Assembly: GCF_900109885.1 (NCBI RefSeq)
Contig: NZ_FOBS01000009.1
Location: 1 to 64,000, forward strand
Reading direction: 5' to 3'
DNA: 64,000 bases
From: Syntrophus gentianae
GTDB taxonomy: Bacteria > Desulfobacterota > Syntrophia > Syntrophales > Syntrophaceae
The position numbers and the translations under genes are program-made. Of the stretch, positions 1-64,000 are shown one piece after another. The notes under the pieces were generated by a model that had not been told where the DNA came from, did not search any database, and saw nothing but the letters and a program-made list of their open reading frames with translations. The stretch's first letter is position 1. Each line of letters starts with the position of its first letter.

Positions 1-239
1 GTGAAATTCTTGTCGGGGTGAATGTGGATACCGGAGCCGGTTTCGACCGCTCTTCCAGGAATCAGTTCCAGGAAACCGCTGGGGCAAGGTTGTTGTTCCC
101 GGAGTCTGCGTCGCCAGGCGTGGAACTGATGCCGATTGATTTGCTTTTCCCGGCAAAAGGTGGTGATGTTTAAGCCGCTTGCTGCCTGTTCCTCGATGAT
201 AGTGCGCCAATGGGCTCGTCGTTCCGCTTTGGTCATCAT
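1..239 (-). CDS. IS66-family accessory protein TnpA-like, N-terminal part
   Basis: The minus-strand frame opens with ATG ATG at 239-234 behind a GGGAGG ribosome site and stays open to the window edge, giving 79 residues. The protein begins MMTKAERRAHWRTIIEEQ and contains FCREKQINRHQFHAWRRR, the helix-turn-helix pattern of the small DNA-binding accessory protein that precedes TnpB and the TnpC transposase in IS66 elements. It is truncated here only because the window ends, so intactness cannot be judged. Confidence 0.8.
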   Translation of the reverse strand, partial: MMTKAERRAHWRTIIEEQAASGLNITTFCREKQINRHQFHAWRRRLREQQPCPSGFLELIPGRAVETGSGIHIHPDKNF

Positions 240-328
240 GTTTTGCCTCCCAATAAAGAAATCTTTCTTTGTTGGGAGCTATAACTCAGGGGATGACGGA
301 TGTGAAGATGGGTACATCGGACGCTTAC
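1..328 (-). mobile_element. IS66-family insertion sequence, partial (one end plus start of the accessory gene)
   Basis: The element runs off the left edge of the window. Read on the minus strand its outer end begins GTAAGCGTCC at 328, the typical IS66-family terminus, about 90 bp upstream of the accessory ORF. The 8 bp outside it, TCTGATAA at 329-336, would be the expected target duplication, but the other end lies outside the window. The element interrupts an ATP-grasp gene whose remainder continues to 917. Family assignment rests on the terminus and the encoded protein. Confidence 0.8.
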
Positions 329-917
329 TCTGATAAGTAAAGCATTCGGCAGAGGGTTTCCTGTTTATGACAAGAAAAATAGTCTTCATGATAGGTTCCT
401 AAATTTAAAAAAAGAAAAAACCATTGACTCATTTATTCATTATTTAAAGGGCGTTGTTAGATTGGCTTATCCAACCAGGGATGATCGGATGAGAACGCGA
501 GATAAAGGCTATGTATATTTCCAGGATTTTATTCCCGAAAACACTCATGATATCAGAGTAATTGTTATTGGAAAGCGTGCCTTTGCTATCAAAAGGATGA
601 TCCGGGAAAATGATTTTCGTGCATCGGGAAGTGGAAAAATTATTTATGGACATGAGGAAATAAATCTTGAATGTATTTCAACCGCTTTTTATCTTGCAGG
701 TAAACTTCAGATGCAAAGTGTAGCTTTTGATTTTATTTTTACGAATGAAAATCAACCTTTATTGGTAGAAATAAGTTATGCGTTTGTTAATAAGGGCTAT
801 TTGCAGTGTCCTGGATATTGGACTTCGGATATAGAGTGGCACGAAGGAAAATTTTCCCCTGAATATTTTATGATTGAAGACTTTGTTAAGAGTTTATCTA
901 ATAGACAAGTTTTCTGA
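329..917 (+). pseudogene. ATP-grasp family protein, 5' end lost to IS66 insertion
   Basis: The reading frame is open from the IS boundary at 329 to the stop at 915-917, about 195 codons, and no normal start with a ribosome site is visible; a TTG at 462 is only a chance internal start. The translation reads ISKAFGRGF near the IS junction, then YVYFQDFIPENTHDIRVIVI, KRMIRENDFRASGSGK and DFIFTNENQPLLVEISY, which match the C-terminal half of RimK-like ATP-grasp ligases: the ATP-binding lobe and the metal-binding acidic residues near the end. The N-terminal half and the start are missing. In polysaccharide loci such proteins often ligate an amino acid or similar group, but the substrate cannot be inferred. 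The C-terminal part is otherwise undamaged, so the insertion looks recent. Confidence 0.75.
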
Positions 918-922
918 ATAAT

Positions 923-2239
923 ATGATGACCAGTCCACCAAAAAAAGAAGATCCGTTCATTACGAATACAACTGTTGTTCGAAGACCTTATTGGACAGTG
1001 CTATTTGTCGTGGGTGTGATGTTTGTTTTATATATCCTTGATGCACCGATTAAATTTGGCCGTGCCATCTCTTTAGATCAGACCAAATCCATGGCTCCGA
1101 TAATTGTCCGTGTCTGCCTCGTCCTTTTCATGTGTGGCAATATCGTGATGAGAGTTCTATCCGGTGCGAAATTATTCACTCTTTTCAATATGTTTCTATT
1201 TTCTTTTGCCGGGATCAATCTGTTTTATATGTATAAGTTGGGCTGGACTCCTCTGATGTTTGGGATTGAAGCGTATCGTTATCTTTACTGGTTTATAATT
1301 TTTTTGTTTTTTTTCACAAATGCATACCAGTTCCGGATTAATAATTCTTTGATAAACAAATTGCTCTTGCCATGGTTTTTCTTTGTTTTCTTTCAGGTTG
1401 TAATAATGAACTTGGAACGTGCCGGATCTACGGGCTCTTTAAATCTTTTGGCTATTAATGCCGGCTATATCGCATTGGATTTTCTACCGCTTTTTTTGAT
1501 TTTAAATGGCAATAAAAAGGGGCTTATGAATGCGCCTTATTTTATTATTGTGATGATTGGCATCGTTTTGCTTGTTTCACTTAAACGCGGTGCAATTTTG
1601 TCATATTTACTAGGTGTGATGGCGTACATAGGGCTGAAGGAAAAGATTGAAACCGGCAGTTTGGTATCACTATTTCGCACTGCGTTTAAGTTTGGTATAA
1701 TGATAATTTTGTTGGCAATTCCATTTTTATTAAAGGCAGATCAATTGATGCATCGATTTGCTGATACGACAGGTTCGGGCCGGACTACCCTGTACAAACT
1801 CATTTATGACCATTGGCTTATGGGCTCTCTAAGTGATAAAATTTTTGGTTATGGCTACATATCGGTTAAAAGTTACTTAGATGCCAAGTTTAATTGCCCT
1901 ATTTATGCGCACAGTGATTTTCTCGAATACTTACATGATTATGGCTTGTTGGGCATTTCCATTTATGTATGCATTCACTTGGCATTGATTCATGTCTTAT
2001 ATCGTCTATATACCAAGCGACATTGGATGTGCCCAGTTTTGGGTTGCTTTTATGTCATATTCTTATGTAGGGCGATTTATTCCGGTGTCTTTGCTATTGG
2101 ACCTGCTTTTGCTCTTGGTGCTATGTTTCTGGGGCTTTTAGGAGGCTACTATTATAAACTTCGCGATTTACATGTTAAAAAACAAAAGGTTGGCACAGCT
2201 TGGGGTGTTCCCAAAACGCAGAATATGATTCCAGGATGA
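923..2239 (+). CDS. O-antigen/exopolysaccharide polymerase (Wzy-like) membrane protein
   Basis: This 438-residue, very hydrophobic protein has about ten membrane segments and a large periplasmic loop near residues 270-345. The loop holds GRTTLYKLIYDHW, GYGY, then AHSDFLEYLHDYGLLG, the arrangement typical of Wzy polymerases and WaaL ligases, where the loop binds undecaprenyl-linked glycans. It would polymerise lipid-linked repeat units at the periplasmic face of the inner membrane. The start ATG at 923 lies 5 bases after the broken ATP-grasp gene, and the next gene follows after 1 base, so the genes are probably co-transcribed. Polymerase and ligase cannot be separated by sequence alone; the setting beside glycosyltransferases favours polymerase. 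Confidence 0.75.
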   Translation: MMTSPPKKEDPFITNTTVVRRPYWTVLFVVGVMFVLYILDAPIKFGRAISLDQTKSMAPIIVRVCLVLFMCGNIVMRVLSGAKLFTLFNMFLFSFAGINLFYMYKLGWTPLMFGIEAYRYLYWFIIFLFFFTNAYQFRINNSLINKLLLPWFFFVFFQVVIMNLERAGSTGSLNLLAINAGYIALDFLPLFLILNGNKKGLMNAPYFIIVMIGIVLLVSLKRGAILSYLLGVMAYIGLKEKIETGSLVSLFRTAFKFGIMIILLAIPFLLKADQLMHRFADTTGSGRTTLYKLIYDHWLMGSLSDKIFGYGYISVKSYLDAKFNCPIYAHSDFLEYLHDYGLLGISIYVCIHLALIHVLYRLYTKRHWMCPVLGCFYVIFLCRAIYSGVFAIGPAFALGAMFLGLLGGYYYKLRDLHVKKQKVGTAWGVPKTQNMIPG

Positions 2240-2240
2240 T

Positions 2241-3365
2241 ATGACAAAACGGAAAATTCTTTTTCTAATCCCAAACTTAGGTGGTGGCGGAGCCGAACGT
2301 GTTTTCCTCCATTTGTTGAATAACCTCGACCGTTTAAAATTTGATTTTCATCTTTGTGTTTTGAGACAGGAAGGTCCTTTCTTTTCTGAATTGAGCTCAG
2401 ATGTAACCGTTATTAATCTAAATACTTCTTTAAGACGTTCACTTTTTAAAGTGGCTGATACTATTAGAAATTTACACCCGGATGTTGTCCTGAGCAACGT
2501 CTGTTTCATGAATCTGATCACCGGGTTTGCCAGAATGTATCTTCCAAATCAGATACCCTTATACCTTGCCAGGGAAAGTGGTATTCCTTCTCAACGTAAA
2601 CTTTTATATAAAAATAAATTCCTGCGATACATAGAATTATTATACAGGTTATCTTATAGACTCTTTGATGGCATTATCTGCCAATCGGACGATATGCTCT
2701 TTGACGTGCATAAAATGTACGGTGTGCCACAGAGGAAACTCATAAAGATTAATAACCCTGTCGATATTGATCACATTCAACGATTAGCCAATGATATTGT
2801 AGCAACAAAATTTCTACCAGACAAGACGAACCTCTTAGCAGTAGGCAGACTCAATCAGCAGAAGGGTTTCGATCTGCTATTGCAAGCAATGGCGTTGACG
2901 AAAAATAAAAGGCTGCATCTTCACATTCTTGGGGAGGGTGATGAGTACGGAAAGCTCCGCAGCCATGCAGAGGAATTGCGGTTGTCCGACCGTGTCACGT
3001 TCCACGGATTTTGCAAAAACCCCTATGCCTATATGGCAGCGGCGGATGTTTTTGTGATGACCTCACGGTACGAAGGATTTCCAAACGCAATGGTTGAAGC
3101 AATGGCTCTTGGCTGTCCGACAGTAGCTTTTCAGTGCCAGGGAGGATTAAACGAAATCATTAAGAATTGTATGAACGGTTATTCCGTTGAATTCGGAAAT
3201 ATAAGAGAATTCGCTATGTTGTTGGACAAGGGGGATTATTTAAATTTGGACCGAAAACTTATTGTGAAGGACATATGGAACCGTTACCGATTGGATAAAA
3301 TCGTTAAGGAATATGAGTACATCCTTACCAATGTATGCAAGAAAGACTGCCGGGAAACAGGCTGA
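2241..3365 (+). CDS. GT4-family glycosyltransferase
   Basis: A cytoplasmic or membrane-associated glycosyltransferase of 374 residues with the two-domain GT-B fold. The N-terminal acceptor domain starts MTKRKILFLIPNLGGGGAER with the glycine-rich loop. The donor domain holds VGRLNQQKGFDLLLQA and the EX7E motif E278-GFPNAMV-E286, which contacts the nucleotide sugar. Length is normal for GT4. It would add one sugar to the undecaprenyl-linked repeat unit; donor and acceptor cannot be predicted. It starts one base after the Wzy-like gene. Confidence 0.88.
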   Translation: MTKRKILFLIPNLGGGGAERVFLHLLNNLDRLKFDFHLCVLRQEGPFFSELSSDVTVINLNTSLRRSLFKVADTIRNLHPDVVLSNVCFMNLITGFARMYLPNQIPLYLARESGIPSQRKLLYKNKFLRYIELLYRLSYRLFDGIICQSDDMLFDVHKMYGVPQRKLIKINNPVDIDHIQRLANDIVATKFLPDKTNLLAVGRLNQQKGFDLLLQAMALTKNKRLHLHILGEGDEYGKLRSHAEELRLSDRVTFHGFCKNPYAYMAAADVFVMTSRYEGFPNAMVEAMALGCPTVAFQCQGGLNEIIKNCMNGYSVEFGNIREFAMLLDKGDYLNLDRKLIVKDIWNRYRLDKIVKEYEYILTNVCKKDCRETG

Positions 3366-3509
3366 CATTCTTACAAGATGGCATATGGGGTGCGATGTTT
3401 TTGCGGATTAGCGCACATGGGTGAATAATTGGCAGACATCAAGGCTAAGGGGAGAAATTACAATATTGAAAGCTGCCCAATTATACTTGATGGTCGGTTG
3501 CAATCGGCC

Positions 3510-4790
3510 ATGAAAAAGCTGAAGATATTGATAATTGAGGCCTATACAGATGCGAATGTTGGATCGGGTGCCCTTGTTGAGAATACAGTAAATATTCTCA
3601 GAAAAAGATATGCTAATGCGGATATCCGAGTCATGGCTCATTATCCGGATTCATTTCGAGAACTTTGCCAGATTCATGCAGTTGAAGATGTGTTTCAGTA
3701 CCCATTCGGCAAGGGACGTTTTGTACAGGTAGTTTGGCTATGCAGAACCCTGATCTGGATGTCGATTATCTTCGCTCAAACGATCTTTTTCCCGCAGGGC
3801 AAGATTTTGCTATTCAAGGGAAAGGTGAGAGAATTTTTATGGGCGGACGTTGTGGTTAGCGTTGGGGCAGAACGTATCAATGACAAATTTATTAAGAACA
3901 TTTGTTTCTCACTTTACACTTACGAAATAGTGAAGCGTCTCGGACGTCCAATGGTGCTCTTCCCTTGCACAATCGGACCCTTTCTGTTCAAGTCAACCCA
4001 ATGGCTTGCGGCAACAGTGTTAAGGCATTTGGATTTGATTTACACAAGAGACAATCTTTCCTTCAAGACGACATGTGGATTGAAAGGTGTAGGTAAGAAA
4101 AAGGTGGTCAATACATCAGATGTGGCCATATTCCAGCCGCAAGCAGATCGAAACCGTGCATTGAATTTGATAGGTGCGAAAGATGATGAATATATAGTTG
4201 GCATTTCCGTTATGCGATGGTCTTATGTCGCAAACAGTGTTGATACAGCGTATAGCAACTATGAATCATATGTTAGAGAGATGGCTTTTTTCGCAGATAA
4301 TCTTGTGGAGCGTTATGGCGTGACGGTCATTTTCTATCCTACGAATTTCCCTGTGCGAGGTTGCCGGGAAGACGATGTAACGACCGCACGGGAAATCCAA
4401 TTGAGAATGCGGTACAAAGATCGGACTCGCATCATAGAAAAGTTACCGAGACCTTCTGATCTTAAGGGGATGCTTGCTTGCTCAGAGATCAACATAACAA
4501 CACGGATGCATGCCTGCATATTGTCAACAGGGGCCTATGTTCCAACCATCTCTATTAATTATCTTTTTAAACTGCGAGAATACATGCATTCTTTGGGATT
4601 AGGAGATTTTTCAATCGATATTGAACAGTTCAACGCTGATTGGGCACTGAAAGCCTTCAATCTGTTATGGGATAAACGATCTTATTGGAGGGGCAAAATT
4701 CGTGAAGGCGTTAGAATAAAGCAAGAACAACTGTCCACATCAATGGAACAATTTGATGCTCTTCTGCAAACAAGACAAAATATATTTTAG
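3510..4790 (+). CDS. Polysaccharide pyruvyltransferase family protein
   Basis: From ATG 3510 the protein is 426 residues and begins MKKLKILIIEAYTDANVGSG followed by ALVENTV, the family's usual start (a glycine-rich loop after the first strand). An in-frame TTG at 3429 would add 27 residues without family-like sequence; neither start has a strong ribosome site. Later landmarks are VSVGAERINDKF, PCTIGPF, YTRDNLSF and TTRMHACILSTGAYVPT, which fit the GT-B-like fold of CsaB/WcaK-type ketal pyruvyltransferases. These transfer pyruvate from PEP to sugars of surface polymers, although members with other roles exist. The 3' end overlaps the next, iron-sulfur, gene by 38 bases, which suggests translational coupling. 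Confidence 0.82.
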   Translation: MKKLKILIIEAYTDANVGSGALVENTVNILRKRYANADIRVMAHYPDSFRELCQIHAVEDVFQYPFGKGRFVQVVWLCRTLIWMSIIFAQTIFFPQGKILLFKGKVREFLWADVVVSVGAERINDKFIKNICFSLYTYEIVKRLGRPMVLFPCTIGPFLFKSTQWLAATVLRHLDLIYTRDNLSFKTTCGLKGVGKKKVVNTSDVAIFQPQADRNRALNLIGAKDDEYIVGISVMRWSYVANSVDTAYSNYESYVREMAFFADNLVERYGVTVIFYPTNFPVRGCREDDVTTAREIQLRMRYKDRTRIIEKLPRPSDLKGMLACSEINITTRMHACILSTGAYVPTISINYLFKLREYMHSLGLGDFSIDIEQFNADWALKAFNLLWDKRSYWRGKIREGVRIKQEQLSTSMEQFDALLQTRQNIF

Positions 4791-5913
4791 CTTGGATCGT
4801 TGTTGCCAATGTGGCGTTTGCTTAGCGTCTTGTCCAGTAGGCGCTATAAGCCGTACATGGGATGATGATGGGCTATTTTGTATACACGTCGATGCAGAAA
4901 GATGTGTCAAATGCCAAAAGTGTGTTCAAAATTGCCCTGCGACTACCTTACCGAGTATCATTCTAAAAGAAGAGGATTGGAGTGCCATATCTCAAGTATA
5001 TATTGGCCATGCCCTTGATGAGGTGGTCCGGTACAGGGCATCATCAGGCGGTATCGCGCGTACGCTCATTCGTAATGCTCTAGTGAAGGGATTTTGTCAA
5101 TTAGCGTATACCATGACCGATGCTGATTCATATCCATGGGCTATGGGAGGATACATATCACAGGAATCCTGTAACGCGCAAGTTTCCAACTCGAAATACT
5201 TGCCTGTTCCCGTCTGTGAAAACCTAAGACAACTCTCCCCAGGCAATCTACTGGTGGTGGGAACGCCTTGCCAATTGCTGGCTATGGAAGCCTTTTACCG
5301 TTCAACTAAAGTCAGGTTAATCAAGATTTGCATCCTCTGCAAGCAACAAAAAACCTTCAATTTCAGCCGGTTTATGGCAAAGCGTTTGGGTGTTACTGAT
5401 TACAAGAGTGTTCCAATACAATATCGTGGGGATGGCTGGCCGGGAAAAATTGCAATAGGGACGAAAAAAATGTGCTGGGAGGAAGCTGCAGCTCTGCCGT
5501 ATAGTAAGCGACTTTGGTCTGTCCCTGGTTGTTTTTTCTGCACCCATCCTTTAGGTTCTAATGCTGACCTGACCTTGGCAGATCCCTGGAAAATAATGAA
5601 TACCAAACAAAGTGGCATGACGATGATTCTTATTAGGACCGAAGCTGGGGAGAAGCTTCTTGATCTTAGCTGCAAGGAGATAGCACTCCAAAGCATTGAC
5701 TCGGATCGGGCAAAACTATCAGTCGACTGGCAAGGGATACAAGCGAAACAGAAGAGAACGAAATATTATTTGAGTAAATCATTGGGGGGGGGCACACGAC
5801 TGAAGTTCAAAGTGGGTGATTTCCAGAGAGCTTCATATGAATGGCTTTTATTGTCTCTCAAGCTTCCGGAGCTTGCGTTAAAGGTACTCAACCGTATGCC
5901 TTATTGGGGATAA
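4753..5913 (+). CDS. Coenzyme F420 hydrogenase/dehydrogenase beta-subunit family protein with two 4Fe-4S clusters
   Basis: The 386-residue protein starts at TTG 4753 or ATG 4756, inside the end of the pyruvyltransferase gene. Two bacterial ferredoxin motifs are present: C17-x2-C20-x2-C23-x3-C27-P and C51-x2-C54-x2-C57-x3-C61-P. They precede an FrhB/FpoF-like region with VVGTPCQLLAMEAF, then CILCKQQKTFNF and later CFFCTHPLGSNADLTLADPW. Family members bind flavin and move electrons between ferredoxin-like centres and a cofactor. In polysaccharide loci such genes are often seen next to pyruvyltransferase-family genes and their reaction is not established. No F420 synthesis genes are in the window, so F420 use is only a family name. 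Confidence 0.82.
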   Translation: MMLFCKQDKIYFSLDRCCQCGVCLASCPVGAISRTWDDDGLFCIHVDAERCVKCQKCVQNCPATTLPSIILKEEDWSAISQVYIGHALDEVVRYRASSGGIARTLIRNALVKGFCQLAYTMTDADSYPWAMGGYISQESCNAQVSNSKYLPVPVCENLRQLSPGNLLVVGTPCQLLAMEAFYRSTKVRLIKICILCKQQKTFNFSRFMAKRLGVTDYKSVPIQYRGDGWPGKIAIGTKKMCWEEAAALPYSKRLWSVPGCFFCTHPLGSNADLTLADPWKIMNTKQSGMTMILIRTEAGEKLLDLSCKEIALQSIDSDRAKLSVDWQGIQAKQKRTKYYLSKSLGGGTRLKFKVGDFQRASYEWLLLSLKLPELALKVLNRMPYWG

Positions 5914-6052
5914 AAAAATTTACGTTGGAAACAAGGAAGTAGTTGTGTCATGTAGAATATGTAATTAATTCAGGAGTGTGCATCAAAATTAATAAAAAAT
6001 GACTCAATCTTGGTTTTTTAACGATTAATGCAAGAAGAATAATGATGCGGTC

Positions 6053-7276
6053 ATGAAAATACTTTTTTTAAATAATTATTTTTATATTCGTGGTGGCTCG
6101 GAACGGGTATTTTTCGGTGAAATGGACCTTATGAGAAATCATGGGCATGAGATCGCAGAGTTTGCTAGAAGACACTCCCTGGATATGCCATCAAAGTACA
6201 GTCATTTTTTCCCACAAGATATTGTAACAGATAAAATCAGTATCTCATGGGACGCGGTCAGGACAGTTAAAGAAATATTCTATTCCGTGAGTGCACGGGA
6301 TGGTTTAGACAAGTTGATTTCGCAATTCAAGCCAGCGATTGCTCATGTCCATAATATGTATGGACGTTTAACAACCTCCGTCCTGGATGTGCTTTCGCAA
6401 AGAAGAATACCAACATTAATGACCCTCCATGACTATAAAGTAGTGTGTCCCAGCTATAGATTCATGTTTGAAAATCATATTTGTGAGGATTGTAAAGGAG
6501 CTCGATATTACATGGCAGTAAAAAATCACTGCCACAAGAACAGCTTTGCAGCATCTGCCATGGTTGCCATGGAATCTTATTTTAATGAGTGGTTCAACAG
6601 GTACAAAAAAAACGTACGATATTTTATATCTCCAAGCCGCTTTCTCGAGAATAAATTAATTGAATTTGGTTGGCCAGAAAGACAAATTAAGTTCGTTCCC
6701 AACTTTTTAGACTTATCTGAATTTGATCCAAATTATAGCGCGGGAGACTATCTTCTCTATCTCGGTCGACTCTCTGAAGAAAAGGGCGTAGCGACTTTGA
6801 TCAAGGCATTTACACAATTAAAGAATGATAAACCAGAACTAGTGATTGTCGGTGATGGTCCCATGCGAAAAGAATTGGAAGAGATTACGCGGAATCATTC
6901 CCGTATAAGATTTGCAGGATATCTGTCCGGCAGCGCCCTTCGTGAAGTAACCCAAAATGCTTTAGCAGTTGTCGTCCCCTCTGTATGTTACGAAAATGCT
7001 CCCATCTCAATTCTGGAAGCATTGGCCTATGGCAAGCCCGTAATCGGTGCTAACATTGGTGGAATACCGGAAATGATTCAGAATGGTGTAAACGGTTATT
7101 TGTTTGAATCAGGGAATTGCAATGACTTAAAAAATGCTCTGGAGTATATGATAAATTTGCCTGCAGCTGAAATAGAGAAAATGGGCATGGACGCTCGACG
7201 GATTGTGGAAAGAGAAAACAGTTCAGAATCTCATTACCTTAAGCTGATGGATATTTATCAAGAAATTCAAGCATGA
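6053..7276 (+). CDS. GT4-family glycosyltransferase
   Basis: A GT-B glycosyltransferase of 407 residues. It begins MKILFLNNYFYIRGGSERVF, with the N-terminal glycine-rich loop, and has YLGRLSEEKGVATLIKAF and the EX7E motif E314-NAPISIL-E322 in the donor domain. A cysteine-containing insert near residues 132-162 (CPSYRFMFENHICEDCKGA and a following C) could bind a metal or disulfide and is seen in some GT4 enzymes of capsule loci. Its stop overlaps the start of the acyltransferase gene by 4 bases. About 140 AT-rich bases separate it from the upstream gene, with no clear promoter. Donor and acceptor are unknown. Confidence 0.88.
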   Translation: MKILFLNNYFYIRGGSERVFFGEMDLMRNHGHEIAEFARRHSLDMPSKYSHFFPQDIVTDKISISWDAVRTVKEIFYSVSARDGLDKLISQFKPAIAHVHNMYGRLTTSVLDVLSQRRIPTLMTLHDYKVVCPSYRFMFENHICEDCKGARYYMAVKNHCHKNSFAASAMVAMESYFNEWFNRYKKNVRYFISPSRFLENKLIEFGWPERQIKFVPNFLDLSEFDPNYSAGDYLLYLGRLSEEKGVATLIKAFTQLKNDKPELVIVGDGPMRKELEEITRNHSRIRFAGYLSGSALREVTQNALAVVVPSVCYENAPISILEALAYGKPVIGANIGGIPEMIQNGVNGYLFESGNCNDLKNALEYMINLPAAEIEKMGMDARRIVERENSSESHYLKLMDIYQEIQA

Positions 7277-7704
7277 ATAGAATAAAGATAAAAATAGGAG
7301 CACTGATACGTAAGTTGATTGTAAAATATTATCGCTTCCTGGGAGTCGTTATTGGTAATAATGTTTTTATTAGCCATGCATGTAAGATCGACACAACGTA
7401 TCCTGGCAGTGTCTTTATTGAAGATAACGTTTATATCACCTATGGGGCAATAATCATAGCCCATGATCATTCGGTATATCGCCATAGACCATTTATACAG
7501 GATAATGGTCGAGGGAAAGTTGTTATTAAAAAAAATGCCTTTATCGGTGCCGGTGCAATAATACTGAGAGATGTAACGATTGGCGAAAATTCTGTTGTTG
7601 CGGCAGGATCCGTTGTAACCGCGGATGTTCCCACGAATAGTATTGTAGCCGGCAATCCTGCAAAAATTTTAAAATTCTTTTCTCCAAAAGGAACATCAAA
7701 ATAA
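7273..7704 (+). CDS. Left-handed beta-helix (hexapeptide repeat) acyltransferase
   Basis: This 143-residue protein has hexapeptide repeats from about residue 25 to 125, for example IGNNVFISHACKI, IEDNVYITYGAIIIAHDH, IKKNAFIGAGAIILRDVTIG and ENSVVAAGSVVTADVPTNS, and closes with IVAGNPAKILKFF. This is the form of WcaF/MaaT-type O-acetyltransferases that use acetyl-CoA. The histidines in the AHDHS loop are likely catalytic. The ATG overlaps the preceding glycosyltransferase stop, so the acetylated acceptor is probably a sugar of the same repeat unit. Confidence 0.85.
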   Translation: MNRIKIKIGALIRKLIVKYYRFLGVVIGNNVFISHACKIDTTYPGSVFIEDNVYITYGAIIIAHDHSVYRHRPFIQDNGRGKVVIKKNAFIGAGAIILRDVTIGENSVVAAGSVVTADVPTNSIVAGNPAKILKFFSPKGTSK

Positions 7705-7832
7705 TATTTTAATTCAAAGTAACAGGTTTTCAATATCACTAATTCTGATTTCAGAAGTCTCCACTAACATAAATAATCAGCATTGGAGGATTAAACAACC
7801 GCCAACTGCAGAGAGTCTATTTAAGGATATCT

Positions 7833-8945
7833 ATGCGAATTGCTTACATCGCCATTAAAGGCATACCCATTGGAGGTGGAATCGAAAAGGTCACGGAAGA
7901 GGTCGGTTCTCGCCTTGTCAAGAAAGGGCACGAGATTGTCGTATATTCCAGCCGAGATTACGGGACGACTGCAGATTGCCAGTTCAAAGGAATGGAAATT
8001 AAGACAGTTCCCTCGATAAATACCAAAGCCCTCCATAAACTATCCATATGCTATTATGCAACGCGCGATGTAATGCGCAACAGGAATGTAGATCTTGTCC
8101 ATGTTCATGCGGTCGGTCCTTCTGTATTTTCAATCTTTCCTAGGTTGAAAGGCATTCCGACGGTTGTCCAGACGCATGGCCTGGAGTGGAAGCGGGACAA
8201 ATGGGGGGTTATCGGAAAGACCTTTTTCAAGCTTTCTGACTACAGCGTAGTTTATTTTCCCAACAAGGCCACCTCGGTTTCCAAGGTACAGAAGCAATAT
8301 TATGAAGAGAAATTTGGTAGAGAGGTCGTTTATATTCCCAATGGCGTCAGTCCCGTTGAAAAGCTTGCACCTCGGTGGATCCTGGAACAGGGGATTGAAC
8401 CGAACCGTTATATCCTTTTTGCCGCACGGCTGGTGGAAGAAAAAGGACCACACTTCTTGATCCAGGCTTACCGGAGGCTGGACACTGATATGAAGTTGGT
8501 GATTGCCGGCGATGCCGCCTATGCAGAAAAGTACAAGGCCCAGCTGAGAGAACTGGCTGGGAATGATCCTCGTATTCTCTTCCCAGGGTTTGTCACTGGT
8601 GAACCAATGCAGGAGTTATTCAGCAATGCTTACCTCTTTTGCCTGCCCTCAACTCTCGAAGGGCTACCGGTTGCTCTTCTGGAAGCCATGAACTATGGGA
8701 ATTGCTGCGTTTCCAGCGATATTCCCGAAAATCTGGAAGCCATTGAGGATAACGGTTACACCTTCCACAACCGCGACTATGAAGACTTGCAGCGAGTCCT
8801 GCATGATCTATTGCAACATCCGGAAAAGGTGCAAGCGAAGAAGGAAGCAGCTCTGCAACATGTTCGGCGCAACTATTCCTGGGATAGAGTCGCGGATCAG
8901 ATGGAAGAACTCTACATGAGTCTCATAAAAAAGAAGTCAACATGA
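7833..8945 (+). CDS. GT4-family glycosyltransferase
   Basis: A GT-B enzyme of 370 residues starting MRIAYIAIKGIPIGGGIEKV. The donor domain contains FAARLVEEKGPHFLIQAYRR and the EX7E pair E276-GLPVALL-E284. The region near HVHAVGPSVFSIFPR matches the acceptor-side histidine of PimA/WbpH-type enzymes. Upstream lie 128 bases without a gene. It is the last glycosyltransferase before the exosortase block. The donor is not predictable. Confidence 0.88.
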   Translation: MRIAYIAIKGIPIGGGIEKVTEEVGSRLVKKGHEIVVYSSRDYGTTADCQFKGMEIKTVPSINTKALHKLSICYYATRDVMRNRNVDLVHVHAVGPSVFSIFPRLKGIPTVVQTHGLEWKRDKWGVIGKTFFKLSDYSVVYFPNKATSVSKVQKQYYEEKFGREVVYIPNGVSPVEKLAPRWILEQGIEPNRYILFAARLVEEKGPHFLIQAYRRLDTDMKLVIAGDAAYAEKYKAQLRELAGNDPRILFPGFVTGEPMQELFSNAYLFCLPSTLEGLPVALLEAMNYGNCCVSSDIPENLEAIEDNGYTFHNRDYEDLQRVLHDLLQHPEKVQAKKEAALQHVRRNYSWDRVADQMEELYMSLIKKKST

Positions 8946-8958
8946 GTGGCAAATCAAT

Positions 8959-9069
8959 ATGGAATGTGTTGCGTGTAATACTTGTCAGCACCCGAGTGAA
9001 AGAGAAAAGGAGATTTTTCTGGCGACCCTGGAAACCCTGCCTCCAAGTTTATTAAAAAGGAGAGTTTGA
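8959..9069 (+). CDS. Possible small cysteine-motif peptide
   Basis: A 36-codon frame from ATG 8959 gives a peptide that starts MECVACNTCQHPSEREK, with C-x2-C-x2-C, and ends LPPSLLKRRV, stopping 6 bases before the exosortase gene. There is no clear ribosome site. An overlapping alternative frame (8942-9055, 37 codons) begins at an ATGA overlap with the preceding glycosyltransferase stop. Either could be spurious; the cysteine pattern and acidic/basic balance are the only reasons to record it. Confidence 0.2.
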   Translation: MECVACNTCQHPSEREKEIFLATLETLPPSLLKRRV

Positions 9070-9075
9070 AAGATT

Positions 9076-10653
9076 ATGGTGATGAATGAAAAAAACCTCA
9101 ACAATACTGCACTGTGTGTCGGTATCCTGTTGGTATTCTTTACGTGTGCTTACTGGGTGCCCCTGAAATCGATGGTTTCCACGTGGTGGCATAACGATGA
9201 TTATTCCTATGGATTTTTCATCCCGCTGATTTCTCTTTATCTGTTCTGGGATAAGCGGCAACTTCTTAAAAATCTTCAGTTCCACAGTTCATGGGTGGTG
9301 TTTCCGCTGCTCCTGCTTTTTGTCCTCATTTCCCTGTATGGCATCCTTGGGTCTAGTGGAAACATCTCCATGCCTGCCGTACCTGTTTTGATCATTCTTT
9401 TTTCTGCCTTCTGCTTTGGTATTCAAGCTTTCCGGCAATTGATCCTTCCTCTTGGATTTCTTGTATTCATGATTCCCGTACCTCCGGTTATCGAGAACCA
9501 CTTGGGTGTTTTTCTGAAATCAATCTCTTCGAAAATAGGTGGACAGATCATTGAGCTGTTTAACATTCCCGTGCATGTCAGCGGCAACATCATTGACCTG
9601 GGCTTTACTCAATTGCAGGTCGTTGATGCTTGCAGCGGTCTGCGGTATCTTTTCCCCCTGATTGCGCTTGGGGTGCTTTATGCCTATTTCTTCGAGAAGA
9701 TTGCATGGAAAAAGCTAGTCTGCGTAGCGGCTACAATTCCAATTGCCATTTTAGTAAACGCTTTGCGGATCGGTGCGACTGGTATCCTGGCAAATTTCTG
9801 GGGGCCTTCTGTTGCTGAAGGCTTTTTCCATGGCGCTTCTGCGTTTGTCCTCTTTGCCGTGGCTTTTGCCATGCTCTTTCTTATAGGTCTCATTCTGCGC
9901 AAATTGCCCCCAAAGGTGCCTGAAGTCGTGAAAGCTAATTCAATGGAAAAGATGGAACAGGCTTCCATTCCGGCAGGTGATGGAAAATCGGCCTTTTATG
10001 TGTCTCTGTTGATCCTATCCGTTGTTGGATGGCTTAGTTGGAGCACGGGGGCTATGCCCGCAGTTAAAATTCAGGGGGGGATTCAAAGCTTTCCTTTGTC
10101 CATCGGGGCCTGGCAAGGCCAGATGGAGTTGGTCGATCCAGAGATCATTGAAAAATCAGGAGCGGAAGAAGCCTTCAGCGGCCTTTACAGGAATCCGGAA
10201 AGCGGCGATGTGTCACTGTATATGGGTTATCGGAGTTCGGCATTCCTTGCTAATGAGAATTATTTTCACAGTCCCACAGTCTGCCTGCCGTCTTCAGGAT
10301 GGATCGTGAAAGAAACGACAAAACATGTGATTCCTGATGTTCCCCATTTTGGCCAGATTTCAGTCAGCAAGATGGTGATCGAAAATATGGGGGCCCGGCA
10401 ACTGGTTTATTTCTGGTTCCAGACAAAGGATAAAGCAACCTCTGACAAAAATATCAACCGTTTTCACCTGGCTATGCATGCCATCATGCGGGATAACACC
10501 TATGCACTTTTCATTCGGCCGATTACCCCTATTCGTCAAGGTGAATCCATGGCGGATGCAGAAAAACGAATGGACCAGTTTGTACGGGAAATGGTGGGGG
10601 CGCTTGATAAATATCTTGAAAAAAATATCATTCGGACATCACGCCAAAGCTGA
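9076..10653 (+). CDS. Exosortase with fused EpsI domain (XrtD-like)
   Basis: A 525-residue inner-membrane protein. Residues 1-285 form the multi-spanning exosortase core with the three conserved catalytic residues: C186 in VDACSGLRYL, R231 in NALRIG and H252 in FFHGASAFV. Residues 310-510 form a periplasmic EpsI-like domain (LYMGYRSSA, FHSPTVCLPSSGW, LVYFWFQT). In most systems EpsI is a separate protein; the fused form is known for VPLPA-CTERM-type exosortases. The enzyme cleaves proteins carrying a C-terminal sorting signal and probably joins them to a surface polymer. It lies between glycosyltransferase and export genes, as exosortases in EPS loci do. No protein in the window has a PEP-CTERM-like tail. 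The exact subtype would need an HMM comparison. Confidence 0.85.
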   Translation: MVMNEKNLNNTALCVGILLVFFTCAYWVPLKSMVSTWWHNDDYSYGFFIPLISLYLFWDKRQLLKNLQFHSSWVVFPLLLLFVLISLYGILGSSGNISMPAVPVLIILFSAFCFGIQAFRQLILPLGFLVFMIPVPPVIENHLGVFLKSISSKIGGQIIELFNIPVHVSGNIIDLGFTQLQVVDACSGLRYLFPLIALGVLYAYFFEKIAWKKLVCVAATIPIAILVNALRIGATGILANFWGPSVAEGFFHGASAFVLFAVAFAMLFLIGLILRKLPPKVPEVVKANSMEKMEQASIPAGDGKSAFYVSLLILSVVGWLSWSTGAMPAVKIQGGIQSFPLSIGAWQGQMELVDPEIIEKSGAEEAFSGLYRNPESGDVSLYMGYRSSAFLANENYFHSPTVCLPSSGWIVKETTKHVIPDVPHFGQISVSKMVIENMGARQLVYFWFQTKDKATSDKNINRFHLAMHAIMRDNTYALFIRPITPIRQGESMADAEKRMDQFVREMVGALDKYLEKNIIRTSRQS

Positions 10654-10715
10654 AAATCCCTGCAAAAGAGATAATGAACAGAGCTACTGGGAATGAATAG
10701 GTCTAATTCACTGCC

Positions 10716-12338
10716 ATGCCGATACTTTTTACCTTCATTCTGTCTCTGATCGTCACAATAGCACTGATCCCTCTTTTGATTTCGGTAGCCATTAGAGCGG
10801 GAGTCTATGATTTGCCTGACGCCCGGAAGGTGCATTCTCAGCCGGTTCCCCGTATCGGAGGAGTGGCCATGGCATTGGGAGCCCTTGTTCCGGTCCTTAT
10901 TTACAACGTTGCGGATACCTTTGCCTGGGCTTTTCTGGCTGGAGCGGTAGTGATTGTAACTTTTGGCTTGCTTGATGATCTGTTTGAGTTGAACTTTAAA
11001 ATCAAGTTCGCCGCACAGATTGGCGCGGCTCTGATTGTTGTCCTCTGTGGCGGGATCCGGATAACCAATCTAGGCTCTCTGCTTCCTGATGACATGGTTC
11101 TGATGGAAGGGGTTGGTATATTTCTGGCCGTAGTGGCGATTGTTGGCGTCACCAATGCGCTTAATCTGGCTGACGGCCTGGACGGCCTGGCCGGCGGGAT
11201 TGCTTTGCTGATGCTGCTCTGTATCGGCTATCTCGCCTGGATTGACGAAGATATGTTTATCGTCCTGCTCTCTGCAGCCCTGGCCGGTTCAATCTTCGGC
11301 TTTCTCAGGTATAACACTTACCCGGCTGTCCTGTTCATGGGGGATACGGGCAGCCAACTTCTTGGCTTTTCCGCTGTTTGTCTTTCCCTTTCCCTGACCC
11401 AGAAAAATACAGCCCTGAGCCCTTTGCTGCCCCTTCTCATCCTCGGCTGGCCCATTTTAGATACGGCAACCGTCATGGTTCAGCGCGTTGCGGAGGGCCG
11501 GTCGCCCTTCTCCCCGGATAGAGGGCATTTTCATCACCGCCTCATGGGCCTGGGACTCTATCATACCGAAGCTGTTTTCGTCATTTATGTCTTTCAATCC
11601 TTTCTGGTAGCATCAGCTTATCTGTTCCGCTTTTATTCGGAAGAACTTCTGCTCGGCATCTATCTTGTCTTTTCAGGTCTTGTTCTGGCAGTTTTTCATA
11701 AAGTTGAAGTTTCCGGCCGAGTTATTCCGCGATTTTTCATGATCGAACGGGTCAAAGAGCGATTGAGGAGGCTGCGGGAACAGGGGATGTTTATTAAGAT
11801 CGCCTTTCGATCTCTGGAAGGCGTCACCTTTGTTCTTCTGATTCTCTTTGCCCTGGCGCCTGCAGATATTCCCCTCTACTTTTCTCTTATTGCAGCTGCG
11901 GGGGGGGGCGTTCTGGTGGGAGTATGGTTTCTTTACCAGAAGAGAACCCGGTGGTTTCTGACCTTTTTTCTTTATTTTTTCATCCCTTTTCTGATCTATC
12001 TGAGCGATGTCCGCGTTGGTTCCTGGATGATGGGTATGCCGGAGGAACTTTATAATCTGTCCTTTCTGCTCGTGGCGATTCTGAGTTTTCTGACCCTGCG
12101 TTTTACCCGGCGTAAAAAAGGTTTCAAGGCAACGCCAATGGATTATCTGCTCATTTTTCTTACATTGGTGCTTGTAGCACTGCCGGGTCTGAGAGAGCAG
12201 TTCGGGCTTTTAGGGGTCAAGATGATCCTGATGTTTTTTGCCTGTGAGATTGTCCTGGGAGAGGTTCGGGACAAAATGGGCATGCCGACCCTGTTGACCA
12301 TTTTTGCCTTTGCTGTAGTCGCTGTCAGAGGCATATAA
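10716..12338 (+). CDS. WecA/MraY-like undecaprenyl-phosphate sugar-1-phosphate transferase with long membrane C-terminal extension
   Basis: The 540-residue polytopic membrane protein shows the polyprenyl-phosphate sugar-phosphate transferase motifs in order: YDLPDARKVHSQPVPRIGG, LLDDLFEL, the NALNLADGLDGLAGG box, LFMGDTGSQ and RGHFHHRL. It would start each repeat unit by moving a sugar-1-phosphate, probably GlcNAc-1-P, from UDP-sugar onto undecaprenyl phosphate. WecA-type enzymes are usually 340-370 residues. Here about 180 more residues with further membrane segments follow residue 355, of unknown use. The gene follows the exosortase by 62 bases and precedes the TPR lipoprotein, as in many PEP-CTERM/EPS loci. 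Confidence 0.85.
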   Translation: MPILFTFILSLIVTIALIPLLISVAIRAGVYDLPDARKVHSQPVPRIGGVAMALGALVPVLIYNVADTFAWAFLAGAVVIVTFGLLDDLFELNFKIKFAAQIGAALIVVLCGGIRITNLGSLLPDDMVLMEGVGIFLAVVAIVGVTNALNLADGLDGLAGGIALLMLLCIGYLAWIDEDMFIVLLSAALAGSIFGFLRYNTYPAVLFMGDTGSQLLGFSAVCLSLSLTQKNTALSPLLPLLILGWPILDTATVMVQRVAEGRSPFSPDRGHFHHRLMGLGLYHTEAVFVIYVFQSFLVASAYLFRFYSEELLLGIYLVFSGLVLAVFHKVEVSGRVIPRFFMIERVKERLRRLREQGMFIKIAFRSLEGVTFVLLILFALAPADIPLYFSLIAAAGGGVLVGVWFLYQKRTRWFLTFFLYFFIPFLIYLSDVRVGSWMMGMPEELYNLSFLLVAILSFLTLRFTRRKKGFKATPMDYLLIFLTLVLVALPGLREQFGLLGVKMILMFFACEIVLGEVRDKMGMPTLLTIFAFAVVAVRGI

Positions 12339-12366
12339 ATACTTTGCAGGACACAATAAATGTTTC

Positions 12367-12372
12367 GGGAGG
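12367..12372 (+). promoter_or_regulatory. Ribosome site fixing a TTG start of the TPR lipoprotein
   Basis: GGGAGG lies 7 bases before TTG 12380. The longer frame from TTG 12344 has no ribosome site and would put 12 unlikely residues before the signal peptide. Confidence 0.6.
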
Positions 12373-12379
12373 TTTGAAA

Positions 12380-14599
12380 TTGAGAAGAAGACTGATTTCC
12401 CTGGGAGTGGCGCTAACACTTCTCATTACCCTGGTTGCTGCCTGCAGCGGACCGGAGGAAAAGAAGCAAAAGTTCTTCAACAAGGGCAAGTCGCTCTATG
12501 AAAAGGGCGAGTTCGTCAAGGCGGGGTTGGAATTCCGGAACGCGATCCAAATTGATCCCAAGTTTGCCGATGCCTATTACATGCTGGGGATGGTGGAGCT
12601 GAAGAAAAAAGATCCAAATCCGAAGAAGGCGTACGGGGCTTTTTCCAAGGCCGTGGAATTGAATCCGAAACTGCAGGATGCCCAAATTCAGCTGGGGAAT
12701 ATCTATATGATGGCCCGCCAGCCGGACAAAGCCCTGGAAAAGGCTGAAACGGTGCTGAAAATGGCGCCTGGCAGTGAAGATGCCCAGTTGCTCAAGGCGG
12801 CGGCTCTGCTTGCTTTGAAAAACACTCCAGAGGCACTTGCCCTTCTTCAGGAAATGCAGCAGAGGGGGGTAAAACGTCCGGAGCTCTTTCTTCTGATGGC
12901 TTCCACCCATCTCCAGGGAAACAGACTGCCGGAGGCGCAAGGTGTCCTGAACGCGGGGATTGCCGCCAATCCCAAGAGCATCATTCTGTACCTTACCTTG
13001 GCGGATCTCTATTCGCGGGATAAAAAAATCGATGAGGCGGCGGCAACCCTGCAGAGGGTGATTGCTCTGGAGCCAAAGAACAGTCGTTACCGATTGAACC
13101 TGGCAAACTTATACTGGTATGCGGGCAAGCAGGACAGGACGACGGCACTTCTTTCGGAACTGGTGACGTCTGATCCTGGAAATGAGGAATATAGGCTTCA
13201 GGTTGGTGGATTCTACCTTTCCAAGGGGCGTTTAGCCGATGCGGAACGTGAGTTGAAAGCGGGGATATCGGCAATCCCCAAGAGCTTTAAGCTGCGTTTT
13301 GCCCTGAGCGATATCTATTTCAATGCCGGCATGACAGATAAGTCCATGGCGCTCCTGAAGGAGTGTCTGACGCTGGAAAAGGACCCCGGGAACCGCTATA
13401 TCCTTCAGACAAAGAACGCTTTGGCCCGGGTTCATCTGGCCCGGCAGGAGGTCAAAGAGGCAGCCTGGTATGTGGACGAAGTCATCAAGGAAAGCGCAAA
13501 GGATGTGGATGCCCACTTCACCAAGGGGAACATCGCCCTGGTCAACAAAAACGGGACGGGTGCGGTTGCCGAGTTTCGCACCGTCACAACCGAAAGTCCC
13601 CAGTTTATCCTTGGGTACATCCGGTTGGCGGAAGCCCATTTGATGAATAAGGAGTATAGCCTTGCTTCCGACACCCTGCAGAAGGCCCTGAAGATTCGTC
13701 CGGATTCCCGCGAGGTGATGCAGGCGATGGTCCGACTCGATATGGCCCAGAAGAATTATGCGAAGGCGGAGGAAACGATTCGCCAGGTGCTGAAGCAGAA
13801 GCCTGATGATCCCGATGCGGGGATTGCCCTGGGCGATCTCTATCTGGCGCAGAAGGACTATTCCCGTGCCGCGGCCGCTTACGGGGATGTGGTCAAGAAT
13901 GTCCCGAAACATCCCGCCGGGTATGTCCGGCTGAGCGGTCTCTATATGGCTCAGGGGCAGTTGGACCGCGCCGCGGGTGAACTGGAGAAAGCCTTGAAGC
14001 TGGATCCCAGGTCGGCACCCATTTCTGTTTCTCTTGTGCAGATTTACATGAAGCAGAAGAAGTACAATGCCGCTCTGACTGTGCTGGAAAACCGACTCCG
14101 TCAAAATCCCATGGACGCCCTCGCCTACAGCATGAGTGGGCAGATCTACAGCGCTCAGGGCAACGAACGGAAGGCCGAAGAAGCCTATCGACAGGCTATG
14201 GCGGTATATGAGAAAATCCTGGAAAAACGGCCGGATCAGTGGATTGCAGCCAATGACCTGGCCTTTCTGCTCACTCAATACGGAACGCAACCCGGTGATC
14301 TGAAACGGGCCTTTACTCTGGCCGGAAAAGCCTATGAGAAGCATCCCGACAATCCGGCGGTTCTGGATACCCTAGGCTGGATTTACTACAAAATGGGCGA
14401 CTATCGCCATGCCCAGGAAATGATTACGAAAGCCCTTGTTAAGGCGCCATCCAGCGTCATGCTCAATTATCATCTGGGAATGGTTCTACTCAAGACGGGT
14501 CAGGTTGAGAAGGGTAAAGAGAGACTGAATTGGGCCGTCCGGAGCGGAGAAGAATTTGCCGGTCGGCACGAGGCCCTGAGTATCCTGGGAATGAGATAA
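12380..14599 (+). CDS. Exosortase/EPS-system TPR-repeat lipoprotein (PrsT-like)
   Basis: Starting at TTG 12380 the protein has 739 residues and a lipoprotein signal peptide MRRRLISLGVALTLLITLV with the lipobox Cys at residue 22 (LVAAC). The rest is a long series of tetratricopeptide repeats, for example YYMLGMVELKKKDPNPKKAY and AEETIRQVLKQKPDDPDAGI, about 15-18 in all. This is the make-up of the PrsT family found beside exosortases in EPS loci. It probably sits in the outer membrane on the periplasmic side and scaffolds polymer assembly or export, like AlgK/PelB TPR partners; that role is inference. It is in an apparent operon with the upstream transferase and is followed by a 147-base gap with a sigma-54 promoter. 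Confidence 0.85.
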   Translation: MRRRLISLGVALTLLITLVAACSGPEEKKQKFFNKGKSLYEKGEFVKAGLEFRNAIQIDPKFADAYYMLGMVELKKKDPNPKKAYGAFSKAVELNPKLQDAQIQLGNIYMMARQPDKALEKAETVLKMAPGSEDAQLLKAAALLALKNTPEALALLQEMQQRGVKRPELFLLMASTHLQGNRLPEAQGVLNAGIAANPKSIILYLTLADLYSRDKKIDEAAATLQRVIALEPKNSRYRLNLANLYWYAGKQDRTTALLSELVTSDPGNEEYRLQVGGFYLSKGRLADAERELKAGISAIPKSFKLRFALSDIYFNAGMTDKSMALLKECLTLEKDPGNRYILQTKNALARVHLARQEVKEAAWYVDEVIKESAKDVDAHFTKGNIALVNKNGTGAVAEFRTVTTESPQFILGYIRLAEAHLMNKEYSLASDTLQKALKIRPDSREVMQAMVRLDMAQKNYAKAEETIRQVLKQKPDDPDAGIALGDLYLAQKDYSRAAAAYGDVVKNVPKHPAGYVRLSGLYMAQGQLDRAAGELEKALKLDPRSAPISVSLVQIYMKQKKYNAALTVLENRLRQNPMDALAYSMSGQIYSAQGNERKAEEAYRQAMAVYEKILEKRPDQWIAANDLAFLLTQYGTQPGDLKRAFTLAGKAYEKHPDNPAVLDTLGWIYYKMGDYRHAQEMITKALVKAPSSVMLNYHLGMVLLKTGQVEKGKERLNWAVRSGEEFAGRHEALSILGMR

Positions 14600-14660
14600 G
14601 GAAAATAAGCAACATATTGACATATTAAGAAACATTGCATTTCATCAGGTAAATTGTAAA

Positions 14661-14676
14661 TGGAATGTTTCTTGCG
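14661..14676 (+). promoter_or_regulatory. Putative sigma-54 (RpoN) promoter
   Basis: TGGAATGTTTCTTGCG matches the -24/-12 consensus TGGCACGRNNNTTGCW at the invariant GG and GC with the exact spacing of 10 bases between them. Transcription would start near 14687, about 60 bases before the Wza-like gene. It suggests control of the export genes by a sigma-54 activator. PrsK/PrsR pairs of this kind are known with exosortase/EPS systems, but none is in the window. Confidence 0.6.
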
Positions 14677-14746
14677 GCGAATTAAATGGCAAAATTACTC
14701 AAGTCGAAGGCCATTTGTGCTATCCTTAATTCAAGGAGGAAATTGA

Positions 14747-15376
14747 ATGAAGATCAGAAAATGTGCTGTATTCATTACCTTAGGAATCATCAGTCTGTTT
14801 CTCCTGGCGGCAGGATCTTTGCGGGCCGCAGAGCCGCAGAAAACTTCTGCTGGAACAGCTGAAAAAACTGCAGTTACGCCTTTGAAGTCAGACAGGGATT
14901 ATCTTATCGGGCCAGGCGATGTGCTGGAAATCGCCGTATGGAAAGATGAAGCCCTGACAAAATCTCCTGTGGTTCGGCCTGATGGGAAGATTTCCTTTCC
15001 GTTGATCGGGGAGCTTATGGCGGAAGGAAAGACGATTTCCCAGTTGAAAAAGGAAATTGAGGGAAGCCTCTCACGCTATGTCCCCGATGTTGACCTTCAT
15101 GTCAACGTCCAGCAGGTGAACAGCATGATCGTATACGTCATCGGCAAGGTCAATAATCCCGGCCGTCTGATCCTTAATTCCCAGGTCAACGTGCTGCAGG
15201 TTCTGGCCACCGCCGGTGGACTCAACCCTTTTGCAAAACGGGGAGACATCAAGGTCTTCCGCCAGGAGGGCTCCAAGACCCGCATTATCGACTTTGATTA
15301 TGATGACGTGGTTGAAGGCAAACATCTGGAGCAGAACATTCTCCTTTTGCGGGGGGATGTCGTTGTTGTACCATAG
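14747..15376 (+). CDS. Polysaccharide export protein (Wza-like, poly-export and SLBB domains)
   Basis: A 209-residue exported protein. Residues 1-28 are a signal peptide ending LRAAEPQ. There is no lipobox cysteine, so this one is soluble or weakly anchored, unlike Wza. The Poly_export domain begins DYLIGPGDVLEIAVWKDE and continues VRPDGKISFPLIGE. An SLBB domain follows (VYVIGKVNNPGRL, LQVLATAGGLNPFAKRG). It lacks the C-terminal transmembrane helix of full Wza and is about half its length, the usual size in XrtA-type loci. It would form or line the periplasmic/outer-membrane channel. A GGAGG ribosome site precedes the ATG, and the wzz-like gene follows 52 bases later. Confidence 0.9.
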   Translation: MKIRKCAVFITLGIISLFLLAAGSLRAAEPQKTSAGTAEKTAVTPLKSDRDYLIGPGDVLEIAVWKDEALTKSPVVRPDGKISFPLIGELMAEGKTISQLKKEIEGSLSRYVPDVDLHVNVQQVNSMIVYVIGKVNNPGRLILNSQVNVLQVLATAGGLNPFAKRGDIKVFRQEGSKTRIIDFDYDDVVEGKHLEQNILLLRGDVVVVP

Positions 15377-15428
15377 CTTACACCAAAGGGTTTCCTTCCC
15401 CAAGGGGAAGAAAAAAGAGAGGTAATTC

Positions 15429-16991
15429 ATGGAAGAAAATACACTGGACTTTAAAGCGCTGATCCGAATCATGAAACGCCGGAAATGGGATATCCTGTTG
15501 CCGGTTCTCGGGATCTTTCTTATTGCCCTGATTGGCGCTGTAATCTGGCCGCCGACATATCGCTCCTCATCGACCATTCTGATCGAAGAACAGGAAATTC
15601 CGCCGGAATACGTCATGTCTACGGTAACAGGCTACGCAGAGCAGCGACTGCAGACAATCAGTCAGAGGATTATGACCTATAATCGGCTGATGGAAATCAT
15701 CAACCGTTTCAATCTCTATGCGGATATTCGAGGCAAATCCAGCATGGAAACCGTTATCGAGAAAATGCGCGAGAGCATCAAGTTCGAAACCATCAGCGCC
15801 GACGTCATTGACAGAACTGGCCGGGCCAAATCGGCGACCATCGCCTTTACAATTTCCTTTGAAGGAGAGAGGCCGGAAGTCGTGCAGCAGGTGGCCAATG
15901 TTCTGGCATCCCTTTATCTGGAAGAGAACCTCAAGAGCCGGGAGGAAAAATCCGCCGGGGCATCCAAATTTATTGAGGATGAAGGAAATCAGATTCAGGC
16001 TAAACTGGCTGAACTGGATGCCAAGATTGCTGCCTTCAAGTCGAATAACCTCAACTCCCTTCCGGAACTGACTCAGTTCAACCTTCAGACATTGCAGCGC
16101 AGTGATCAGGAGGTCGATGAACTTAACAATCAAATACGCAGCCTCAAAGAGAAAGAGAGTTCGTTGCTGACTCAGTTGGCCAGCGTTCCCCAGGATCTTG
16201 CCAATCCCGACAAGGATAGACTCAAAGAACTCCGGGCCAAGATCGTCAGTTTACGAACTCGCTATTCGGAGGAATATCCCGATGTGGTCAAGACCAAGCA
16301 GGAAATTGCGGAGCTGGAGCGCAGGCTGAGCTCTGCCCGTCAGCAGACGGCCGTGGGTGGCCAATCGGATAACCCTGCTTATATAGCCCTGTCCGCACAA
16401 CTTGCCGGCATCCGCTCGGACATCAATGCAGTCAACAAACAGATCAGTGACACCAGGGGGCGGCGAGACAGTTACCGGAACCGGATCGAGTCGGGACCGC
16501 GGACGGAGGAACAGTACAAGCTTCTGATCAGCGAGCGCAACAATCTGCAGCTCAAATACGACGACCTGATGAAGAAGGGCATGGAGGCCAAGGTGGCCCA
16601 GGGACTGGAGAAAACCCAGATGGGGGAACGCTTTACCTTGATCGATCCGGCACGACTGCCTGAGAAACCTGTTCGGCCGAATATCCCTGTCGTGCTGCTC
16701 ATCGGTTTGATTCTCGGCACGGGTGCTGGTGTCGGAACGGCTTCCCTGAGGGAATTCACCGACAAGTCGGCCCATTCACCGGAGGATCTTGAACTGGTCA
16801 CCCGGTTGAATGTCCTGGCAGCTATCCCTGAGATTGAAACTCAGGAAGACCTGGAAAAGAGAAAGAAGAAACGCAAATTGATGCTGATCATATCCGGCGC
16901 TGCCGTTGTGTGCGGTCTCCTCATTTTACATTTCCTGATCATGGACATCGATATTCTGATTGCCCGGATCATGAGACGGTTGGCGCTATAA
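15429..16991 (+). CDS. Wzz/GNVR-type polysaccharide chain-length determinant (exosortase-system type)
   Basis: A 520-residue inner-membrane protein with a Wzz domain at residues 1-100 (first TM near 22-42, then YRSSSTILIEEQEIPPEYV). A long coiled coil spans about 165-360, with the GNVR-like stretch near LISERNNLQLKYDDLMKK. A second TM lies near 417-440 (PVVLLIGLILGTGAGVG) and a hydrophobic tail near 475-500. It lacks an attached kinase domain; the next gene supplies it. Such proteins set chain length and couple polymerase, kinase and export channel. Confidence 0.9.
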   Translation: MEENTLDFKALIRIMKRRKWDILLPVLGIFLIALIGAVIWPPTYRSSSTILIEEQEIPPEYVMSTVTGYAEQRLQTISQRIMTYNRLMEIINRFNLYADIRGKSSMETVIEKMRESIKFETISADVIDRTGRAKSATIAFTISFEGERPEVVQQVANVLASLYLEENLKSREEKSAGASKFIEDEGNQIQAKLAELDAKIAAFKSNNLNSLPELTQFNLQTLQRSDQEVDELNNQIRSLKEKESSLLTQLASVPQDLANPDKDRLKELRAKIVSLRTRYSEEYPDVVKTKQEIAELERRLSSARQQTAVGGQSDNPAYIALSAQLAGIRSDINAVNKQISDTRGRRDSYRNRIESGPRTEEQYKLLISERNNLQLKYDDLMKKGMEAKVAQGLEKTQMGERFTLIDPARLPEKPVRPNIPVVLLIGLILGTGAGVGTASLREFTDKSAHSPEDLELVTRLNVLAAIPEIETQEDLEKRKKKRKLMLIISGAAVVCGLLILHFLIMDIDILIARIMRRLAL

Positions 16992-17062
16992 AACTAGACG
17001 ACGAGAATTAGAAAACACAAATCAAACAGGATCTGACGATCAATAAAGAGAAGGTAAATACC

Positions 17063-17908
17063 ATGAGTAAATTGCAGAAAGCATTGGAGAAAGCCAAGGA
17101 AGCGAGGGGTGATTCCTTTGCCGATTTAGATCAGTTGTCGGAAAGTCCGCAGGAGTCCGGGGAGGATTCCAAACTTCCTGTTTTGAAGGTGCTGGAAGGA
17201 GACGTTGTCTCACAAATCGACCGGATCTCCCCGTCCTACAACCAGTCGCGCTCCGTTTCGCTGAATCCAGAGGTGATGGAAAGAAACCGTTGCGTGGCCA
17301 TGTTCCCGACCCGGGAAGAAGTCGAGGCCTACAGGGTCCTGCGGACGCAGATTTTGAATCGCACCCGGGAAGCTGGCGACAATTTGATCATGATCACCAG
17401 TGCCCTGCCGGGCGAAGGAAAAACCCTGACGGCCATCAATCTGGCCCTCACCTTTGCGCGGGAATTTCAGCAGACGGCCTTGCTGGTGGATTGCGACCTG
17501 AAGAAACAGGGTATCCACGAAATGATGGGCTATGAGAGCGACAAGGGGTTGATCGACCATCTGATCGGGGATTGCCCCGTGACCGATCTTTTCGTCTGGC
17601 CGGGTATCGAGAAGCTGACGCTCATTTCGGGTGGGGGAACGGTCAACGAGAGCAGTGAAATCATTGGTTCTCCCCGGATGAAGGAACTCGTGGCGGACAT
17701 GAAAAGCCGCTATCCGGAGCGGTACATCTTCTTTGATGTTCCTTCGATTTTAACGGGCGCTGACGCGCTGACCTTTGCCCTCTTGGTCGATTACATCGTG
17801 ATGGTCGTGCAGGCCGACAAAACGCCCCTGGGGGAAGTGAACAAAGCCGTCCAACTGATTCCGAGGGAGAAGCTGCTGGGCCTTGTCCTCAACCGCTATC
17901 ACGCCTGA
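17063..17908 (+). CDS. Exosortase-associated tyrosine autokinase / CpsD-CapB-like P-loop ATPase
   Basis: A 281-residue cytoplasmic ATPase. The Walker A loop is SALPGEGKT with K120. The A' motif follows at LLVDCDLKK, and FFDVPS is the Walker B region. This is the BY-kinase core that works with the preceding Wzz-like protein. The usual C-terminal tyrosine cluster is missing: the protein ends LVLNRYHA with one Tyr. Either the phospho-acceptor lies elsewhere or the enzyme acts mainly as an ATPase switch. A 71-base gap separates it from wzz, and a strong terminator follows. Confidence 0.85.
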   Translation: MSKLQKALEKAKEARGDSFADLDQLSESPQESGEDSKLPVLKVLEGDVVSQIDRISPSYNQSRSVSLNPEVMERNRCVAMFPTREEVEAYRVLRTQILNRTREAGDNLIMITSALPGEGKTLTAINLALTFAREFQQTALLVDCDLKKQGIHEMMGYESDKGLIDHLIGDCPVTDLFVWPGIEKLTLISGGGTVNESSEIIGSPRMKELVADMKSRYPERYIFFDVPSILTGADALTFALLVDYIVMVVQADKTPLGEVNKAVQLIPREKLLGLVLNRYHA

Positions 17909-17987
17909 AAATAGTAGTTTGCTTAATTAAATCAATAATCTGCTTACCTATCCTAGCACTGTAACTCGTTCTTTCCAGCCTCATCAT

Positions 17988-18044
17988 AGCCACAAAAAAG
18001 GGACTTGACCTTCTTTCTCGCGGTCAAGTCCCTTTTTTGTGGCT
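17988..18044. terminator. Bidirectional Rho-independent terminator
   Basis: A perfect 23-bp inverted repeat with an 11-base loop (stem arms 17988-18010 and 18022-18044) has A- and T-runs in the arms, so it can end transcription of the kinase gene (+) and of ppiD (-). Confidence 0.85.
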
Positions 18045-18067
18045 GATGTTCGCTTATGGTCCTTCAG

Positions 18068-19669
18068 TTACAGTTCTTTAAAGTCCTTCTTGATTTTCAG
18101 CTTTCCTTCCTTGATCATCAGGGCTTTTGTGTTTTCGAGCCACGTCGTGAAATATTCGTTTCGTTTTGCTTGAAGCAAAAGCTTTTTTAAATTTTCCTTT
18201 TTGGAGTCATAATCCGTCGTATCCATTTTCCCTCGCTCTTTGAAGAAAACGATGACAAAGCTGCCATTGACCTCAAAGGTGCTCTCCGGCAGAGGGGTTC
18301 GTTCTGCGAGTTGATAGATAGCCATGGACAGTTGCGGATTCGCTCCCAGTTTCGGAATGGCGCCCCCCGGTTTGAAGAATCCGGTTTCTTCAACGGAGAG
18401 TTTATTTGCTTGAGCGATCTGGTTCAGGGATTCCCCTTTCTTGAGCCGGGCGAGCATGGTATCCGCCGTTTTCTTGCACAGGCTGCGGGCTGCCATTTCC
18501 GAATAGCGTTTTGCCACCTCCTGTTCGACTGTCTTCAATTCAGGGATGTATGCGGGCTTTCGAGCAGCAACCTGGATCACGAAGTATTCCCCTTCACCGG
18601 ACAGGACCTTGCTGATTTCGCCTTTCTTCAAGTCCATGACCACCTGCGGAAAGTTGGCCGCTTTATTGAAGGGGGCCGGGATGCTGTTCAATGGGAAGAA
18701 ATCCGTTGTGACGATTTTCAGCTTATTCTGAGCTGCATAGCCGTCAAAATTTTCCTGCTGGTAGATTGCGTCATGCGCTTTTTTTGCTGCCTCTTCTGCT
18801 GCCGCCATTCCGGAAATCTGGGTCAGTTCCTGGACAATGCGGGTTTTCACTTCGGCTAAAGGGGGGGCTTTTTCTCCTTTCTGGGCAAACTTGGAAGAGT
18901 GGCGTTCATAATAATCGGCAATTTCCGCGTCGGAAATCTTCGCTGCGGCGGCATAATCCCGGGCCGGGAAGAAGAGCGCCTTGAGCTGCACCTGTTCGGG
19001 CACGCGGAATTCACTTCCATGCTCTTTCAGATAGGTTTCCAGATCCTTTCTGGAAGGCGCAATAGAATCCTTGAAACTGGCGGGATTAAACATCAGATAG
19101 CTTAAGTTGATCTGTTCATTCTGGAATCTGAAGAAATCAAAAACCTCCTGATCGCACACCTTAACCGCTTCCGAAATCAATTGCTCCAGTTTGGCGGCGG
19201 ACAGCATTTTCTGCTGTTCTGCTTCAAAAACTTCAGGGGTCATCCTGTTCATGCGCAGCATCCGCTGATACACCATTTCGTTGAAGGCGCCGCCCCGTTG
19301 AAAGGCGGGGTAGGCCATGATGTAGTTTCGAACTTCGTCCTCGGTGGCTGCAATGTTCAGTTCCTGGGCTTTTTGCAGAAGAATGGTCTTGTTGATCAGG
19401 ATGTCCAGTGCCTTCTGCTTCAGGTCAAGCCCTTTGAGCATTTCCTCCGACAGAGAACTGCCGTATTGCTGGAGGTAAAGTTCGACGAGATCGCTGTATT
19501 CCTTCTGAACCTGAGCCAGCGCGATGTCCTGGCCATTGACGGTGGCGACGGCTTTCGTCTCGTCCTCTCCTCTTCGCGTTCCAAAGTAGAAGATGAACAC
19601 GATAACGATCATTCCCAGGAGGAATTTCATCAGCCAGTTTTTGGCATGTTTCCGCATCAGTTCCAGCAT
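18068..19669 (-). CDS. ppiD: SurA-N/PpiD-like periplasmic peptidyl-prolyl isomerase/chaperone
   Basis: A 533-residue protein with a short cytoplasmic N-terminus, one TM segment (WLMKFLLGMIVIVFIFYFG, residues 12-30) and a large periplasmic part. A SurA_N-like chaperone domain lies at about 40-210 (VATVNGQDIALAQVQKEY). A rotamase-like domain follows at about 220-370 and a further helical region to the end. This is PpiD architecture: it helps fold outer-membrane and secreted proteins at the Sec exit. The start is ATG at 19669, divergent from mreB. A TATAAT hexamer on the minus strand at 19715-19710 may be its -10. Confidence 0.88.
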   Translation of the reverse strand: MLELMRKHAKNWLMKFLLGMIVIVFIFYFGTRRGEDETKAVATVNGQDIALAQVQKEYSDLVELYLQQYGSSLSEEMLKGLDLKQKALDILINKTILLQKAQELNIAATEDEVRNYIMAYPAFQRGGAFNEMVYQRMLRMNRMTPEVFEAEQQKMLSAAKLEQLISEAVKVCDQEVFDFFRFQNEQINLSYLMFNPASFKDSIAPSRKDLETYLKEHGSEFRVPEQVQLKALFFPARDYAAAAKISDAEIADYYERHSSKFAQKGEKAPPLAEVKTRIVQELTQISGMAAAEEAAKKAHDAIYQQENFDGYAAQNKLKIVTTDFFPLNSIPAPFNKAANFPQVVMDLKKGEISKVLSGEGEYFVIQVAARKPAYIPELKTVEQEVAKRYSEMAARSLCKKTADTMLARLKKGESLNQIAQANKLSVEETGFFKPGGAIPKLGANPQLSMAIYQLAERTPLPESTFEVNGSFVIVFFKERGKMDTTDYDSKKENLKKLLLQAKRNEYFTTWLENTKALMIKEGKLKIKKDFKEL

Positions 19670-19753
19670 TGATTGCTCCTATGAAGTGAGATTAATCCCT
19701 GCCGCTTGTATTATAGTCACCTGTAAAATGCAATATTAATTTGGAAAAATGCA

Positions 19754-19781
19754 TTGATTAGGGCCATAAAATAGGTTATAG
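19754..19781 (+). promoter_or_regulatory. Possible sigma-70 promoter of the mreB operon
   Basis: TTGATT, 16 bases, then TTATAG, about 75 bases upstream of the mreB start. Only a moderate match. Confidence 0.35.
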
Positions 19782-19832
19782 GGACACCCTGCATTAAGGG
19801 ATTTATGCTCCTTCTTACAGAGATTCCATTAA

Positions 19833-20891
<1,059 letters not shown>

Positions 20892-20956
20892 GTTATGCCG
20901 GCGTATCCTTTTTCCGAAATCACCTCCGCCCATCTCAAAGAGACACAAAACATAAC

Positions 20957-21790
20957 ATGCCGTTTCTCAAGAAGCATCGATCCCTGATTTCAGCAATCAT
21001 CCTGGTTGTGATCTCTTTGGTCATGCTTTCTTACCATGTCGTGAATCCAGCTGTGGAACCGGGTTTTCTCCGCAAGCTCGTTCTGGATCTGGCCGTTCCG
21101 ATTGAGCGCGCCGTCAATATGCCTGTTCAGGCGCTTGGGAACATGTGGAAGCGGTATCTTTTTCTCGTCGGGCTGGAGAGGGAAAATCGGCGCCTGCTTC
21201 AGCAGAACGCCCTGCTGACCCGGCAGCTGGTCCAGCACCAGGAAGGGTATCTTGAGGGGCTTCGGCTTAAAAAACTGCTTTCCTTGAGCGAGTCCATTGA
21301 CTACAAGGCGGTTGCGGCATCCGTAACGGGAAGAAATCGAAAGTCACTGCACCAGACCGTCATGATTGACAAGGGAAGCGCCCACGGCATCAAGACGGGA
21401 ATGCCCGTGGTTTCCGAGCGTGGGGTTGTGGGAAGGATTATCGAGACCTCCTGGCATGTCTCCCGAGTCCTGCTGCTGATTGATGAAAACAGTAATGTGG
21501 ATTCGATTGCTCAGGGAGGCCGGGGGCAGGGAATTCTGCAGGGTGACGGAAATAATCGCTGCTTTCTGAAATATGTCCCGAAGCTGGAGGAAGTTCGTCT
21601 GGGTGATGCGGTTATTACTTCGGGTATTTGCGGTGTATTCCCTAAATCATGGTTGCTGGGCACGGTTTCCAGGGTCACCAAGGGAGAAAGCGGTCTCTTT
21701 CAAACCGTAGAGGTGCTGCCCTCTGTAAATTTTCCCAAGCTTGAGGAAGTCCTTGTCCTGACAGAAAGAAAAAAGGGTCGGAAAGATTGA
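20957..21790 (+). CDS. mreC: Rod shape-determining protein MreC
   Basis: A 277-residue bitopic protein: one TM at about residues 10-30 (LISAIILVVISLVMLSYHVV), a coiled coil near 65-105 (ENRRLLQQNALLTRQL), then the periplasmic beta-barrel domains with TGRNRKSLHQTVMIDKG, VVSERGVVGRI and VITSGICGVFPKSWLLG. It links MreB to PBP2 in the elongasome. The stop overlaps the mreD start (TTGA). Confidence 0.95.
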   Translation: MPFLKKHRSLISAIILVVISLVMLSYHVVNPAVEPGFLRKLVLDLAVPIERAVNMPVQALGNMWKRYLFLVGLERENRRLLQQNALLTRQLVQHQEGYLEGLRLKKLLSLSESIDYKAVAASVTGRNRKSLHQTVMIDKGSAHGIKTGMPVVSERGVVGRIIETSWHVSRVLLLIDENSNVDSIAQGGRGQGILQGDGNNRCFLKYVPKLEEVRLGDAVITSGICGVFPKSWLLGTVSRVTKGESGLFQTVEVLPSVNFPKLEEVLVLTERKKGRKD

Positions 21791-22308
21791 TTTACTACCT
21801 TCTTTTACCATTTTTTTCCTTTTTGTTTATCGTTTTGCAGACAACCGTTTTTGAACTCCTCTTTCTTCATCGGGTCAGTGTCGAAATATCCCTGGTTCTG
21901 GTGATTTATGCCGGATTTCATATGGACGTTCTGAAAGGCGGATTATTGAGTTTTGCTCTGGGGTTTTTCCTGGACACCATCACGGGTTCCACAATAGGAC
22001 TTTACGTTATCCTCTATCTGTCGATTTTCTTTATCTCCGTCCTTGTATCATTGAGGGTCTATGCTGAAAGAGCCTTGTTTATCCTCTCTTATGTCCTTGT
22101 CTGTGCCCTCTTTGAATGTTGCGTTGTTTTAATGTTCTTCAAGCATTTTCAGGACTTGGATTTATTCCATAAATTTTACACTCTTTTCCTCCCCCAAATT
22201 CTGGTGGTCAGCCTTATAAGTCCGGCATGCTTTAATTCGTTTCGACGCTTTGGAGACATATTGAATGTTGCGGTTGAAAGGTCGGATAAAAGGGCACGAA
22301 ATCGCTGA
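21787..22308 (+). CDS. mreD: Rod shape-determining protein MreD
   Basis: A 173-residue protein with about five TM helices, starting at TTG 21787 overlapping the mreC stop. It carries GFHMDVLKGGLLSFALGFFL and DTITGSTIGLYVILYL, the family signature. Part of the elongasome in the inner membrane. It overlaps mrdA by 44 bases, so coupling is tight. Confidence 0.9.
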   Translation: MIYYLLLPFFSFLFIVLQTTVFELLFLHRVSVEISLVLVIYAGFHMDVLKGGLLSFALGFFLDTITGSTIGLYVILYLSIFFISVLVSLRVYAERALFILSYVLVCALFECCVVLMFFKHFQDLDLFHKFYTLFLPQILVVSLISPACFNSFRRFGDILNVAVERSDKRARNR

Positions 22309-24208
22309 TTATCGACAGCGGTTCAAGCTGATCTTCGCAATTGTTCTGATTGCCCTGTCCTTTCTCATCCTGAGACTCTGGTACCTTCAGGTTATTAAAG
22401 GTTCTGAGCTTCGACAACGTTCGGAGAGCAACAGCGTCCGTCTGCGCAAGATCAATCCGTTGCGGGGGATGATCCTGGATTCTTATGGAAAGGTTCTCGT
22501 CGATAACCAGACATCCTTTGATCTGATTTATATCCCCAATCGTCCGGAAGACAAGAAACGTGTGATTTCTGAGCTGTCGAATCTTTATGCATCAAGATCA
22601 TGGAAAATTCCGGAGGAGTTTTCTCAGATTGGAAAAGCCCACCCGTTCATCCCTTCGAAGATTGACAGAAATATCAGTCGGGAAAAATTAGCCCTGATCG
22701 AAACCCGCTCCCTGGAATTGCCGGGCGTGGCGACCGAAGTCGTGCCGATTAGAAAGTATGTTGCTGGGGAGATGATTGCTCACATTGTGGGATATGTCAG
22801 TGAGGTGAGTCCGGGTGAGCTGGAGAAATCAAACGGGAAGTACGGTCCTGGCGATATGGTTGGCAAGTATGGAATTGAAAAGTATTACGATGCCTATCTC
22901 CGGGGAAAAAATGGGGCGGAGCAGGTTGAAGTGAATGCCCTCGGCAGGGCCGTTCGAGGTCTGGGAAAGATTAATCCCGTGCCGGGTTATAATCTCGTGC
23001 TTACGATCGATGCTTACCTGCAGGAGGTTGCATGGAAGGCCATGGAAGGCAAATCCGGTGCGGTTGTGGCGATGGACCCCCGGGATGGTTCCATCTATGC
23101 AATGGTCAGCTCTCCCGGCTTTGATCCCAATCTGTTCAACGGGGGGATTTCGACGGAGAATTGGAACCTCCTTTCACGAGATCCACAACATCCCATGGAG
23201 CAACGGGCGATATCGGGACAATATCCGCCCGGCTCAACCTACAAATTGGTTGTTGCCGCTGCAGCGCTGGAAGAGGGGTTGATTTCACCCGATACGTCGA
23301 TTTTATGTACGGGGTCTTTCGATCTGGGCAACCATACTTACCGGTGTTGGCAGAAACATGGACATGGAATGGTGAACCTCCATCGGGCCATTGTTGAATC
23401 CTGCGATGTTTATTTTTATTCCATCGGGAAAAAGCTCGGTGTCGATAAAATTGCCTGGTATTCGAAAAAGTTCGGCTTTGGCGCCGTAACCGGCATTGAT
23501 CTGCCCCGGGAAAAGGCGGGAATCATTCCCACAAGTGAATGGAAACTGGCAAGATTCAAAAAACCATGGCAAATGGGGGAGACCATTTCGGTATCGATTG
23601 GTCAGGGCTTCAATTCCGTAACGCCTCTCCAGTTGGCCGCTGCCTACAGTGCACTGGCCAATGGCGGAACCGTTTATCGCCCCCATATTGTCAAAAGGAT
23701 TGAAGCCTCGGATGGCCGCTTGATTCAGGCCATGAAAGCGGAAAAGCTGGGAACGCTTCCTCTCAGCCGGAAAACCATCGAGTTGCTGAAAAGCGGCTTA
23801 TGGGGGGTCGTCAACGAGAAACGCGGGACCGGCGGTGCACTGCGACGTCCGCAACTGGATGTCTGCGGCAAGACTGGAACGGCCCAGGTCATTGGCCTCC
23901 CTTCCAACGAAAAGGCCCGCCGGGCTTTGCAAGCCAACAGATCCTATCAGGACCATGCCCTGTTTACCTGTTTCGCTCCCTGCCGGAATCCGGAAATTGC
24001 GGTAGCGGTCATTGTCGAGCATGGCGGCCACGGAGGATCGGCAGCGGCGCCCATTGCCCGGAAAGTGCTTGATGCTTATGATCAAAGGAAGAAATATGGC
24101 GCTAAGATACCCTTGTTAGAGGAGGAAATCCTCAAGGAGTCCATGGGGGATCGAGATATAAAGGAAGAAGGCAGGAGGAGACCCGAAGATGAAAGTGAAG
24201 GGGATTAG
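22265..24208 (+). CDS. mrdA: Penicillin-binding protein 2 (PBP2, elongation transpeptidase)
   Basis: A 647-residue class B PBP: TM near residues 20-40, pedestal/dimer domain to about 220, then the transpeptidase. The nucleophile is S324 in GSTYK; the second motif is SCD (VESCDVYFY); KTGTAQV is the third. It cross-links peptidoglycan during side-wall growth with RodA, the next gene. The tail after about residue 615 is charged and likely disordered. The ATG at 22265 lies inside mreD. Confidence 0.96.
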   Translation: MLRLKGRIKGHEIADYRQRFKLIFAIVLIALSFLILRLWYLQVIKGSELRQRSESNSVRLRKINPLRGMILDSYGKVLVDNQTSFDLIYIPNRPEDKKRVISELSNLYASRSWKIPEEFSQIGKAHPFIPSKIDRNISREKLALIETRSLELPGVATEVVPIRKYVAGEMIAHIVGYVSEVSPGELEKSNGKYGPGDMVGKYGIEKYYDAYLRGKNGAEQVEVNALGRAVRGLGKINPVPGYNLVLTIDAYLQEVAWKAMEGKSGAVVAMDPRDGSIYAMVSSPGFDPNLFNGGISTENWNLLSRDPQHPMEQRAISGQYPPGSTYKLVVAAAALEEGLISPDTSILCTGSFDLGNHTYRCWQKHGHGMVNLHRAIVESCDVYFYSIGKKLGVDKIAWYSKKFGFGAVTGIDLPREKAGIIPTSEWKLARFKKPWQMGETISVSIGQGFNSVTPLQLAAAYSALANGGTVYRPHIVKRIEASDGRLIQAMKAEKLGTLPLSRKTIELLKSGLWGVVNEKRGTGGALRRPQLDVCGKTGTAQVIGLPSNEKARRALQANRSYQDHALFTCFAPCRNPEIAVAVIVEHGGHGGSAAAPIARKVLDAYDQRKKYGAKIPLLEEEILKESMGDRDIKEEGRRRPEDESEGD

Positions 24209-24244
24209 CAGGTTTGACACTTTGAAATTTTCAGAGGGAAGACG

Positions 24245-25354
24245 ATGAGGTTTGACCGCCGCCTTGTTTTGAACTTTGACTGGACGTTGCTCATCCTTGT
24301 TTTGCTTCTCTGCGCCACTGGGGTTCTGAATATTTTCAGCGCAAGTTACTCATTTTCCGGCGCTAAAGCGAATCTGTTCTATATCAAACAGCTTCAATGG
24401 ATACTTCTCGGTCTTTTCTGTATGAGTATTGCCTTTTGCATCGACTATCGGTTTATTTGTCAATATGCTTATATTCTTCATGGAACAGCCGTCTGTTGCC
24501 TGATTGTCGTGTTTTTCTACGGATTTGCAACCCATGGATCGCAGCGTTGGATTTCCCTGGGAAGTTTTTCTCTGCAACCTTCGGAATTGGTGAAATTGAC
24601 CCTTATCCTGGCCCTGGCAAAATATTTCGACGAACATAAGCTCGATCAGGGTTACTATCTGCGGGAGCTTGGAATTCCCTTGTTATTTCTCCTCGTGCCC
24701 TTTCTCCTCATTCTGGAGCAGCCCGATCTGGGAACGGGGCTGATCCTGCTCATCGTTTCCGCATCGCTGTTTCTCTTTGTGGGCATACGGCTGAAGTCTC
24801 TCGGGTATGTTCTGACACTGGTTGTTCTCATGATGCCCGTGGGCTGGTTTTTCATGAAAGAGTACCAGAGAGAAAGAGTCTTGACGTTCCTGAATCCTGA
24901 GCGTGATCCTCTGGGGTCCGGATATCACATTATCCAGTCCATGATCGCGATTGGTTCAGGAGGGATCCTGGGAAAGGGGTTCCTCAAGGGAACCCAGACG
25001 CAGCTCCAGTTCCTTCCCGAACAGCAGACGGACTTTGTCTTTTCGGTCTTTGCCGAGGAGTGGGGGTTTCTGGGGGGGGGCGCTCTGATTCTCCTTTTTG
25101 CGTCTCTGATTCTCTGGAGTTTGAAAATATCCCTTCATTCCCGTGATTTTCTGGGAACCCTGATCGCTTTTGGATTGGCCGCTCTGTTGTTCTGGGAGGT
25201 TTTCATCAATATCGGCATGGTTCTGGGGATGATGCCTGTTGTGGGCATTCCTCTACCCTTTCTGAGCTACGGGGGCTCGGCCATTGTTTCACTGCTGACC
25301 TGTATTGGGCTGCTCTTGAATGTGAGCATGCGGAGATACATTCTCCAGCCCTGA
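24245..25354 (+). CDS. rodA: Rod shape protein RodA (SEDS peptidoglycan polymerase)
   Basis: A 369-residue SEDS protein with ten TM segments. Landmarks are FSASYSFSG near the N-terminus, QPSELVKL, EQPDLGTGLILL, RDPLGSGYHIIQSMIAIGSG and FLSYGGSAIV, all typical of RodA/FtsW. It polymerises glycan strands from lipid II with PBP2. The adjacent mrdA and the mreBCD context identify it as RodA and not FtsW. Confidence 0.95.
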   Translation: MRFDRRLVLNFDWTLLILVLLLCATGVLNIFSASYSFSGAKANLFYIKQLQWILLGLFCMSIAFCIDYRFICQYAYILHGTAVCCLIVVFFYGFATHGSQRWISLGSFSLQPSELVKLTLILALAKYFDEHKLDQGYYLRELGIPLLFLLVPFLLILEQPDLGTGLILLIVSASLFLFVGIRLKSLGYVLTLVVLMMPVGWFFMKEYQRERVLTFLNPERDPLGSGYHIIQSMIAIGSGGILGKGFLKGTQTQLQFLPEQQTDFVFSVFAEEWGFLGGGALILLFASLILWSLKISLHSRDFLGTLIAFGLAALLFWEVFINIGMVLGMMPVVGIPLPFLSYGGSAIVSLLTCIGLLLNVSMRRYILQP

Positions 25355-25500
25355 AGATTGAACCTGGAATTGGCCGATCCGGCGGTAGGATTTGACCGGT
25401 TCGACAGGCCATTTGAGTTGAGCTGCAAGTTCCCTTGATATTATCGATTTGTTGCCGACTGCACCTTTCTGAGCCGGGAGCCCCGGGTTGGAGCCATCTC

Positions 25501-25516
25501 AAATATAGCTATATTT
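25501..25516. promoter_or_regulatory. 16-bp perfect palindrome, possible operator
   Basis: AAATATAGCTATATTT is self-complementary and nearly extends to TCAAATATAG/CTATATTTTGA. It ends 14 bases before the -35 hexamer of the probable atp promoter, a usual place for a regulator site. Regulator unknown. Confidence 0.35.
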
Positions 25517-25530
25517 TGATCCAAAAATGC

Positions 25531-25558
25531 TTGACATTCTATTTTAGTTATGGTTAAT
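25531..25558 (+). promoter_or_regulatory. Probable sigma-70 promoter of the atp operon
   Basis: A perfect TTGACA at 25531-25536, a 16-base spacer and GTTAAT as -10 (4 of 6). About 230 bases of leader would precede atpF'. Confidence 0.45.
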
Positions 25559-25786
25559 GCAAACACGCCTGCTGACTGATTATATTTGGAGCTAAAAGGA
25601 CATGGGGTTTGCTTTTTACCATATTGAGCGGTTTGTAGATGGGGCAAAGAAAAATCGCACGGAAAGCATTATTGGGGTATGTTACAGCCGGATGGACAGG
25701 TTTTAGTTTCCATTCGGTTTTTTTTTGCTTTTTTGATTGGTAGGTAAGGTTTAAAGAAACTGAATTTAGACAGAGAGGGATGTGTC

Positions 25787-26218
25787 ATGACAATTGGTCT
25801 CGATTATACTTTTTGGATTCAGATTGCGAATTTTCTTTTCCTGATTTTTGTTCTGAATGTTCTGCTCTATAAGCCCGTCATGGGTATTCTTGAGAAGAGA
25901 AAAGAACAGATCGAAGGAGCCGAACGGGAAATCAAGGAGCTGAATCTGACGATAGAACAGAAGGAAGCCCGCTATGAAGAAAAGCTGCGTCTGGCGAAGA
26001 ACGATGCTCTTGAACAGAAAAAGGAAATCGTTCGCGAAGGGTCCGAAGCAGCAAAAGGCATTCTCGATGCTGCCCGGGCTGAAATTCCCAAGATGGTAGA
26101 GCAGTTTGAGGCAAAAGTCTCGAAGGAAGTCGGCGAAGCACGGCGTATTCTGCGTGAGCAGTCGGAAAATATAGCAATGGAAATTGCCGAAAAAGTGATG
26201 GGAAGGAGTATCAAATGA
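25787..26218 (+). CDS. atpF': ATP synthase F0 subunit b'
   Basis: A 143-residue protein with an N-terminal TM helix (FWIQIANFLFLIFVLNVLLY) followed by one long charged helix, the stator form. It is shorter than the b subunit encoded next and, with it, forms a b/b' heterodimer linking F0 to F1. The b and b' pair is usual in Deltaproteobacteria and phototrophs. The stop overlaps the atpF start by 4 bases. Confidence 0.9.
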   Translation: MTIGLDYTFWIQIANFLFLIFVLNVLLYKPVMGILEKRKEQIEGAEREIKELNLTIEQKEARYEEKLRLAKNDALEQKKEIVREGSEAAKGILDAARAEIPKMVEQFEAKVSKEVGEARRILREQSENIAMEIAEKVMGRSIK

Positions 26219-26823
26219 GAGGCTTTATGTGGCGGCATTCCCCGAAAGACTGTTTGGGGCTGATTCCAGCTTTCCTCTTGGTTCTCAGCCTGGTTCCCTC
26301 GGTGGTGATGGCCTCTGGAGGCGGCGAACACGGGGGTGAAGGACCGGACTTGGTTAGGTTCGGATGGCAAGTCTTTGACTTTCTTGCTTTGGCTGTGCTC
26401 CTTTGGTGGCTCCTGGCAGGTAAAGTTAAGAGTTTTTTCGGCGGCCGACAGGAAGAAATTAAAACTGCGCTGGAAGAGGCGCGGTTGGCCAAAGAGGAGG
26501 CCCAGCGTAAATTTGAGGAATATTCTTCAAAGCTGGAAAAGGCGACGGGAGAAATCGAGGGCCTTTATGAGATGATAAAGTCTCAAGGATCGGTTGAAAA
26601 AGAGAAGATCCTCGAGGATGCAAAGAAAGCTGCTGAGAAGATGAAGGAAGATACGCAAACCCGGATCGAGCAGGAATTCAAGAAGGCCAGCAGTCAGTTG
26701 AGGCTGGAGGCTGTTCAACTGTCGGTACAGATGGCCGAGGACATTCTCAAGCGGAATGTCACTTCGGAAGATCATAAAATTATGGTTAAAGATTACTTGG
26801 ATAAGGTGGTGAGAAAACATTGA
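26215..26823 (+). CDS. atpF: ATP synthase F0 subunit b
   Basis: A 202-residue protein. The first 30 residues look like a signal or extra TM (LIPAFLLVLSLVPSVVMA). The anchoring TM is FDFLALAVLLWWLLAGKV, and a long stator helix of about 135 residues follows. The N-terminal extension is common in deltaproteobacterial b subunits. Overlaps atpH by 4 bases. Confidence 0.9.
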   Translation: MRGFMWRHSPKDCLGLIPAFLLVLSLVPSVVMASGGGEHGGEGPDLVRFGWQVFDFLALAVLLWWLLAGKVKSFFGGRQEEIKTALEEARLAKEEAQRKFEEYSSKLEKATGEIEGLYEMIKSQGSVEKEKILEDAKKAAEKMKEDTQTRIEQEFKKASSQLRLEAVQLSVQMAEDILKRNVTSEDHKIMVKDYLDKVVRKH

Positions 26824-27365
26824 TCAACAGCGGTATTGCAAAGCGATATGCCAGGGCGTTCTTTGACATTGCCGGCGAGGATAAGCTCTATGAGCAGTAT
26901 TATGATGAGCTGAACGGCTTCGCACGGATTGTTCAGGGAGACAAAAATCTTAAAGAATTTCTCGCGAATCCGATCTTTGACCAGGCTGAGAAGAAAGCTG
27001 TTGTGGAAGCGATTATTCAGAAGGTCAATATATCGGGGATGACAGCAAACTTTTTGAAATTGCTGGTCGACAAGAAGAGAATAGGAATGCTTGCCGAGAT
27101 TGCGGATTTCTACCGTGAACTGATGGACCAGGTATTGAAGAGAGTTCGGGTCAGTGTGAAAACGGCCTTTCCATTGGAGGCGGAGGCGACAGCGGAAATA
27201 AAGAAAGGCCTCGAACAGATGACCGGCAAGCAGACAGAGGTTACCATTGAAGAAGACAGTTCTCTGCTCGGTGGGATCGTGATCAGGGTAGGGGATACGC
27301 TTTATGATGGAAGCATAAAGACACAATTGAATAATATAAGGAATCTCTTGGGGGAGGCAGTATAG
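26820..27365 (+). CDS. atpH: ATP synthase F1 subunit delta
   Basis: A 181-residue protein starting INSGIAKRYARAFFDIA after the initiator, the family's N-terminal helix. It has FLKLLVDKKRIGMLAEIADF in the middle and IRVGDTLYDGSIKTQLNNI at the end. It joins the b/b' stalk to the alpha-subunit N-termini. Three bases separate it from atpA. Confidence 0.95.
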   Translation: MINSGIAKRYARAFFDIAGEDKLYEQYYDELNGFARIVQGDKNLKEFLANPIFDQAEKKAVVEAIIQKVNISGMTANFLKLLVDKKRIGMLAEIADFYRELMDQVLKRVRVSVKTAFPLEAEATAEIKKGLEQMTGKQTEVTIEEDSSLLGGIVIRVGDTLYDGSIKTQLNNIRNLLGEAV

Positions 27366-27368
27366 AGC

Positions 27369-28883
27369 ATGGATACAATCAAAGCAGAGGAAATAAGCCA
27401 GATTATTTCCAAACAGATTCGGGACTATGAGCGGAAGCTTGATGTCAGTGAAACCGGTACCGTGCTGTCCGTCGGTGACGGCATCGCCAGAGTATACGGC
27501 GTTGAGAATGCAATGGCCATGGAACTGCTGGAGTTCCCCGGTGGAATCAAGGGTATGGTTCTTAACCTTGAAGCGGATAACGTTGGTGTGGCCGTCCTGG
27601 GCGAAGTTACGCACATTAAGGAAGGGGACATTGTCAAGCGGACAGGTAAAATTGCCCAGATTCCCGTTGGAGAAGCCTTGTTGGGAAGGGTTATTGATGC
27701 AACAGGGGAACCCATTGATGGAAAAGGGCCCATTGGCGCTACCGAGTTCAGTAGAATTGAGATGATTGCCCCCGGTGTTATTAAACGTCAGCCCGTTAAT
27801 GAACCAATGTATACCGGCCTTAAGGCGATTGATGCGATGACGCCGATCGGCAAAGGGCAACGGGAACTGATCATTGGTGACCGTCAGATTGGAAAAACGG
27901 CGATCGGGGTTGATGCGATTATTCGGCAAAAAGGTACGGGCGTGAAGTGTATCTACGTAGCGATCGGACAGAAAAAATCGACTGTTTCGCAGATCGTAGA
28001 AAATCTGAGAAAAAATGACGCCATGTCCTATACCTGCGTTGTTGCTGGATGCGCCAGTGACCCGGCAACCCTGCAGTACATCGCTGCTTATGCCGGATGC
28101 AGTATCGGCGAATATTTCCGTGACAGGGGACAGGATGCTCTGATTATCTATGATGATCTTTCCAAGCAGGCCGTGGCTTACCGGCAGATCTCCCTGCTGC
28201 TGAGAAGACCGCCGGGACGGGAAGCCTATCCCGGAGACATTTTCTACAATCACTCCCGACTGCTGGAAAGATCGGCGCGTGTCAGTGCTGATCTGGGTGG
28301 TGGCTCACTGACCGCGCTGCCCATCATTGAAACGCAGGCCGGCGACGTTTCCGCGTATATTCCCACAAACGTTATTTCCATTACCGATGGCCAGGTCTAC
28401 CTGGAACCCAGCCTCTTCTTCTCCGGTATCCGGCCAGCGATTAACGTCGGTTTGTCGGTTTCCCGCGTCGGCGGCGCTGCGCAGGTCAAGGCCATGAAGC
28501 AGGTGGCCGGAACGTTGAAACTGGATCTGGCTCAGTATCGCGAACTGGCGTCTTTCGCACAGTTCGGAAGCGATTTGGATAAAGCCACACAGGCACAGTT
28601 GGATCGTGGTGTGCGCCTGGTTGAAATTTTGAAGCAACCGCAGTTTCAGCCCATGAGCCTGGCGGAAGAAGTGGTCATTCTCTACGCAGGAACACGCGGC
28701 TATCTCGATAAGTACGAAGTGGATAAAATCAAGGACTATGAACCTCAGGTGCTTGCGTTCATGAAAAACAAGTACGCGGCTATTATGAAGGATATCGATG
28801 ATCAGAAGGTATTATCTCCGGAATTGGAGCAGAAATTGAAGGACGCCCTCGGCGCCTTTGAATCCGTATTTGTGGCTGGTTAG
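27369..28883 (+). CDS. atpA: ATP synthase F1 subunit alpha
   Basis: A 504-residue non-catalytic nucleotide-binding subunit with Walker A G170-DRQIG-K176-T. Further landmarks are [20 protein letters not shown] and [20 protein letters not shown], with the conserved arginine finger region in [10 protein letters not shown]. Length is normal. Confidence 0.98.
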
Positions 28884-28981
28884 GAGAAATTGATCGTCTG
28901 TATGTTTCACTTTCTACAGACATGTATAGAAATCGAGGCTTAAGAACTGGCCGTCAATTTGAGGAAAAGGAGTAAATTTTA

Positions 28982-29857
28982 ATGGCCGCATTAAAGGACA
29001 TTAAAAGGAAAGTAGAAGCGGTACAGAAAACCAAGCAAATTACCCGGGCCATGAACATGGTCGCTGCATCGAAGTTTCGTTCAGCACAGACGAGGATGGA
29101 AAGTTTCCGCCCCTATGCCATGAAGTTTATGGATGTGTTGAGCAGCCTTGCTTTAAGAGTAAGTCCGGATGCTCATCCGCTGCTTGCAGCAAGGGACCCC
29201 AAGAAAATCAGGGTCCTCTGCATGAGCTCCGACCGGGGACTTTGTGGTGGCTTCAATACAAATATGAACAAGGCAACGGAAAGATTTGTCAAGGAAAAAC
29301 TCAATGCGGGACTTAACGTCGAGTTGACGGCTGTTGGGAGAAAAAGCAGGGACTATTTCAAAAGGAAATATTCCCTTGTCAACGAGCGTGCTGACATTCT
29401 GAGTAAATTCGATATGTCGCTGGCTGTGGACATAGCCAATGATGTCATCTCTCCTTTTGTCAACGAGGAATATGACGAGTTGTACTTGATTTACAATGAA
29501 TTCATGAATGTATCTGTGCAGCGTCCAGTCGTTGTCAGATTGCTTCCGCTCCCGTCCGTAGGGCAGGAGGCCGAGGCGGACCCTGATAAAACGATTGATT
29601 ACGTGTATGAGCCTTCAGAAGAAGTATTGATCGAAAAACTGTTATCCATGTATCTGCATGTCCTGCTTTACAGGGCTCTGCTTGAGACATCCGCCGGGGA
29701 AAATGGAGCGAGAATGGCTGCTATGGATAATGCGACAAGAAATTGTGATGAAATGATCAGCACTCTGACACTCAAGTACAATAAAGTAAGGCAGTCCGCG
29801 ATCACGGCGGAATTGATGGATATTGTCGGTGGGACAGAGGCGTTGGCAAAGGGTTAA
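28982..29857 (+). CDS. atpG: ATP synthase F1 subunit gamma
   Basis: A 291-residue rotor subunit. Its N-terminal helix is KDIKRKVEAVQKTKQITRAM, then SDRGLCGGFNTN in the central domain. The C-terminal helix has ARMAAMDNATRNCDEMI and ITAELMDIVGG. A gap of 98 bases after atpA contains no visible terminator. Confidence 0.97.
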   Translation: MAALKDIKRKVEAVQKTKQITRAMNMVAASKFRSAQTRMESFRPYAMKFMDVLSSLALRVSPDAHPLLAARDPKKIRVLCMSSDRGLCGGFNTNMNKATERFVKEKLNAGLNVELTAVGRKSRDYFKRKYSLVNERADILSKFDMSLAVDIANDVISPFVNEEYDELYLIYNEFMNVSVQRPVVVRLLPLPSVGQEAEADPDKTIDYVYEPSEEVLIEKLLSMYLHVLLYRALLETSAGENGARMAAMDNATRNCDEMISTLTLKYNKVRQSAITAELMDIVGGTEALAKG

Positions 29858-29929
29858 GTTGAAGCCCTTGAAGATAATATCGTAGAAAAATCGGAGAGCA
29901 AAGATCCGACTTCTTAAATTCAGGACTAA

Positions 29930-31366
<1,437 letters not shown>

Positions 31367-31381
31367 GGACAGGGGAAAGCA

Positions 31382-31789
31382 ATGGCCGAAGAACTGTTAT
31401 TGGAAATCGTAACCCCGGAGAGGATGGCCTTCAGCGGTGATGTTGAAGAGGTAACCATCCCAGGAACTGAAGGTGAATTCGGGGTGTTGAAAGGGCATGA
31501 AACGTTGCTCAGTTCTGTAGAAATAGGTGAATTAAGTTTTACCGTCGGTGGTAAGAAGCAATATGTCGCAGTTAATTCGGGCTATACGGAAGTGACAGCG
31601 AATAAGGTAACGGTTCTTGTTGAGACGGCAGAGAGTGCTGAAATGATCAACAAGGAAAGAGCGATGAGAGCCAAAGAGCGTGCTGAAGAGAAACTGTCAA
31701 AAATGGCCAAAGATGAGTTGGAATTTGAGCTGCTCAGCATAGCCTTGCAGAGGGCCGTTACGAGAATCAGTGTAGCGGATAAATCCTGA
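31382..31789 (+). CDS. atpC: ATP synthase F1 subunit epsilon
   Basis: A 135-residue protein. The N-terminal beta-sandwich starts [20 protein letters not shown] and contains [21 protein letters not shown]-terminal helical pair ([14 protein letters not shown]) can inhibit F1. It is the last gene of the operon, followed by the 31810-31866 terminator. Confidence 0.95.
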
Positions 31790-31809
31790 GGATTATCGAG
31801 GATAGATAA

Positions 31810-31866
31810 AAAAATTAGAAAAGCCGGCGTTGAGAGTTCTTCTCGATGCCGGCTTTTCTAATTTTT
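31810..31866. terminator. Bidirectional terminator between atpC and greA
   Basis: A 19-bp inverted repeat (arms 31810-31828 and 31848-31866) with AAAAAT and ATTTTT at its ends; the inner 19 bases pair further. It serves both convergent units. Confidence 0.85.
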
Positions 31867-31877
31867 AATAATAATTA

Positions 31878-32363
31878 TTATAGATCGGACTGATTGATAA
31901 AAATATCAACGATTTCGAAATTCCTTATCCCACCGGGCGTTTGGACTTTCACTTCGTCTCCTATCGATTTGCCGATCAATGCTTTTCCAATAGGTGAGGT
32001 GACAGAAATCTTGTTTGCGTTAATGTTTGATTCAAAAGGACCAACGAGCTGGTAATTCGTTTGTGTTCCCGACTTGATTTCTTCAATAACAACCGACGCA
32101 CCAAAAACAACCTTGTCATTGCTTAGAGCACTCAAATCAATGATATCGGATAAGGCAAGGTTATTTTCAAGTTCCTGTAATTTTCCATGCAGAAAAGACT
32201 GCTTTTCCTTGGCCGCCGTATATTCAGCGTTTTCCGATAAATCTCCATGTCCTCTTGCCGTTTCAATATCTCTTATATTCGCGGGAATCAAGACACATTT
32301 CAGGTGCTCAAGTTCTCGTTTTAGATTTTCAAATCCCGATTTCGTGATTGGTATTTTTTCCAT
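31878..32363 (-). CDS. greA: Transcription elongation factor GreA
   Basis: A 161-residue protein. The N-terminal coiled coil has the tip IETARGHGDLSENAEY, with the acidic residues that enter the RNA polymerase secondary channel and trigger transcript cleavage. The C-terminal FKBP-like domain holds ISVTSPIGKALIGKSIGDEV and VQTPGG. It rescues backtracked polymerase. Monocistronic on the minus strand. Confidence 0.95.
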   Translation of the reverse strand: MEKIPITKSGFENLKRELEHLKCVLIPANIRDIETARGHGDLSENAEYTAAKEKQSFLHGKLQELENNLALSDIIDLSALSNDKVVFGASVVIEEIKSGTQTNYQLVGPFESNINANKISVTSPIGKALIGKSIGDEVKVQTPGGIRNFEIVDIFINQSDL

Positions 32364-32788
32364 AATCTGCTCCCTGTACTCATACTTGGCGAAACGCCTT
32401 TGAAATTATTGCAAAAAAAACATTAAACCAAAGAAGTATGGTTAAATTATAAAAATAATAATATAATAATTCAAATTAATTTATCGTTTTCAGACCTTTG
32501 GAAGAAGAAATGCATTTCTAAGATTCTGTGGGTTAGCAGGATTGGGGAATGCCAGAAAAATACGGATAGAAATATGAGACATCCTATAAAATTCCACAAA
32601 GATCAGAAAATACTTTAAACCTTCTTTATCAAGATTGTTAGACGGTGATTTTTTTTAATAAAGAAAAAGAAACGTGTCAAGGGAGAATTCTCCTATTTTC
32701 CTGCAATTTAACATTTCTTGCCCAAGGGATGTAAGTGTGTTAAAAGCGACGCATAGCGAACAGAATCAGGGAATGTCGTGAAATTAGA
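32364..32788. other. 425-base AT-rich intergenic region
   Basis: No supported gene in either strand. It contains the greA upstream region with A/T runs and, at 32682-32693, the perfect palindrome GGAGAATTCTCC. No clear promoter can be fixed. Confidence 0.5.
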
Positions 32789-33604
32789 GTGCGGGTAAGC
32801 ATGCTGTATCATGAGGATATAAACCCTTCCTGGGATGACGGGCGGAAATCTTCCGCAAAGCGCTTTATCCAGTCCCGGGAAGAAAAATTAATTCTGGATC
32901 TTGCCTTCCCCCGGGCTGGGGAAAGGCTTCTGGATGTTGGCTGCGGCACAGGCGAGCACCTTCTTTTTTTTAGAAATCAAGGATGCAGCGTCACGGGTGT
33001 TGAAGCATCCTTTGCCAGAATCGAGGCTGCGAAACAGAGACTCGGGCATCGAGCAGATATCCATGCTGGACGGGCGGAAGAGCTTCCCTTTTCAGACAAC
33101 GAATTTGACATCGTAACCCTGATTGCCTCGCTGGAATTTGCTGAAGATCCAAAGAAGGCGATCAGTGAGGCGATTCGCGTTTCCCGGAATCGGGTTTTTA
33201 TGGGAACGTGGAACAAATATGCCATCATGAATCCTCGGGGGGCCGTTAAGGACATTTCCAATTCCCAGTCAGGAGAAAGTCCGGTCAATCTTCTGGGAGG
33301 ACTTCAGCTTGTCCATTGGATCAGAAACATGTTGCCCAGTATTCCGATCGAATGGGGAAGCGTGATCTTTTTCCCCTTTGATTGGTATACTTATCTTGCA
33401 GGTATCGAACAGCGTATGCCCATCAGAAAAAATCCCTTCGGGGCCTTTTTAGGATTTTCTTTTCCCGTCCGGACTTCGTATCGAACAATACAGGATGTGA
33501 TTGCTGTACCACGGGGAGTTCATTCCAAAACCAGGCAACCTCTCCAGGGCGTCGCCATTGGGATGAAAGGAGAAGAGAATCACTGCAGATCATCATCCTC
33601 GTAA
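32789..33604 (+). CDS. Class I SAM-dependent methyltransferase
   Basis: A 271-residue cytoplasmic protein. Motif I is LLDVGCGTGEHLLFF near residue 48; the later motifs are VTGVEAS, AEELPFSDNEFDIVTL and SEAIRVSRN, placing it in the Methyltransf_11/UbiE-like group. The start is GTG 32789 or ATG 32801; neither has a strong ribosome site. The substrate is unknown: small molecules and quinone-like compounds are usual for the group. It stops within the convergent DUF2007 gene, overlapping 25 bases. Confidence 0.8.
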   Translation: MRVSMLYHEDINPSWDDGRKSSAKRFIQSREEKLILDLAFPRAGERLLDVGCGTGEHLLFFRNQGCSVTGVEASFARIEAAKQRLGHRADIHAGRAEELPFSDNEFDIVTLIASLEFAEDPKKAISEAIRVSRNRVFMGTWNKYAIMNPRGAVKDISNSQSGESPVNLLGGLQLVHWIRNMLPSIPIEWGSVIFFPFDWYTYLAGIEQRMPIRKNPFGAFLGFSFPVRTSYRTIQDVIAVPRGVHSKTRQPLQGVAIGMKGEENHCRSSSS

Positions 33605-33822
33605 GATTGAGCGAGAACCATGCGGGCTTTTTCCAGTTCTTCTTCAGGGACCAGGATTTTTACTTCACCAAGACCATCAAGATTGGTCGCATAGAGAATG
33701 CCTACTGTCTCATAGATCAGGTGGGTGTTAATCCCTTCTGTTTTCAGGCGTCCCTCAACGAGGTGGGCATTCGTCATTCCTGAAGCCACGCACACAACCT
33801 GCCATTTGTTCTTCTCCGTCAT
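33580..33822 (-). CDS. DUF2007 (putative signal-transducing) family small protein
   Basis: An 80-residue protein from ATG 33822: WQVVCVASGMTNAHLVEGRL, then GINTHLIYETVG and VKILVPEEELEKARMVLAQS. This is the DUF2007 ferredoxin-like fold, related to the PII-like domain at the end of some transporters and proteases. It probably binds or senses something; no target is known. A longer frame reaching 34137 has no family-like sequence ahead of this start. An AAGGA ribosome site precedes the ATG. Convergent with the methyltransferase. Confidence 0.75.
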   Translation of the reverse strand: MTEKNKWQVVCVASGMTNAHLVEGRLKTEGINTHLIYETVGILYATNLDGLGEVKILVPEEELEKARMVLAQSYEDDDLQ

Positions 33823-33988
33823 ATCCGAATCCTTATTGCGCCTCAAAAGATATACGACGCAACCGTTATGGGTGCGTCCGGGCTGAAGCGGGGAAATTGA
33901 AATAATCTGCCATGCATGATCGGCAAATGCAAAATATTTGATAGAGTTTATAACTGTTTTCGCAAAAAAAGGAGTCATAAATTCAGCA

Positions 33989-34540
33989 ATGCCACCAAAA
34001 GACTGGAAACTATTGTCAAGCAAGCCGGATCGTTCCTGCCAGCTCTTTTCCCTGCGAACCGATCGCGCCGTTTCTCCCCGTACCGGCCGGCCGGCGGATT
34101 TTTTTGTCGTTGAGGCTTCTCCCTGGGTCAATGTCATTCCTCTTACCCCACAGAATGAAGTCGTCCTGATCCATCAGTACCGTCACGGCGCCCGCAGAGT
34201 AACCCTGGAAATTCCCGGCGGGCTCGTTGAAGAGGCCGATTCGCCGGAAGAGGCTGCCCGAAGGGAGTTGCGGGAGGAAACAGGGTACGCCGATCGCCTT
34301 CTGATCCCCCTGGGAGCGGTTTATCCGAATCCGGCAATCCAGGACAACCTCTGTTATTCCTTTCTGGCCAAGGATGTTTATCCGGTCGGGGCGCAGCAGC
34401 AGGATGAAGAGGAGGATATCGAAGTGGTCCTTAAGCCCCTGGAGGAAATTCCCAGACTGATCCGGGAGGGTCAAATTGATCATGCCCTCGTGATCGCGGC
34501 CTTTTACCGATTTTATATGGAGTACCAGACCCGGCCTTGA
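33989..34540 (+). CDS. NUDIX hydrolase (ADP-ribose pyrophosphatase-like)
   Basis: A 183-residue protein from ATG 33989. An in-frame TTG at 33938 adds 17 unlikely residues; an AGGAG lies 13 bases before the ATG, slightly far. The NUDIX box is GGLVEEADSPEEAARRELRE followed by ETGY; the first E of GX5E is replaced by D84, while the metal-binding REx2EE part is intact. The following proline near AVYPNPAIQDN fits ADP-ribose-type hydrolases. It would cleave a nucleoside diphosphate sugar to nucleotide and sugar phosphate. Confidence 0.85.
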   Translation: MPPKDWKLLSSKPDRSCQLFSLRTDRAVSPRTGRPADFFVVEASPWVNVIPLTPQNEVVLIHQYRHGARRVTLEIPGGLVEEADSPEEAARRELREETGYADRLLIPLGAVYPNPAIQDNLCYSFLAKDVYPVGAQQQDEEEDIEVVLKPLEEIPRLIREGQIDHALVIAAFYRFYMEYQTRP

Positions 34541-34568
34541 AAAGAGAACCTTCGTATCGAAAGGCGCC

Positions 34569-36110
34569 ATGCTGTTAATCTACCCCCCTGTTGTCAAACC
34601 CTGTGAACCGCCGGCGGGTCTGGCGAAGCTTGCCGGCGCACTGAGAAGCCAAGGGGTGACCTGTACGGTTGTGGACGCCAATGCAGAGGGCCTGCTGAGC
34701 CTTTTGTCAGGAAAGGGCATTCCGGATGCAGCTTTAGATACCTGGACTCGCCGTGCCGGAAATCGTCTTGAAGATCATCTCTCCGATCTCCTGGATTGGC
34801 GGGGATATAAGAACCGGGATCGCTACGCGCGGGCGATTCGAGATCTGAATCGTGTGCTGGAATACTCGGCAGGCCGGAAATCCGGCGCCTATTTGACGCT
34901 GTCCAATTATGAGGAGAAAGACCTGTCACCCCTTCGCAGCGGGGATTTGCTCAAGGCTGCATCCCTCCCGGAGGCCAACCCTTTTTATCCCTATTTCGGG
35001 ACCCGGTTGTCCGGCCTGCTGGAATCCCTTTCTCCTTCAAGAGTCGGCTTCTCCCTTAATTTTCTCAGTCAGGCGCTTTGCACCTTTGCCATGATGGGTT
35101 TCCTGCGGCGAGAATATCCTTCCGTGAAAATTGTATTGGGAGGGGGATTGGTCTCCTCCTGGATGAGTTCTCCCGACTGGCGCAATCCCTTTACCGGTCT
35201 GGTGGATGATATCATTGCCGGGGCGGGCGAGGAACCGCTCCTTGAACTTCTAGGAAGTTCCCTGGACAATCAGGACTTTTTGCCCGATTATGAAGATTTC
35301 CCAAGCGACTTATACCTGTCTCCCGGTTTTATTCTGCCCTACAGCGCCTCCCGGGGATGCTACTGGCGCCGATGCGCCTTCTGTCCGGAAAAGGCTGAAG
35401 GACAGCCCTATTCTGCAATTCCGGTGGGCCAGGTCATTTCTCAACTTCAGGAGCTTGTCCGAAAACACCGGCCCGTCCTGATTCACCTCCTGGACAATGC
35501 CCTCAGCCCGGCTCTGCTGGATGCCCTGACGAAGACGCCGCCAGGCGCGCCCTGGTATGGCTTCGTGCGGATTATGGAACGTCTGGCGGACCCGGAATTT
35601 TGTTCATCCCTGAAACGGTCCGGTTGCACCCTGCTCAAACTGGGGCTGGAATCGGGCGACCAGGAAGTGCTCGATGCTCTTTCAAAGGGCATCTCCCTGA
35701 CCACGGCCTCCCGGGCCTTGAAGTCGCTGAAGGAAGCCGGAATTGCTTCTTACGTTTATCTGCTCTTCGGGACGCCGGCAGAATCCCAGGCATCGGCGGA
35801 GAAAACCCTCTCTTTTGTGGCCGAACATGCCCCGTTCATCGATTTTCTGAACGTGGCGGTTTTTAACCTCCCCGCCTGGGGGGCGGAGGCCTCCTTACTG
35901 GAAACCCGCCTTTTTTATCCCGGTGATCTTTCCCTTTATCGGGATTTTGTCCATCCCCTGGGATGGGATCGACTTCGGGTCCGTCATTTTCTGGACCGGA
36001 AATTCAAACGTCATCCGGCCATCAAAGACATCCTCCTCCGCGATCCGCCCCTTTTTACATCCAATCACGCGCCGTTTTTTGTCAAGCCGCTCGGCATGCC
36101 CGGAACCTGA
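34569..36110 (+). CDS. B12-binding-like domain/radical SAM protein
   Basis: A 513-residue protein. The N-terminus (MLLIYPPVVKPCEPPAGLAK) resembles the degenerate B12-binding fold found ahead of many radical SAM domains. The radical SAM core begins YSASRGCYWRRCAFC with cysteines C264, C269 and C272, that is C-x4-C-x2-C instead of the canonical C-x3-C-x2-C, a spacing also met in B12-type families. Then come KLGLESGDQEVLDALSKGI and VYLLFGTPAES, typical of the (beta/alpha) barrel. The reaction and substrate are not known. It lies 28 bases after the NUDIX gene. Confidence 0.8.
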   Translation: MLLIYPPVVKPCEPPAGLAKLAGALRSQGVTCTVVDANAEGLLSLLSGKGIPDAALDTWTRRAGNRLEDHLSDLLDWRGYKNRDRYARAIRDLNRVLEYSAGRKSGAYLTLSNYEEKDLSPLRSGDLLKAASLPEANPFYPYFGTRLSGLLESLSPSRVGFSLNFLSQALCTFAMMGFLRREYPSVKIVLGGGLVSSWMSSPDWRNPFTGLVDDIIAGAGEEPLLELLGSSLDNQDFLPDYEDFPSDLYLSPGFILPYSASRGCYWRRCAFCPEKAEGQPYSAIPVGQVISQLQELVRKHRPVLIHLLDNALSPALLDALTKTPPGAPWYGFVRIMERLADPEFCSSLKRSGCTLLKLGLESGDQEVLDALSKGISLTTASRALKSLKEAGIASYVYLLFGTPAESQASAEKTLSFVAEHAPFIDFLNVAVFNLPAWGAEASLLETRLFYPGDLSLYRDFVHPLGWDRLRVRHFLDRKFKRHPAIKDILLRDPPLFTSNHAPFFVKPLGMPGT

Positions 36111-36204
36111 GCGATTCTTTTCGGTCACCCCTACCTTTTGACTTCAGATGTCGTCAACAGAATGAAGGATTAATATTTGCTATTTTGTCTCCCTCTGGCA
36201 TAGA

Positions 36205-37071
36205 ATGCACGGAAAAATCACTGCTTTCCCGGCGGGAAGGCGGGGTGTCTTTTTCGTGAATCGGAAACCGTACTTCATTGGGACATTAAGGAAAATCTTT
36301 TTTCTCTTTCTGGCGGGCCTTATCGTCTTGATGGGCTCTTGCCCGTCGCCGTCTTCGGCCCAGGACAGCTTTCCTTCGCCCCGGGGAGCGGTCAATGACT
36401 TCGCCGGGGTTATTTCCGGTGAAGATGCCGCCAGGATGGAGGCCCTCTCTCGGGAAGTGCTGGAGAAAACGGGGGCATCGGTCGTCGTGGCGACATTCCC
36501 CTCAATTGGAGATGCTGATCTGAATGACTATGCCAATCGTCTCTATTCTTTCTGGGGAATCGGAAAAAAGGGGGAAGACCGGGGGGTTCTGATCGTCCTG
36601 GCCCTTCAGGAGAGAAAGATTCGCATTGAGACCGGCTACGGCGTGGAGGGCGTCCTTCCTGACGGCCGGGTTGGGGAAATTCTGGATCAGAAGGTCCTTC
36701 CCCTCCTGAAGAAAGGGGAATACAGCCTCGGGCTGGTCGGCGCCGTCACCGCTGTCTCCGTCGTCCTGGCTGGAGAAGCCGGGGTGACCCTTTCCGGCAG
36801 ACCGGAAGCAAAACCGCCTGCTTCCAGGCAGGGTGGACAGCGGATTGGGGGCTCCGGGCTCCTGATCCTTCTCCTGTTGATTTTACCCCTCCTTCTGGGA
36901 ACCCGGCGGGGGCGTGAAATGCTTCCCCTGATTTTGATGATGTTGTTCAGTGGGAGTGGCCGAAGAGGAAGTGGAGGAGGGGACTTCGACGGATTCGGTG
37001 GCTTTGGAGGGGGCTTTGGTGGTTTCGGGGGAGGCAGCAGTGGCGGAGGCGGCGCAAGCCGTGATTTTTAG
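36205..37071 (+). CDS. TPM-domain (YgcG/Psb32-like) exported protein with glycine-rich tail
   Basis: A 288-residue protein from ATG 36205, or about 271 from GTG 36256, which gives a more usual signal peptide (IFFLFLAGLIVLMGSCPSPS). The TPM domain spans roughly residues 65-190: VNDFAGVIS, TGASVVVATFPSI, RGVLIVLALQERKIRIETGY and GVLPDGRVGEIL. A TM helix follows near 215-235, and the tail is a Gly/Phe-rich low-complexity stretch ending SSGGGGASRDF. TPM proteins often pair with LemA (here 37961), and both are membrane-linked; the function is poorly defined. Confidence 0.85.
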   Translation: MHGKITAFPAGRRGVFFVNRKPYFIGTLRKIFFLFLAGLIVLMGSCPSPSSAQDSFPSPRGAVNDFAGVISGEDAARMEALSREVLEKTGASVVVATFPSIGDADLNDYANRLYSFWGIGKKGEDRGVLIVLALQERKIRIETGYGVEGVLPDGRVGEILDQKVLPLLKKGEYSLGLVGAVTAVSVVLAGEAGVTLSGRPEAKPPASRQGGQRIGGSGLLILLLLILPLLLGTRRGREMLPLILMMLFSGSGRRGSGGGDFDGFGGFGGGFGGFGGGSSGGGGASRDF

Positions 37072-37084
37072 GCAGGAGAGATAG

Positions 37085-37810
37085 ATGGCGAAGATACCGA
37101 AAAATCCCGAAGAGATCTTTCCGGAAATAAAGGCTGATTACCAGCAGGTTTTCGGGGAGGGCCTGGTGTCGATCCTCCTGTATGGCAGTGGCTGCAGAGA
37201 GGATTATTGGCCGGGAAAATCAGACCTTAACTTTCTGCTGGTTCTGGACGATGCCTGTATGGAGCGCCTGGGAAGGGCCATTCCGGTCGCCAGGAAGTGG
37301 AAGGCCCGCAAGGTAGCCGCGCCGCTGATTCTTACCCGAACCGATCTGAACTCCTCGCTGGATTCCTATCCGGTTGAATTCCTTAACATGAAGAATTGTT
37401 ATCGTCTCGTCTATGGTCAGGATGTCCTGCAACCGCTCTCCTTTGACCCCGGGGCTCTGCGCCTGCAGATCGAACGGGAACTGAAGGGGAAACTGTTCCT
37501 TCTGAGAAAGGGTTACCTGGAGGCGGAGGGGCGCGAATCCGCGATGAGGAATCTGATTGGCAGGTCGCTGACCGCTTTTACGGCCCTTTTCGCGGCACTG
37601 CTGTACCTCAAGGGGCGGGAGGCGCCCTCTTCACGGCAGGGCGTGATCAAGGCCATGGCCTGGGCCTTTCCCATTGAACCGGAGGTTTTTTTGCAGGCCG
37701 CGGAAATACGGGACGGTGAAGATCGTCACAGCGCGGCGGAAATGGACCGCCTGCTGAACGCCTACATGATGCAGATCCGTCAGTTGTGCGAACTGGTCGA
37801 AGGGATGTAA
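37085..37810 (+). CDS. Nucleotidyltransferase-fold protein, probably degenerate
   Basis: A 241-residue protein. Residues 25-60 read LVSILLYGSG then GKSDLNFLLVLDD, the pattern of the MNT-type nucleotidyltransferase fold (GS...D-x-D), but the second Asp is Asn (SDLN), which should weaken metal binding. The C-terminal half is helical (RNLIGRSLTAFTALFAALL) and resembles the helical partner of such domains. It lies between the TPM and LemA genes in the same direction. No function can be assigned. Confidence 0.6.
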   Translation: MAKIPKNPEEIFPEIKADYQQVFGEGLVSILLYGSGCREDYWPGKSDLNFLLVLDDACMERLGRAIPVARKWKARKVAAPLILTRTDLNSSLDSYPVEFLNMKNCYRLVYGQDVLQPLSFDPGALRLQIERELKGKLFLLRKGYLEAEGRESAMRNLIGRSLTAFTALFAALLYLKGREAPSSRQGVIKAMAWAFPIEPEVFLQAAEIRDGEDRHSAAEMDRLLNAYMMQIRQLCELVEGM

Positions 37811-37960
37811 TCCGGGCTCCAGGAAAGCGTCAGAAAATGAAGGACGGAAGATTTGTACGGAACAGGTTCCTATCCGCGAAGAGGGGATAAGTCTCATCGG
37901 CTTGATTCAAGCGAAGGAAGGCATCAAACATAAAAACAGGTTATTCCGGGAGGTAGAGTT

Positions 37961-38536
37961 ATGACGGCAGGCAGGAGAAATTTTCTTGTCGGTGCGGCTG
38001 TTACACTGGTTGTCCTTTTTTCTCTGTATTCCTTTTTCAAAGGGAAATACAATTCTTTTGTCACCTTGGATGAATCCATCAAGAGTTCCTGGGCTCAGGT
38101 GGAGAATCAGCTTCAACGACGTTACGACCTGATCCCAAATCTTGTTGAAACCGTCAAGGGTTATGCCAAACAGGAAAAAGAGGTCCTGATCGAGGTCACC
38201 AATGCCCGGGCCCGTGTCGGTGGTGCCGGAACGGTTCCGGAGAAGATCCAGGCCAATAATGAACTTTCCGGGGCATTGAGCCGGCTGCTAGTGGTGGTGG
38301 AGAGATATCCCGACCTCAAGTCCAATACGAACTTCCTTCGCCTTCAGGATGAACTGGCCGGTACGGAAAATCGCATCGCCGTGGAAAGAAGGCGGTATAA
38401 CGAAGCGGTTCAACAATACAATGTGGCGGTGCGGCGTTTCCCCAACAATCTGGTCGCTGCGGTTTTCGGCTTCCAACCCGCGGCCTTTTTTGAGGCTCCT
38501 GCGTCGGCCAAAACGGCGCCAAACGTCAAGTTTTAA
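37961..38536 (+). CDS. lemA: LemA family protein
   Basis: A 191-residue protein with an N-terminal TM (FLVGAAVTLVVLFSLYSFF) and the LemA helical domain: YNSFVTLDESIKSSWAQVEN, QRRYDLIPNLVETVKGYA, VVVERYPDLKSNTNFLRLQD and YNEAVQQYNVAVRRFPNN. It lies in the same run as the TPM gene upstream, a pairing found in many bacteria. An SD-like GGGAGG precedes the ATG. Confidence 0.92.
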   Translation: MTAGRRNFLVGAAVTLVVLFSLYSFFKGKYNSFVTLDESIKSSWAQVENQLQRRYDLIPNLVETVKGYAKQEKEVLIEVTNARARVGGAGTVPEKIQANNELSGALSRLLVVVERYPDLKSNTNFLRLQDELAGTENRIAVERRRYNEAVQQYNVAVRRFPNNLVAAVFGFQPAAFFEAPASAKTAPNVKF

Positions 38537-38542
38537 AAAGGC

Positions 38543-39739
38543 ATGTTTCGCTTCCTGATTCTTTTCTTCCTGCTTTATGGCGGCCTTCATGGGTATGTCT
38601 TCTGGAAGGCCAAGTCGGCCTTTTCCCCGGGGCTGGTCGTCTCGCTGCTGTTGACGGCGATCATGGCTTTCATGGTCGTTGCCCCGGTTCTGATCCGGAT
38701 TTCCGAACGGTACGGACTGGAATCGATTGCCCGGACCCTTTCCTATGTGGGATATACCTGGATGGGGGTGCTGTTTCTCTTTGTTTCCTTCTCCCTGGTC
38801 TTCGAGGCCTGCCGCCTCTTTCTTTACCTGGTGGGATCGATCTGGAAAATAGGGGGCATTTCTCTTCTGCTGTCCGCCCCTTTGGCCTTTTTCTTACCTC
38901 TGATCCTGGCTTTTGGGGTTTTCGTCTACGGCTGGTTTGATGCCCGGAATATTCGCGTGGAGACCCTGACGCTGAAAACGGACAAACTATCTCCGGAGAC
39001 GGGCCGTCTGCGGCTCGTTCAGATTTCGGATGTCCATATCGGGCTGATGAATGGCTCCGATTTGCTCTCCAGGGTTTTGAAGGTTGTTCGGGAAGCGAAA
39101 CCGGATCTCCTGGTTTCCACCGGTGATCTTCTGGACGGACAAATCAACAGCATGGAGAAGGTCCTGCCCCTTCTTCAGGATATCCAGCCGCGTCTGGGCA
39201 AGTATGCGGTGACGGGAAACCACGAATTTTATGCGGGCATTGCCGAGGCTGAAGCATTTACCCGTAAGGCGGGGTTTGAAATGCTCCGGGGAAAAGGGGT
39301 GACCGCTGCGGGCATGATCAATATTGTCGGGATCGACGACCCCGCCGGATGGGCTGCCGGCCAGTACCGGCCGGCCAGAGAAGGAGCGCTGCTGGAGACC
39401 CTGCCGGCTCAGCATTTTACCCTTCTTCTGAAGCATCAGCCGCTTGTGGACAAAAATGCCCTGGACCGTTTTGATCTGCAGCTCTCCGGCCATACCCATA
39501 AGGGCCAGATCTTTCCCTTCAGTCTCGTTACCCGGTGGTATTTTCCCTTCCATACGGGTTCCTTCCGGCTTTCCGGCCTTTCCCGCCTTCATGTGAGCCG
39601 GGGAACGGGAACCTGGGGACCGCCGATCCGCTTTCTCAGCCCTCCGGAAGTGACGGTGATCGATCTGATCCCGGCGCAGGTCTCTGCAAGGAATTTCAAC
39701 GGGAAGGAAAAGGGACGATTTCCCGGCAGGAGCAACTGA
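38543..39739 (+). CDS. Membrane-anchored metallophosphoesterase (YkuE/YaeI-like)
   Basis: A 398-residue protein. The first 145 residues hold four or five TM helices. The calcineurin-like phosphoesterase domain follows, with metal-binding motifs VQISDVHIG, VSTGDLLDG, VTGNHEFY, LKHQP and SGHTHKGQIFP. YkuE/YaeI relatives act on lipid phosphates such as UDP-diacylglucosamine-type substrates; here the substrate is unknown. It begins 6 bases after lemA and ends 5 bases before the next gene. Confidence 0.9.
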   Translation: MFRFLILFFLLYGGLHGYVFWKAKSAFSPGLVVSLLLTAIMAFMVVAPVLIRISERYGLESIARTLSYVGYTWMGVLFLFVSFSLVFEACRLFLYLVGSIWKIGGISLLLSAPLAFFLPLILAFGVFVYGWFDARNIRVETLTLKTDKLSPETGRLRLVQISDVHIGLMNGSDLLSRVLKVVREAKPDLLVSTGDLLDGQINSMEKVLPLLQDIQPRLGKYAVTGNHEFYAGIAEAEAFTRKAGFEMLRGKGVTAAGMINIVGIDDPAGWAAGQYRPAREGALLETLPAQHFTLLLKHQPLVDKNALDRFDLQLSGHTHKGQIFPFSLVTRWYFPFHTGSFRLSGLSRLHVSRGTGTWGPPIRFLSPPEVTVIDLIPAQVSARNFNGKEKGRFPGRSN

Positions 39740-39744
39740 ACGAA

Positions 39745-42369
39745 ATGGATATCATCATCTCGCATATTCAGACCGACTTTGATGCCCTGGGCTCCATGCT
39801 GGCGGCGAAGCTGCTTTATCCGGACGCCTTGATCGTTTTTCCCGGTTCACAGGAAAAGAGTGTCCGCGATTATCTCCAGGAAGCTCCCCCGATGGTTCAA
39901 GAAGACATGGTGAAAATCCGGCAGCTCGATCTGGATGACGTATCAAGAATGATTGTCGTGGATACGCGGCAGGCATCCCGCATCGGGAAGTTTGCGGAGC
40001 TTCTGGGGCGAAAGGGTCTGACCGTAGTCCTTTATGATCATCATGGCTCCTCTCCTGACGACATCCGGGGAACTCTGGAGTACTGTGAAGAGCTGGGCTC
40101 GACGGTGGCCATCATGGTCAAGATTCTCAATGAACAGGGACTGATCCCTCCGCCTGAAATCGCCACGGTCATGGCCATGGGGCTTTATGAAGATACGGGT
40201 TCTCTGCTGTTCCCCTCCACGACCCCCGATGATTGCCTGGCGCTGGCGGCCCTGATGGCCTGGGGCGCCGATATGGATGCCGTATCAAAGACCATTTACC
40301 GGGAACTCAACGCGGAACAGGTGGATGTCCTGGACCAGTTGATCAAGAATATCCGGACTCTGGAGGTCAACGGCCTCCACGTCCTGGTTTCAAAGGCTTC
40401 TTCCCCGGGTTATGTGGAAGACTTTGCTATCCTGGTCCACAAATTAAGGGCCATGTATGCCGCCGATGCCCTCTTTGCCCTGGGTCAGATGGGGGACCGG
40501 ATCTATCTGGTTGCCCGGAGTTCGCAGCCGCAGCTCAATGCGGCGCAGGTTGCCGCTTTTTTCGGCGGGGGCGGTCATGCCTCCGCGGCGGCGGCTTCTC
40601 TTCGCGACCTTAATCTGAACCAGGCGGAGTCCGCACTGATCCGTCATATCCGGGAAGAGGCCAAGCCGCTCCTGGCCGCACGGGATATCATGACCTTTCC
40701 GGTCAAGGGGATCTATCTCGATGAAAGCATCAACAAGGCCAGCGACCTCCTCAACAAGTATCATATCAACGCCTTGGTCGTGAAATCGGCTGACGAGCGG
40801 ATCCGTGGAATTGTGACCCACCAGATGGTCAGCCGCGCCCAGGGCCACGACCTGGGGGAGGCGAAGGTGAGGGATTACATGATCCAGGATGTCCTCACCG
40901 TAAGGCCGGAGTCTCCTGTGGGAGAAATCCGCAGTCTCGTGATTGACGGCAGTCAGCGGCTTCTTCCCGTAGTGGAGGATCGAAGGGCGGTGGGGGTCAT
41001 TACCCGTACGGACCTGATGAGAATCCTCCATGACCGGATGACGAAGATAGAGCAGGGCTCATCGGGCGGAATGCCGGGAAAATCCGTCCGGTACCTCCTG
41101 CGCGAGAGGATGCCGGAGGAATATTTTGAACTGCTGAAGAAGGCGGGAGAACTTGCCGAGGGGATGGGGTTCAACCTCTTTCTCGTGGGGGGGATCGTCC
41201 GGGATATGGTCATGCGGGTGGAGAATCTGGACATCGACCTGGTGGTTGAAGGGGACGGGGTGGTCTTTGCCAAGGCCCTGGCAGGAGTATTCGGGGCCAA
41301 GGTGTCGCCCCACGAAAAGTACAAAACGGCGGTGGTGCGCCTTTCCGGGGGGCATAGAATGGATGTGGCCACGGCAAGGCTGGAGTATTACCGGATGCCC
41401 GGGGCCTTTCCCGAAGTGGAGGAATCCACTCTGAAACTGGATCTTTACCGGAGGGACTTCACCATCAATACCATGGCCGTAGCCTTGAATCCCCACCGCT
41501 TCGGCGAGCTGATCGATTACTTCGGGGCGCAGCGGGATATTCGGGAAAAAAAGATCAGGGTCCTCCATTCCCTGAGTTTTGTCGAGGATCCCTCCCGGAT
41601 TCTCCGCGCCGTCCGCTTTGAGAAACGTCGCGGCTTTTCCCTGGGCAAGCAGACGCTTTCTTTGATTTCCTCTGCCGTTCATGCCGGGTTCCTCCGGAAT
41701 ATCCCGGGGAGGCGGATTTTCCATGAAATGCGGCAGATCCTGCAGGAAGAGGAGCCGATCCGCTGCATGGAACGGCTTCAGGAACTGAAAGTGCTGGAGG
41801 CCATCTATCCGGATCTCGTTTTCGATGAGCAGATGCGGGAAGCGTTTCGTGCCGTTCGAGAAACGCTTTTATGGTTCCGTCTTCTCTACACCCATGAGAA
41901 GATCCGGGCCTGGTTTCTCTATTTTCTGGCGATGACGGAATCGATGGACCCTCAGGCGGTCATGGCCCTTGGCGATGCCTTCGGGTTGAGGCGGGAAGAT
42001 TCCGAGATCCTGCTCGATTCACGGGAAAAAGTCCGGGAGATCATGAGAAAAATGGCCTCCCGGCCCGAAATGCTTCCCTCGCAGGCGGTGGAGGTTCTGG
42101 GGAAGGCCTCCCTGGAAGAAATCCTTTATGCCATGTCTCGGTGTCGGTCCGCAAACTTCAAGAAGATTTTTTCCACTTACGTGACGACCTGGCGGAATTA
42201 TCGGCCGCCCGTCTCGGGTCGCGATCTCCTGGCCATTGGATTTTCCAGGAACCCGGATCTTGGCGCCTGTTTAAAAGAAATCCGCAATCGAGGTTTGAAC
42301 GGAGAAATCCGCGATTTTGCCGGCGCCATAGCCTTTGCGCAGGCTTACCTGACGGGCATCCGTGGGTAA
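39745..42369 (+). CDS. DHH phosphoesterase - CBS pair - poly(A) polymerase/CCA-transferase fusion
   Basis: An 874-residue cytoplasmic protein from ATG 39745, behind an AGGAG. The frame is open farther upstream, but that part lies over the preceding gene and is unlike the family. Residues 1-300 form a DHH/DHHA1 module (HIQTDFDALGS; D98-H99-H100; GGGGHASAAA). Residues 305-425 carry two CBS domains (DIMTFPVKGIYLDESINK; VLTVRPESPVGEIRSLV). From about 470 comes the tRNA nucleotidyltransferase head with G482-G483 and the D496-I-D498 catalytic pair, then an RRDFTIN motif and helical RNA-binding body. This class is known in Deltaproteobacteria, cyanobacteria and Aquifex, where separate A- and C-adding enzymes build tRNA CCA ends; the DHH module's partner reaction is unproven. 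Confidence 0.9.
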   Translation: MDIIISHIQTDFDALGSMLAAKLLYPDALIVFPGSQEKSVRDYLQEAPPMVQEDMVKIRQLDLDDVSRMIVVDTRQASRIGKFAELLGRKGLTVVLYDHHGSSPDDIRGTLEYCEELGSTVAIMVKILNEQGLIPPPEIATVMAMGLYEDTGSLLFPSTTPDDCLALAALMAWGADMDAVSKTIYRELNAEQVDVLDQLIKNIRTLEVNGLHVLVSKASSPGYVEDFAILVHKLRAMYAADALFALGQMGDRIYLVARSSQPQLNAAQVAAFFGGGGHASAAAASLRDLNLNQAESALIRHIREEAKPLLAARDIMTFPVKGIYLDESINKASDLLNKYHINALVVKSADERIRGIVTHQMVSRAQGHDLGEAKVRDYMIQDVLTVRPESPVGEIRSLVIDGSQRLLPVVEDRRAVGVITRTDLMRILHDRMTKIEQGSSGGMPGKSVRYLLRERMPEEYFELLKKAGELAEGMGFNLFLVGGIVRDMVMRVENLDIDLVVEGDGVVFAKALAGVFGAKVSPHEKYKTAVVRLSGGHRMDVATARLEYYRMPGAFPEVEESTLKLDLYRRDFTINTMAVALNPHRFGELIDYFGAQRDIREKKIRVLHSLSFVEDPSRILRAVRFEKRRGFSLGKQTLSLISSAVHAGFLRNIPGRRIFHEMRQILQEEEPIRCMERLQELKVLEAIYPDLVFDEQMREAFRAVRETLLWFRLLYTHEKIRAWFLYFLAMTESMDPQAVMALGDAFGLRREDSEILLDSREKVREIMRKMASRPEMLPSQAVEVLGKASLEEILYAMSRCRSANFKKIFSTYVTTWRNYRPPVSGRDLLAIGFSRNPDLGACLKEIRNRGLNGEIRDFAGAIAFAQAYLTGIRG

Positions 42370-42402
42370 CGAACTCTGAATTTCGACTCTCGACTCCGGG
42401 GT

Positions 42403-43779
42403 CTAGAAATGGGTCCGAGGGCGCTTCCCGATGGAGAAGACATTGAATCCCACCTCGAAACAGTGCTGGGGATCCAGGATGTTCCGGCCGTCGAAGATAA
42501 AGGCCGGTTTTTCCGCATCGCGATAAAGCCGGGCATAATCGAGTTCACCGTACAGCGCCCACTCGGTCATGATCGCGATGGCATGGCATCCCTTTGCGGC
42601 CTCGTAGGGATCATCGACAAAATGGATCTTTCCCTGGGCGTTGGCCAGATCGATCCGGGCGTTGTCGAGGGCCTTGGGATCCGTAATCACGACTTCGGCC
42701 TGTTCTTCAAGAAGCCTGCGGGCAACATAAATGGCCGGACTTTCCCGCGTATCGCCCGTATTGGCTTTAAAGGCAAAGCCGAAGAGGCAGATCCGCTTGC
42801 CCGCCAGGGTGTTGAACATGGCGGTCAGCATATTCTGGACAAAGCGTTCCTGCTGGTAGAAATTGATTTTAATGACGCCTTCCCAGTAATCGGCCACATC
42901 ATCCAGACCGTAATGGCGGCAGAGATAGACCAGGTTGAGGATATCCTTCTTGAAACAGGACCCACCGAAGCCGATGCTGGCATTGAGGAAACGGGAGCCG
43001 ATCCGGCTGTCCGAACCCACGGCCTTTGCCACTTCCGACACATCCGCCTCCGTTTTTTCACAGAGGGCGGAGATGGCGTTGATGGAGGAAACCCGCTGGG
43101 CCAGAAAGGCGTTGGATACCAGTTTGGAAAGTTCACTGCTCCAGATGTTGGCGGTGATAATCTTCTTCCGGGGAACCCAGTTGGCATAGATCTCAACCAG
43201 GGCATTTCTCGCTTTTAAACCCTCTTCCGTCTCCCGTGAACCGATGAGAACGCGATCCGGGTTTTTCAAGTCGTTGATGGCGGTTCCTTCGGCAAGAAAT
43301 TCCGGATTGGAAAGGACATCAAACCGGACGCTTTTCTGCGTTGAGTTCAGGATGCGTTCCATGGCGTGGGCGGTACGAACGGGAAGAGTGCTCTTTTCGA
43401 TGACGATTTTGGGTGATGTCGAATGTTCCAGGATCTGGCGGGCTGTCTTTTCCCAGTACTGAAGATCCGCGGCCATGCCGGCTCCCGTTCCGAAGGTCTT
43501 GGTGGGCGTATTGACGCTGACAAAGATGATGTCGTTTTCCCGGATGCCCTGTTCAATGTCCGTACTGAAAAAGAGGTTGCGGTCCCTGGTGGCTTTGACA
43601 AGTTCATCCAGGCCGGGTTCATAGATGGGCAGGGAGTCGGAATTCCACTGGGCGATGCGATCGGGGTTGATGTCTACAATCGTCACTTTATACTGGGGGC
43701 ATTCGTGGGCAATCATGGCCATGGTCGGGCCACCGACATAGCCGGCGCCGATGCAGAGGATATTTTTTTCAAATTTCAT
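42403..43779 (-). CDS. ugd: UDP-glucose 6-dehydrogenase (animal-like type)
   Basis: A 458-residue NAD-dependent enzyme that oxidises UDP-glucose to UDP-glucuronate. The N-terminal Rossmann fold is ILCIGAGYVGGPTMAMIA; VNTPTKTFGTGAGMAADLQ and IEKSTLPVRTA follow. The catalytic Cys is C275 in GFGGSCFKKD. The motif set, and the Cys number one off the human enzyme, resemble the eukaryotic type more than the shorter bacterial Ugd/TuaD type. The convergent upstream gene ends 33 bases away. It lies 50 bases downstream of the UXS gene in the same direction, so the pair makes UDP-xylose. Confidence 0.93.
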   Translation of the reverse strand: MKFEKNILCIGAGYVGGPTMAMIAHECPQYKVTIVDINPDRIAQWNSDSLPIYEPGLDELVKATRDRNLFFSTDIEQGIRENDIIFVSVNTPTKTFGTGAGMAADLQYWEKTARQILEHSTSPKIVIEKSTLPVRTAHAMERILNSTQKSVRFDVLSNPEFLAEGTAINDLKNPDRVLIGSRETEEGLKARNALVEIYANWVPRKKIITANIWSSELSKLVSNAFLAQRVSSINAISALCEKTEADVSEVAKAVGSDSRIGSRFLNASIGFGGSCFKKDILNLVYLCRHYGLDDVADYWEGVIKINFYQQERFVQNMLTAMFNTLAGKRICLFGFAFKANTGDTRESPAIYVARRLLEEQAEVVITDPKALDNARIDLANAQGKIHFVDDPYEAAKGCHAIAIMTEWALYGELDYARLYRDAEKPAFIFDGRNILDPQHCFEVGFNVFSIGKRPRTHF

Positions 43780-43829
43780 AAAACGCCATCCTTGAAGTCA
43801 TTAAGGTAAAAGGGGCTCATGAACAATGT

Positions 43830-44762
43830 TCAACTCAGCTTGTCCCTGAAATAGGCAATGGTAAGTCCCATGCCTTTTTCCATCGACGTCTCCGGTTGCC
43901 AGTTCAGAATCCTCTTTGCCAGGGAGATCTCCGGTCTCCTCTGGATGGGATCGTCCTGGGGAAGTGGCGAAAAGAGAATCCGGGAAGAGGAACCCGTCAT
44001 CGCGATGATTTTCTCGGCAAGTTCGAGAATGGTGAATTCCACGGGGTTTCCCAGGTTCACCGGTCCTGAAACCTCTTCCGGCGTGTCCATCAGCCGGATC
44101 AGGCCTTCGATTAGGTCGTCGACATAACAGAAGGACCGGGTCTGTAAACCGTTGCCGTAAACGGTAATGTCCCTGCCGGAGAGGGCCTGGATAATGAAAT
44201 TGCTGACAACCCGACCGTCGTTCAAGGCCATGCGGGGCCCATAGGTATTGAAAATCCTGGCGATTTTCACATCCAGGCCATTCTGGCGGCGATAGTCCAT
44301 CATCAGGCATTCCGCAGCCCTTTTCCCTTCATCGTAACAGCTGCGTATTCCTATGGGGTTGACCCGTCCCCAGTACCCTTCATGCTGGGGATGGACTTCC
44401 GGATCGCCATAGACTTCCGAAGTGGACGCCTGAAGAATCCTGGCTTTAACCCGCTTGGCCATCCCGAGGGTGTTGATCGCGCCCATGACATTGGTCTTGA
44501 TGGTTTTGATGGGGTTGTACTGATAATGAACGGGAGAGGCCGGGCAGGCTAGATTGTAAATCTGATCCACCTCCAGATAGATGGGCATGGTGATGTCGTG
44601 ACGGATCAGTTCGAACCGGGGATTGCCGACCATGGACAGGATATTGTCCTTGCTGCCGGTGAAAAAATTGTCGAGGCAGAGGATATCATGTCCTTCGGCG
44701 AGTAACCGTTCGCAGAGATGGGAACCGAGAAAACCGGCACCGCCGGTAATCAATATGCGCAT
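43830..44762 (-). CDS. UDP-glucuronate decarboxylase (UDP-xylose synthase)
   Basis: A 310-residue SDR-family protein. The NAD-binding loop is [37 protein letters not shown] is a UXS-type signature, and the catalytic Ser/Tyr-Lys are in [20 protein letters not shown] and [10 protein letters not shown]. It would decarboxylate UDP-GlcA to UDP-xylose, upstream of the UGDH gene in the same operon. The product could donate xylose to the surface polymer at 1-17.9 kb (inference). Confidence 0.93.
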
Positions 44763-44998
44763 GACCGTTGCCTGCAGGGATCTTTCGGTTGATTTCTTTT
44801 CAATTCGCTTCAGTAGTTATCCGGAACACTTGATTTTACGGCAATATCTTTATAGCATCAGCAACGAAATGTAAAATTCTTTTTCCTCCAATTGTCGAGG
44901 CATCGTTGAACCCGCCGGATTGGAAGGAGAGATGATCACAATTTCCTCATTCAGAAAAACCCTATTGAACAGGGGACTCTTTAAAAAAGGAATGAAGC

Positions 44999-45871
44999 AT
45001 GCAAGAATCGGGAAAGCTTTATGTTGTGGCAACGCCCATCGGCAATCTGGAAGATATCACCCTCCGGGCGATTCGGGTGTTGAAGGAGGTTGCTCTGGTT
45101 GCCGCCGAGGACACCCGGAGAACACGCAAGCTCTTTGAGGCTTATTCGATCAGCACGCCCCTGATCAGTCTCTATGAGCACAATGAATTTCGGAAGAGCC
45201 AGATGTTGATCGATCGGCTCAGGGAAGGCATCGATGTGGCCTATGTCTCTGATGCCGGAACTCCCGGCATCTCGGACCCGGGTTTTGTGCTGATTCGCCA
45301 GGCGCTGGGAAATAAAATTCGGGTGATTCCTGTTCCTGGCGTGTCCGCCTGTATTACGGCCCTGTGCATTTCCGGCATACCCATGGATTCCTTTGTTTTC
45401 ATGGGATTCCTGCCATCCAAGGGAAGCAGGCGGAAAGACCTGCTGGTTTCATTGAAAGATGAATCAAAAACGATGATTTTCTATGAAGCGCCGCATCGAT
45501 TGGTCGTTTCCCTTGAAGACATCTGCTCTGTTCTGGGCGATCGGGAGATGGTTATTGCAAGAGAGCTGACCAAGCTCCATGAGGAAATTCTCCGGGGTCG
45601 AGTGCAGGATCTTCTTCCGGTCCTGAGAGAAAAGCGCATCAAGGGAGAGATCACGCTGGTTATTGAAGGGCAGGAACCCGCTGCCAGGATTTGGTCCGAT
45701 GAAGAAGTTCGAAGCCTCTGCTTCCGGTATCGGAAAGAAACCGGCTTTTCCGATCGGGATGTTGTCGATCGGATTGTCGAAGAAACAGGAATATCCAGAA
45801 AGCGGGTATATTCGATTGTTGTTGCAGCCCTTTCTACAGAAGCCGGACTTGATCGGCAGGATATTTCCTGA
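44999..45871 (+). CDS. rsmI: 16S rRNA (cytidine(1402)-2'-O)-methyltransferase RsmI
   Basis: A 290-residue SAM-dependent tetrapyrrole methylase-fold protein. Landmarks are YVVATPIGNLEDITLRAIRV, VAAEDTRRTRKLF, SLYEHNEF and VSDAGTPGISDPG, then EAPHRLVVSLED and IARELTKLHEE. It methylates the 2'-O of C1402 in the decoding centre together with RsmH, whose gene starts at 63183. ATG 44999 follows an AAGGA ribosome site. Confidence 0.95.
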   Translation: MQESGKLYVVATPIGNLEDITLRAIRVLKEVALVAAEDTRRTRKLFEAYSISTPLISLYEHNEFRKSQMLIDRLREGIDVAYVSDAGTPGISDPGFVLIRQALGNKIRVIPVPGVSACITALCISGIPMDSFVFMGFLPSKGSRRKDLLVSLKDESKTMIFYEAPHRLVVSLEDICSVLGDREMVIARELTKLHEEILRGRVQDLLPVLREKRIKGEITLVIEGQEPAARIWSDEEVRSLCFRYRKETGFSDRDVVDRIVEETGISRKRVYSIVVAALSTEAGLDRQDIS

Positions 45872-46028
45872 CGAATCCCGGAAAAAGGGAAATTAACAGG
45901 CATGATCGATAATTTATTGAACTATGTTGATATGTATGATAATTTCCTCAAGATTTCAGGGCTTAGTCAGGGGAAGGGCATAAGGAAGAACACGAGAGCC
46001 AGAGACCATCGAAACCGGGAGAAAAGGG

Positions 46029-46484
46029 ATGAGTGAAGATTCAGATGCTCCTGAATTCCGCAAGAGTGAGGAATTTATTATAAAGAAAGGTATCATGAAA
46101 CAACCTCTACCTGGACCCAAGGATAAGGTTTATGAGCTTGTGGATATCGTGGATGAATCCCCAAAGAAAATTCATGACCTGACTGATATTGTCGAAGAAC
46201 CGGATATTCTGCGGAACAAGGAGCCTCACGAAGTTCTGGTTATCGATGGAAGAGGTTATGAAAAAGAATCGCGACCGGAAGATAAAATCCATGATCTTGT
46301 CGATGTTGTTGAAGAAAAACCGGTTCCGGAGCAGCCCCAGGGCCTTCCGCAGGAGGAGATGAGAAAAATTCTTGTGGAGACCGTGGAGAAAATGGCACGA
46401 GAAATGATCCCGGGTATTGCGGAAAGGGTCATCAGAGAAGAAATAGAAAAATTGAAGCAAGAGGCAGAGGAGGAGATTGCTTAA
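46029..46484 (+). CDS. Conserved acidic protein with three DLxDIVEE repeats
   Basis: A 151-residue hydrophilic, acidic protein of unknown function. Three copies of a decapeptide, VYELVDIVDE (34-43), IHDLTDIVEE (48-57) and IHDLVDVVEE (87-96), lie in a likely disordered region. The C-terminal 41 residues (from MRKILVETVEKMAREM, on to IREEIEKLKQEAEEEIA) form a helix typical of coiled coils. Similar C-terminal helices close other deltaproteobacterial proteins, but no firm family can be named. The ATG at 46029 follows an A/G-rich ribosome site, and the stop lies 1 base before the lipoprotein start. The repeats could bind a partner protein (inference). Confidence 0.7.
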   Translation: MSEDSDAPEFRKSEEFIIKKGIMKQPLPGPKDKVYELVDIVDESPKKIHDLTDIVEEPDILRNKEPHEVLVIDGRGYEKESRPEDKIHDLVDVVEEKPVPEQPQGLPQEEMRKILVETVEKMAREMIPGIAERVIREEIEKLKQEAEEEIA

Positions 46485-46485
46485 A

Positions 46486-47091
46486 ATGATATTCCGAAAG
46501 ATAAATTCGATCTTTTTTGCGGTTTTGGTGACCGTGCTTATTCTTGCCGGGTGTGGTTCAGGAAAGGCTACGGCTGTGTTGAAAGACAGCAACAGGGAGG
46601 ATGTCCATCGGATCGCCGTGTTGCCTGTTTTCAACGAGACTTCTGATCAGCAGGCCGCCCTTCTCTTGCGGGACAAGATCCAAAATGCCCTTTACTTTAA
46701 AGGGTATCCCAAAATCACGGCGCAGTTTGTTGATGAACAGCTGAGCAACGGACAAGCAAAGGAGCAGGACATCCAGGATAAGGCGGAATATTTCAGAGCA
46801 CTGGGCAAACAGATGCAAGTTGACGCGATTTTATATTGTGATCTGCGGGAAAGCCGGACAAATTATTATTTCCTCTACTCTCCCTTGTCTGTTTCTGCTG
46901 TTTTCGAATTGCGGAGCGCGAAAAGTGGTGAGTTGCTCTGGCGGAATTCCTACAGCGCCATTAAAAGGAATTACGGCCTCTCAAAGGATTCTCTCCGGTT
47001 AAAGGGGGCTCAGGACTATGAAGACGCCATTCAGGAACTGGTTGATCAAGCCATGAGGGGTATCCCCGATAGTTCCGATGTCCTTGGCTGA
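46486..47091 (+). CDS. DUF799/GNA1162-like lipoprotein
   Basis: A 201-residue lipoprotein from ATG 46486, with a signal peptide ending ILAGC and the lipid Cys at residue 23. The mature part contains HRIAVLPVFNETSDQQAALL, YPKITAQFVDEQL, MQVDAILYCDLRES and KSGELLWRNSYS, matching the GNA1162/DUF799 family of surface lipoproteins. Relatives work with CsgG-like partners; none is here. It is coupled to the repeat protein before it and precedes pgsA by 45 bases. Confidence 0.8.
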   Translation: MIFRKINSIFFAVLVTVLILAGCGSGKATAVLKDSNREDVHRIAVLPVFNETSDQQAALLLRDKIQNALYFKGYPKITAQFVDEQLSNGQAKEQDIQDKAEYFRALGKQMQVDAILYCDLRESRTNYYFLYSPLSVSAVFELRSAKSGELLWRNSYSAIKRNYGLSKDSLRLKGAQDYEDAIQELVDQAMRGIPDSSDVLG

Positions 47092-47136
47092 TTTACGATT
47101 GGAAGAAGGACTCCTTGCTGATCTTTAAATGGGGGA

Positions 47137-47691
47137 ATGGCCGATTCGCGAATGAACATCCCTAATCTTTTAACCCTGCTGCGAATTATTCTTACCCCTG
47201 TTCTTGTCATTTTTTTGATGCAAGGCTCCTATTCCAAGGCCCTTATTGTATTCGTCGTTTCCGGTCTGTCTGATGGGTTGGACGGATTTCTGGCCCGTAC
47301 TCTGAAGCAGCAGACCAAACTGGGTGCTTATCTGGACCCCATTGCCGACAAAGCCCTTTTAACCAGCAGTTTTTTGACGCTTGCTATTCTGGGGGCTCTT
47401 CCCGGGTGGCTCACCGTCATCGTTATCAGCCGGGATTGTATCATTTTGCTTGGCCTGGCGATTTTATCCTTTATGTCCATCTCCTTTGAAATTCGTCCCG
47501 CCTTTATCAGTAAGGTGACCACGATGTTTCAACTCCTGACGGTATTGATGGTGCTGATGGTCCTTGGTCTGACCGGCGGGGGGGAGTACACGGGGATGTA
47601 TCTGATCTACTGGGTAACCGCCTTGGTGACGATTCTATCGGGACTGGTATATTTGATCCGAGGCATCCGTTTGATCAATCGCTCGCAGTAA
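47137..47691 (+). CDS. pgsA: CDP-diacylglycerol-glycerol-3-phosphate 3-phosphatidyltransferase
   Basis: A 184-residue inner-membrane enzyme with the CDP-alcohol phosphotransferase motif D-G-x2-A-R-x8-G-x3-D-x3-D (DGFLARTLKQ to LDPIAD). It makes phosphatidylglycerophosphate from CDP-diacylglycerol and glycerol-3-phosphate, the route to phosphatidylglycerol and cardiolipin. An alternative start at 47152 (MNIPNLLTLLRIILTP) is equally good. About six hydrophobic segments. Confidence 0.93.
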   Translation: MADSRMNIPNLLTLLRIILTPVLVIFLMQGSYSKALIVFVVSGLSDGLDGFLARTLKQQTKLGAYLDPIADKALLTSSFLTLAILGALPGWLTVIVISRDCIILLGLAILSFMSISFEIRPAFISKVTTMFQLLTVLMVLMVLGLTGGGEYTGMYLIYWVTALVTILSGLVYLIRGIRLINRSQ

Positions 47692-47832
47692 AGGCGTTGT
47701 GTGCCTGGTCTTGCCTGGGGAAGAATGCAGAAAGTGACCTTTTAAACGGAAACTTGTCAAAAACTTCTTCTTGGATCTTCTTTCCCGGGGATGGAAACAG
47801 GTGAGAAAAAGTAAAGGAGTTTAGATTTTGCC

Positions 47833-47861
47833 TTGACAAGAGACCGATTTGTTGCTAGGTA
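47833..47861 (+). promoter_or_regulatory. Probable tRNA-Val promoter
   Basis: Perfect TTGACA at 47833, 17-base spacer and TAGGTA (-10), then a G/C-rich discriminator stretch as in stringently controlled stable-RNA promoters. About 27 bases lie between the likely start and the tRNA. Confidence 0.5.
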
Positions 47862-47893
47862 TTACGCCCTGTTCGGCGCTAAGGTGTGTGTAA

Positions 47894-47968
47894 AGGCACG
47901 TAGCTCAGGGGGAGAGCGCCATCCTGACGCGGTGGATGTCCAGGGTTCAAATCCCTGCGTGCCTACCA
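47894..47968 (+). tRNA. tRNA-Val (anticodon GAC)
   Basis: A complete 75-base cloverleaf with CCA encoded. The acceptor AGGCACG pairs with CGTGCCT (7 of 7 bp); discriminator A and CCA follow. The D stem is GCTC/GAGC. The anticodon stem CCATC/GGTGG has the 7-base loop CTGACGC, so the anticodon is GAC. The T stem CAGGG/CCCTG has the loop TTCAAAT. The D-loop is only 7 bases, short but still with consecutive Gs. Confidence 0.9.
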
Positions 47969-48033
47969 TTTTATATAATGCAAGCCTGCAGAGCGATTCG
48001 TCTCACCGATTCAAGAAGATATGATTTGTTGGG

Positions 48034-48075
48034 AAAGGGCATCCGCAAAGATAACGCGCTGATGCCCTTTCTTTA
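48034..48075 (+). terminator. Terminator after tRNA-Val
   Basis: Arms AAAGGGCATC (48034-48043) and GATGCCCTTT (48061-48070) with a 17-base loop, followed by CTTTA. It ends the tRNA transcript before thrS. Confidence 0.7.
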
Positions 48076-48122
48076 ATGAAGGGAAGTAAAAGGCCCTGAA
48101 ACGGAATTCGGATATTGATGTT

Positions 48123-50039
48123 ATGAAGGAAATCAAAATTGTTTTACCCGATGGATCGGAAAAAGCTTGTCCCGAAGGGATCTCGGTAAGGGAGGTTCTT
48201 TCTTCCTGGGGTCAGAAAACGCTTGCTGCGACCGTAGCCGCCAGATTCAACAAGAGCCTTGTTGACTTGAGCCGCTCGCTTACCGAGGACGGGAATCTGG
48301 AACTGGTCGATGTTTCTTCCCGTGAAGGTTTGGAAATCCTTCGGCACAGCATCTCTCACGTAATGGCCCAGGCCGTTCAGGATCTTTTCCCCGGCGTGCT
48401 GGTCAGTATCGGTCCTGCCATTGAAGATGGCTTTTATTATGATTTTGAATATAATGATACCTTCACCCTGGAGGATCTTGAAAAAATAGAGAACCGGATG
48501 CAGGAAATTGTCAAAGCGGATCATCCTTTTGTCCGGGAAGAGGTTTCCCGCGAGGAAGCCATAACCTTTTTCCAGGGCAAGGGAGAATCCTATAAGGTCG
48601 AGCTCTTAAAAGACCTGCCTGAGGAAGTGAAAACCGTCAGCCTTTACAAACAGGGTGGCTACACCGATCTCTGCCGGGGGCCTCACATCCCCTCGACCGC
48701 CATGATCCGCGCCTTCAAACTTCTCAACGTCGCCGGCGCATACTGGCGCGGGGACGAGCGGAACAAGATGCTGCAGCGTATTTACGGGACCGGTTTCGCC
48801 TCCGAGAAAGATCTGGAGGATTATCTCAAGATCATCGAAGAGGCCAAGAAGCGGGATCACCGGAAGCTGGGAAGGGATCTCGATCTTTTCCAGGTCAGTG
48901 AAGAGGCGGGGGCGGGTCTGATCATCTTCCACCCCAAAGGGACCATCCTGCGCACCCTGATAGAGGATTGGGAAAAGAAGGAGCATCTGAAGCGCGGCTA
49001 CGACATGGTCATGGGACCGCAGATTCTGAAAGTGGATCTCTGGAAAAAATCCGGTCACTTCGATCACTATCGGGAAAACATGTATTTCACCGAAGTAGAA
49101 GGCCAATCCTATGGGATCAAGCCGATGAACTGCCTTGCCCATATGCTGATTTACAAGTCCAAAATGCGGAGTTATCGGGATCTCCCCTTGCGCTACTTCG
49201 AACTTGGCACCGTACATCGCCATGAAAAAACGGGGGTTCTGCATGGCCTTCTGCGGGCCCGGCAGTTTACCCAGGATGACGCCCATATCCTTTGCACCCC
49301 GGAACAGTTGAATTCGGAGATTCGAGCGATTGCAGACTTTGTCGGCTATGCCATGAAGATCTTCGGGTTCGATTATGAGGTGGAACTGAGCACTCGCCCG
49401 AAAGATTCAATCGGTACCGATGCGGACTGGGAACTGGCGACGTCTGCCTTGGAGGGCGCCCTGAAGGATAACTTGATGACCTATGACATCAATGAGGGTG
49501 ATGGCGCCTTCTATGGGCCCAAGATTGATTTCAAGCTGAAGGACGCGCTGAAACGAAAATGGCAGTGTGCAACGATCCAGTGCGACTTTACCCTGCCGGA
49601 AAGGTTTGATCTGACCTATGTCGGGCCGGATGGCGAAAAACATCGACCGGTGATGTTGCATCGGGTCATTCTGGGTGCCATCGAAAGGTTCATGGGGGTC
49701 CTGATCGAGCATTACGGTGGAGCATTCCCGGTCTGGCTTGCTCCGGTGCAGGCCGTTCTTCTTACGGTGACGGATCGACACATTCCCTATGGCGAGGCGG
49801 TTTATTCGCAACTGATGGATGCAGGTATCCGGGTGGAGAAAGATTTTCGAAACGAAAAGCTCGGTTATAAGATTCGAGAGGCACAAACCCAGAAAGTCCC
49901 CTATATGCTGGTGATTGGTGATAAGGAAATGGCATCGGGGCAGGTTGCTCCCCGCGAGCGTGGCGGGGATAATCTTGGAGCCATGCCGGTTTCTTCCTTT
50001 ATTGCGCTCGTGCAGGAAAAGTGCGGACAGTATCAATAG
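48123..50039 (+). CDS. thrS: Threonyl-tRNA synthetase
   Basis: A 638-residue class II synthetase: N-terminal TGS domain (residues 1-62), the second additional domain with the HSISHVMAQ editing-site motif near 76, then the catalytic core with [12 protein letters not shown] (the zinc-binding Cys), [20 protein letters not shown] and the anticodon-binding domain. It is first in the operon thrS-infC-rpmI-rplT-pheS-pheT-ihfA-merR. No T-box or threonine attenuator is visible in the short leader. Confidence 0.97.
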
Positions 50040-50106
50040 TTTGGATCTGAAATTTTATTCTTCGGCGCTGGGGAAGAAAAATTTAGAATTATTCTTTGAA
50101 AAATTC

Positions 50107-50112
50107 AGGAGG
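50107..50112 (+). promoter_or_regulatory. Ribosome site of infC with an AUA start
   Basis: AGGAGG at 50107-50112, a 6-base spacer and ATA at 50119-50121. Between thrS and this point there is no ATG, GTG or TTG in the infC frame. Confidence 0.65.
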
Positions 50113-50118
50113 TGTCCA

Positions 50119-50628
50119 ATAGTTAAGGATCTGAAGATCAATACCGAGATCAAGGTGCCCGCCGTCCGGGTGATCAGCTATTCGGGTGAACAGCTGGGGA
50201 TATTGACCTTGGCTGATGCGCTGGCTGAGGCGAGAAAAGAAGGATTGGATCTGGTTGAAGTTGCGTCCAATTCATCGCCGCCTGTCTGCCGGATCATGGA
50301 TTACGGCAAATTCAGGTATCAGCAGAGCAAGAAGCTCCAGGTTGCCAAGAAAAGTCAGAGCACCATTCAGGTAAAGGAGATTCGGCTGAGACCGAAGACC
50401 GAGGAACATGATCTCCAAGTCAAGATCAAGCATATCCGGAAGTTTCTTGAGCAGCATGACAAGGTCAAAGTGAGCGTCCTCTTTCGGGGAAGGGAGATCG
50501 CCTTTACGGATATCGGGCGTAAACTCATTGAAGAGATAAAAAGTGCGTTGGGTGATAGCTGCACCATCGATCAACAGCCGAAATTGGAAGGCAGAAGTAT
50601 GGTGATGATTGTGTCGCCCAAAAAGTAA
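50119..50628 (+). CDS. infC: Translation initiation factor IF-3, apparent AUA start codon
   Basis: A 169-residue protein if started at ATA 50119, after a strong AGGAGG. IF3-N is at residues 8-75 (INTEIKVPAVRVISYSGEQL; GLDLVEVASNSSPPVCRIMD) and IF3-C at 80-165 (KEIRLRPKTEEHDLQVKIKH; KVSVLFRGREIAFTDIG). E. coli infC starts with AUU, and IF-3 represses its own non-canonical start; AUA here would allow the same control. The normal starts in frame are inside thrS (ATG 49915) or too far from a ribosome site (CTG). The protein proofreads initiator tRNA on the 30S subunit. Confidence 0.92.
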   Translation: MVKDLKINTEIKVPAVRVISYSGEQLGILTLADALAEARKEGLDLVEVASNSSPPVCRIMDYGKFRYQQSKKLQVAKKSQSTIQVKEIRLRPKTEEHDLQVKIKHIRKFLEQHDKVKVSVLFRGREIAFTDIGRKLIEEIKSALGDSCTIDQQPKLEGRSMVMIVSPKK

Positions 50629-50768
50629 AGGTAGAAAGCGGAAAGCTCCCCCTCCTTGTATGGTAATGTTCGGAAAGGGAAGCGGATCGTGTTTTTATTT
50701 TGTTTTGTCATGATTTTAATATATACGGAACTGCCTCTGCGGGCAGTCTGGAAAACAGGGGTGAAAGA
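50629..50768 (+). other. infC-rpmI intergenic leader with small hairpin
   Basis: 140 bases without a gene. A 6-bp hairpin (ACTGCC/GGCAGT, 50730-50747) lies 21 bases before rpmI; in other bacteria ribosomal protein L20 acts on this leader, but the fold here is too small to claim it. An A/T-rich run lies near 50690-50727. Confidence 0.4.
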
Positions 50769-50966
50769 ATGCCGAAATTGAAGACGCACCGTGGCGCTGC
50801 GAAGCGCTTTAAACTGACCGGCAGCGGAAAAGTCCGAAGGCACCATGCCAATGCCAGTCACATTCTGACAACAAAAACAACGAAACGGAAAAGAAACCTT
50901 AGAAAATCCACGATTCTTGATAAAAGAGACGAAAAGGGGATTAAACGGCTGATTCCATATCTGTAG
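50769..50966 (+). CDS. rpmI: 50S ribosomal protein L35
   Basis: A 65-residue basic protein starting [20 protein letters not shown], the invariant L35 start, then [13 protein letters not shown]. An AGGGG ribosome site precedes ATG 50769. Longer frames upstream are not family-like. Twelve bases before rplT. Confidence 0.97.
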
Positions 50967-50978
50967 GAGGCTTAGATA

Positions 50979-51338
50979 ATGCCTAGGGTTAAAAGAAGTG
51001 TTACTGCCAAGAAAAAAAGAAGAAAGATTTTTAAGTTAGCGAAGGGTTTCTTCGGGGCGAGGAGCCGGTTGCTGCGAACGGCGACGGAAGCTGTGAACCG
51101 AGCTCTGGGTTACGCCTTTCGGGATCGCAGGGTTCGGAAGCGGGAATTCAGGAAACTGTGGATTGCCCGAATCAATGCTGCTTCGCGCGCCCAAGGGGTG
51201 ACCTACAGCCGACTGATGGACGGTTTGCGGAAGGCGAATGTCGAGATCGACAGAAAAGTCTTGGCCGATATCGCCGTGAATGATCCCCGAGGATTTTCGG
51301 AAATTGTTCTTCTCGCAAAGCGTGAGCCTGTTGCATGA
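50979..51338 (+). CDS. rplT: 50S ribosomal protein L20
   Basis: A 119-residue basic helical protein: [20 protein letters not shown], then [20 protein letters not shown] and [20 protein letters not shown]. It binds 23S rRNA early in 50S assembly. The stop overlaps the pheS start by 4 bases. Confidence 0.98.
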
Positions 51339-52351
51339 TTGAAGATCTGGAAAAACTGCAGAAAGAGGCGGAATCAGACATAAGTGCGGCGAAAGCGGAG
51401 ACGGACCTGGCTGCTGTCAAGGTTAAATACCTGGGACGAAAAGGGTTGCTGACCCAGTACCTGCGCAATTTGGGTCAGTTGAGCATTGAAGAAAAGCAGC
51501 TTTACGGAAAGCGCGCCAACGAAATCAAGGACGTCCTGTCTTCGAGATTTGAAGAAGCGCAGCAGGTTTTAACCGCTCTCAAAAAGGAGAATGCCTTTCG
51601 CAAAGAGGCAATTGATGTCACCCTACCAGGCAGGCGGAGTGGTTACGGCCGAATCCATCCTGTCACGCAGGTCCTTGAAGAAATATGCGCCATCTTTTCC
51701 GGAATCGGTTTCTCCATCGTCGACGGTCCGGAAATTGAGAATGATTACTATAATTTCGAAGCCCTGAACATTCCCAAGGATCACCCCGCTAGGGATATGC
51801 AGGACACGTTTTATATCGACGAAGCGATTGTCCTGCGCACCCATACCTCTCCTGTACAAATTCGAATCATGGAAAAGCAGACGCCGCCGGTGAGGATCAT
51901 TTCTCCGGGGCGAGTGTATCGTCCTGATTCCGATGTCTCCCATACGCCGATGTTTCATCAGGTTGAAGGCCTGCTGGTTGACCGGGGCGTTACCTTCGGT
52001 GATCTGAAAGGAATTCTGGCCGCTTTTCTCAAGCAGATATTCGGGGACGAAACGGTGCTCCGTTTTCGACCCAGCTATTTCCCCTTTACGGAGCCCAGTG
52101 CGGAAGTCGACATTCGCTGTGTCATGTGCAAGGGCCTCGGCTGCCGGGTATGCGGACAGAGCGGCTGGCTGGAAATTCTCGGATCGGGTATGGTGGATCC
52201 GGCCGTCTTTGAAAATGTCGGCTATGACCCGGAAGAATTTTCCGGATTCGCCTTTGGTCTGGGAGTGGAACGTATCGCCATGCTCAAGTACGGGATTTCC
52301 GATATTCGCCTTTTCTTCGAGAATGAATGGCGATTTTTACAGCAGTTTTAA
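51335..52351 (+). CDS. pheS: Phenylalanyl-tRNA synthetase alpha subunit
   Basis: A 338-residue class II catalytic subunit: N-terminal coiled coil to about 90, motif 1 near [13 protein letters not shown], motif 2 [13 protein letters not shown] and [14 protein letters not shown], then [17 protein letters not shown] and motif 3 [16 protein letters not shown]. It binds Phe and ATP; functions as alpha2-beta2 with PheT. The N-terminal start overlaps rplT. Confidence 0.98.
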
Positions 52352-52388
52352 AACCGAGTTTCTTCCTTAATCTAGTGAAAATATTGCT

Positions 52389-54803
52389 ATGCAAGTAAGT
52401 TTAAGATGGCTTAAAGATTATGTGGATATTGATCTGACGCCCGCGGAAGTTGCGGACTGTCTGACCATGGTTGGTCTCGAAGTTGATGCGGTTCGTGATG
52501 TCGGACCCGCCTTCACGCATGTTGTGGTGGCGAAGATTCTGGCTATCCGACCCCATCCCAATGCCGATAAACTTCACCTTTGCGATGTAACGACGGGAGA
52601 GGAAACCCTGCCGATTGTCTGTGGAGCGAACAATATCCATGAGGGGGATGTCGTTCCCCTGGCCAAGGTGGGTGCGACCATCCCGGGAGGCTATACCATA
52701 AAGCGTTCGAAGCTCCGTGGCGAGTTTTCCGACGGGATGCTCTGTTCCGAGGAGGAACTTGGCATCGGGGAAGATACGACGGGCATCATGATCCTGCCTT
52801 CCGATCTTCCCCTGGGAGCTGATCTTGCGGATGTCCTCGACCTGAAGGATACGGTCTTTGACATTGGGATTACGCCGAACCGTTCCGATTGTCTTTCCAT
52901 TCTCGGCGTCGCCCGGGAAATCGCGGCCGTTACCGGAAAAACAGTCCGTCTGCCGGACATCGACTTCCAGGAAGGTGACGAAGACATAAAAGGGCTTGCT
53001 TCGGTGCAAATCCTTGATCCCGATCTCTGTCCCCGCTATACGGCGCGAATGGTTCGAAATGTGACCGTGGGTCCTTCCCCGCTGTGGATGCGATTGCGCC
53101 TTGAAGCCGTTGGGCTGCGCTCCATCAGCAATGTCGTCGATGTGACGAATTTTGTCATGATGGAACTGGGGCAGCCCCTTCATGCCTTTGATTTCCGCTT
53201 CCTGGAGGAGACCCGTATTGTCGTCCGGCGTTCCGCGCAGGGGGAGCCGTTTATCTCCCTTGATGAAAAGGAGCGCATTCTCAATGCAAACACTCTGATG
53301 ATCTGTGATGGCGTCAAACCGGTGGCCATTGCCGGCATCATGGGGGGATTCAATTCGGAAATAAAACCGGATACGCAGGATATCCTCCTGGAAAGCGCTT
53401 ACTTTTCCCCTTCTTCCATCCGGCGCTCCGCCCGGGATCTGGGCATGAGTACGGATGCGGCCTTCCGTTTTGAACGCGGAATTGATCCCGAAGGGGTCCT
53501 CCGGGCATTGGACAGGGCTGCTCAATTGACCGCCCAGTTGTCAGGAGGGACGATCTGCAGAGGAAGGATTGACGAGCATCCAAGACAGGTCGAGATGGCC
53601 AGGGAAATTCCCTTGCGTTGCCGGAGAGTCAATGCCCTGCTGGGAACGGACATCCCTGCGGCGGACATGGTGAAAATCCTGAAAAACCTGGGGATGGAAG
53701 TCAGCCGGCAAGAGGGCGTCGAAGAAGAATATCTTGTAAATCCGCCTTCCTTCAGAGTGGATATTATCCGCGAGATTGATCTGGTCGAGGAAATTGCCAG
53801 AATCCATGGTTACCATAATATTCCGGTTACACTCCCCTTGGGGAGGATGGCTCCGATTCGGCAAAATGAGAAAAGAGTCCTTGAAGAGAGGATGCGCAAC
53901 CATCTGACTAGCCATGGAATATCTGAAGTCATTACCTACAGCTTTATTTCGCCGGATGCCGCGGATATCCTGGCGCTGGATGCTGGGGACGAAAGAAGAA
54001 AAGGAGTCCGGATTTCGAACCCGCTGACGGAAGATCAATCGGTTATGCGAACAACCTTGATCTACAGCTTGCTGAAAGTGATGCGGGAAAACGCCAATGC
54101 CGGGGATTACAATCTGAAGATTTTCGAATTCGGCAAGGTCTTTTTGGCGGGCAAGCCGGGGGAGCTCCCCACGGAAAAGAAGAGATTGGCCTGTCTGATG
54201 ACCGGCATGAGGGATCATGAGTTATGGTCCTCCGGCGAACTGGGGATGGATTTTTATGATTTGAAGGGCTGTGTTGAAAGCCTTACCGATAGCCTGAGAT
54301 TAACGGGAATACGATTCCGATCCAATGCCGTTCAGACGTTTCTCCATCCGGGCCGGGCCTGTGGGATTTTTCTTGGAGAAAAATCCATCGGGTATATGGG
54401 GGAAGTACATCCGGATGTGCTTTCCCGCATGGATTTGAAAAACCGAGCCCTGGTATTTGAACTGGACATGGAGGTACTTTCCGAGCACATTTCAGATGAT
54501 GTTGCCTATAGAGAATTTTCCAGGTATCCTGAAAGTTCAAGAGACGTCGCCTTTGTCATTGATTCGAATGTGGAAGTTGGCGCTATGCTGGATATTGCCC
54601 TTGCGACGGGCGAAGATTTGCTTGAAAGAGTGCGTATTTTTGATGTATATGCCGGTGCTGGCATTCCTGAGGGAAAGAAAAGCCTTGGATTGAAATTCAC
54701 GTATCGGTCCGACGCGGCAACATTGACGGATGATACGGTCAACCGGGTTCACTCTAAAATTGTTCATCACATCATCGACCAGACGGGAGCGCAGATCAGA
54801 TGA
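52389..54803 (+). CDS. pheT: Phenylalanyl-tRNA synthetase beta subunit
   Basis: An 804-residue non-catalytic subunit. An OB-fold tRNA-binding domain lies at about 39-150 (VVVAKILAIRPHPNADKLHL). The B3/B4 editing domain spans 200-375 (NVVDVTNFVMMELGQPLHAF), then B5 (LRCRRVNALLGTDI) and the C-terminal FDX-ACB domain (SRYPESSRDVAFVID). The editing domain hydrolyses Tyr-tRNA(Phe). Confidence 0.98.
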   Translation: MQVSLRWLKDYVDIDLTPAEVADCLTMVGLEVDAVRDVGPAFTHVVVAKILAIRPHPNADKLHLCDVTTGEETLPIVCGANNIHEGDVVPLAKVGATIPGGYTIKRSKLRGEFSDGMLCSEEELGIGEDTTGIMILPSDLPLGADLADVLDLKDTVFDIGITPNRSDCLSILGVAREIAAVTGKTVRLPDIDFQEGDEDIKGLASVQILDPDLCPRYTARMVRNVTVGPSPLWMRLRLEAVGLRSISNVVDVTNFVMMELGQPLHAFDFRFLEETRIVVRRSAQGEPFISLDEKERILNANTLMICDGVKPVAIAGIMGGFNSEIKPDTQDILLESAYFSPSSIRRSARDLGMSTDAAFRFERGIDPEGVLRALDRAAQLTAQLSGGTICRGRIDEHPRQVEMAREIPLRCRRVNALLGTDIPAADMVKILKNLGMEVSRQEGVEEEYLVNPPSFRVDIIREIDLVEEIARIHGYHNIPVTLPLGRMAPIRQNEKRVLEERMRNHLTSHGISEVITYSFISPDAADILALDAGDERRKGVRISNPLTEDQSVMRTTLIYSLLKVMRENANAGDYNLKIFEFGKVFLAGKPGELPTEKKRLACLMTGMRDHELWSSGELGMDFYDLKGCVESLTDSLRLTGIRFRSNAVQTFLHPGRACGIFLGEKSIGYMGEVHPDVLSRMDLKNRALVFELDMEVLSEHISDDVAYREFSRYPESSRDVAFVIDSNVEVGAMLDIALATGEDLLERVRIFDVYAGAGIPEGKKSLGLKFTYRSDAATLTDDTVNRVHSKIVHHIIDQTGAQIR

Positions 54804-54843
54804 TTGGTGTCAGACCATCTGTACCATTTCGAGGAGGTCTCAA

Positions 54844-55119
54844 ATGACGAAGATAGATATCATTCAGAATGTATATGAAAAGTTAGGTTTTTCCAAAAAG
54901 GATTCGGCCCGGATTGTCGAGTCTGTGTTTGATATCATTAAGGAAAGTCTTGGCCGGGGTGAAAAGATCAAGATATCCGGTTTCGGAAATTTTGTCGTTA
55001 AGGAAAAGAAATCCCGGCGAGGCAGGAATCCGCAGACCGGAGATGAAATTTCCATCTCCGAACGGAAGGTTCTGACCTTCAAATCAAGTCAGGTTCTCAG
55101 GAAAGCACTCAACGATTGA
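54844..55119 (+). CDS. ihfA: Integration host factor subunit alpha
   Basis: A 91-residue HU-fold protein starting MTKIDIIQNVYEKLGFSKKD and ending SSQVLRKALND, with the DNA-bending arm motif FGNFVVKEKKSRRGRNPQTG. IHF alpha pairs with IHF beta to bend DNA and help sigma-54 promoters, including perhaps the site at 14661. A GGAGG ribosome site precedes ATG 54844. The pheT-ihfA order is the E. coli one. Confidence 0.95.
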   Translation: MTKIDIIQNVYEKLGFSKKDSARIVESVFDIIKESLGRGEKIKISGFGNFVVKEKKSRRGRNPQTGDEISISERKVLTFKSSQVLRKALND

Positions 55120-55274
55120 TTTTTCCCGGCCGATTGACACGTCTTAACTTTGCAGAAAACTTGGCAGGCTTTCAAATGAGGTTAAGTTTAAGGGTTGAGA
55201 CGGGGGGCCGGGAAGTATCCTGTTTCATGTTGTAAGCTGATTTCCGGGAAATAGGGACCAGAGCTAAGTTTATA

Positions 55275-55625
55275 ATGAATGTGGTCATTCCCCCTGACAA
55301 AGCGTATTTCCGTATTGGCGAGGTCAGCAGGATTCTGGGGGTTGAACCGTCTGTCCTTCGCTTCTGGGAGTCAGAATTCAAGTCTGTACGACCAATCCGG
55401 ACAACAGCAGAGCAAAGGCTGTACCGAAGACAGGATGTTCAGGAATTATTGACGATCAAAACCCTTCTCTACGAAGAGTTCTTTACCATTAAGGGAGCCA
55501 AGAGACAGCTGCTTCTGCGAAAGACGGGACACGACCCTCAAGGGACAGAAGTCAGGATCAATAAAAAGCTGGAGGGAATCAAGGAGGGTTTGACGCAAAT
55601 CCAGAAATTGTTAAAAGGCGGGTAG
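55275..55625 (+). CDS. MerR-family transcriptional regulator
   Basis: A 116-residue protein: a MerR winged helix-turn-helix at residues 8-75 (YFRIGEVSRILGVEPSVLRF and RLYRRQDVQELL), then a short dimerisation helix (LEGIKEGLTQIQKLL). No metal-binding cysteines; it is a generic HTH. Placement after ihfA is common in Deltaproteobacteria. The target is unknown. A terminator follows. Confidence 0.88.
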   Translation: MNVVIPPDKAYFRIGEVSRILGVEPSVLRFWESEFKSVRPIRTTAEQRLYRRQDVQELLTIKTLLYEEFFTIKGAKRQLLLRKTGHDPQGTEVRINKKLEGIKEGLTQIQKLLKGG

Positions 55626-55674
55626 AGAAAGTCTTTCTCTCTCAAGTTTCTGCTTTCTTAGCGTTATTCTTTTT

Positions 55675-55733
55675 AAGCCCATTGAAAATATAACCTGGTC
55701 AGAACCGGGCTATAGCTTCAATGGGCTTTTTTT
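55675..55733 (+). terminator. Terminator after the merR gene
   Basis: Arms AAGCCCATTGAA (55675-55686) and TTCAATGGGCTT (55717-55728) with a 30-base inner region, followed by a T-run. Confidence 0.75.
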
Positions 55734-55753
55734 ATTGGTTCCTGAATGAAAGG

Positions 55754-56035
55754 TTATTTTTTCTTGGAGGCCCGCTTGGACGCCTTCAACGGGTTGATCG
55801 CCTGCACTTCTTTGATTTCAAGCTTGACATGGGAAGCGCTGGGACACTTGCCTTTGAGCCACTTGACGGCAGGTTCGGGATAAAGTTTACAATACTTCCC
55901 ACTTTCAAATTCACCGATCTTATTGCATTCAAGGCAACTATCGATAATGGGCTGGCAGGCGCCGCTACCATAGCTGCAGCCTTTTTTGGTCATGAAACCG
56001 CATTCGGTTCCCGGTTTGATTGTTGAACAAAGCAT
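55754..56035 (-). CDS. PxxKW family cysteine-rich protein
   Basis: A 93-residue, cysteine-rich protein with 8 Cys: C3, C12, C20, C27, C34, C37, C49 and C64. It carries the family pentapeptide PAVKW near residue 58 and a basic tail KASKRASKKK. The family is found in anaerobic Deltaproteobacteria and its function is unknown; a metal or redox role is only a guess. Its promoter is at 56072-56100 on the minus strand. Confidence 0.8.
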   Translation of the reverse strand: MLCSTIKPGTECGFMTKKGCSYGSGACQPIIDSCLECNKIGEFESGKYCKLYPEPAVKWLKGKCPSASHVKLEIKEVQAINPLKASKRASKKK

Positions 56036-56071
56036 GCCTGTTACCTCGTTAATATTATTTTAAGGCGGAGA

Positions 56072-56100
56072 TCACTAACAAAACAATCGTTACCTGTCAA
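56072..56100 (-). promoter_or_regulatory. Probable sigma-70 promoter of the PxxKW gene
   Basis: On the minus strand: TTGACA (56100-56095), 17 bases, TAGTGA. About 30 bases before the ATG. Confidence 0.5.
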
Positions 56101-56216
56101 GAAAAATCGTTCATGACTTACCGAAAAGAAAATAGTTGCCGCATCGGTCGAATTCATTGACTTCATGGGAGTTTCGTGCTAGCTAGCTACGTTGCAGAAA
56201 ATAAGGGATCTTTTTT

Positions 56217-56969
56217 ATGAAATCTACCCGACTGGTTTCAATTTTTTTGCGGTCCCTCTTGATCCAGGCATCTTTCAATTTCTGGAGAATGCAAAACCTT
56301 GGCTTCGTCTATGCGTTGATCCCACTCATTCGGTTGCTGGGCAACGATCAAGGGCGTATGCAGGATCTGCTTTTGCGCCACCTGCAATTGTTTAACAGCC
56401 ATCCTTATATGACCGGGCCCATTCTTGGTTCGGTTGTCCACATTGAAGAGGATAATCTGAAGAAGAAAGCCCTCCAGAATGAAGATGCCCGTACCTTGAA
56501 AAATGCCCTTTGCGGGCCTTATGCAGCCATTGGCGATTCTTTCTTCTGGGGAGCCTATCGACCCTTGTCAGCCTTTACCGGGGTTCTTTTGGCCGTTGAG
56601 GAATATGCAGCTGCGCCTCTGATTACTTTTTGCATGTACAATTCTGTTTCATTATGGGTTCGATGGAGGGGGTTTACTGAAGGCTATCGATTAGGAAAAC
56701 TGGGCATTGATTTTGTGCGACGCTTGGATCTTCCTGAAAAAACGAAAAAGATTCGCTGGATTTCCCTGTCTATTCTCGCTCTTCTTGCTGTTCTCCTTTC
56801 CTCAAAGGAATCCGTTGCTGTTCTTGTTCCCTATGGGCGCATCGGCATGAGGATTGGGGGGCTTTTCTGTATCCTGTTATGCCTCTGGGCCGTGAAAAAG
56901 GGGATATCGCCCGTGCATATTCTGTATGGGATGGCGGGAATTATTTTCCTCTTATGTACAGTGAAATGA
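56217..56969 (+). CDS. PTS mannose/fructose/sorbose-type EIID component
   Basis: A 250-residue membrane protein with the EIID core: SLLIQASFNFWRMQNLGFVY, SHPYMTGPILGSVVHIEED, ALCGPYAAIGDSFFWGAYRP, and several TM segments in the C-terminal half. It would be one of the two membrane parts of a mannose-type transporter, but EIIA, EIIB and EIIC are not adjacent. The 181-base upstream gap, with an unusual GCTAGCTAGC repeat-like stretch, holds no gene. The stop overlaps the HPr start by 4 bases. Confidence 0.85.
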   Translation: MKSTRLVSIFLRSLLIQASFNFWRMQNLGFVYALIPLIRLLGNDQGRMQDLLLRHLQLFNSHPYMTGPILGSVVHIEEDNLKKKALQNEDARTLKNALCGPYAAIGDSFFWGAYRPLSAFTGVLLAVEEYAAAPLITFCMYNSVSLWVRWRGFTEGYRLGKLGIDFVRRLDLPEKTKKIRWISLSILALLAVLLSSKESVAVLVPYGRIGMRIGGLFCILLCLWAVKKGISPVHILYGMAGIIFLLCTVK

Positions 56970-57235
56970 TTGAAATTCGGACGTTTGAATTAAAAAATAA
57001 ACTGGGCCTTCATGCCCGTGTTGCGGCCAAACTTGTGGGTGCTGCCAGAGGATTTAAATCTAGGATTATTCTGGAGAGAGAAGGTCGGGAGGTCAATGGA
57101 AAAAGTCTCCTGGGCATCCTGACCCTGGCCTGTCCTCAGGGGAGCCGAGTGACCGTCCGGGCAGAGGGTGTGGATGCTCTTCAGGCCATAGAAGATCTGG
57201 GAGAGCTTTTTGAGAACAAGTTTGGTGAATCATGA
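56966..57235 (+). CDS. ptsH: Phosphocarrier protein HPr
   Basis: An 89-residue protein starting at ATG 56966 (ATGA overlap with EIID). The phosphorylated histidine is H16 in LGLHARVAAKL. Ser47 in NGKSLLGIL matches the regulatory Ser46 site used by HPr kinase in organisms that have one. It takes phosphate from EI and passes it to EIIA. In-frame ATGs farther upstream are inside the EIID gene. Coupled to ptsI by a 4-base overlap. Confidence 0.92.
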   Translation: MIEIRTFELKNKLGLHARVAAKLVGAARGFKSRIILEREGREVNGKSLLGILTLACPQGSRVTVRAEGVDALQAIEDLGELFENKFGES

Positions 57236-59016
57236 GCGTAATGGACGAAATAAAAAAGACGTTCGTGCTGAAGGGAATCGGCGTTTCCCCTGGAATTGCC
57301 TCTGGAAAGGCTTTCCTGTTTGATCCGTTGGGCAGTGAACTCTCCTTTTACAAACTAGGCGATAGAAGTCTGATCCCCCAGGAAATCGCGCGGTTTAAAT
57401 CTGCTTTAAGGGAATCGGAAAGAGAACTCCGTGAAATAAAGAACAGCATTCATGGAAAGATCGGCTCTGAGCCCTTGTACATCATTGATGTGCATCTCAT
57501 GCTTTTGCGGGATAAGTCTTTTATCCGCCACACCGTTGAACATATCCGGGACTCTTGCGTCAACGCCGAATGGGCTGTCCGGATGACAACGGATCAATAC
57601 CGGGAAGTGTTTGACCGGGTGGAGGATGAGTACCTCCGCAGTCGATTCAGTGACATCCAGTATGTGGGAAAACGAATCCTTCGTCATCTCTCGGGAGAAA
57701 GGAGGACGCCCTTTTCCGAGATCCGCGAAGAGGTTATCGTGGTGGCTTCAGATCTTTCTCCGGCGGATACGGCCCAGATGATGGTTCATAAGGTCCTGGG
57801 TTTTGCAACGGATATGGGAGGAAAGACATCTCACACAGCGATTGTTGCCCGTTCGATTGAGATTCCGGCGGTTGTCGCTCTGCAGAACATTACCCGCGTC
57901 GTTAAAACCAATGATGACTTGATCATTGATGGAACATCCGGGTTGATCATTGTGAACCCGGATCCGGAGGTGGCCAGACGTTATCAGGAAAAAAAGAAAC
58001 TTTACGAGGAAGTCCAGGAAGACTTTCTGAAATATGCGCATCTTCCGGCAAGGACGAAGGATTCCTACCAGGTCGACATCGGCTGTAACATAGAATTTCT
58101 CGAAGAAATTCCTTCGGCGATTGTTCATGGCGCTGAAGGAATTGGTCTTTATCGAACGGAGTTCATCTACATCAACCGGGATCACTTGCCGACGGAGGAG
58201 GAGCATTTTACCCATTACCGTCAGGTGGTTGGAATCGAAGGACTGGCCTGGGCGACGATTCGAACCTTTGATCTTGGGGGCGATAAATTCACCTCCGATC
58301 CGAAACTGGCAAAAGAAATGAATCCGCAACTGGGGTTGCGAGCCATTCGTTTCTGCTTGAAGGAAGTGGAGCAGTTCAAGGTTCAGTTGCGGGCGATCAT
58401 TCGCGCCAGCGCTTTTGGCAAACTCCGGATTATGTTTCCCATGGTTTCGGGCATCGAGGAGATCCGTGAAGCCAAAAGAATCTTCAATGATGTCATGAGA
58501 GACCTGATCGAGGAAGATGTGCCCATCGGGCGCGACATTGAAATCGGGGTCATGATTGAAGTGCCGTCAGCGGGCATCGTTGCGGAAGAATTGGCGAGGG
58601 AGGTTGATTTCTTCAGTATCGGAACCAACGATCTAATTCAGTACGTTCTTGCCATCGACCGGATCAATGAGCGCGTCGGTTATCTCTATGAGCCGCTTCA
58701 TCCTGCCGTATTGAGATTGATCCGCCATATCACCCGTGCCGGTCACAGCAACGGCATCCGGGTAGCGATGTGCGGTGAAATGGCCGGGGAACCCGTTTAT
58801 GCCCTCATTCTTCTTGGTCTTGAACTGGATGAACTGAGTATGAATCCCCTGGGGATTCCGCGAATGAAGAAAATCATCCAGAATTCCACCTTGCAGGAAT
58901 CCCGTGAGCTGCTGGACAAAGTCCTGAAATTACATTCTGCGACGGAAATACGCGATTATGTGGAACATTATATGAGACAGCGATTTCCGGAGGAATTTCC
59001 CGGCAATGAGCAATAA
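57232..59016 (+). CDS. ptsI: Phosphoenolpyruvate-protein phosphotransferase, Enzyme I
   Basis: A 594-residue cytoplasmic protein. The N-terminal domain holds the HPr-binding region and the phosphohistidine H201 in DMGGKTSHTAIVARS. The C-terminal PEP-binding barrel has RTEFIYINRD, GLRAIRFCLKE, MFPMVSG, IGVMIEVPSAGIVA, IGTNDLIQYVLAIDR and CGEMAGEP, where the last Cys is the acid/base. It moves phosphate from PEP to HPr. It is last in the EIID-HPr-EI set; a weak 5-bp hairpin follows at 59017-59031. Confidence 0.96.
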   Translation: MSVMDEIKKTFVLKGIGVSPGIASGKAFLFDPLGSELSFYKLGDRSLIPQEIARFKSALRESERELREIKNSIHGKIGSEPLYIIDVHLMLLRDKSFIRHTVEHIRDSCVNAEWAVRMTTDQYREVFDRVEDEYLRSRFSDIQYVGKRILRHLSGERRTPFSEIREEVIVVASDLSPADTAQMMVHKVLGFATDMGGKTSHTAIVARSIEIPAVVALQNITRVVKTNDDLIIDGTSGLIIVNPDPEVARRYQEKKKLYEEVQEDFLKYAHLPARTKDSYQVDIGCNIEFLEEIPSAIVHGAEGIGLYRTEFIYINRDHLPTEEEHFTHYRQVVGIEGLAWATIRTFDLGGDKFTSDPKLAKEMNPQLGLRAIRFCLKEVEQFKVQLRAIIRASAFGKLRIMFPMVSGIEEIREAKRIFNDVMRDLIEEDVPIGRDIEIGVMIEVPSAGIVAEELAREVDFFSIGTNDLIQYVLAIDRINERVGYLYEPLHPAVLRLIRHITRAGHSNGIRVAMCGEMAGEPVYALILLGLELDELSMNPLGIPRMKKIIQNSTLQESRELLDKVLKLHSATEIRDYVEHYMRQRFPEEFPGNEQ

Positions 59017-59062
59017 CCCGGCGATTCCGGGGTAAAATTCCCTTTGTTTCTTCAAGTCGGAA

Positions 59063-59410
59063 TTACTTGCCAGGCACTATAAGTCCCGATTCCTGCTGAC
59101 GCTGGTACTCCCTGGCCTCGGAGATCATCCGCTTGAATGCCTCTTCCATCGCCTGCGGGAATTTCCCCATGGCTTCCACCAGGGATTTCGCCTCAATAGG
59201 ACCCTGAATAGGCAGGGGGCCTTTCGGAGACATGACCTGGGCCTGACCCATAAAGAGGGGCACTCGGGTGGAATCCGGCGTGCCATCGGGCTTTACGGGG
59301 ACCAGCATCCGGATTGCCCCGACGTTCAGATCGGTGAAGGACTCTTCCCGATACAGGTTGTTCTGGTTGAATTGAGTTTCCTTCACTGGTTTTTCCTCAA
59401 AATTGTTCAC
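59063..59410 (-). CDS. Uncharacterised small cytoplasmic protein
   Basis: A 115-residue protein without signal or TM segment. It holds LNVGAIRMLVPVKPDGTPDS, then VPLFMGQAQVMSPKGPLPIQ and a C-terminal helix (AMGKFPQAMEEAFKRMISEA), with low-complexity termini. No family is recognised. It lies convergent to ptsI and after enolase on the same strand, but about 265 bases from it, so an operon is doubtful. It reads like a real, conserved protein because the middle is ordered and free of rare patterns. Confidence 0.6.
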   Translation of the reverse strand: MNNFEEKPVKETQFNQNNLYREESFTDLNVGAIRMLVPVKPDGTPDSTRVPLFMGQAQVMSPKGPLPIQGPIEAKSLVEAMGKFPQAMEEAFKRMISEAREYQRQQESGLIVPGK

Positions 59411-59578
59411 GAATTATTCCCCTTCATCTATAGTTGTTGATTCCTGAGATTCCTGCGGTTGACATGAAAACGCAGATTGCCGGCTGGAAAGGCCCGATGG
59501 TGAAGGTCAACCCTAAAGAAAAGTTCAAGGTCCGTCAAGAAATTTTCAATTCAGGGAATACGGTTTTTATACAAAACA

Positions 59579-59620
59579 TGAACCCTGAACGAGGGAGAAG
59601 TATCCCGAATTCAGGGTTCA
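59579..59620 (-). terminator. Possible terminator downstream of eno
   Basis: 11-bp arms TGAACCCTGAA (59579-59589) and TTCAGGGTTCA (59610-59620), plus an inner GGGA/TCCC. On the minus strand it is followed by CATGTTTTG, only a weak T-run. Confidence 0.4.
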
Positions 59621-59674
59621 CGGAAGATTTCAATCATTGAGGAAGCGACTGCCTTTTCCGGTATGAAAGGCCCC

Positions 59675-61037
<1,363 letters not shown>

Positions 61038-61178
61038 GATAGATGAATTCCTTAAATTCATGAGGCAAATGAGAAAAGATCAAGATTCAGCGATGTTGAA
61101 ATAAATTAAAGTGATTTTTCTGTTGCAATGGGGAAAGGGTATTGTTAAGCAGTTCCCAAAAAAGGAGCCGGTCCTGTT

Positions 61179-61631
61179 ATGCGCATCTTAGGTCTTGACT
61201 ATGGAGAGAAGCGGATTGGCGTCGCCCTCTGCGATGAACTTGGATGGACGGCCCAGGCTCTGACCACGGTCATCAGGAAATCCTGGCGAAGGGATGTCGG
61301 GTCCATTGCCGCTCTCGTCGAGGCTTATGGCGTGGAGAAAATCGTCATCGGTTACCCCCTGCGACTTGACGGTACGGAGGGAATCCAATGTGAAAAGGTC
61401 CTCCGTTTCGCCCGCCGTCTGGAGGCTGCCCTGGGCATTCCGATTGTTTCCTGGGATGAAACCCTGACGACGAAGGAGGCGGAAGAAATCCTGGCCCGGT
61501 CCGGGGTCCACCCAAAAAAACGAAGGGCGGTTGTGGACCGGCTGGCGGCCAGTCTGATTCTTCAATCCTACCTGGATGCGCTTCCGAAAGAAGAGAAGTT
61601 CCCGGATGCCGGCGCTGAAGATTGCCCATGA
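61179..61631 (+). CDS. ruvX: RuvX/YqgF Holliday-junction resolvase-like nuclease
   Basis: A 150-residue RNase H-fold protein: MRILGLDYGEKRIGVALCDE with D7 of the active site, KIVIGYPLRLDG, WDETLTTKEAEEIL and VDRLAASLILQSYLD. In bacteria the protein is mainly needed for 16S rRNA 5' end processing. The stop overlaps mltG by 4 bases. Confidence 0.93.
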   Translation: MRILGLDYGEKRIGVALCDELGWTAQALTTVIRKSWRRDVGSIAALVEAYGVEKIVIGYPLRLDGTEGIQCEKVLRFARRLEAALGIPIVSWDETLTTKEAEEILARSGVHPKKRRAVVDRLAASLILQSYLDALPKEEKFPDAGAEDCP

Positions 61632-62650
61632 GAAGAAAAAAAAGAAGTAAGAGAAAAGTCCTGCTGATACGTTTCCTGCTGATCCTGGCTTATTTCACGA
61701 TGGGCTGGTTTCTCCTTTATATCGACCGGCCGGTGGATCCGGATCTTCCCTCGAAAAAAGTGAGGATTCTGCCGGGAACGGGATTCTTCGAGGTGGTGGG
61801 CAAGCTTCAGCAGGAGGGACTCGTCCGTAACCCGCCGTTTTTTACCCTGCTGATTTTGACAAAGGGCGCCGCACGGCATTTAAGGTCAGGAGCCTATACC
61901 TTTTCCGGAAAGATGACCCCCCTGGCCATCGTCAATAAACTCTCCCGCGGTGAAATTGATGTCTGCAGGATCACGATTCATGAAGATATGAATTTGAAGG
62001 AAATCGCCGTCCATTTGGCCAAGTTGCACCTTGTTGACGAGAAGAAATTTCTGTCCCTGGCGGAAGACAGGACTTTTTTGAGGAGCCTGGGCATTGAAGA
62101 GGGCAGTGCCGAAGGCTATCTTTATCCGGATACCTATTTCTTCGACGACGTCGTCAGCCCGGAAGAGCTGATCCGCCGCATCGTAGGCCAGTTCTGGAGA
62201 GTCGTCAATCCGGAAATGCGCGATAAGGCCCGTCAGATGGGCATGACCATGAACCAATTCGTCACGCTGGCTTCTCTCATCGGCAAGGAAACGGGCTATA
62301 GCGCTGAAAAGCCGCTTATTGCGGCGGTATTTTTTAACAGAATGAAGAAAGGCATGCGTCTTCAGAGCGATCCCACCGCAGTCTACCATATGGCCCCCTT
62401 CGAAGGCAGAATCACACGGCGACATCTGTTGACCCCAACCCCTCACAATACCTATTTCATAAAAGGCCTGCCGCCGAGTCCTATTGCCAATCCTGGCAAA
62501 GATTCTCTCCTGGCGGCAATAAATCCCGCCAAAGTGGAGTATCTTTATTTTGTGTCCAACGGAAGCGGGTCCCATCAGTTCTCATCCACTCTGGAAGAAC
62601 ATAATCGGTCTGTTCTAAGGTATCGACTTACAAAGGAAAAAGACGAGTGA
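61628..62650 (+). CDS. mltG: Endolytic transglycosylase MltG
   Basis: A 340-residue protein from ATG 61628: a basic N-terminus, a TM at about residues 12-33 (LLIRFLLILAYFTMGWFLLY), and the YceG domain with the catalytic E221 in LIGKETGYSAEKPLIAAVFF. A LysM-like region precedes it (VRILPGTGFFEVVGKLQQEG). It cuts nascent glycan strands and helps end their synthesis. Confidence 0.93.
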   Translation: MRRKKRSKRKVLLIRFLLILAYFTMGWFLLYIDRPVDPDLPSKKVRILPGTGFFEVVGKLQQEGLVRNPPFFTLLILTKGAARHLRSGAYTFSGKMTPLAIVNKLSRGEIDVCRITIHEDMNLKEIAVHLAKLHLVDEKKFLSLAEDRTFLRSLGIEEGSAEGYLYPDTYFFDDVVSPEELIRRIVGQFWRVVNPEMRDKARQMGMTMNQFVTLASLIGKETGYSAEKPLIAAVFFNRMKKGMRLQSDPTAVYHMAPFEGRITRRHLLTPTPHNTYFIKGLPPSPIANPGKDSLLAAINPAKVEYLYFVSNGSGSHQFSSTLEEHNRSVLRYRLTKEKDE

Positions 62651-62657
62651 TTTTTTC

Positions 62658-62686
62658 TTGACAAACCGGAATCCCCCCTTTATATT
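62658..62686 (+). promoter_or_regulatory. Sigma-70 promoter of the mraZ/dcw cluster
   Basis: TTGACA (62658-62663), exactly 17 bases, TATATT (62681-62686). The likely start is near 62693, just before the MraZ boxes. Confidence 0.75.
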
Positions 62687-62695
62687 TGACCTGAA

Positions 62696-62720
62696 GTGGA
62701 GCAAAGTGGCTCGAAGTGGA
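62696..62720 (+). promoter_or_regulatory. MraZ operator: three direct GTGG boxes at 10-base spacing
   Basis: GTGGA at 62696, GTGGC at 62706 and GTGGA at 62716, each 5 bases apart. A weaker fourth copy (GGGGC) starts at 62726. Known MraZ operators are TGGGN-type direct repeats with 5-base spacers. Binding here would cover the transcription start and allow autorepression. Confidence 0.75.
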
Positions 62721-62733
62721 TGGGAGGGGCGCG

Positions 62734-63180
62734 GTGGCCGGTTTTCGGGGAGAATATTCCCATACCATTGATGAAAAAGGACGGATCATTTTCCCGGCAA
62801 AGTTTCGTGAGGTTTTGGCGGCGGACTATGACAATCGCCTGATCATCGCGAAATGGGATGGTTATCTCATGGTCTTCCCCGAAAAGGAATGGTCGCTTCT
62901 CGAAGACAAAATCCGGCAGGCCTCTCTGCTGAATAAGAGATCCAGAGACTTTCAACGTTTTTTTATGGCCGGCGCCGTCAGCTGCACGATTGATAATCAG
63001 GGCCGGGTCCTCATTCCTCCGAATCTTCGTACTTACGCAAACCTTGAAAAGGATATTGTCCTCGCCGGCATGTTGCGGGTTATTGAAATCTGGAACAGAG
63101 ACCTCTATGAAAAGAATTGTCAGAATACATCGGAGAATCTCGACGATTACGGCGAGTACATAACGGAACTCGGGCTCTGA
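62734..63180 (+). CDS. mraZ: Transcriptional regulator MraZ
   Basis: A 148-residue protein starting at GTG 62734, with GGGAGG 6 bases earlier; an ATG at 62719 lies inside the operator repeats and has no such site. Two AbrB-like swapped-hairpin domains are visible: [17 protein letters not shown] and [17 protein letters not shown]. It forms a ring and represses its own operon. Followed by rsmH after 2 bases. Confidence 0.95.
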
Positions 63181-63182
63181 GA

Positions 63183-64000
63183 ATGCTTGTCGAAAGGGAT
63201 GCCTATCATGAACCCGTACTCCTTGAAGAAGCCGTTGCTTCCCTGAACTGCCGCAGTGGAGGCGTCTACGTTGACGGAACGGTGGGCGGCGGAGGGCATG
63301 CCGGGCTCATTCTGGAAAGATCCGCTCCGGATGGTTTTCTTCTGGGGATGGATGTCGACAGTGAGGCCCTGGAGGCTGCAGAGAAGCATCTGATGGATTT
63401 CGGCCGGAGAAAGCACCTTGTCAAAGCGAATTATGCCAACATACGGGAAGTGCTTACGGACCAGGATATCTCCAAAGTCGACGGCATTTTACTCGATCTC
63501 GGGGTATCCTCCCATCAGCTGGATACGGCGGAACGGGGATTCAGTTTTCTCCATGAGGCACCGCTGGATATGCGCATGGACCCTCAATCCGGTCGGAGCG
63601 CCTATGATGTCGTCAATGCCTGTTCTGAACGAGAATTGAAGGAAATCATAAGGCAGTACGGAGAAGAAATCATGGCAGGACGGATTGCACGGGCGATTGC
63701 CGCAAAGCGGAAAGAGGCTCCGATTCGGACAACGACACGGCTTGCAGCCATTGTTGTCGGTGCGTTGCCGGGTTCTGCCCGGCACAAGAAAATCCATCCG
63801 GCAACCCGAACTTTCCAGGCCCTCCGGATTTACGTTAATAACGAGCTTGCCAACCTTTACCGTGCCATTCAAAGCGGCACCGACTGCCTTAAGTCAGGCG
63901 GCCGATTCTCCATTATCTCCTTTCACTCCCTGGAGGACGGCATTGTCAAAAATAGTTTCCGTTCTTTGGAGAAGGGATGTATCTGCCCGACCGATATGCC
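63183..64000 (+). CDS. rsmH: 16S rRNA (cytosine(1402)-N4)-methyltransferase RsmH, 3' end beyond window
   Basis: The 272 codons present begin at ATG 63183. They hold the SAM motif DGTVGGGGHAGLILERS, LLDLGVSSHQLDTAERGFSF, DMRMDPQSGRSAYDVVN, then RTFQALRIYVNNELANLYRA and ISFHSLEDGIVKNSF. About 40 residues of a normal RsmH (about 310) lie beyond 64000. It methylates N4 of C1402, complementing RsmI (44999). Confidence 0.96.
   Translation, partial: MLVERDAYHEPVLLEEAVASLNCRSGGVYVDGTVGGGGHAGLILERSAPDGFLLGMDVDSEALEAAEKHLMDFGRRKHLVKANYANIREVLTDQDISKVDGILLDLGVSSHQLDTAERGFSFLHEAPLDMRMDPQSGRSAYDVVNACSERELKEIIRQYGEEIMAGRIARAIAAKRKEAPIRTTTRLAAIVVGALPGSARHKKIHPATRTFQALRIYVNNELANLYRAIQSGTDCLKSGGRFSIISFHSLEDGIVKNSFRSLEKGCICPTDM

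Follow-up and report, generated by a model that had tools for sequence, protein, structure and literature searches.

Results

An overlapping gene pair in a polysaccharide locus

The window, that is, the whole stretch of 64,000 nucleotides analysed here, begins at base 1 of contig C9 of the source genome and carries two overlapping genes on its forward strand. The upstream gene (3510..4790, + strand) encodes a protein of 426 aa that matches the polysaccharide pyruvyl transferase family PF04230 in Pfam and is predicted to adopt a GT-B fold; its open frame extends upstream of ATG 3510 to TTG 3429. The downstream gene (4756..5913, + strand) encodes an iron-sulfur flavoprotein of the FrhB family, 385 aa long when read from ATG 4756 and recognised by Pfam match, translation and fold match. 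An earlier note on this DNA had described both genes and an overlap of 38 bases between them. Both genes are real, as PF04230 and ferredoxin-FrhB open reading frames are present and do overlap, but the length given for the overlap probably does not stand: 38 bases are obtained with the alternative start TTG 4753, and ATG 4756 is the codon directly after it. The closest relative that we found of the window FrhB, Phocaeicola massiliensis protein L061:9001 (34% identity), begins with M-L, 15 residues upstream of the first ferredoxin-motif cysteine. Because this relative begins at the same point, comparison of the two sequences makes ATG 4756 the more likely start, and hence an overlap of 35 bases (4756..4790, + strand).

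The pair lies inside a polysaccharide locus (923..10653, + strand) that also encodes a Wzy/ligase-like protein, three GT4-type glycosyltransferases, a hexapeptide-repeat acetyltransferase-like protein and an exosortase, and that is followed by chain-length and export genes. The earlier placing of the pair in a surface-polymer locus is borne out by the glycosyltransferases, the Wzy/ligase-like protein and the exosortase around it. No inverted repeats were found in the two short stretches scanned for them, and promoter and terminator counts were about those of shuffled sequences.

The pyruvyl transferase-family protein

The PF04230 protein scores 106.1 bits against its Pfam family (cut-off 25.3), while the NCBIfam equivalog cut-offs for WcaK/CsaB are not reached (TIGR03609, 70.1 of 213.1; PRK10017, 58.4 of 399). 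It carries an R332-x-H334 motif (4503..4511, + strand), which we take to be the motif with a catalytic role in characterised pyruvyl transferases, and the histidine is invariant in an alignment of 52 members. An AlphaFold2 model (mean pLDDT 84.9) matches GT-B enzymes in a fold search; no pyruvyl transferase chain was recognised among the best 50 matches of either fold search, a result that carries no weight. We also looked at the residue two before the histidine in PF04230 rows with and without an FrhB gene nearby, rows that share common ancestry and have gaps at that residue in 9 of 122. The unpaired rows comprised 20 of 33 matches taken (17 caught by the profile), plus L002 and WcaK. Of the 14 unpaired rows that have a letter here, 12 show arginine, as does the window protein, and two show proline; serine, phenylalanine or tyrosine appear only in rows from FrhB-bearing loci, an observation to which we attach little weight.

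The FrhB-family flavoprotein

The protein encoded at 4753-5913 scores 58.0 against PF04432 (cut-off 23.3) and 22.4 against PF04422 (cut-off 22, barely over), and several Fer4 models of Pfam match it as well. Numbering residues from TTG 4753, both CxxCxxCxxxC motifs (C17-C27 and C51-C61) are intact, in agreement with the earlier description of a protein with two ferredoxin motifs and a flavoprotein core, the latter matching PF04432. They form a ferredoxin domain (4801..4935, + strand) in which cluster I would be held by C17, C20, C23 and C61 and cluster II by C51, C54, C57 and C27, a division presumably like that of typical 2[4Fe-4S] ferredoxins. The earlier note had overlooked another four conserved cysteines, C173, C196, C260 and C263 (5269..5541, + strand); they match Cys 104, 134, 192 and 195 of FrhB itself, the ligands of its core [4Fe-4S] cluster in the accessible part of PMC3591093. 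Because of this match the window protein is predicted to hold three [4Fe-4S] clusters and a flavin, and the residues near the flavin appear to be retained in the alignment (putative FAD site). The AlphaFold2 model, which is moderately confident (mean pLDDT 70.1), matches the fold of F420-reducing subunits (8riu_B, Z 24.1, rmsd 5.3, 316 residues) and of 7-hydroxymethyl chlorophyll a reductase, HCAR (5dqr_D, Z 20.4, rmsd 4.3, 298 residues). A MurB domain was absent among the 10 Pfam families and the best 25 of the 36 NCBIfam families matched.

The two families are paired in the source genome, its phylum and beyond

The source genome has five PF04230 matches and three PF04432 matches, and all three PF04432 genes adjoin or are fused to PF04230. 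On contig C1 the two domains are joined in a single 870-residue frame, and a heptosyltransferase gene lies about 3 kb away; G199, a genome of the same genus, has the counterparts twice as separate adjacent genes, with a similar gene upstream. Two more fusions were seen, one of 782 residues (G052) and one in a frame of 1,768 residues that also holds heptosyltransferase, TPR and GT2 domains (G201). Across 198 genomes of the phylum, PF04432 was matched in 99 and PF04230 in 39, and a hand count among the matches listed puts a PF04432 gene no more than 5 kb from at least 16 of the 49 PF04230 matches; with a few PF04432 genes in a genome of about 3.5 Mb, well under one such neighbour is expected by chance. 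PF04230 is present in 10 of the 41 genomes sampled around the source genome, source included. Because the same-genus genomes G198 and G200 have no PF04230 match, the window's own pair is, judging by gene content, accessory, as polysaccharide genes often are.

Outside the phylum, a tblastn search of plasmids led to annotated pairs in Klebsiella aerogenes, Parabacteroides distasonis and Lactiplantibacillus plantarum, in the last of which a flippase gene stands between the two. Reading of open frames added Phocaeicola massiliensis, with two pairs, and Sinorhizobium meliloti 1021, with one pair on pSymB whose genes overlap. The K. aerogenes pair offered no link to known structures through E. coli, as it had no DNA match, near or distant, in 5,426 E. 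coli genomes, where more distant genes may exist. We then scanned genome contigs with an alignment of three of these FrhBs; of the 147 relatives confirmed, the best 80 were retained. These 80 loci, picked by FrhB similarity and not by partner, sample the Klebsiella/S. meliloti/lactobacillus FrhB subgroup, which lies outside the window's own clade. With a profile of 19 PF04230 proteins (18 paired, and one unpaired copy from the source genome), a same-strand PF04230-type gene was detected near FrhB in 80 of 80 loci, the weakest best E being 1.5e-23, and all 51 of the partners that were scanned against Pfam proved to be PF04230. The PF04230 gene comes first in 67 loci and FrhB in 13; the distance to the profile start does not exceed 150 bp in 70 loci and ranges from 184 to 2,430 bp in the remaining ten. 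The loci belong to Pseudomonadota, Cyanobacteriota, Bacteroidota, Bacillota, Chloroflexota, Verrucomicrobiota and Acidobacteriota. Pair distances over the 80 loci correlate with r 0.92, or only 0.47 for distant pairs, but this figure has no third-gene control and is not used as evidence.

As a control we scanned 36 other FrhB loci of the phylum (30 + 6) with that PF04230 profile, with flanks of mostly 1.5 kb vs 6 kb for the named loci, and only three had a PF04230 match, all of them already among the 16 phylum pairs; a fourth, L025, is also one of the 16, its PF04230 partner lying beyond the stretch scanned. In a tree of 72 FrhBs the label "paired" or "control" needs a single change. For this tree the 80 loci were thinned to 31 rows and duplicates were removed, and 13 of the 32 control loci contributed no FrhB because theirs fell below the limits set (E 1e-20 or 250 residues). 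The 20 control FrhBs form one branch (support 99), and the window FrhB is sister to a paired Phocaeicola protein, in a tree that was made quickly and has long branches, one of them that of the window FrhB.

Because the genes adjoin in seven phyla, in both orders and as fusions, a functional link between the PF04230 and FrhB genes is well supported by the genomic comparison. The earlier expectation that the two families would be co-conserved elsewhere is confirmed, with adjacency far above chance, even if the window's own copy is accessory. That the two are chance neighbours is ruled out by the phylum counts, the 80 of 80 loci and the fusions.

Signature residues and a replaced F420-contact loop

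Taking the paired FrhBs together (101 proteins), several residues set them apart from the 20 controls. Alignment to the published portion of FrhB available to us places S97-S98-G99-G100 (5041..5052, + strand) where the helix facing the FAD pyrophosphate would begin; S98 is shared by 100 of the 101 paired proteins and by one of the 20 controls. R225 (5425..5427, + strand) is found in 100 of 101 and in no control. D277-P278-W279 (5581..5589, + strand) stands at the S209-V210 F420-contact loop of FrhB; D277 is present in 101 of 101 and W279 in 99 of 101, each in 0 of 20 controls, 17 of which have a gap in the W279 column. D277 follows the second cysteine of a CxxC by 14 residues, the same spacing as S209 of FrhB, a residue that is close to bound F420 according to the available sections of PMC3591093. 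At 12 near-invariant positions, including W250, D265, E269 and Q324, the window FrhB itself differs from the consensus of the paired proteins.

A profile search of the source genome gave no match for CofE and a best CofH match of 42.7 bits, against a cut-off of 374.1, while its CofD match is non-specific, since E. coli matches too. The replaced loop, the missing CofE match and the CofH score far under cut-off together speak strongly against an F420 enzyme. Of the earlier label, "F420-dehydrogenase-beta-like", the FrhB family survives and the F420 link very probably does not.

Flavin-site residues are constant while iron-sulfur ligands are lost

The ferredoxin ligands of the 101 paired FrhBs fall into three main states. 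Among the 80 scanned proteins, 75 have a complete set of four cluster I ligands and lack those of cluster II altogether, one has four and one, and four, all from lactobacilli, have one and none. The other 21 include 16 with all eight ligands, one with four and three, and three with four and none, from Klebsiella, S. meliloti and the anaerobe Parabacteroides; the L. plantarum protein has one cluster I ligand and no cluster II ligand. The Parabacteroides protein (L063) is an exception to a loose trend with lifestyle, as it lacks cluster II like those of aerobes. Cluster I is complete in 96 of 101 and the set of four core cysteines in 95 of 101, the exceptions to the latter being L050 and five lactobacillar proteins that have S, C, S and T at these places. 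These five have just four or five cysteines in the entire open frame; they retain S97, S98, G99, G100, Y149, R225, D272, D277 and W279, and the PF04230 gene is still present near them. Read from these alignments, the flavin site, and not the iron-sulfur part, is the constant feature of the protein, and the ligands appear to have been lost stepwise, leaving those for three clusters, for two and, in lactobacilli, for none.

Discussion

Because a reductase-family flavoprotein is tied to a PEP-dependent PF04230 enzyme, we infer that the FrhB protein most simply reduces the product of the pyruvyl transferase. We propose that the two form a MurA/MurB-like two-step pair, and on the sequence comparisons presented here we put the probability of this reading at roughly 0.45. 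The PF04230 protein would move the enolpyruvyl group from PEP onto a sugar hydroxyl of the growing polymer unit; the double bond of the enol ether would then be reduced at the flavin of the ferredoxin-FrhB protein, with electrons that could come from reduced ferredoxin via its [4Fe-4S] clusters. The product would be an O-(1-carboxyethyl) (lactyl) ether in place of the usual cyclic pyruvate ketal. In peptidoglycan synthesis MurA is the UDP-GlcNAc enolpyruvyl transferase and MurB the corresponding reductase, which turns the enolpyruvyl ether into a 1-carboxyethyl ether, and BciB, a member of the FrhB family, reduces the vinyl group of a chlorophyll precursor. Several observations count against the lactyl-ether reading in the window: the PF04230 protein retains R-x-H as in WcaK, the FrhB protein shows the 12 deviations described above, and ferredoxin as donor misfits the iron-sulfur-free lactobacillar proteins, which tells against that part of the proposal. 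No polymer structure could be linked to an organism carrying the pair.

It is also conceivable that the PF04230 protein makes an ordinary pyruvate ketal, the known product of the WcaK/CsaB pyruvyl transferases, and that FrhB carries out a reduction or oxidation elsewhere in the pathway, for instance on a keto-sugar intermediate. The WcaK-type motif of the window protein and the position of the pairs among glycosyltransferase and flippase genes agree with this, but a redox enzyme acting on sugars in general would be expected without PF04230 as well, and the partner of FrhB is PF04230 itself, as the fusions and the 80 of 80 loci indicate; we therefore regard this explanation as unlikely. The flavin might instead work in a redox-neutral manner, as it does in UDP-galactopyranose mutase, and aid ketal formation by PF04230 or its stereochemistry. 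The five lactobacillar forms, which keep the flavin-site residues and the partner without most ligands of the three clusters, would fit such a role, whereas the near-constant core and cluster I ligands of the other proteins speak for a steady electron supply and make it improbable.

If FrhB were a redox sensor, or a scaffold, by which pyruvylation is turned on and off, this would explain why cluster number differs between groups, loosely by lifestyle. Forms free of iron-sulfur clusters could not sense through them, however, and the near-invariant R225, D277 and W279 suggest catalysis, so that we hold this for very improbable. Finally, the family name and the PF04432 score are what would be expected of an ordinary F420-linked hydrogenase or dehydrogenase subunit that stands in a polysaccharide locus by chance, an idea that is scarcely credible given the D-P-W loop, the CofE and CofH results and the separation of the 20 controls from the paired FrhBs in the tree. 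As for the earlier reading as a whole, its functional linkage and polymer-locus setting hold, and the F420 name was misleading.

The lactyl-ether reading finds some echo in known polysaccharides. To our knowledge no described enzyme pair makes lactyl ethers outside peptidoglycan. An excerpt of PMC4616057 lists four Klebsiella types, K22, K37, K8 and K66, that have a pyruvyltransferase gene without capsule pyruvate. According to a title cited in PMC3857182, 4-O-[(S)-1-carboxyethyl]-D-glucuronic acid is a constituent of the K22 capsule, and K37 differs from K22 solely by an acetyl group, in the accessible text of the same paper; the hint drawn from these partial sources covers K22 and K37 of the four types, with K8 and K66 outside it. 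The Klebsiella loci counted in the available part of PMC4616057 include one "coenzyme F420 hydrogenase" and two "nitroreductase" genes, the types being unnamed in that part. The Klebsiella case supports the combination of PF04230 and lactyl ether, but not FrhB itself.

Lactyl (1-carboxyethyl) ethers also occur in O-antigens of several enterobacteria, as the available portion of PMC10609480 states. They are known from capsules as well. In Enterococcus faecalis, the diheteroglycan of types 2 and 5 has lactic acid attached to Galf (PMC3060912, in part), and the cps genes of strain V583 include the MurB-family cpsG (PMC2766626, in part); the glycan and the gene come from separate papers. An excerpt of a 2023 study of 123 gut genomes reports an enrichment of LPS/EPS genes at distances of up to 10 kb from K00441 genes, a link that it presents as previously uncharacterised (PMC10267222). 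Our literature search, by title and start of abstract and with few subscription journals covered, found no paper that describes the PF04230-FrhB pair or its reaction; among papers matching F420, pyruvyl and polysaccharide, only PMC4616057 concerns surface-polysaccharide loci, judged by title.

Taken more broadly, the pair may represent a second widespread pathway of enolpyruvyl transfer and ene-reduction, unrelated in sequence to MurA/MurB, that makes the lactyl ethers of surface polysaccharides with an FrhB reductase that has left F420 and, in lactobacilli, shed all three clusters; we advance this tentatively, at somewhat worse than even odds. If true, the origin of lactyl ethers becomes testable gene by gene, and genes annotated as F420 hydrogenase beta subunits would be renamed in bacteria that need not produce F420. 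The paired proteins would also offer a natural series of flavoenzymes in which the partner stays constant while the ligands suffice for three iron-sulfur clusters, for two or for none.

Comparison with known systems

The window FrhB shares its fold with HCAR, which reduces a chlorophyll intermediate and for which we know of no pyruvyl transferase partner. The layout of the window protein, a two-cluster ferredoxin domain followed by a one-cluster flavin domain, is found in the N-terminal half of F420-dependent sulfite reductase, as far as the available part of PMC10229431 describes it. That enzyme and FrhB itself have the F420-contact loop where the window protein has D-P-W, and their partner is a sulfite reductase or hydrogenase, in contrast to PF04230 here. 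The K00441 clusters of gut bacteria resemble the window in annotation and kind of locus, but the accessible text of PMC10267222 names neither a pyruvyl transferase partner nor a reaction. The WcaK/CsaB pyruvyl transferases have the PF04230 family and the R-x-H motif in common with the window protein; unlike the window gene, wcaK of E. coli K-12 has no adjoining FrhB gene, and the E. coli control gave no PF04432 match. With MurA/MurB the likeness lies in the proposed chemistry, in which an enolpyruvyl group from PEP would be reduced by a flavoprotein to a lactyl ether; neither has a match among the families listed for either window protein, and the acceptor here would presumably be a sugar of the surface polymer.

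FrhB-PF04230 pairs at other loci

In Phocaeicola massiliensis, one polysaccharide locus (L061:4372-11294) holds two pairs of an FrhB-family iron-sulfur flavoprotein gene and a PF04230 polysaccharide pyruvyl transferase gene, whose members overlap by 28 and 4 bases; the two FrhBs fall on separate, well-supported branches of the FrhB tree, a quick tree with long branches. The fusion of genome G201 is a single open reading frame of 1,768 residues (L176:626-5929) in which FrhB and PF04230 domains are combined with heptosyltransferase, TPR and GT2 domains. FrhB and PF04230 genes are also carried by a 13.5-kb plasmid of Klebsiella aerogenes, together with a lipopolysaccharide biosynthesis gene and two glycosyltransferase genes (L060:341-6268). 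The plasmid was typed as mobilizable and is an unusual location for surface-polysaccharide genes. The pair at L043 (L043:2249-5025) encodes a PF04230 protein of 576 residues, and no glycosyltransferase-like neighbour was seen by eye in the 8 kb around it. At one end of this stretch lies what looks, by eye, like an integrase gene.

Two ends of the polysaccharide locus in the window

The first ~300 bases of the contig resemble, as judged by eye, a small minus-strand insertion-element ORF, which had no match in a Pfam scan. These bases are followed by a RimK-like ATP-grasp fragment (462-917), whose front part is apparently missing. At the far end of the polysaccharide locus, the exosortase (9076-10653) scored 397.9 bits against the XrtD (VPLPA-CTERM) model, narrowly below its cut-off of 400.
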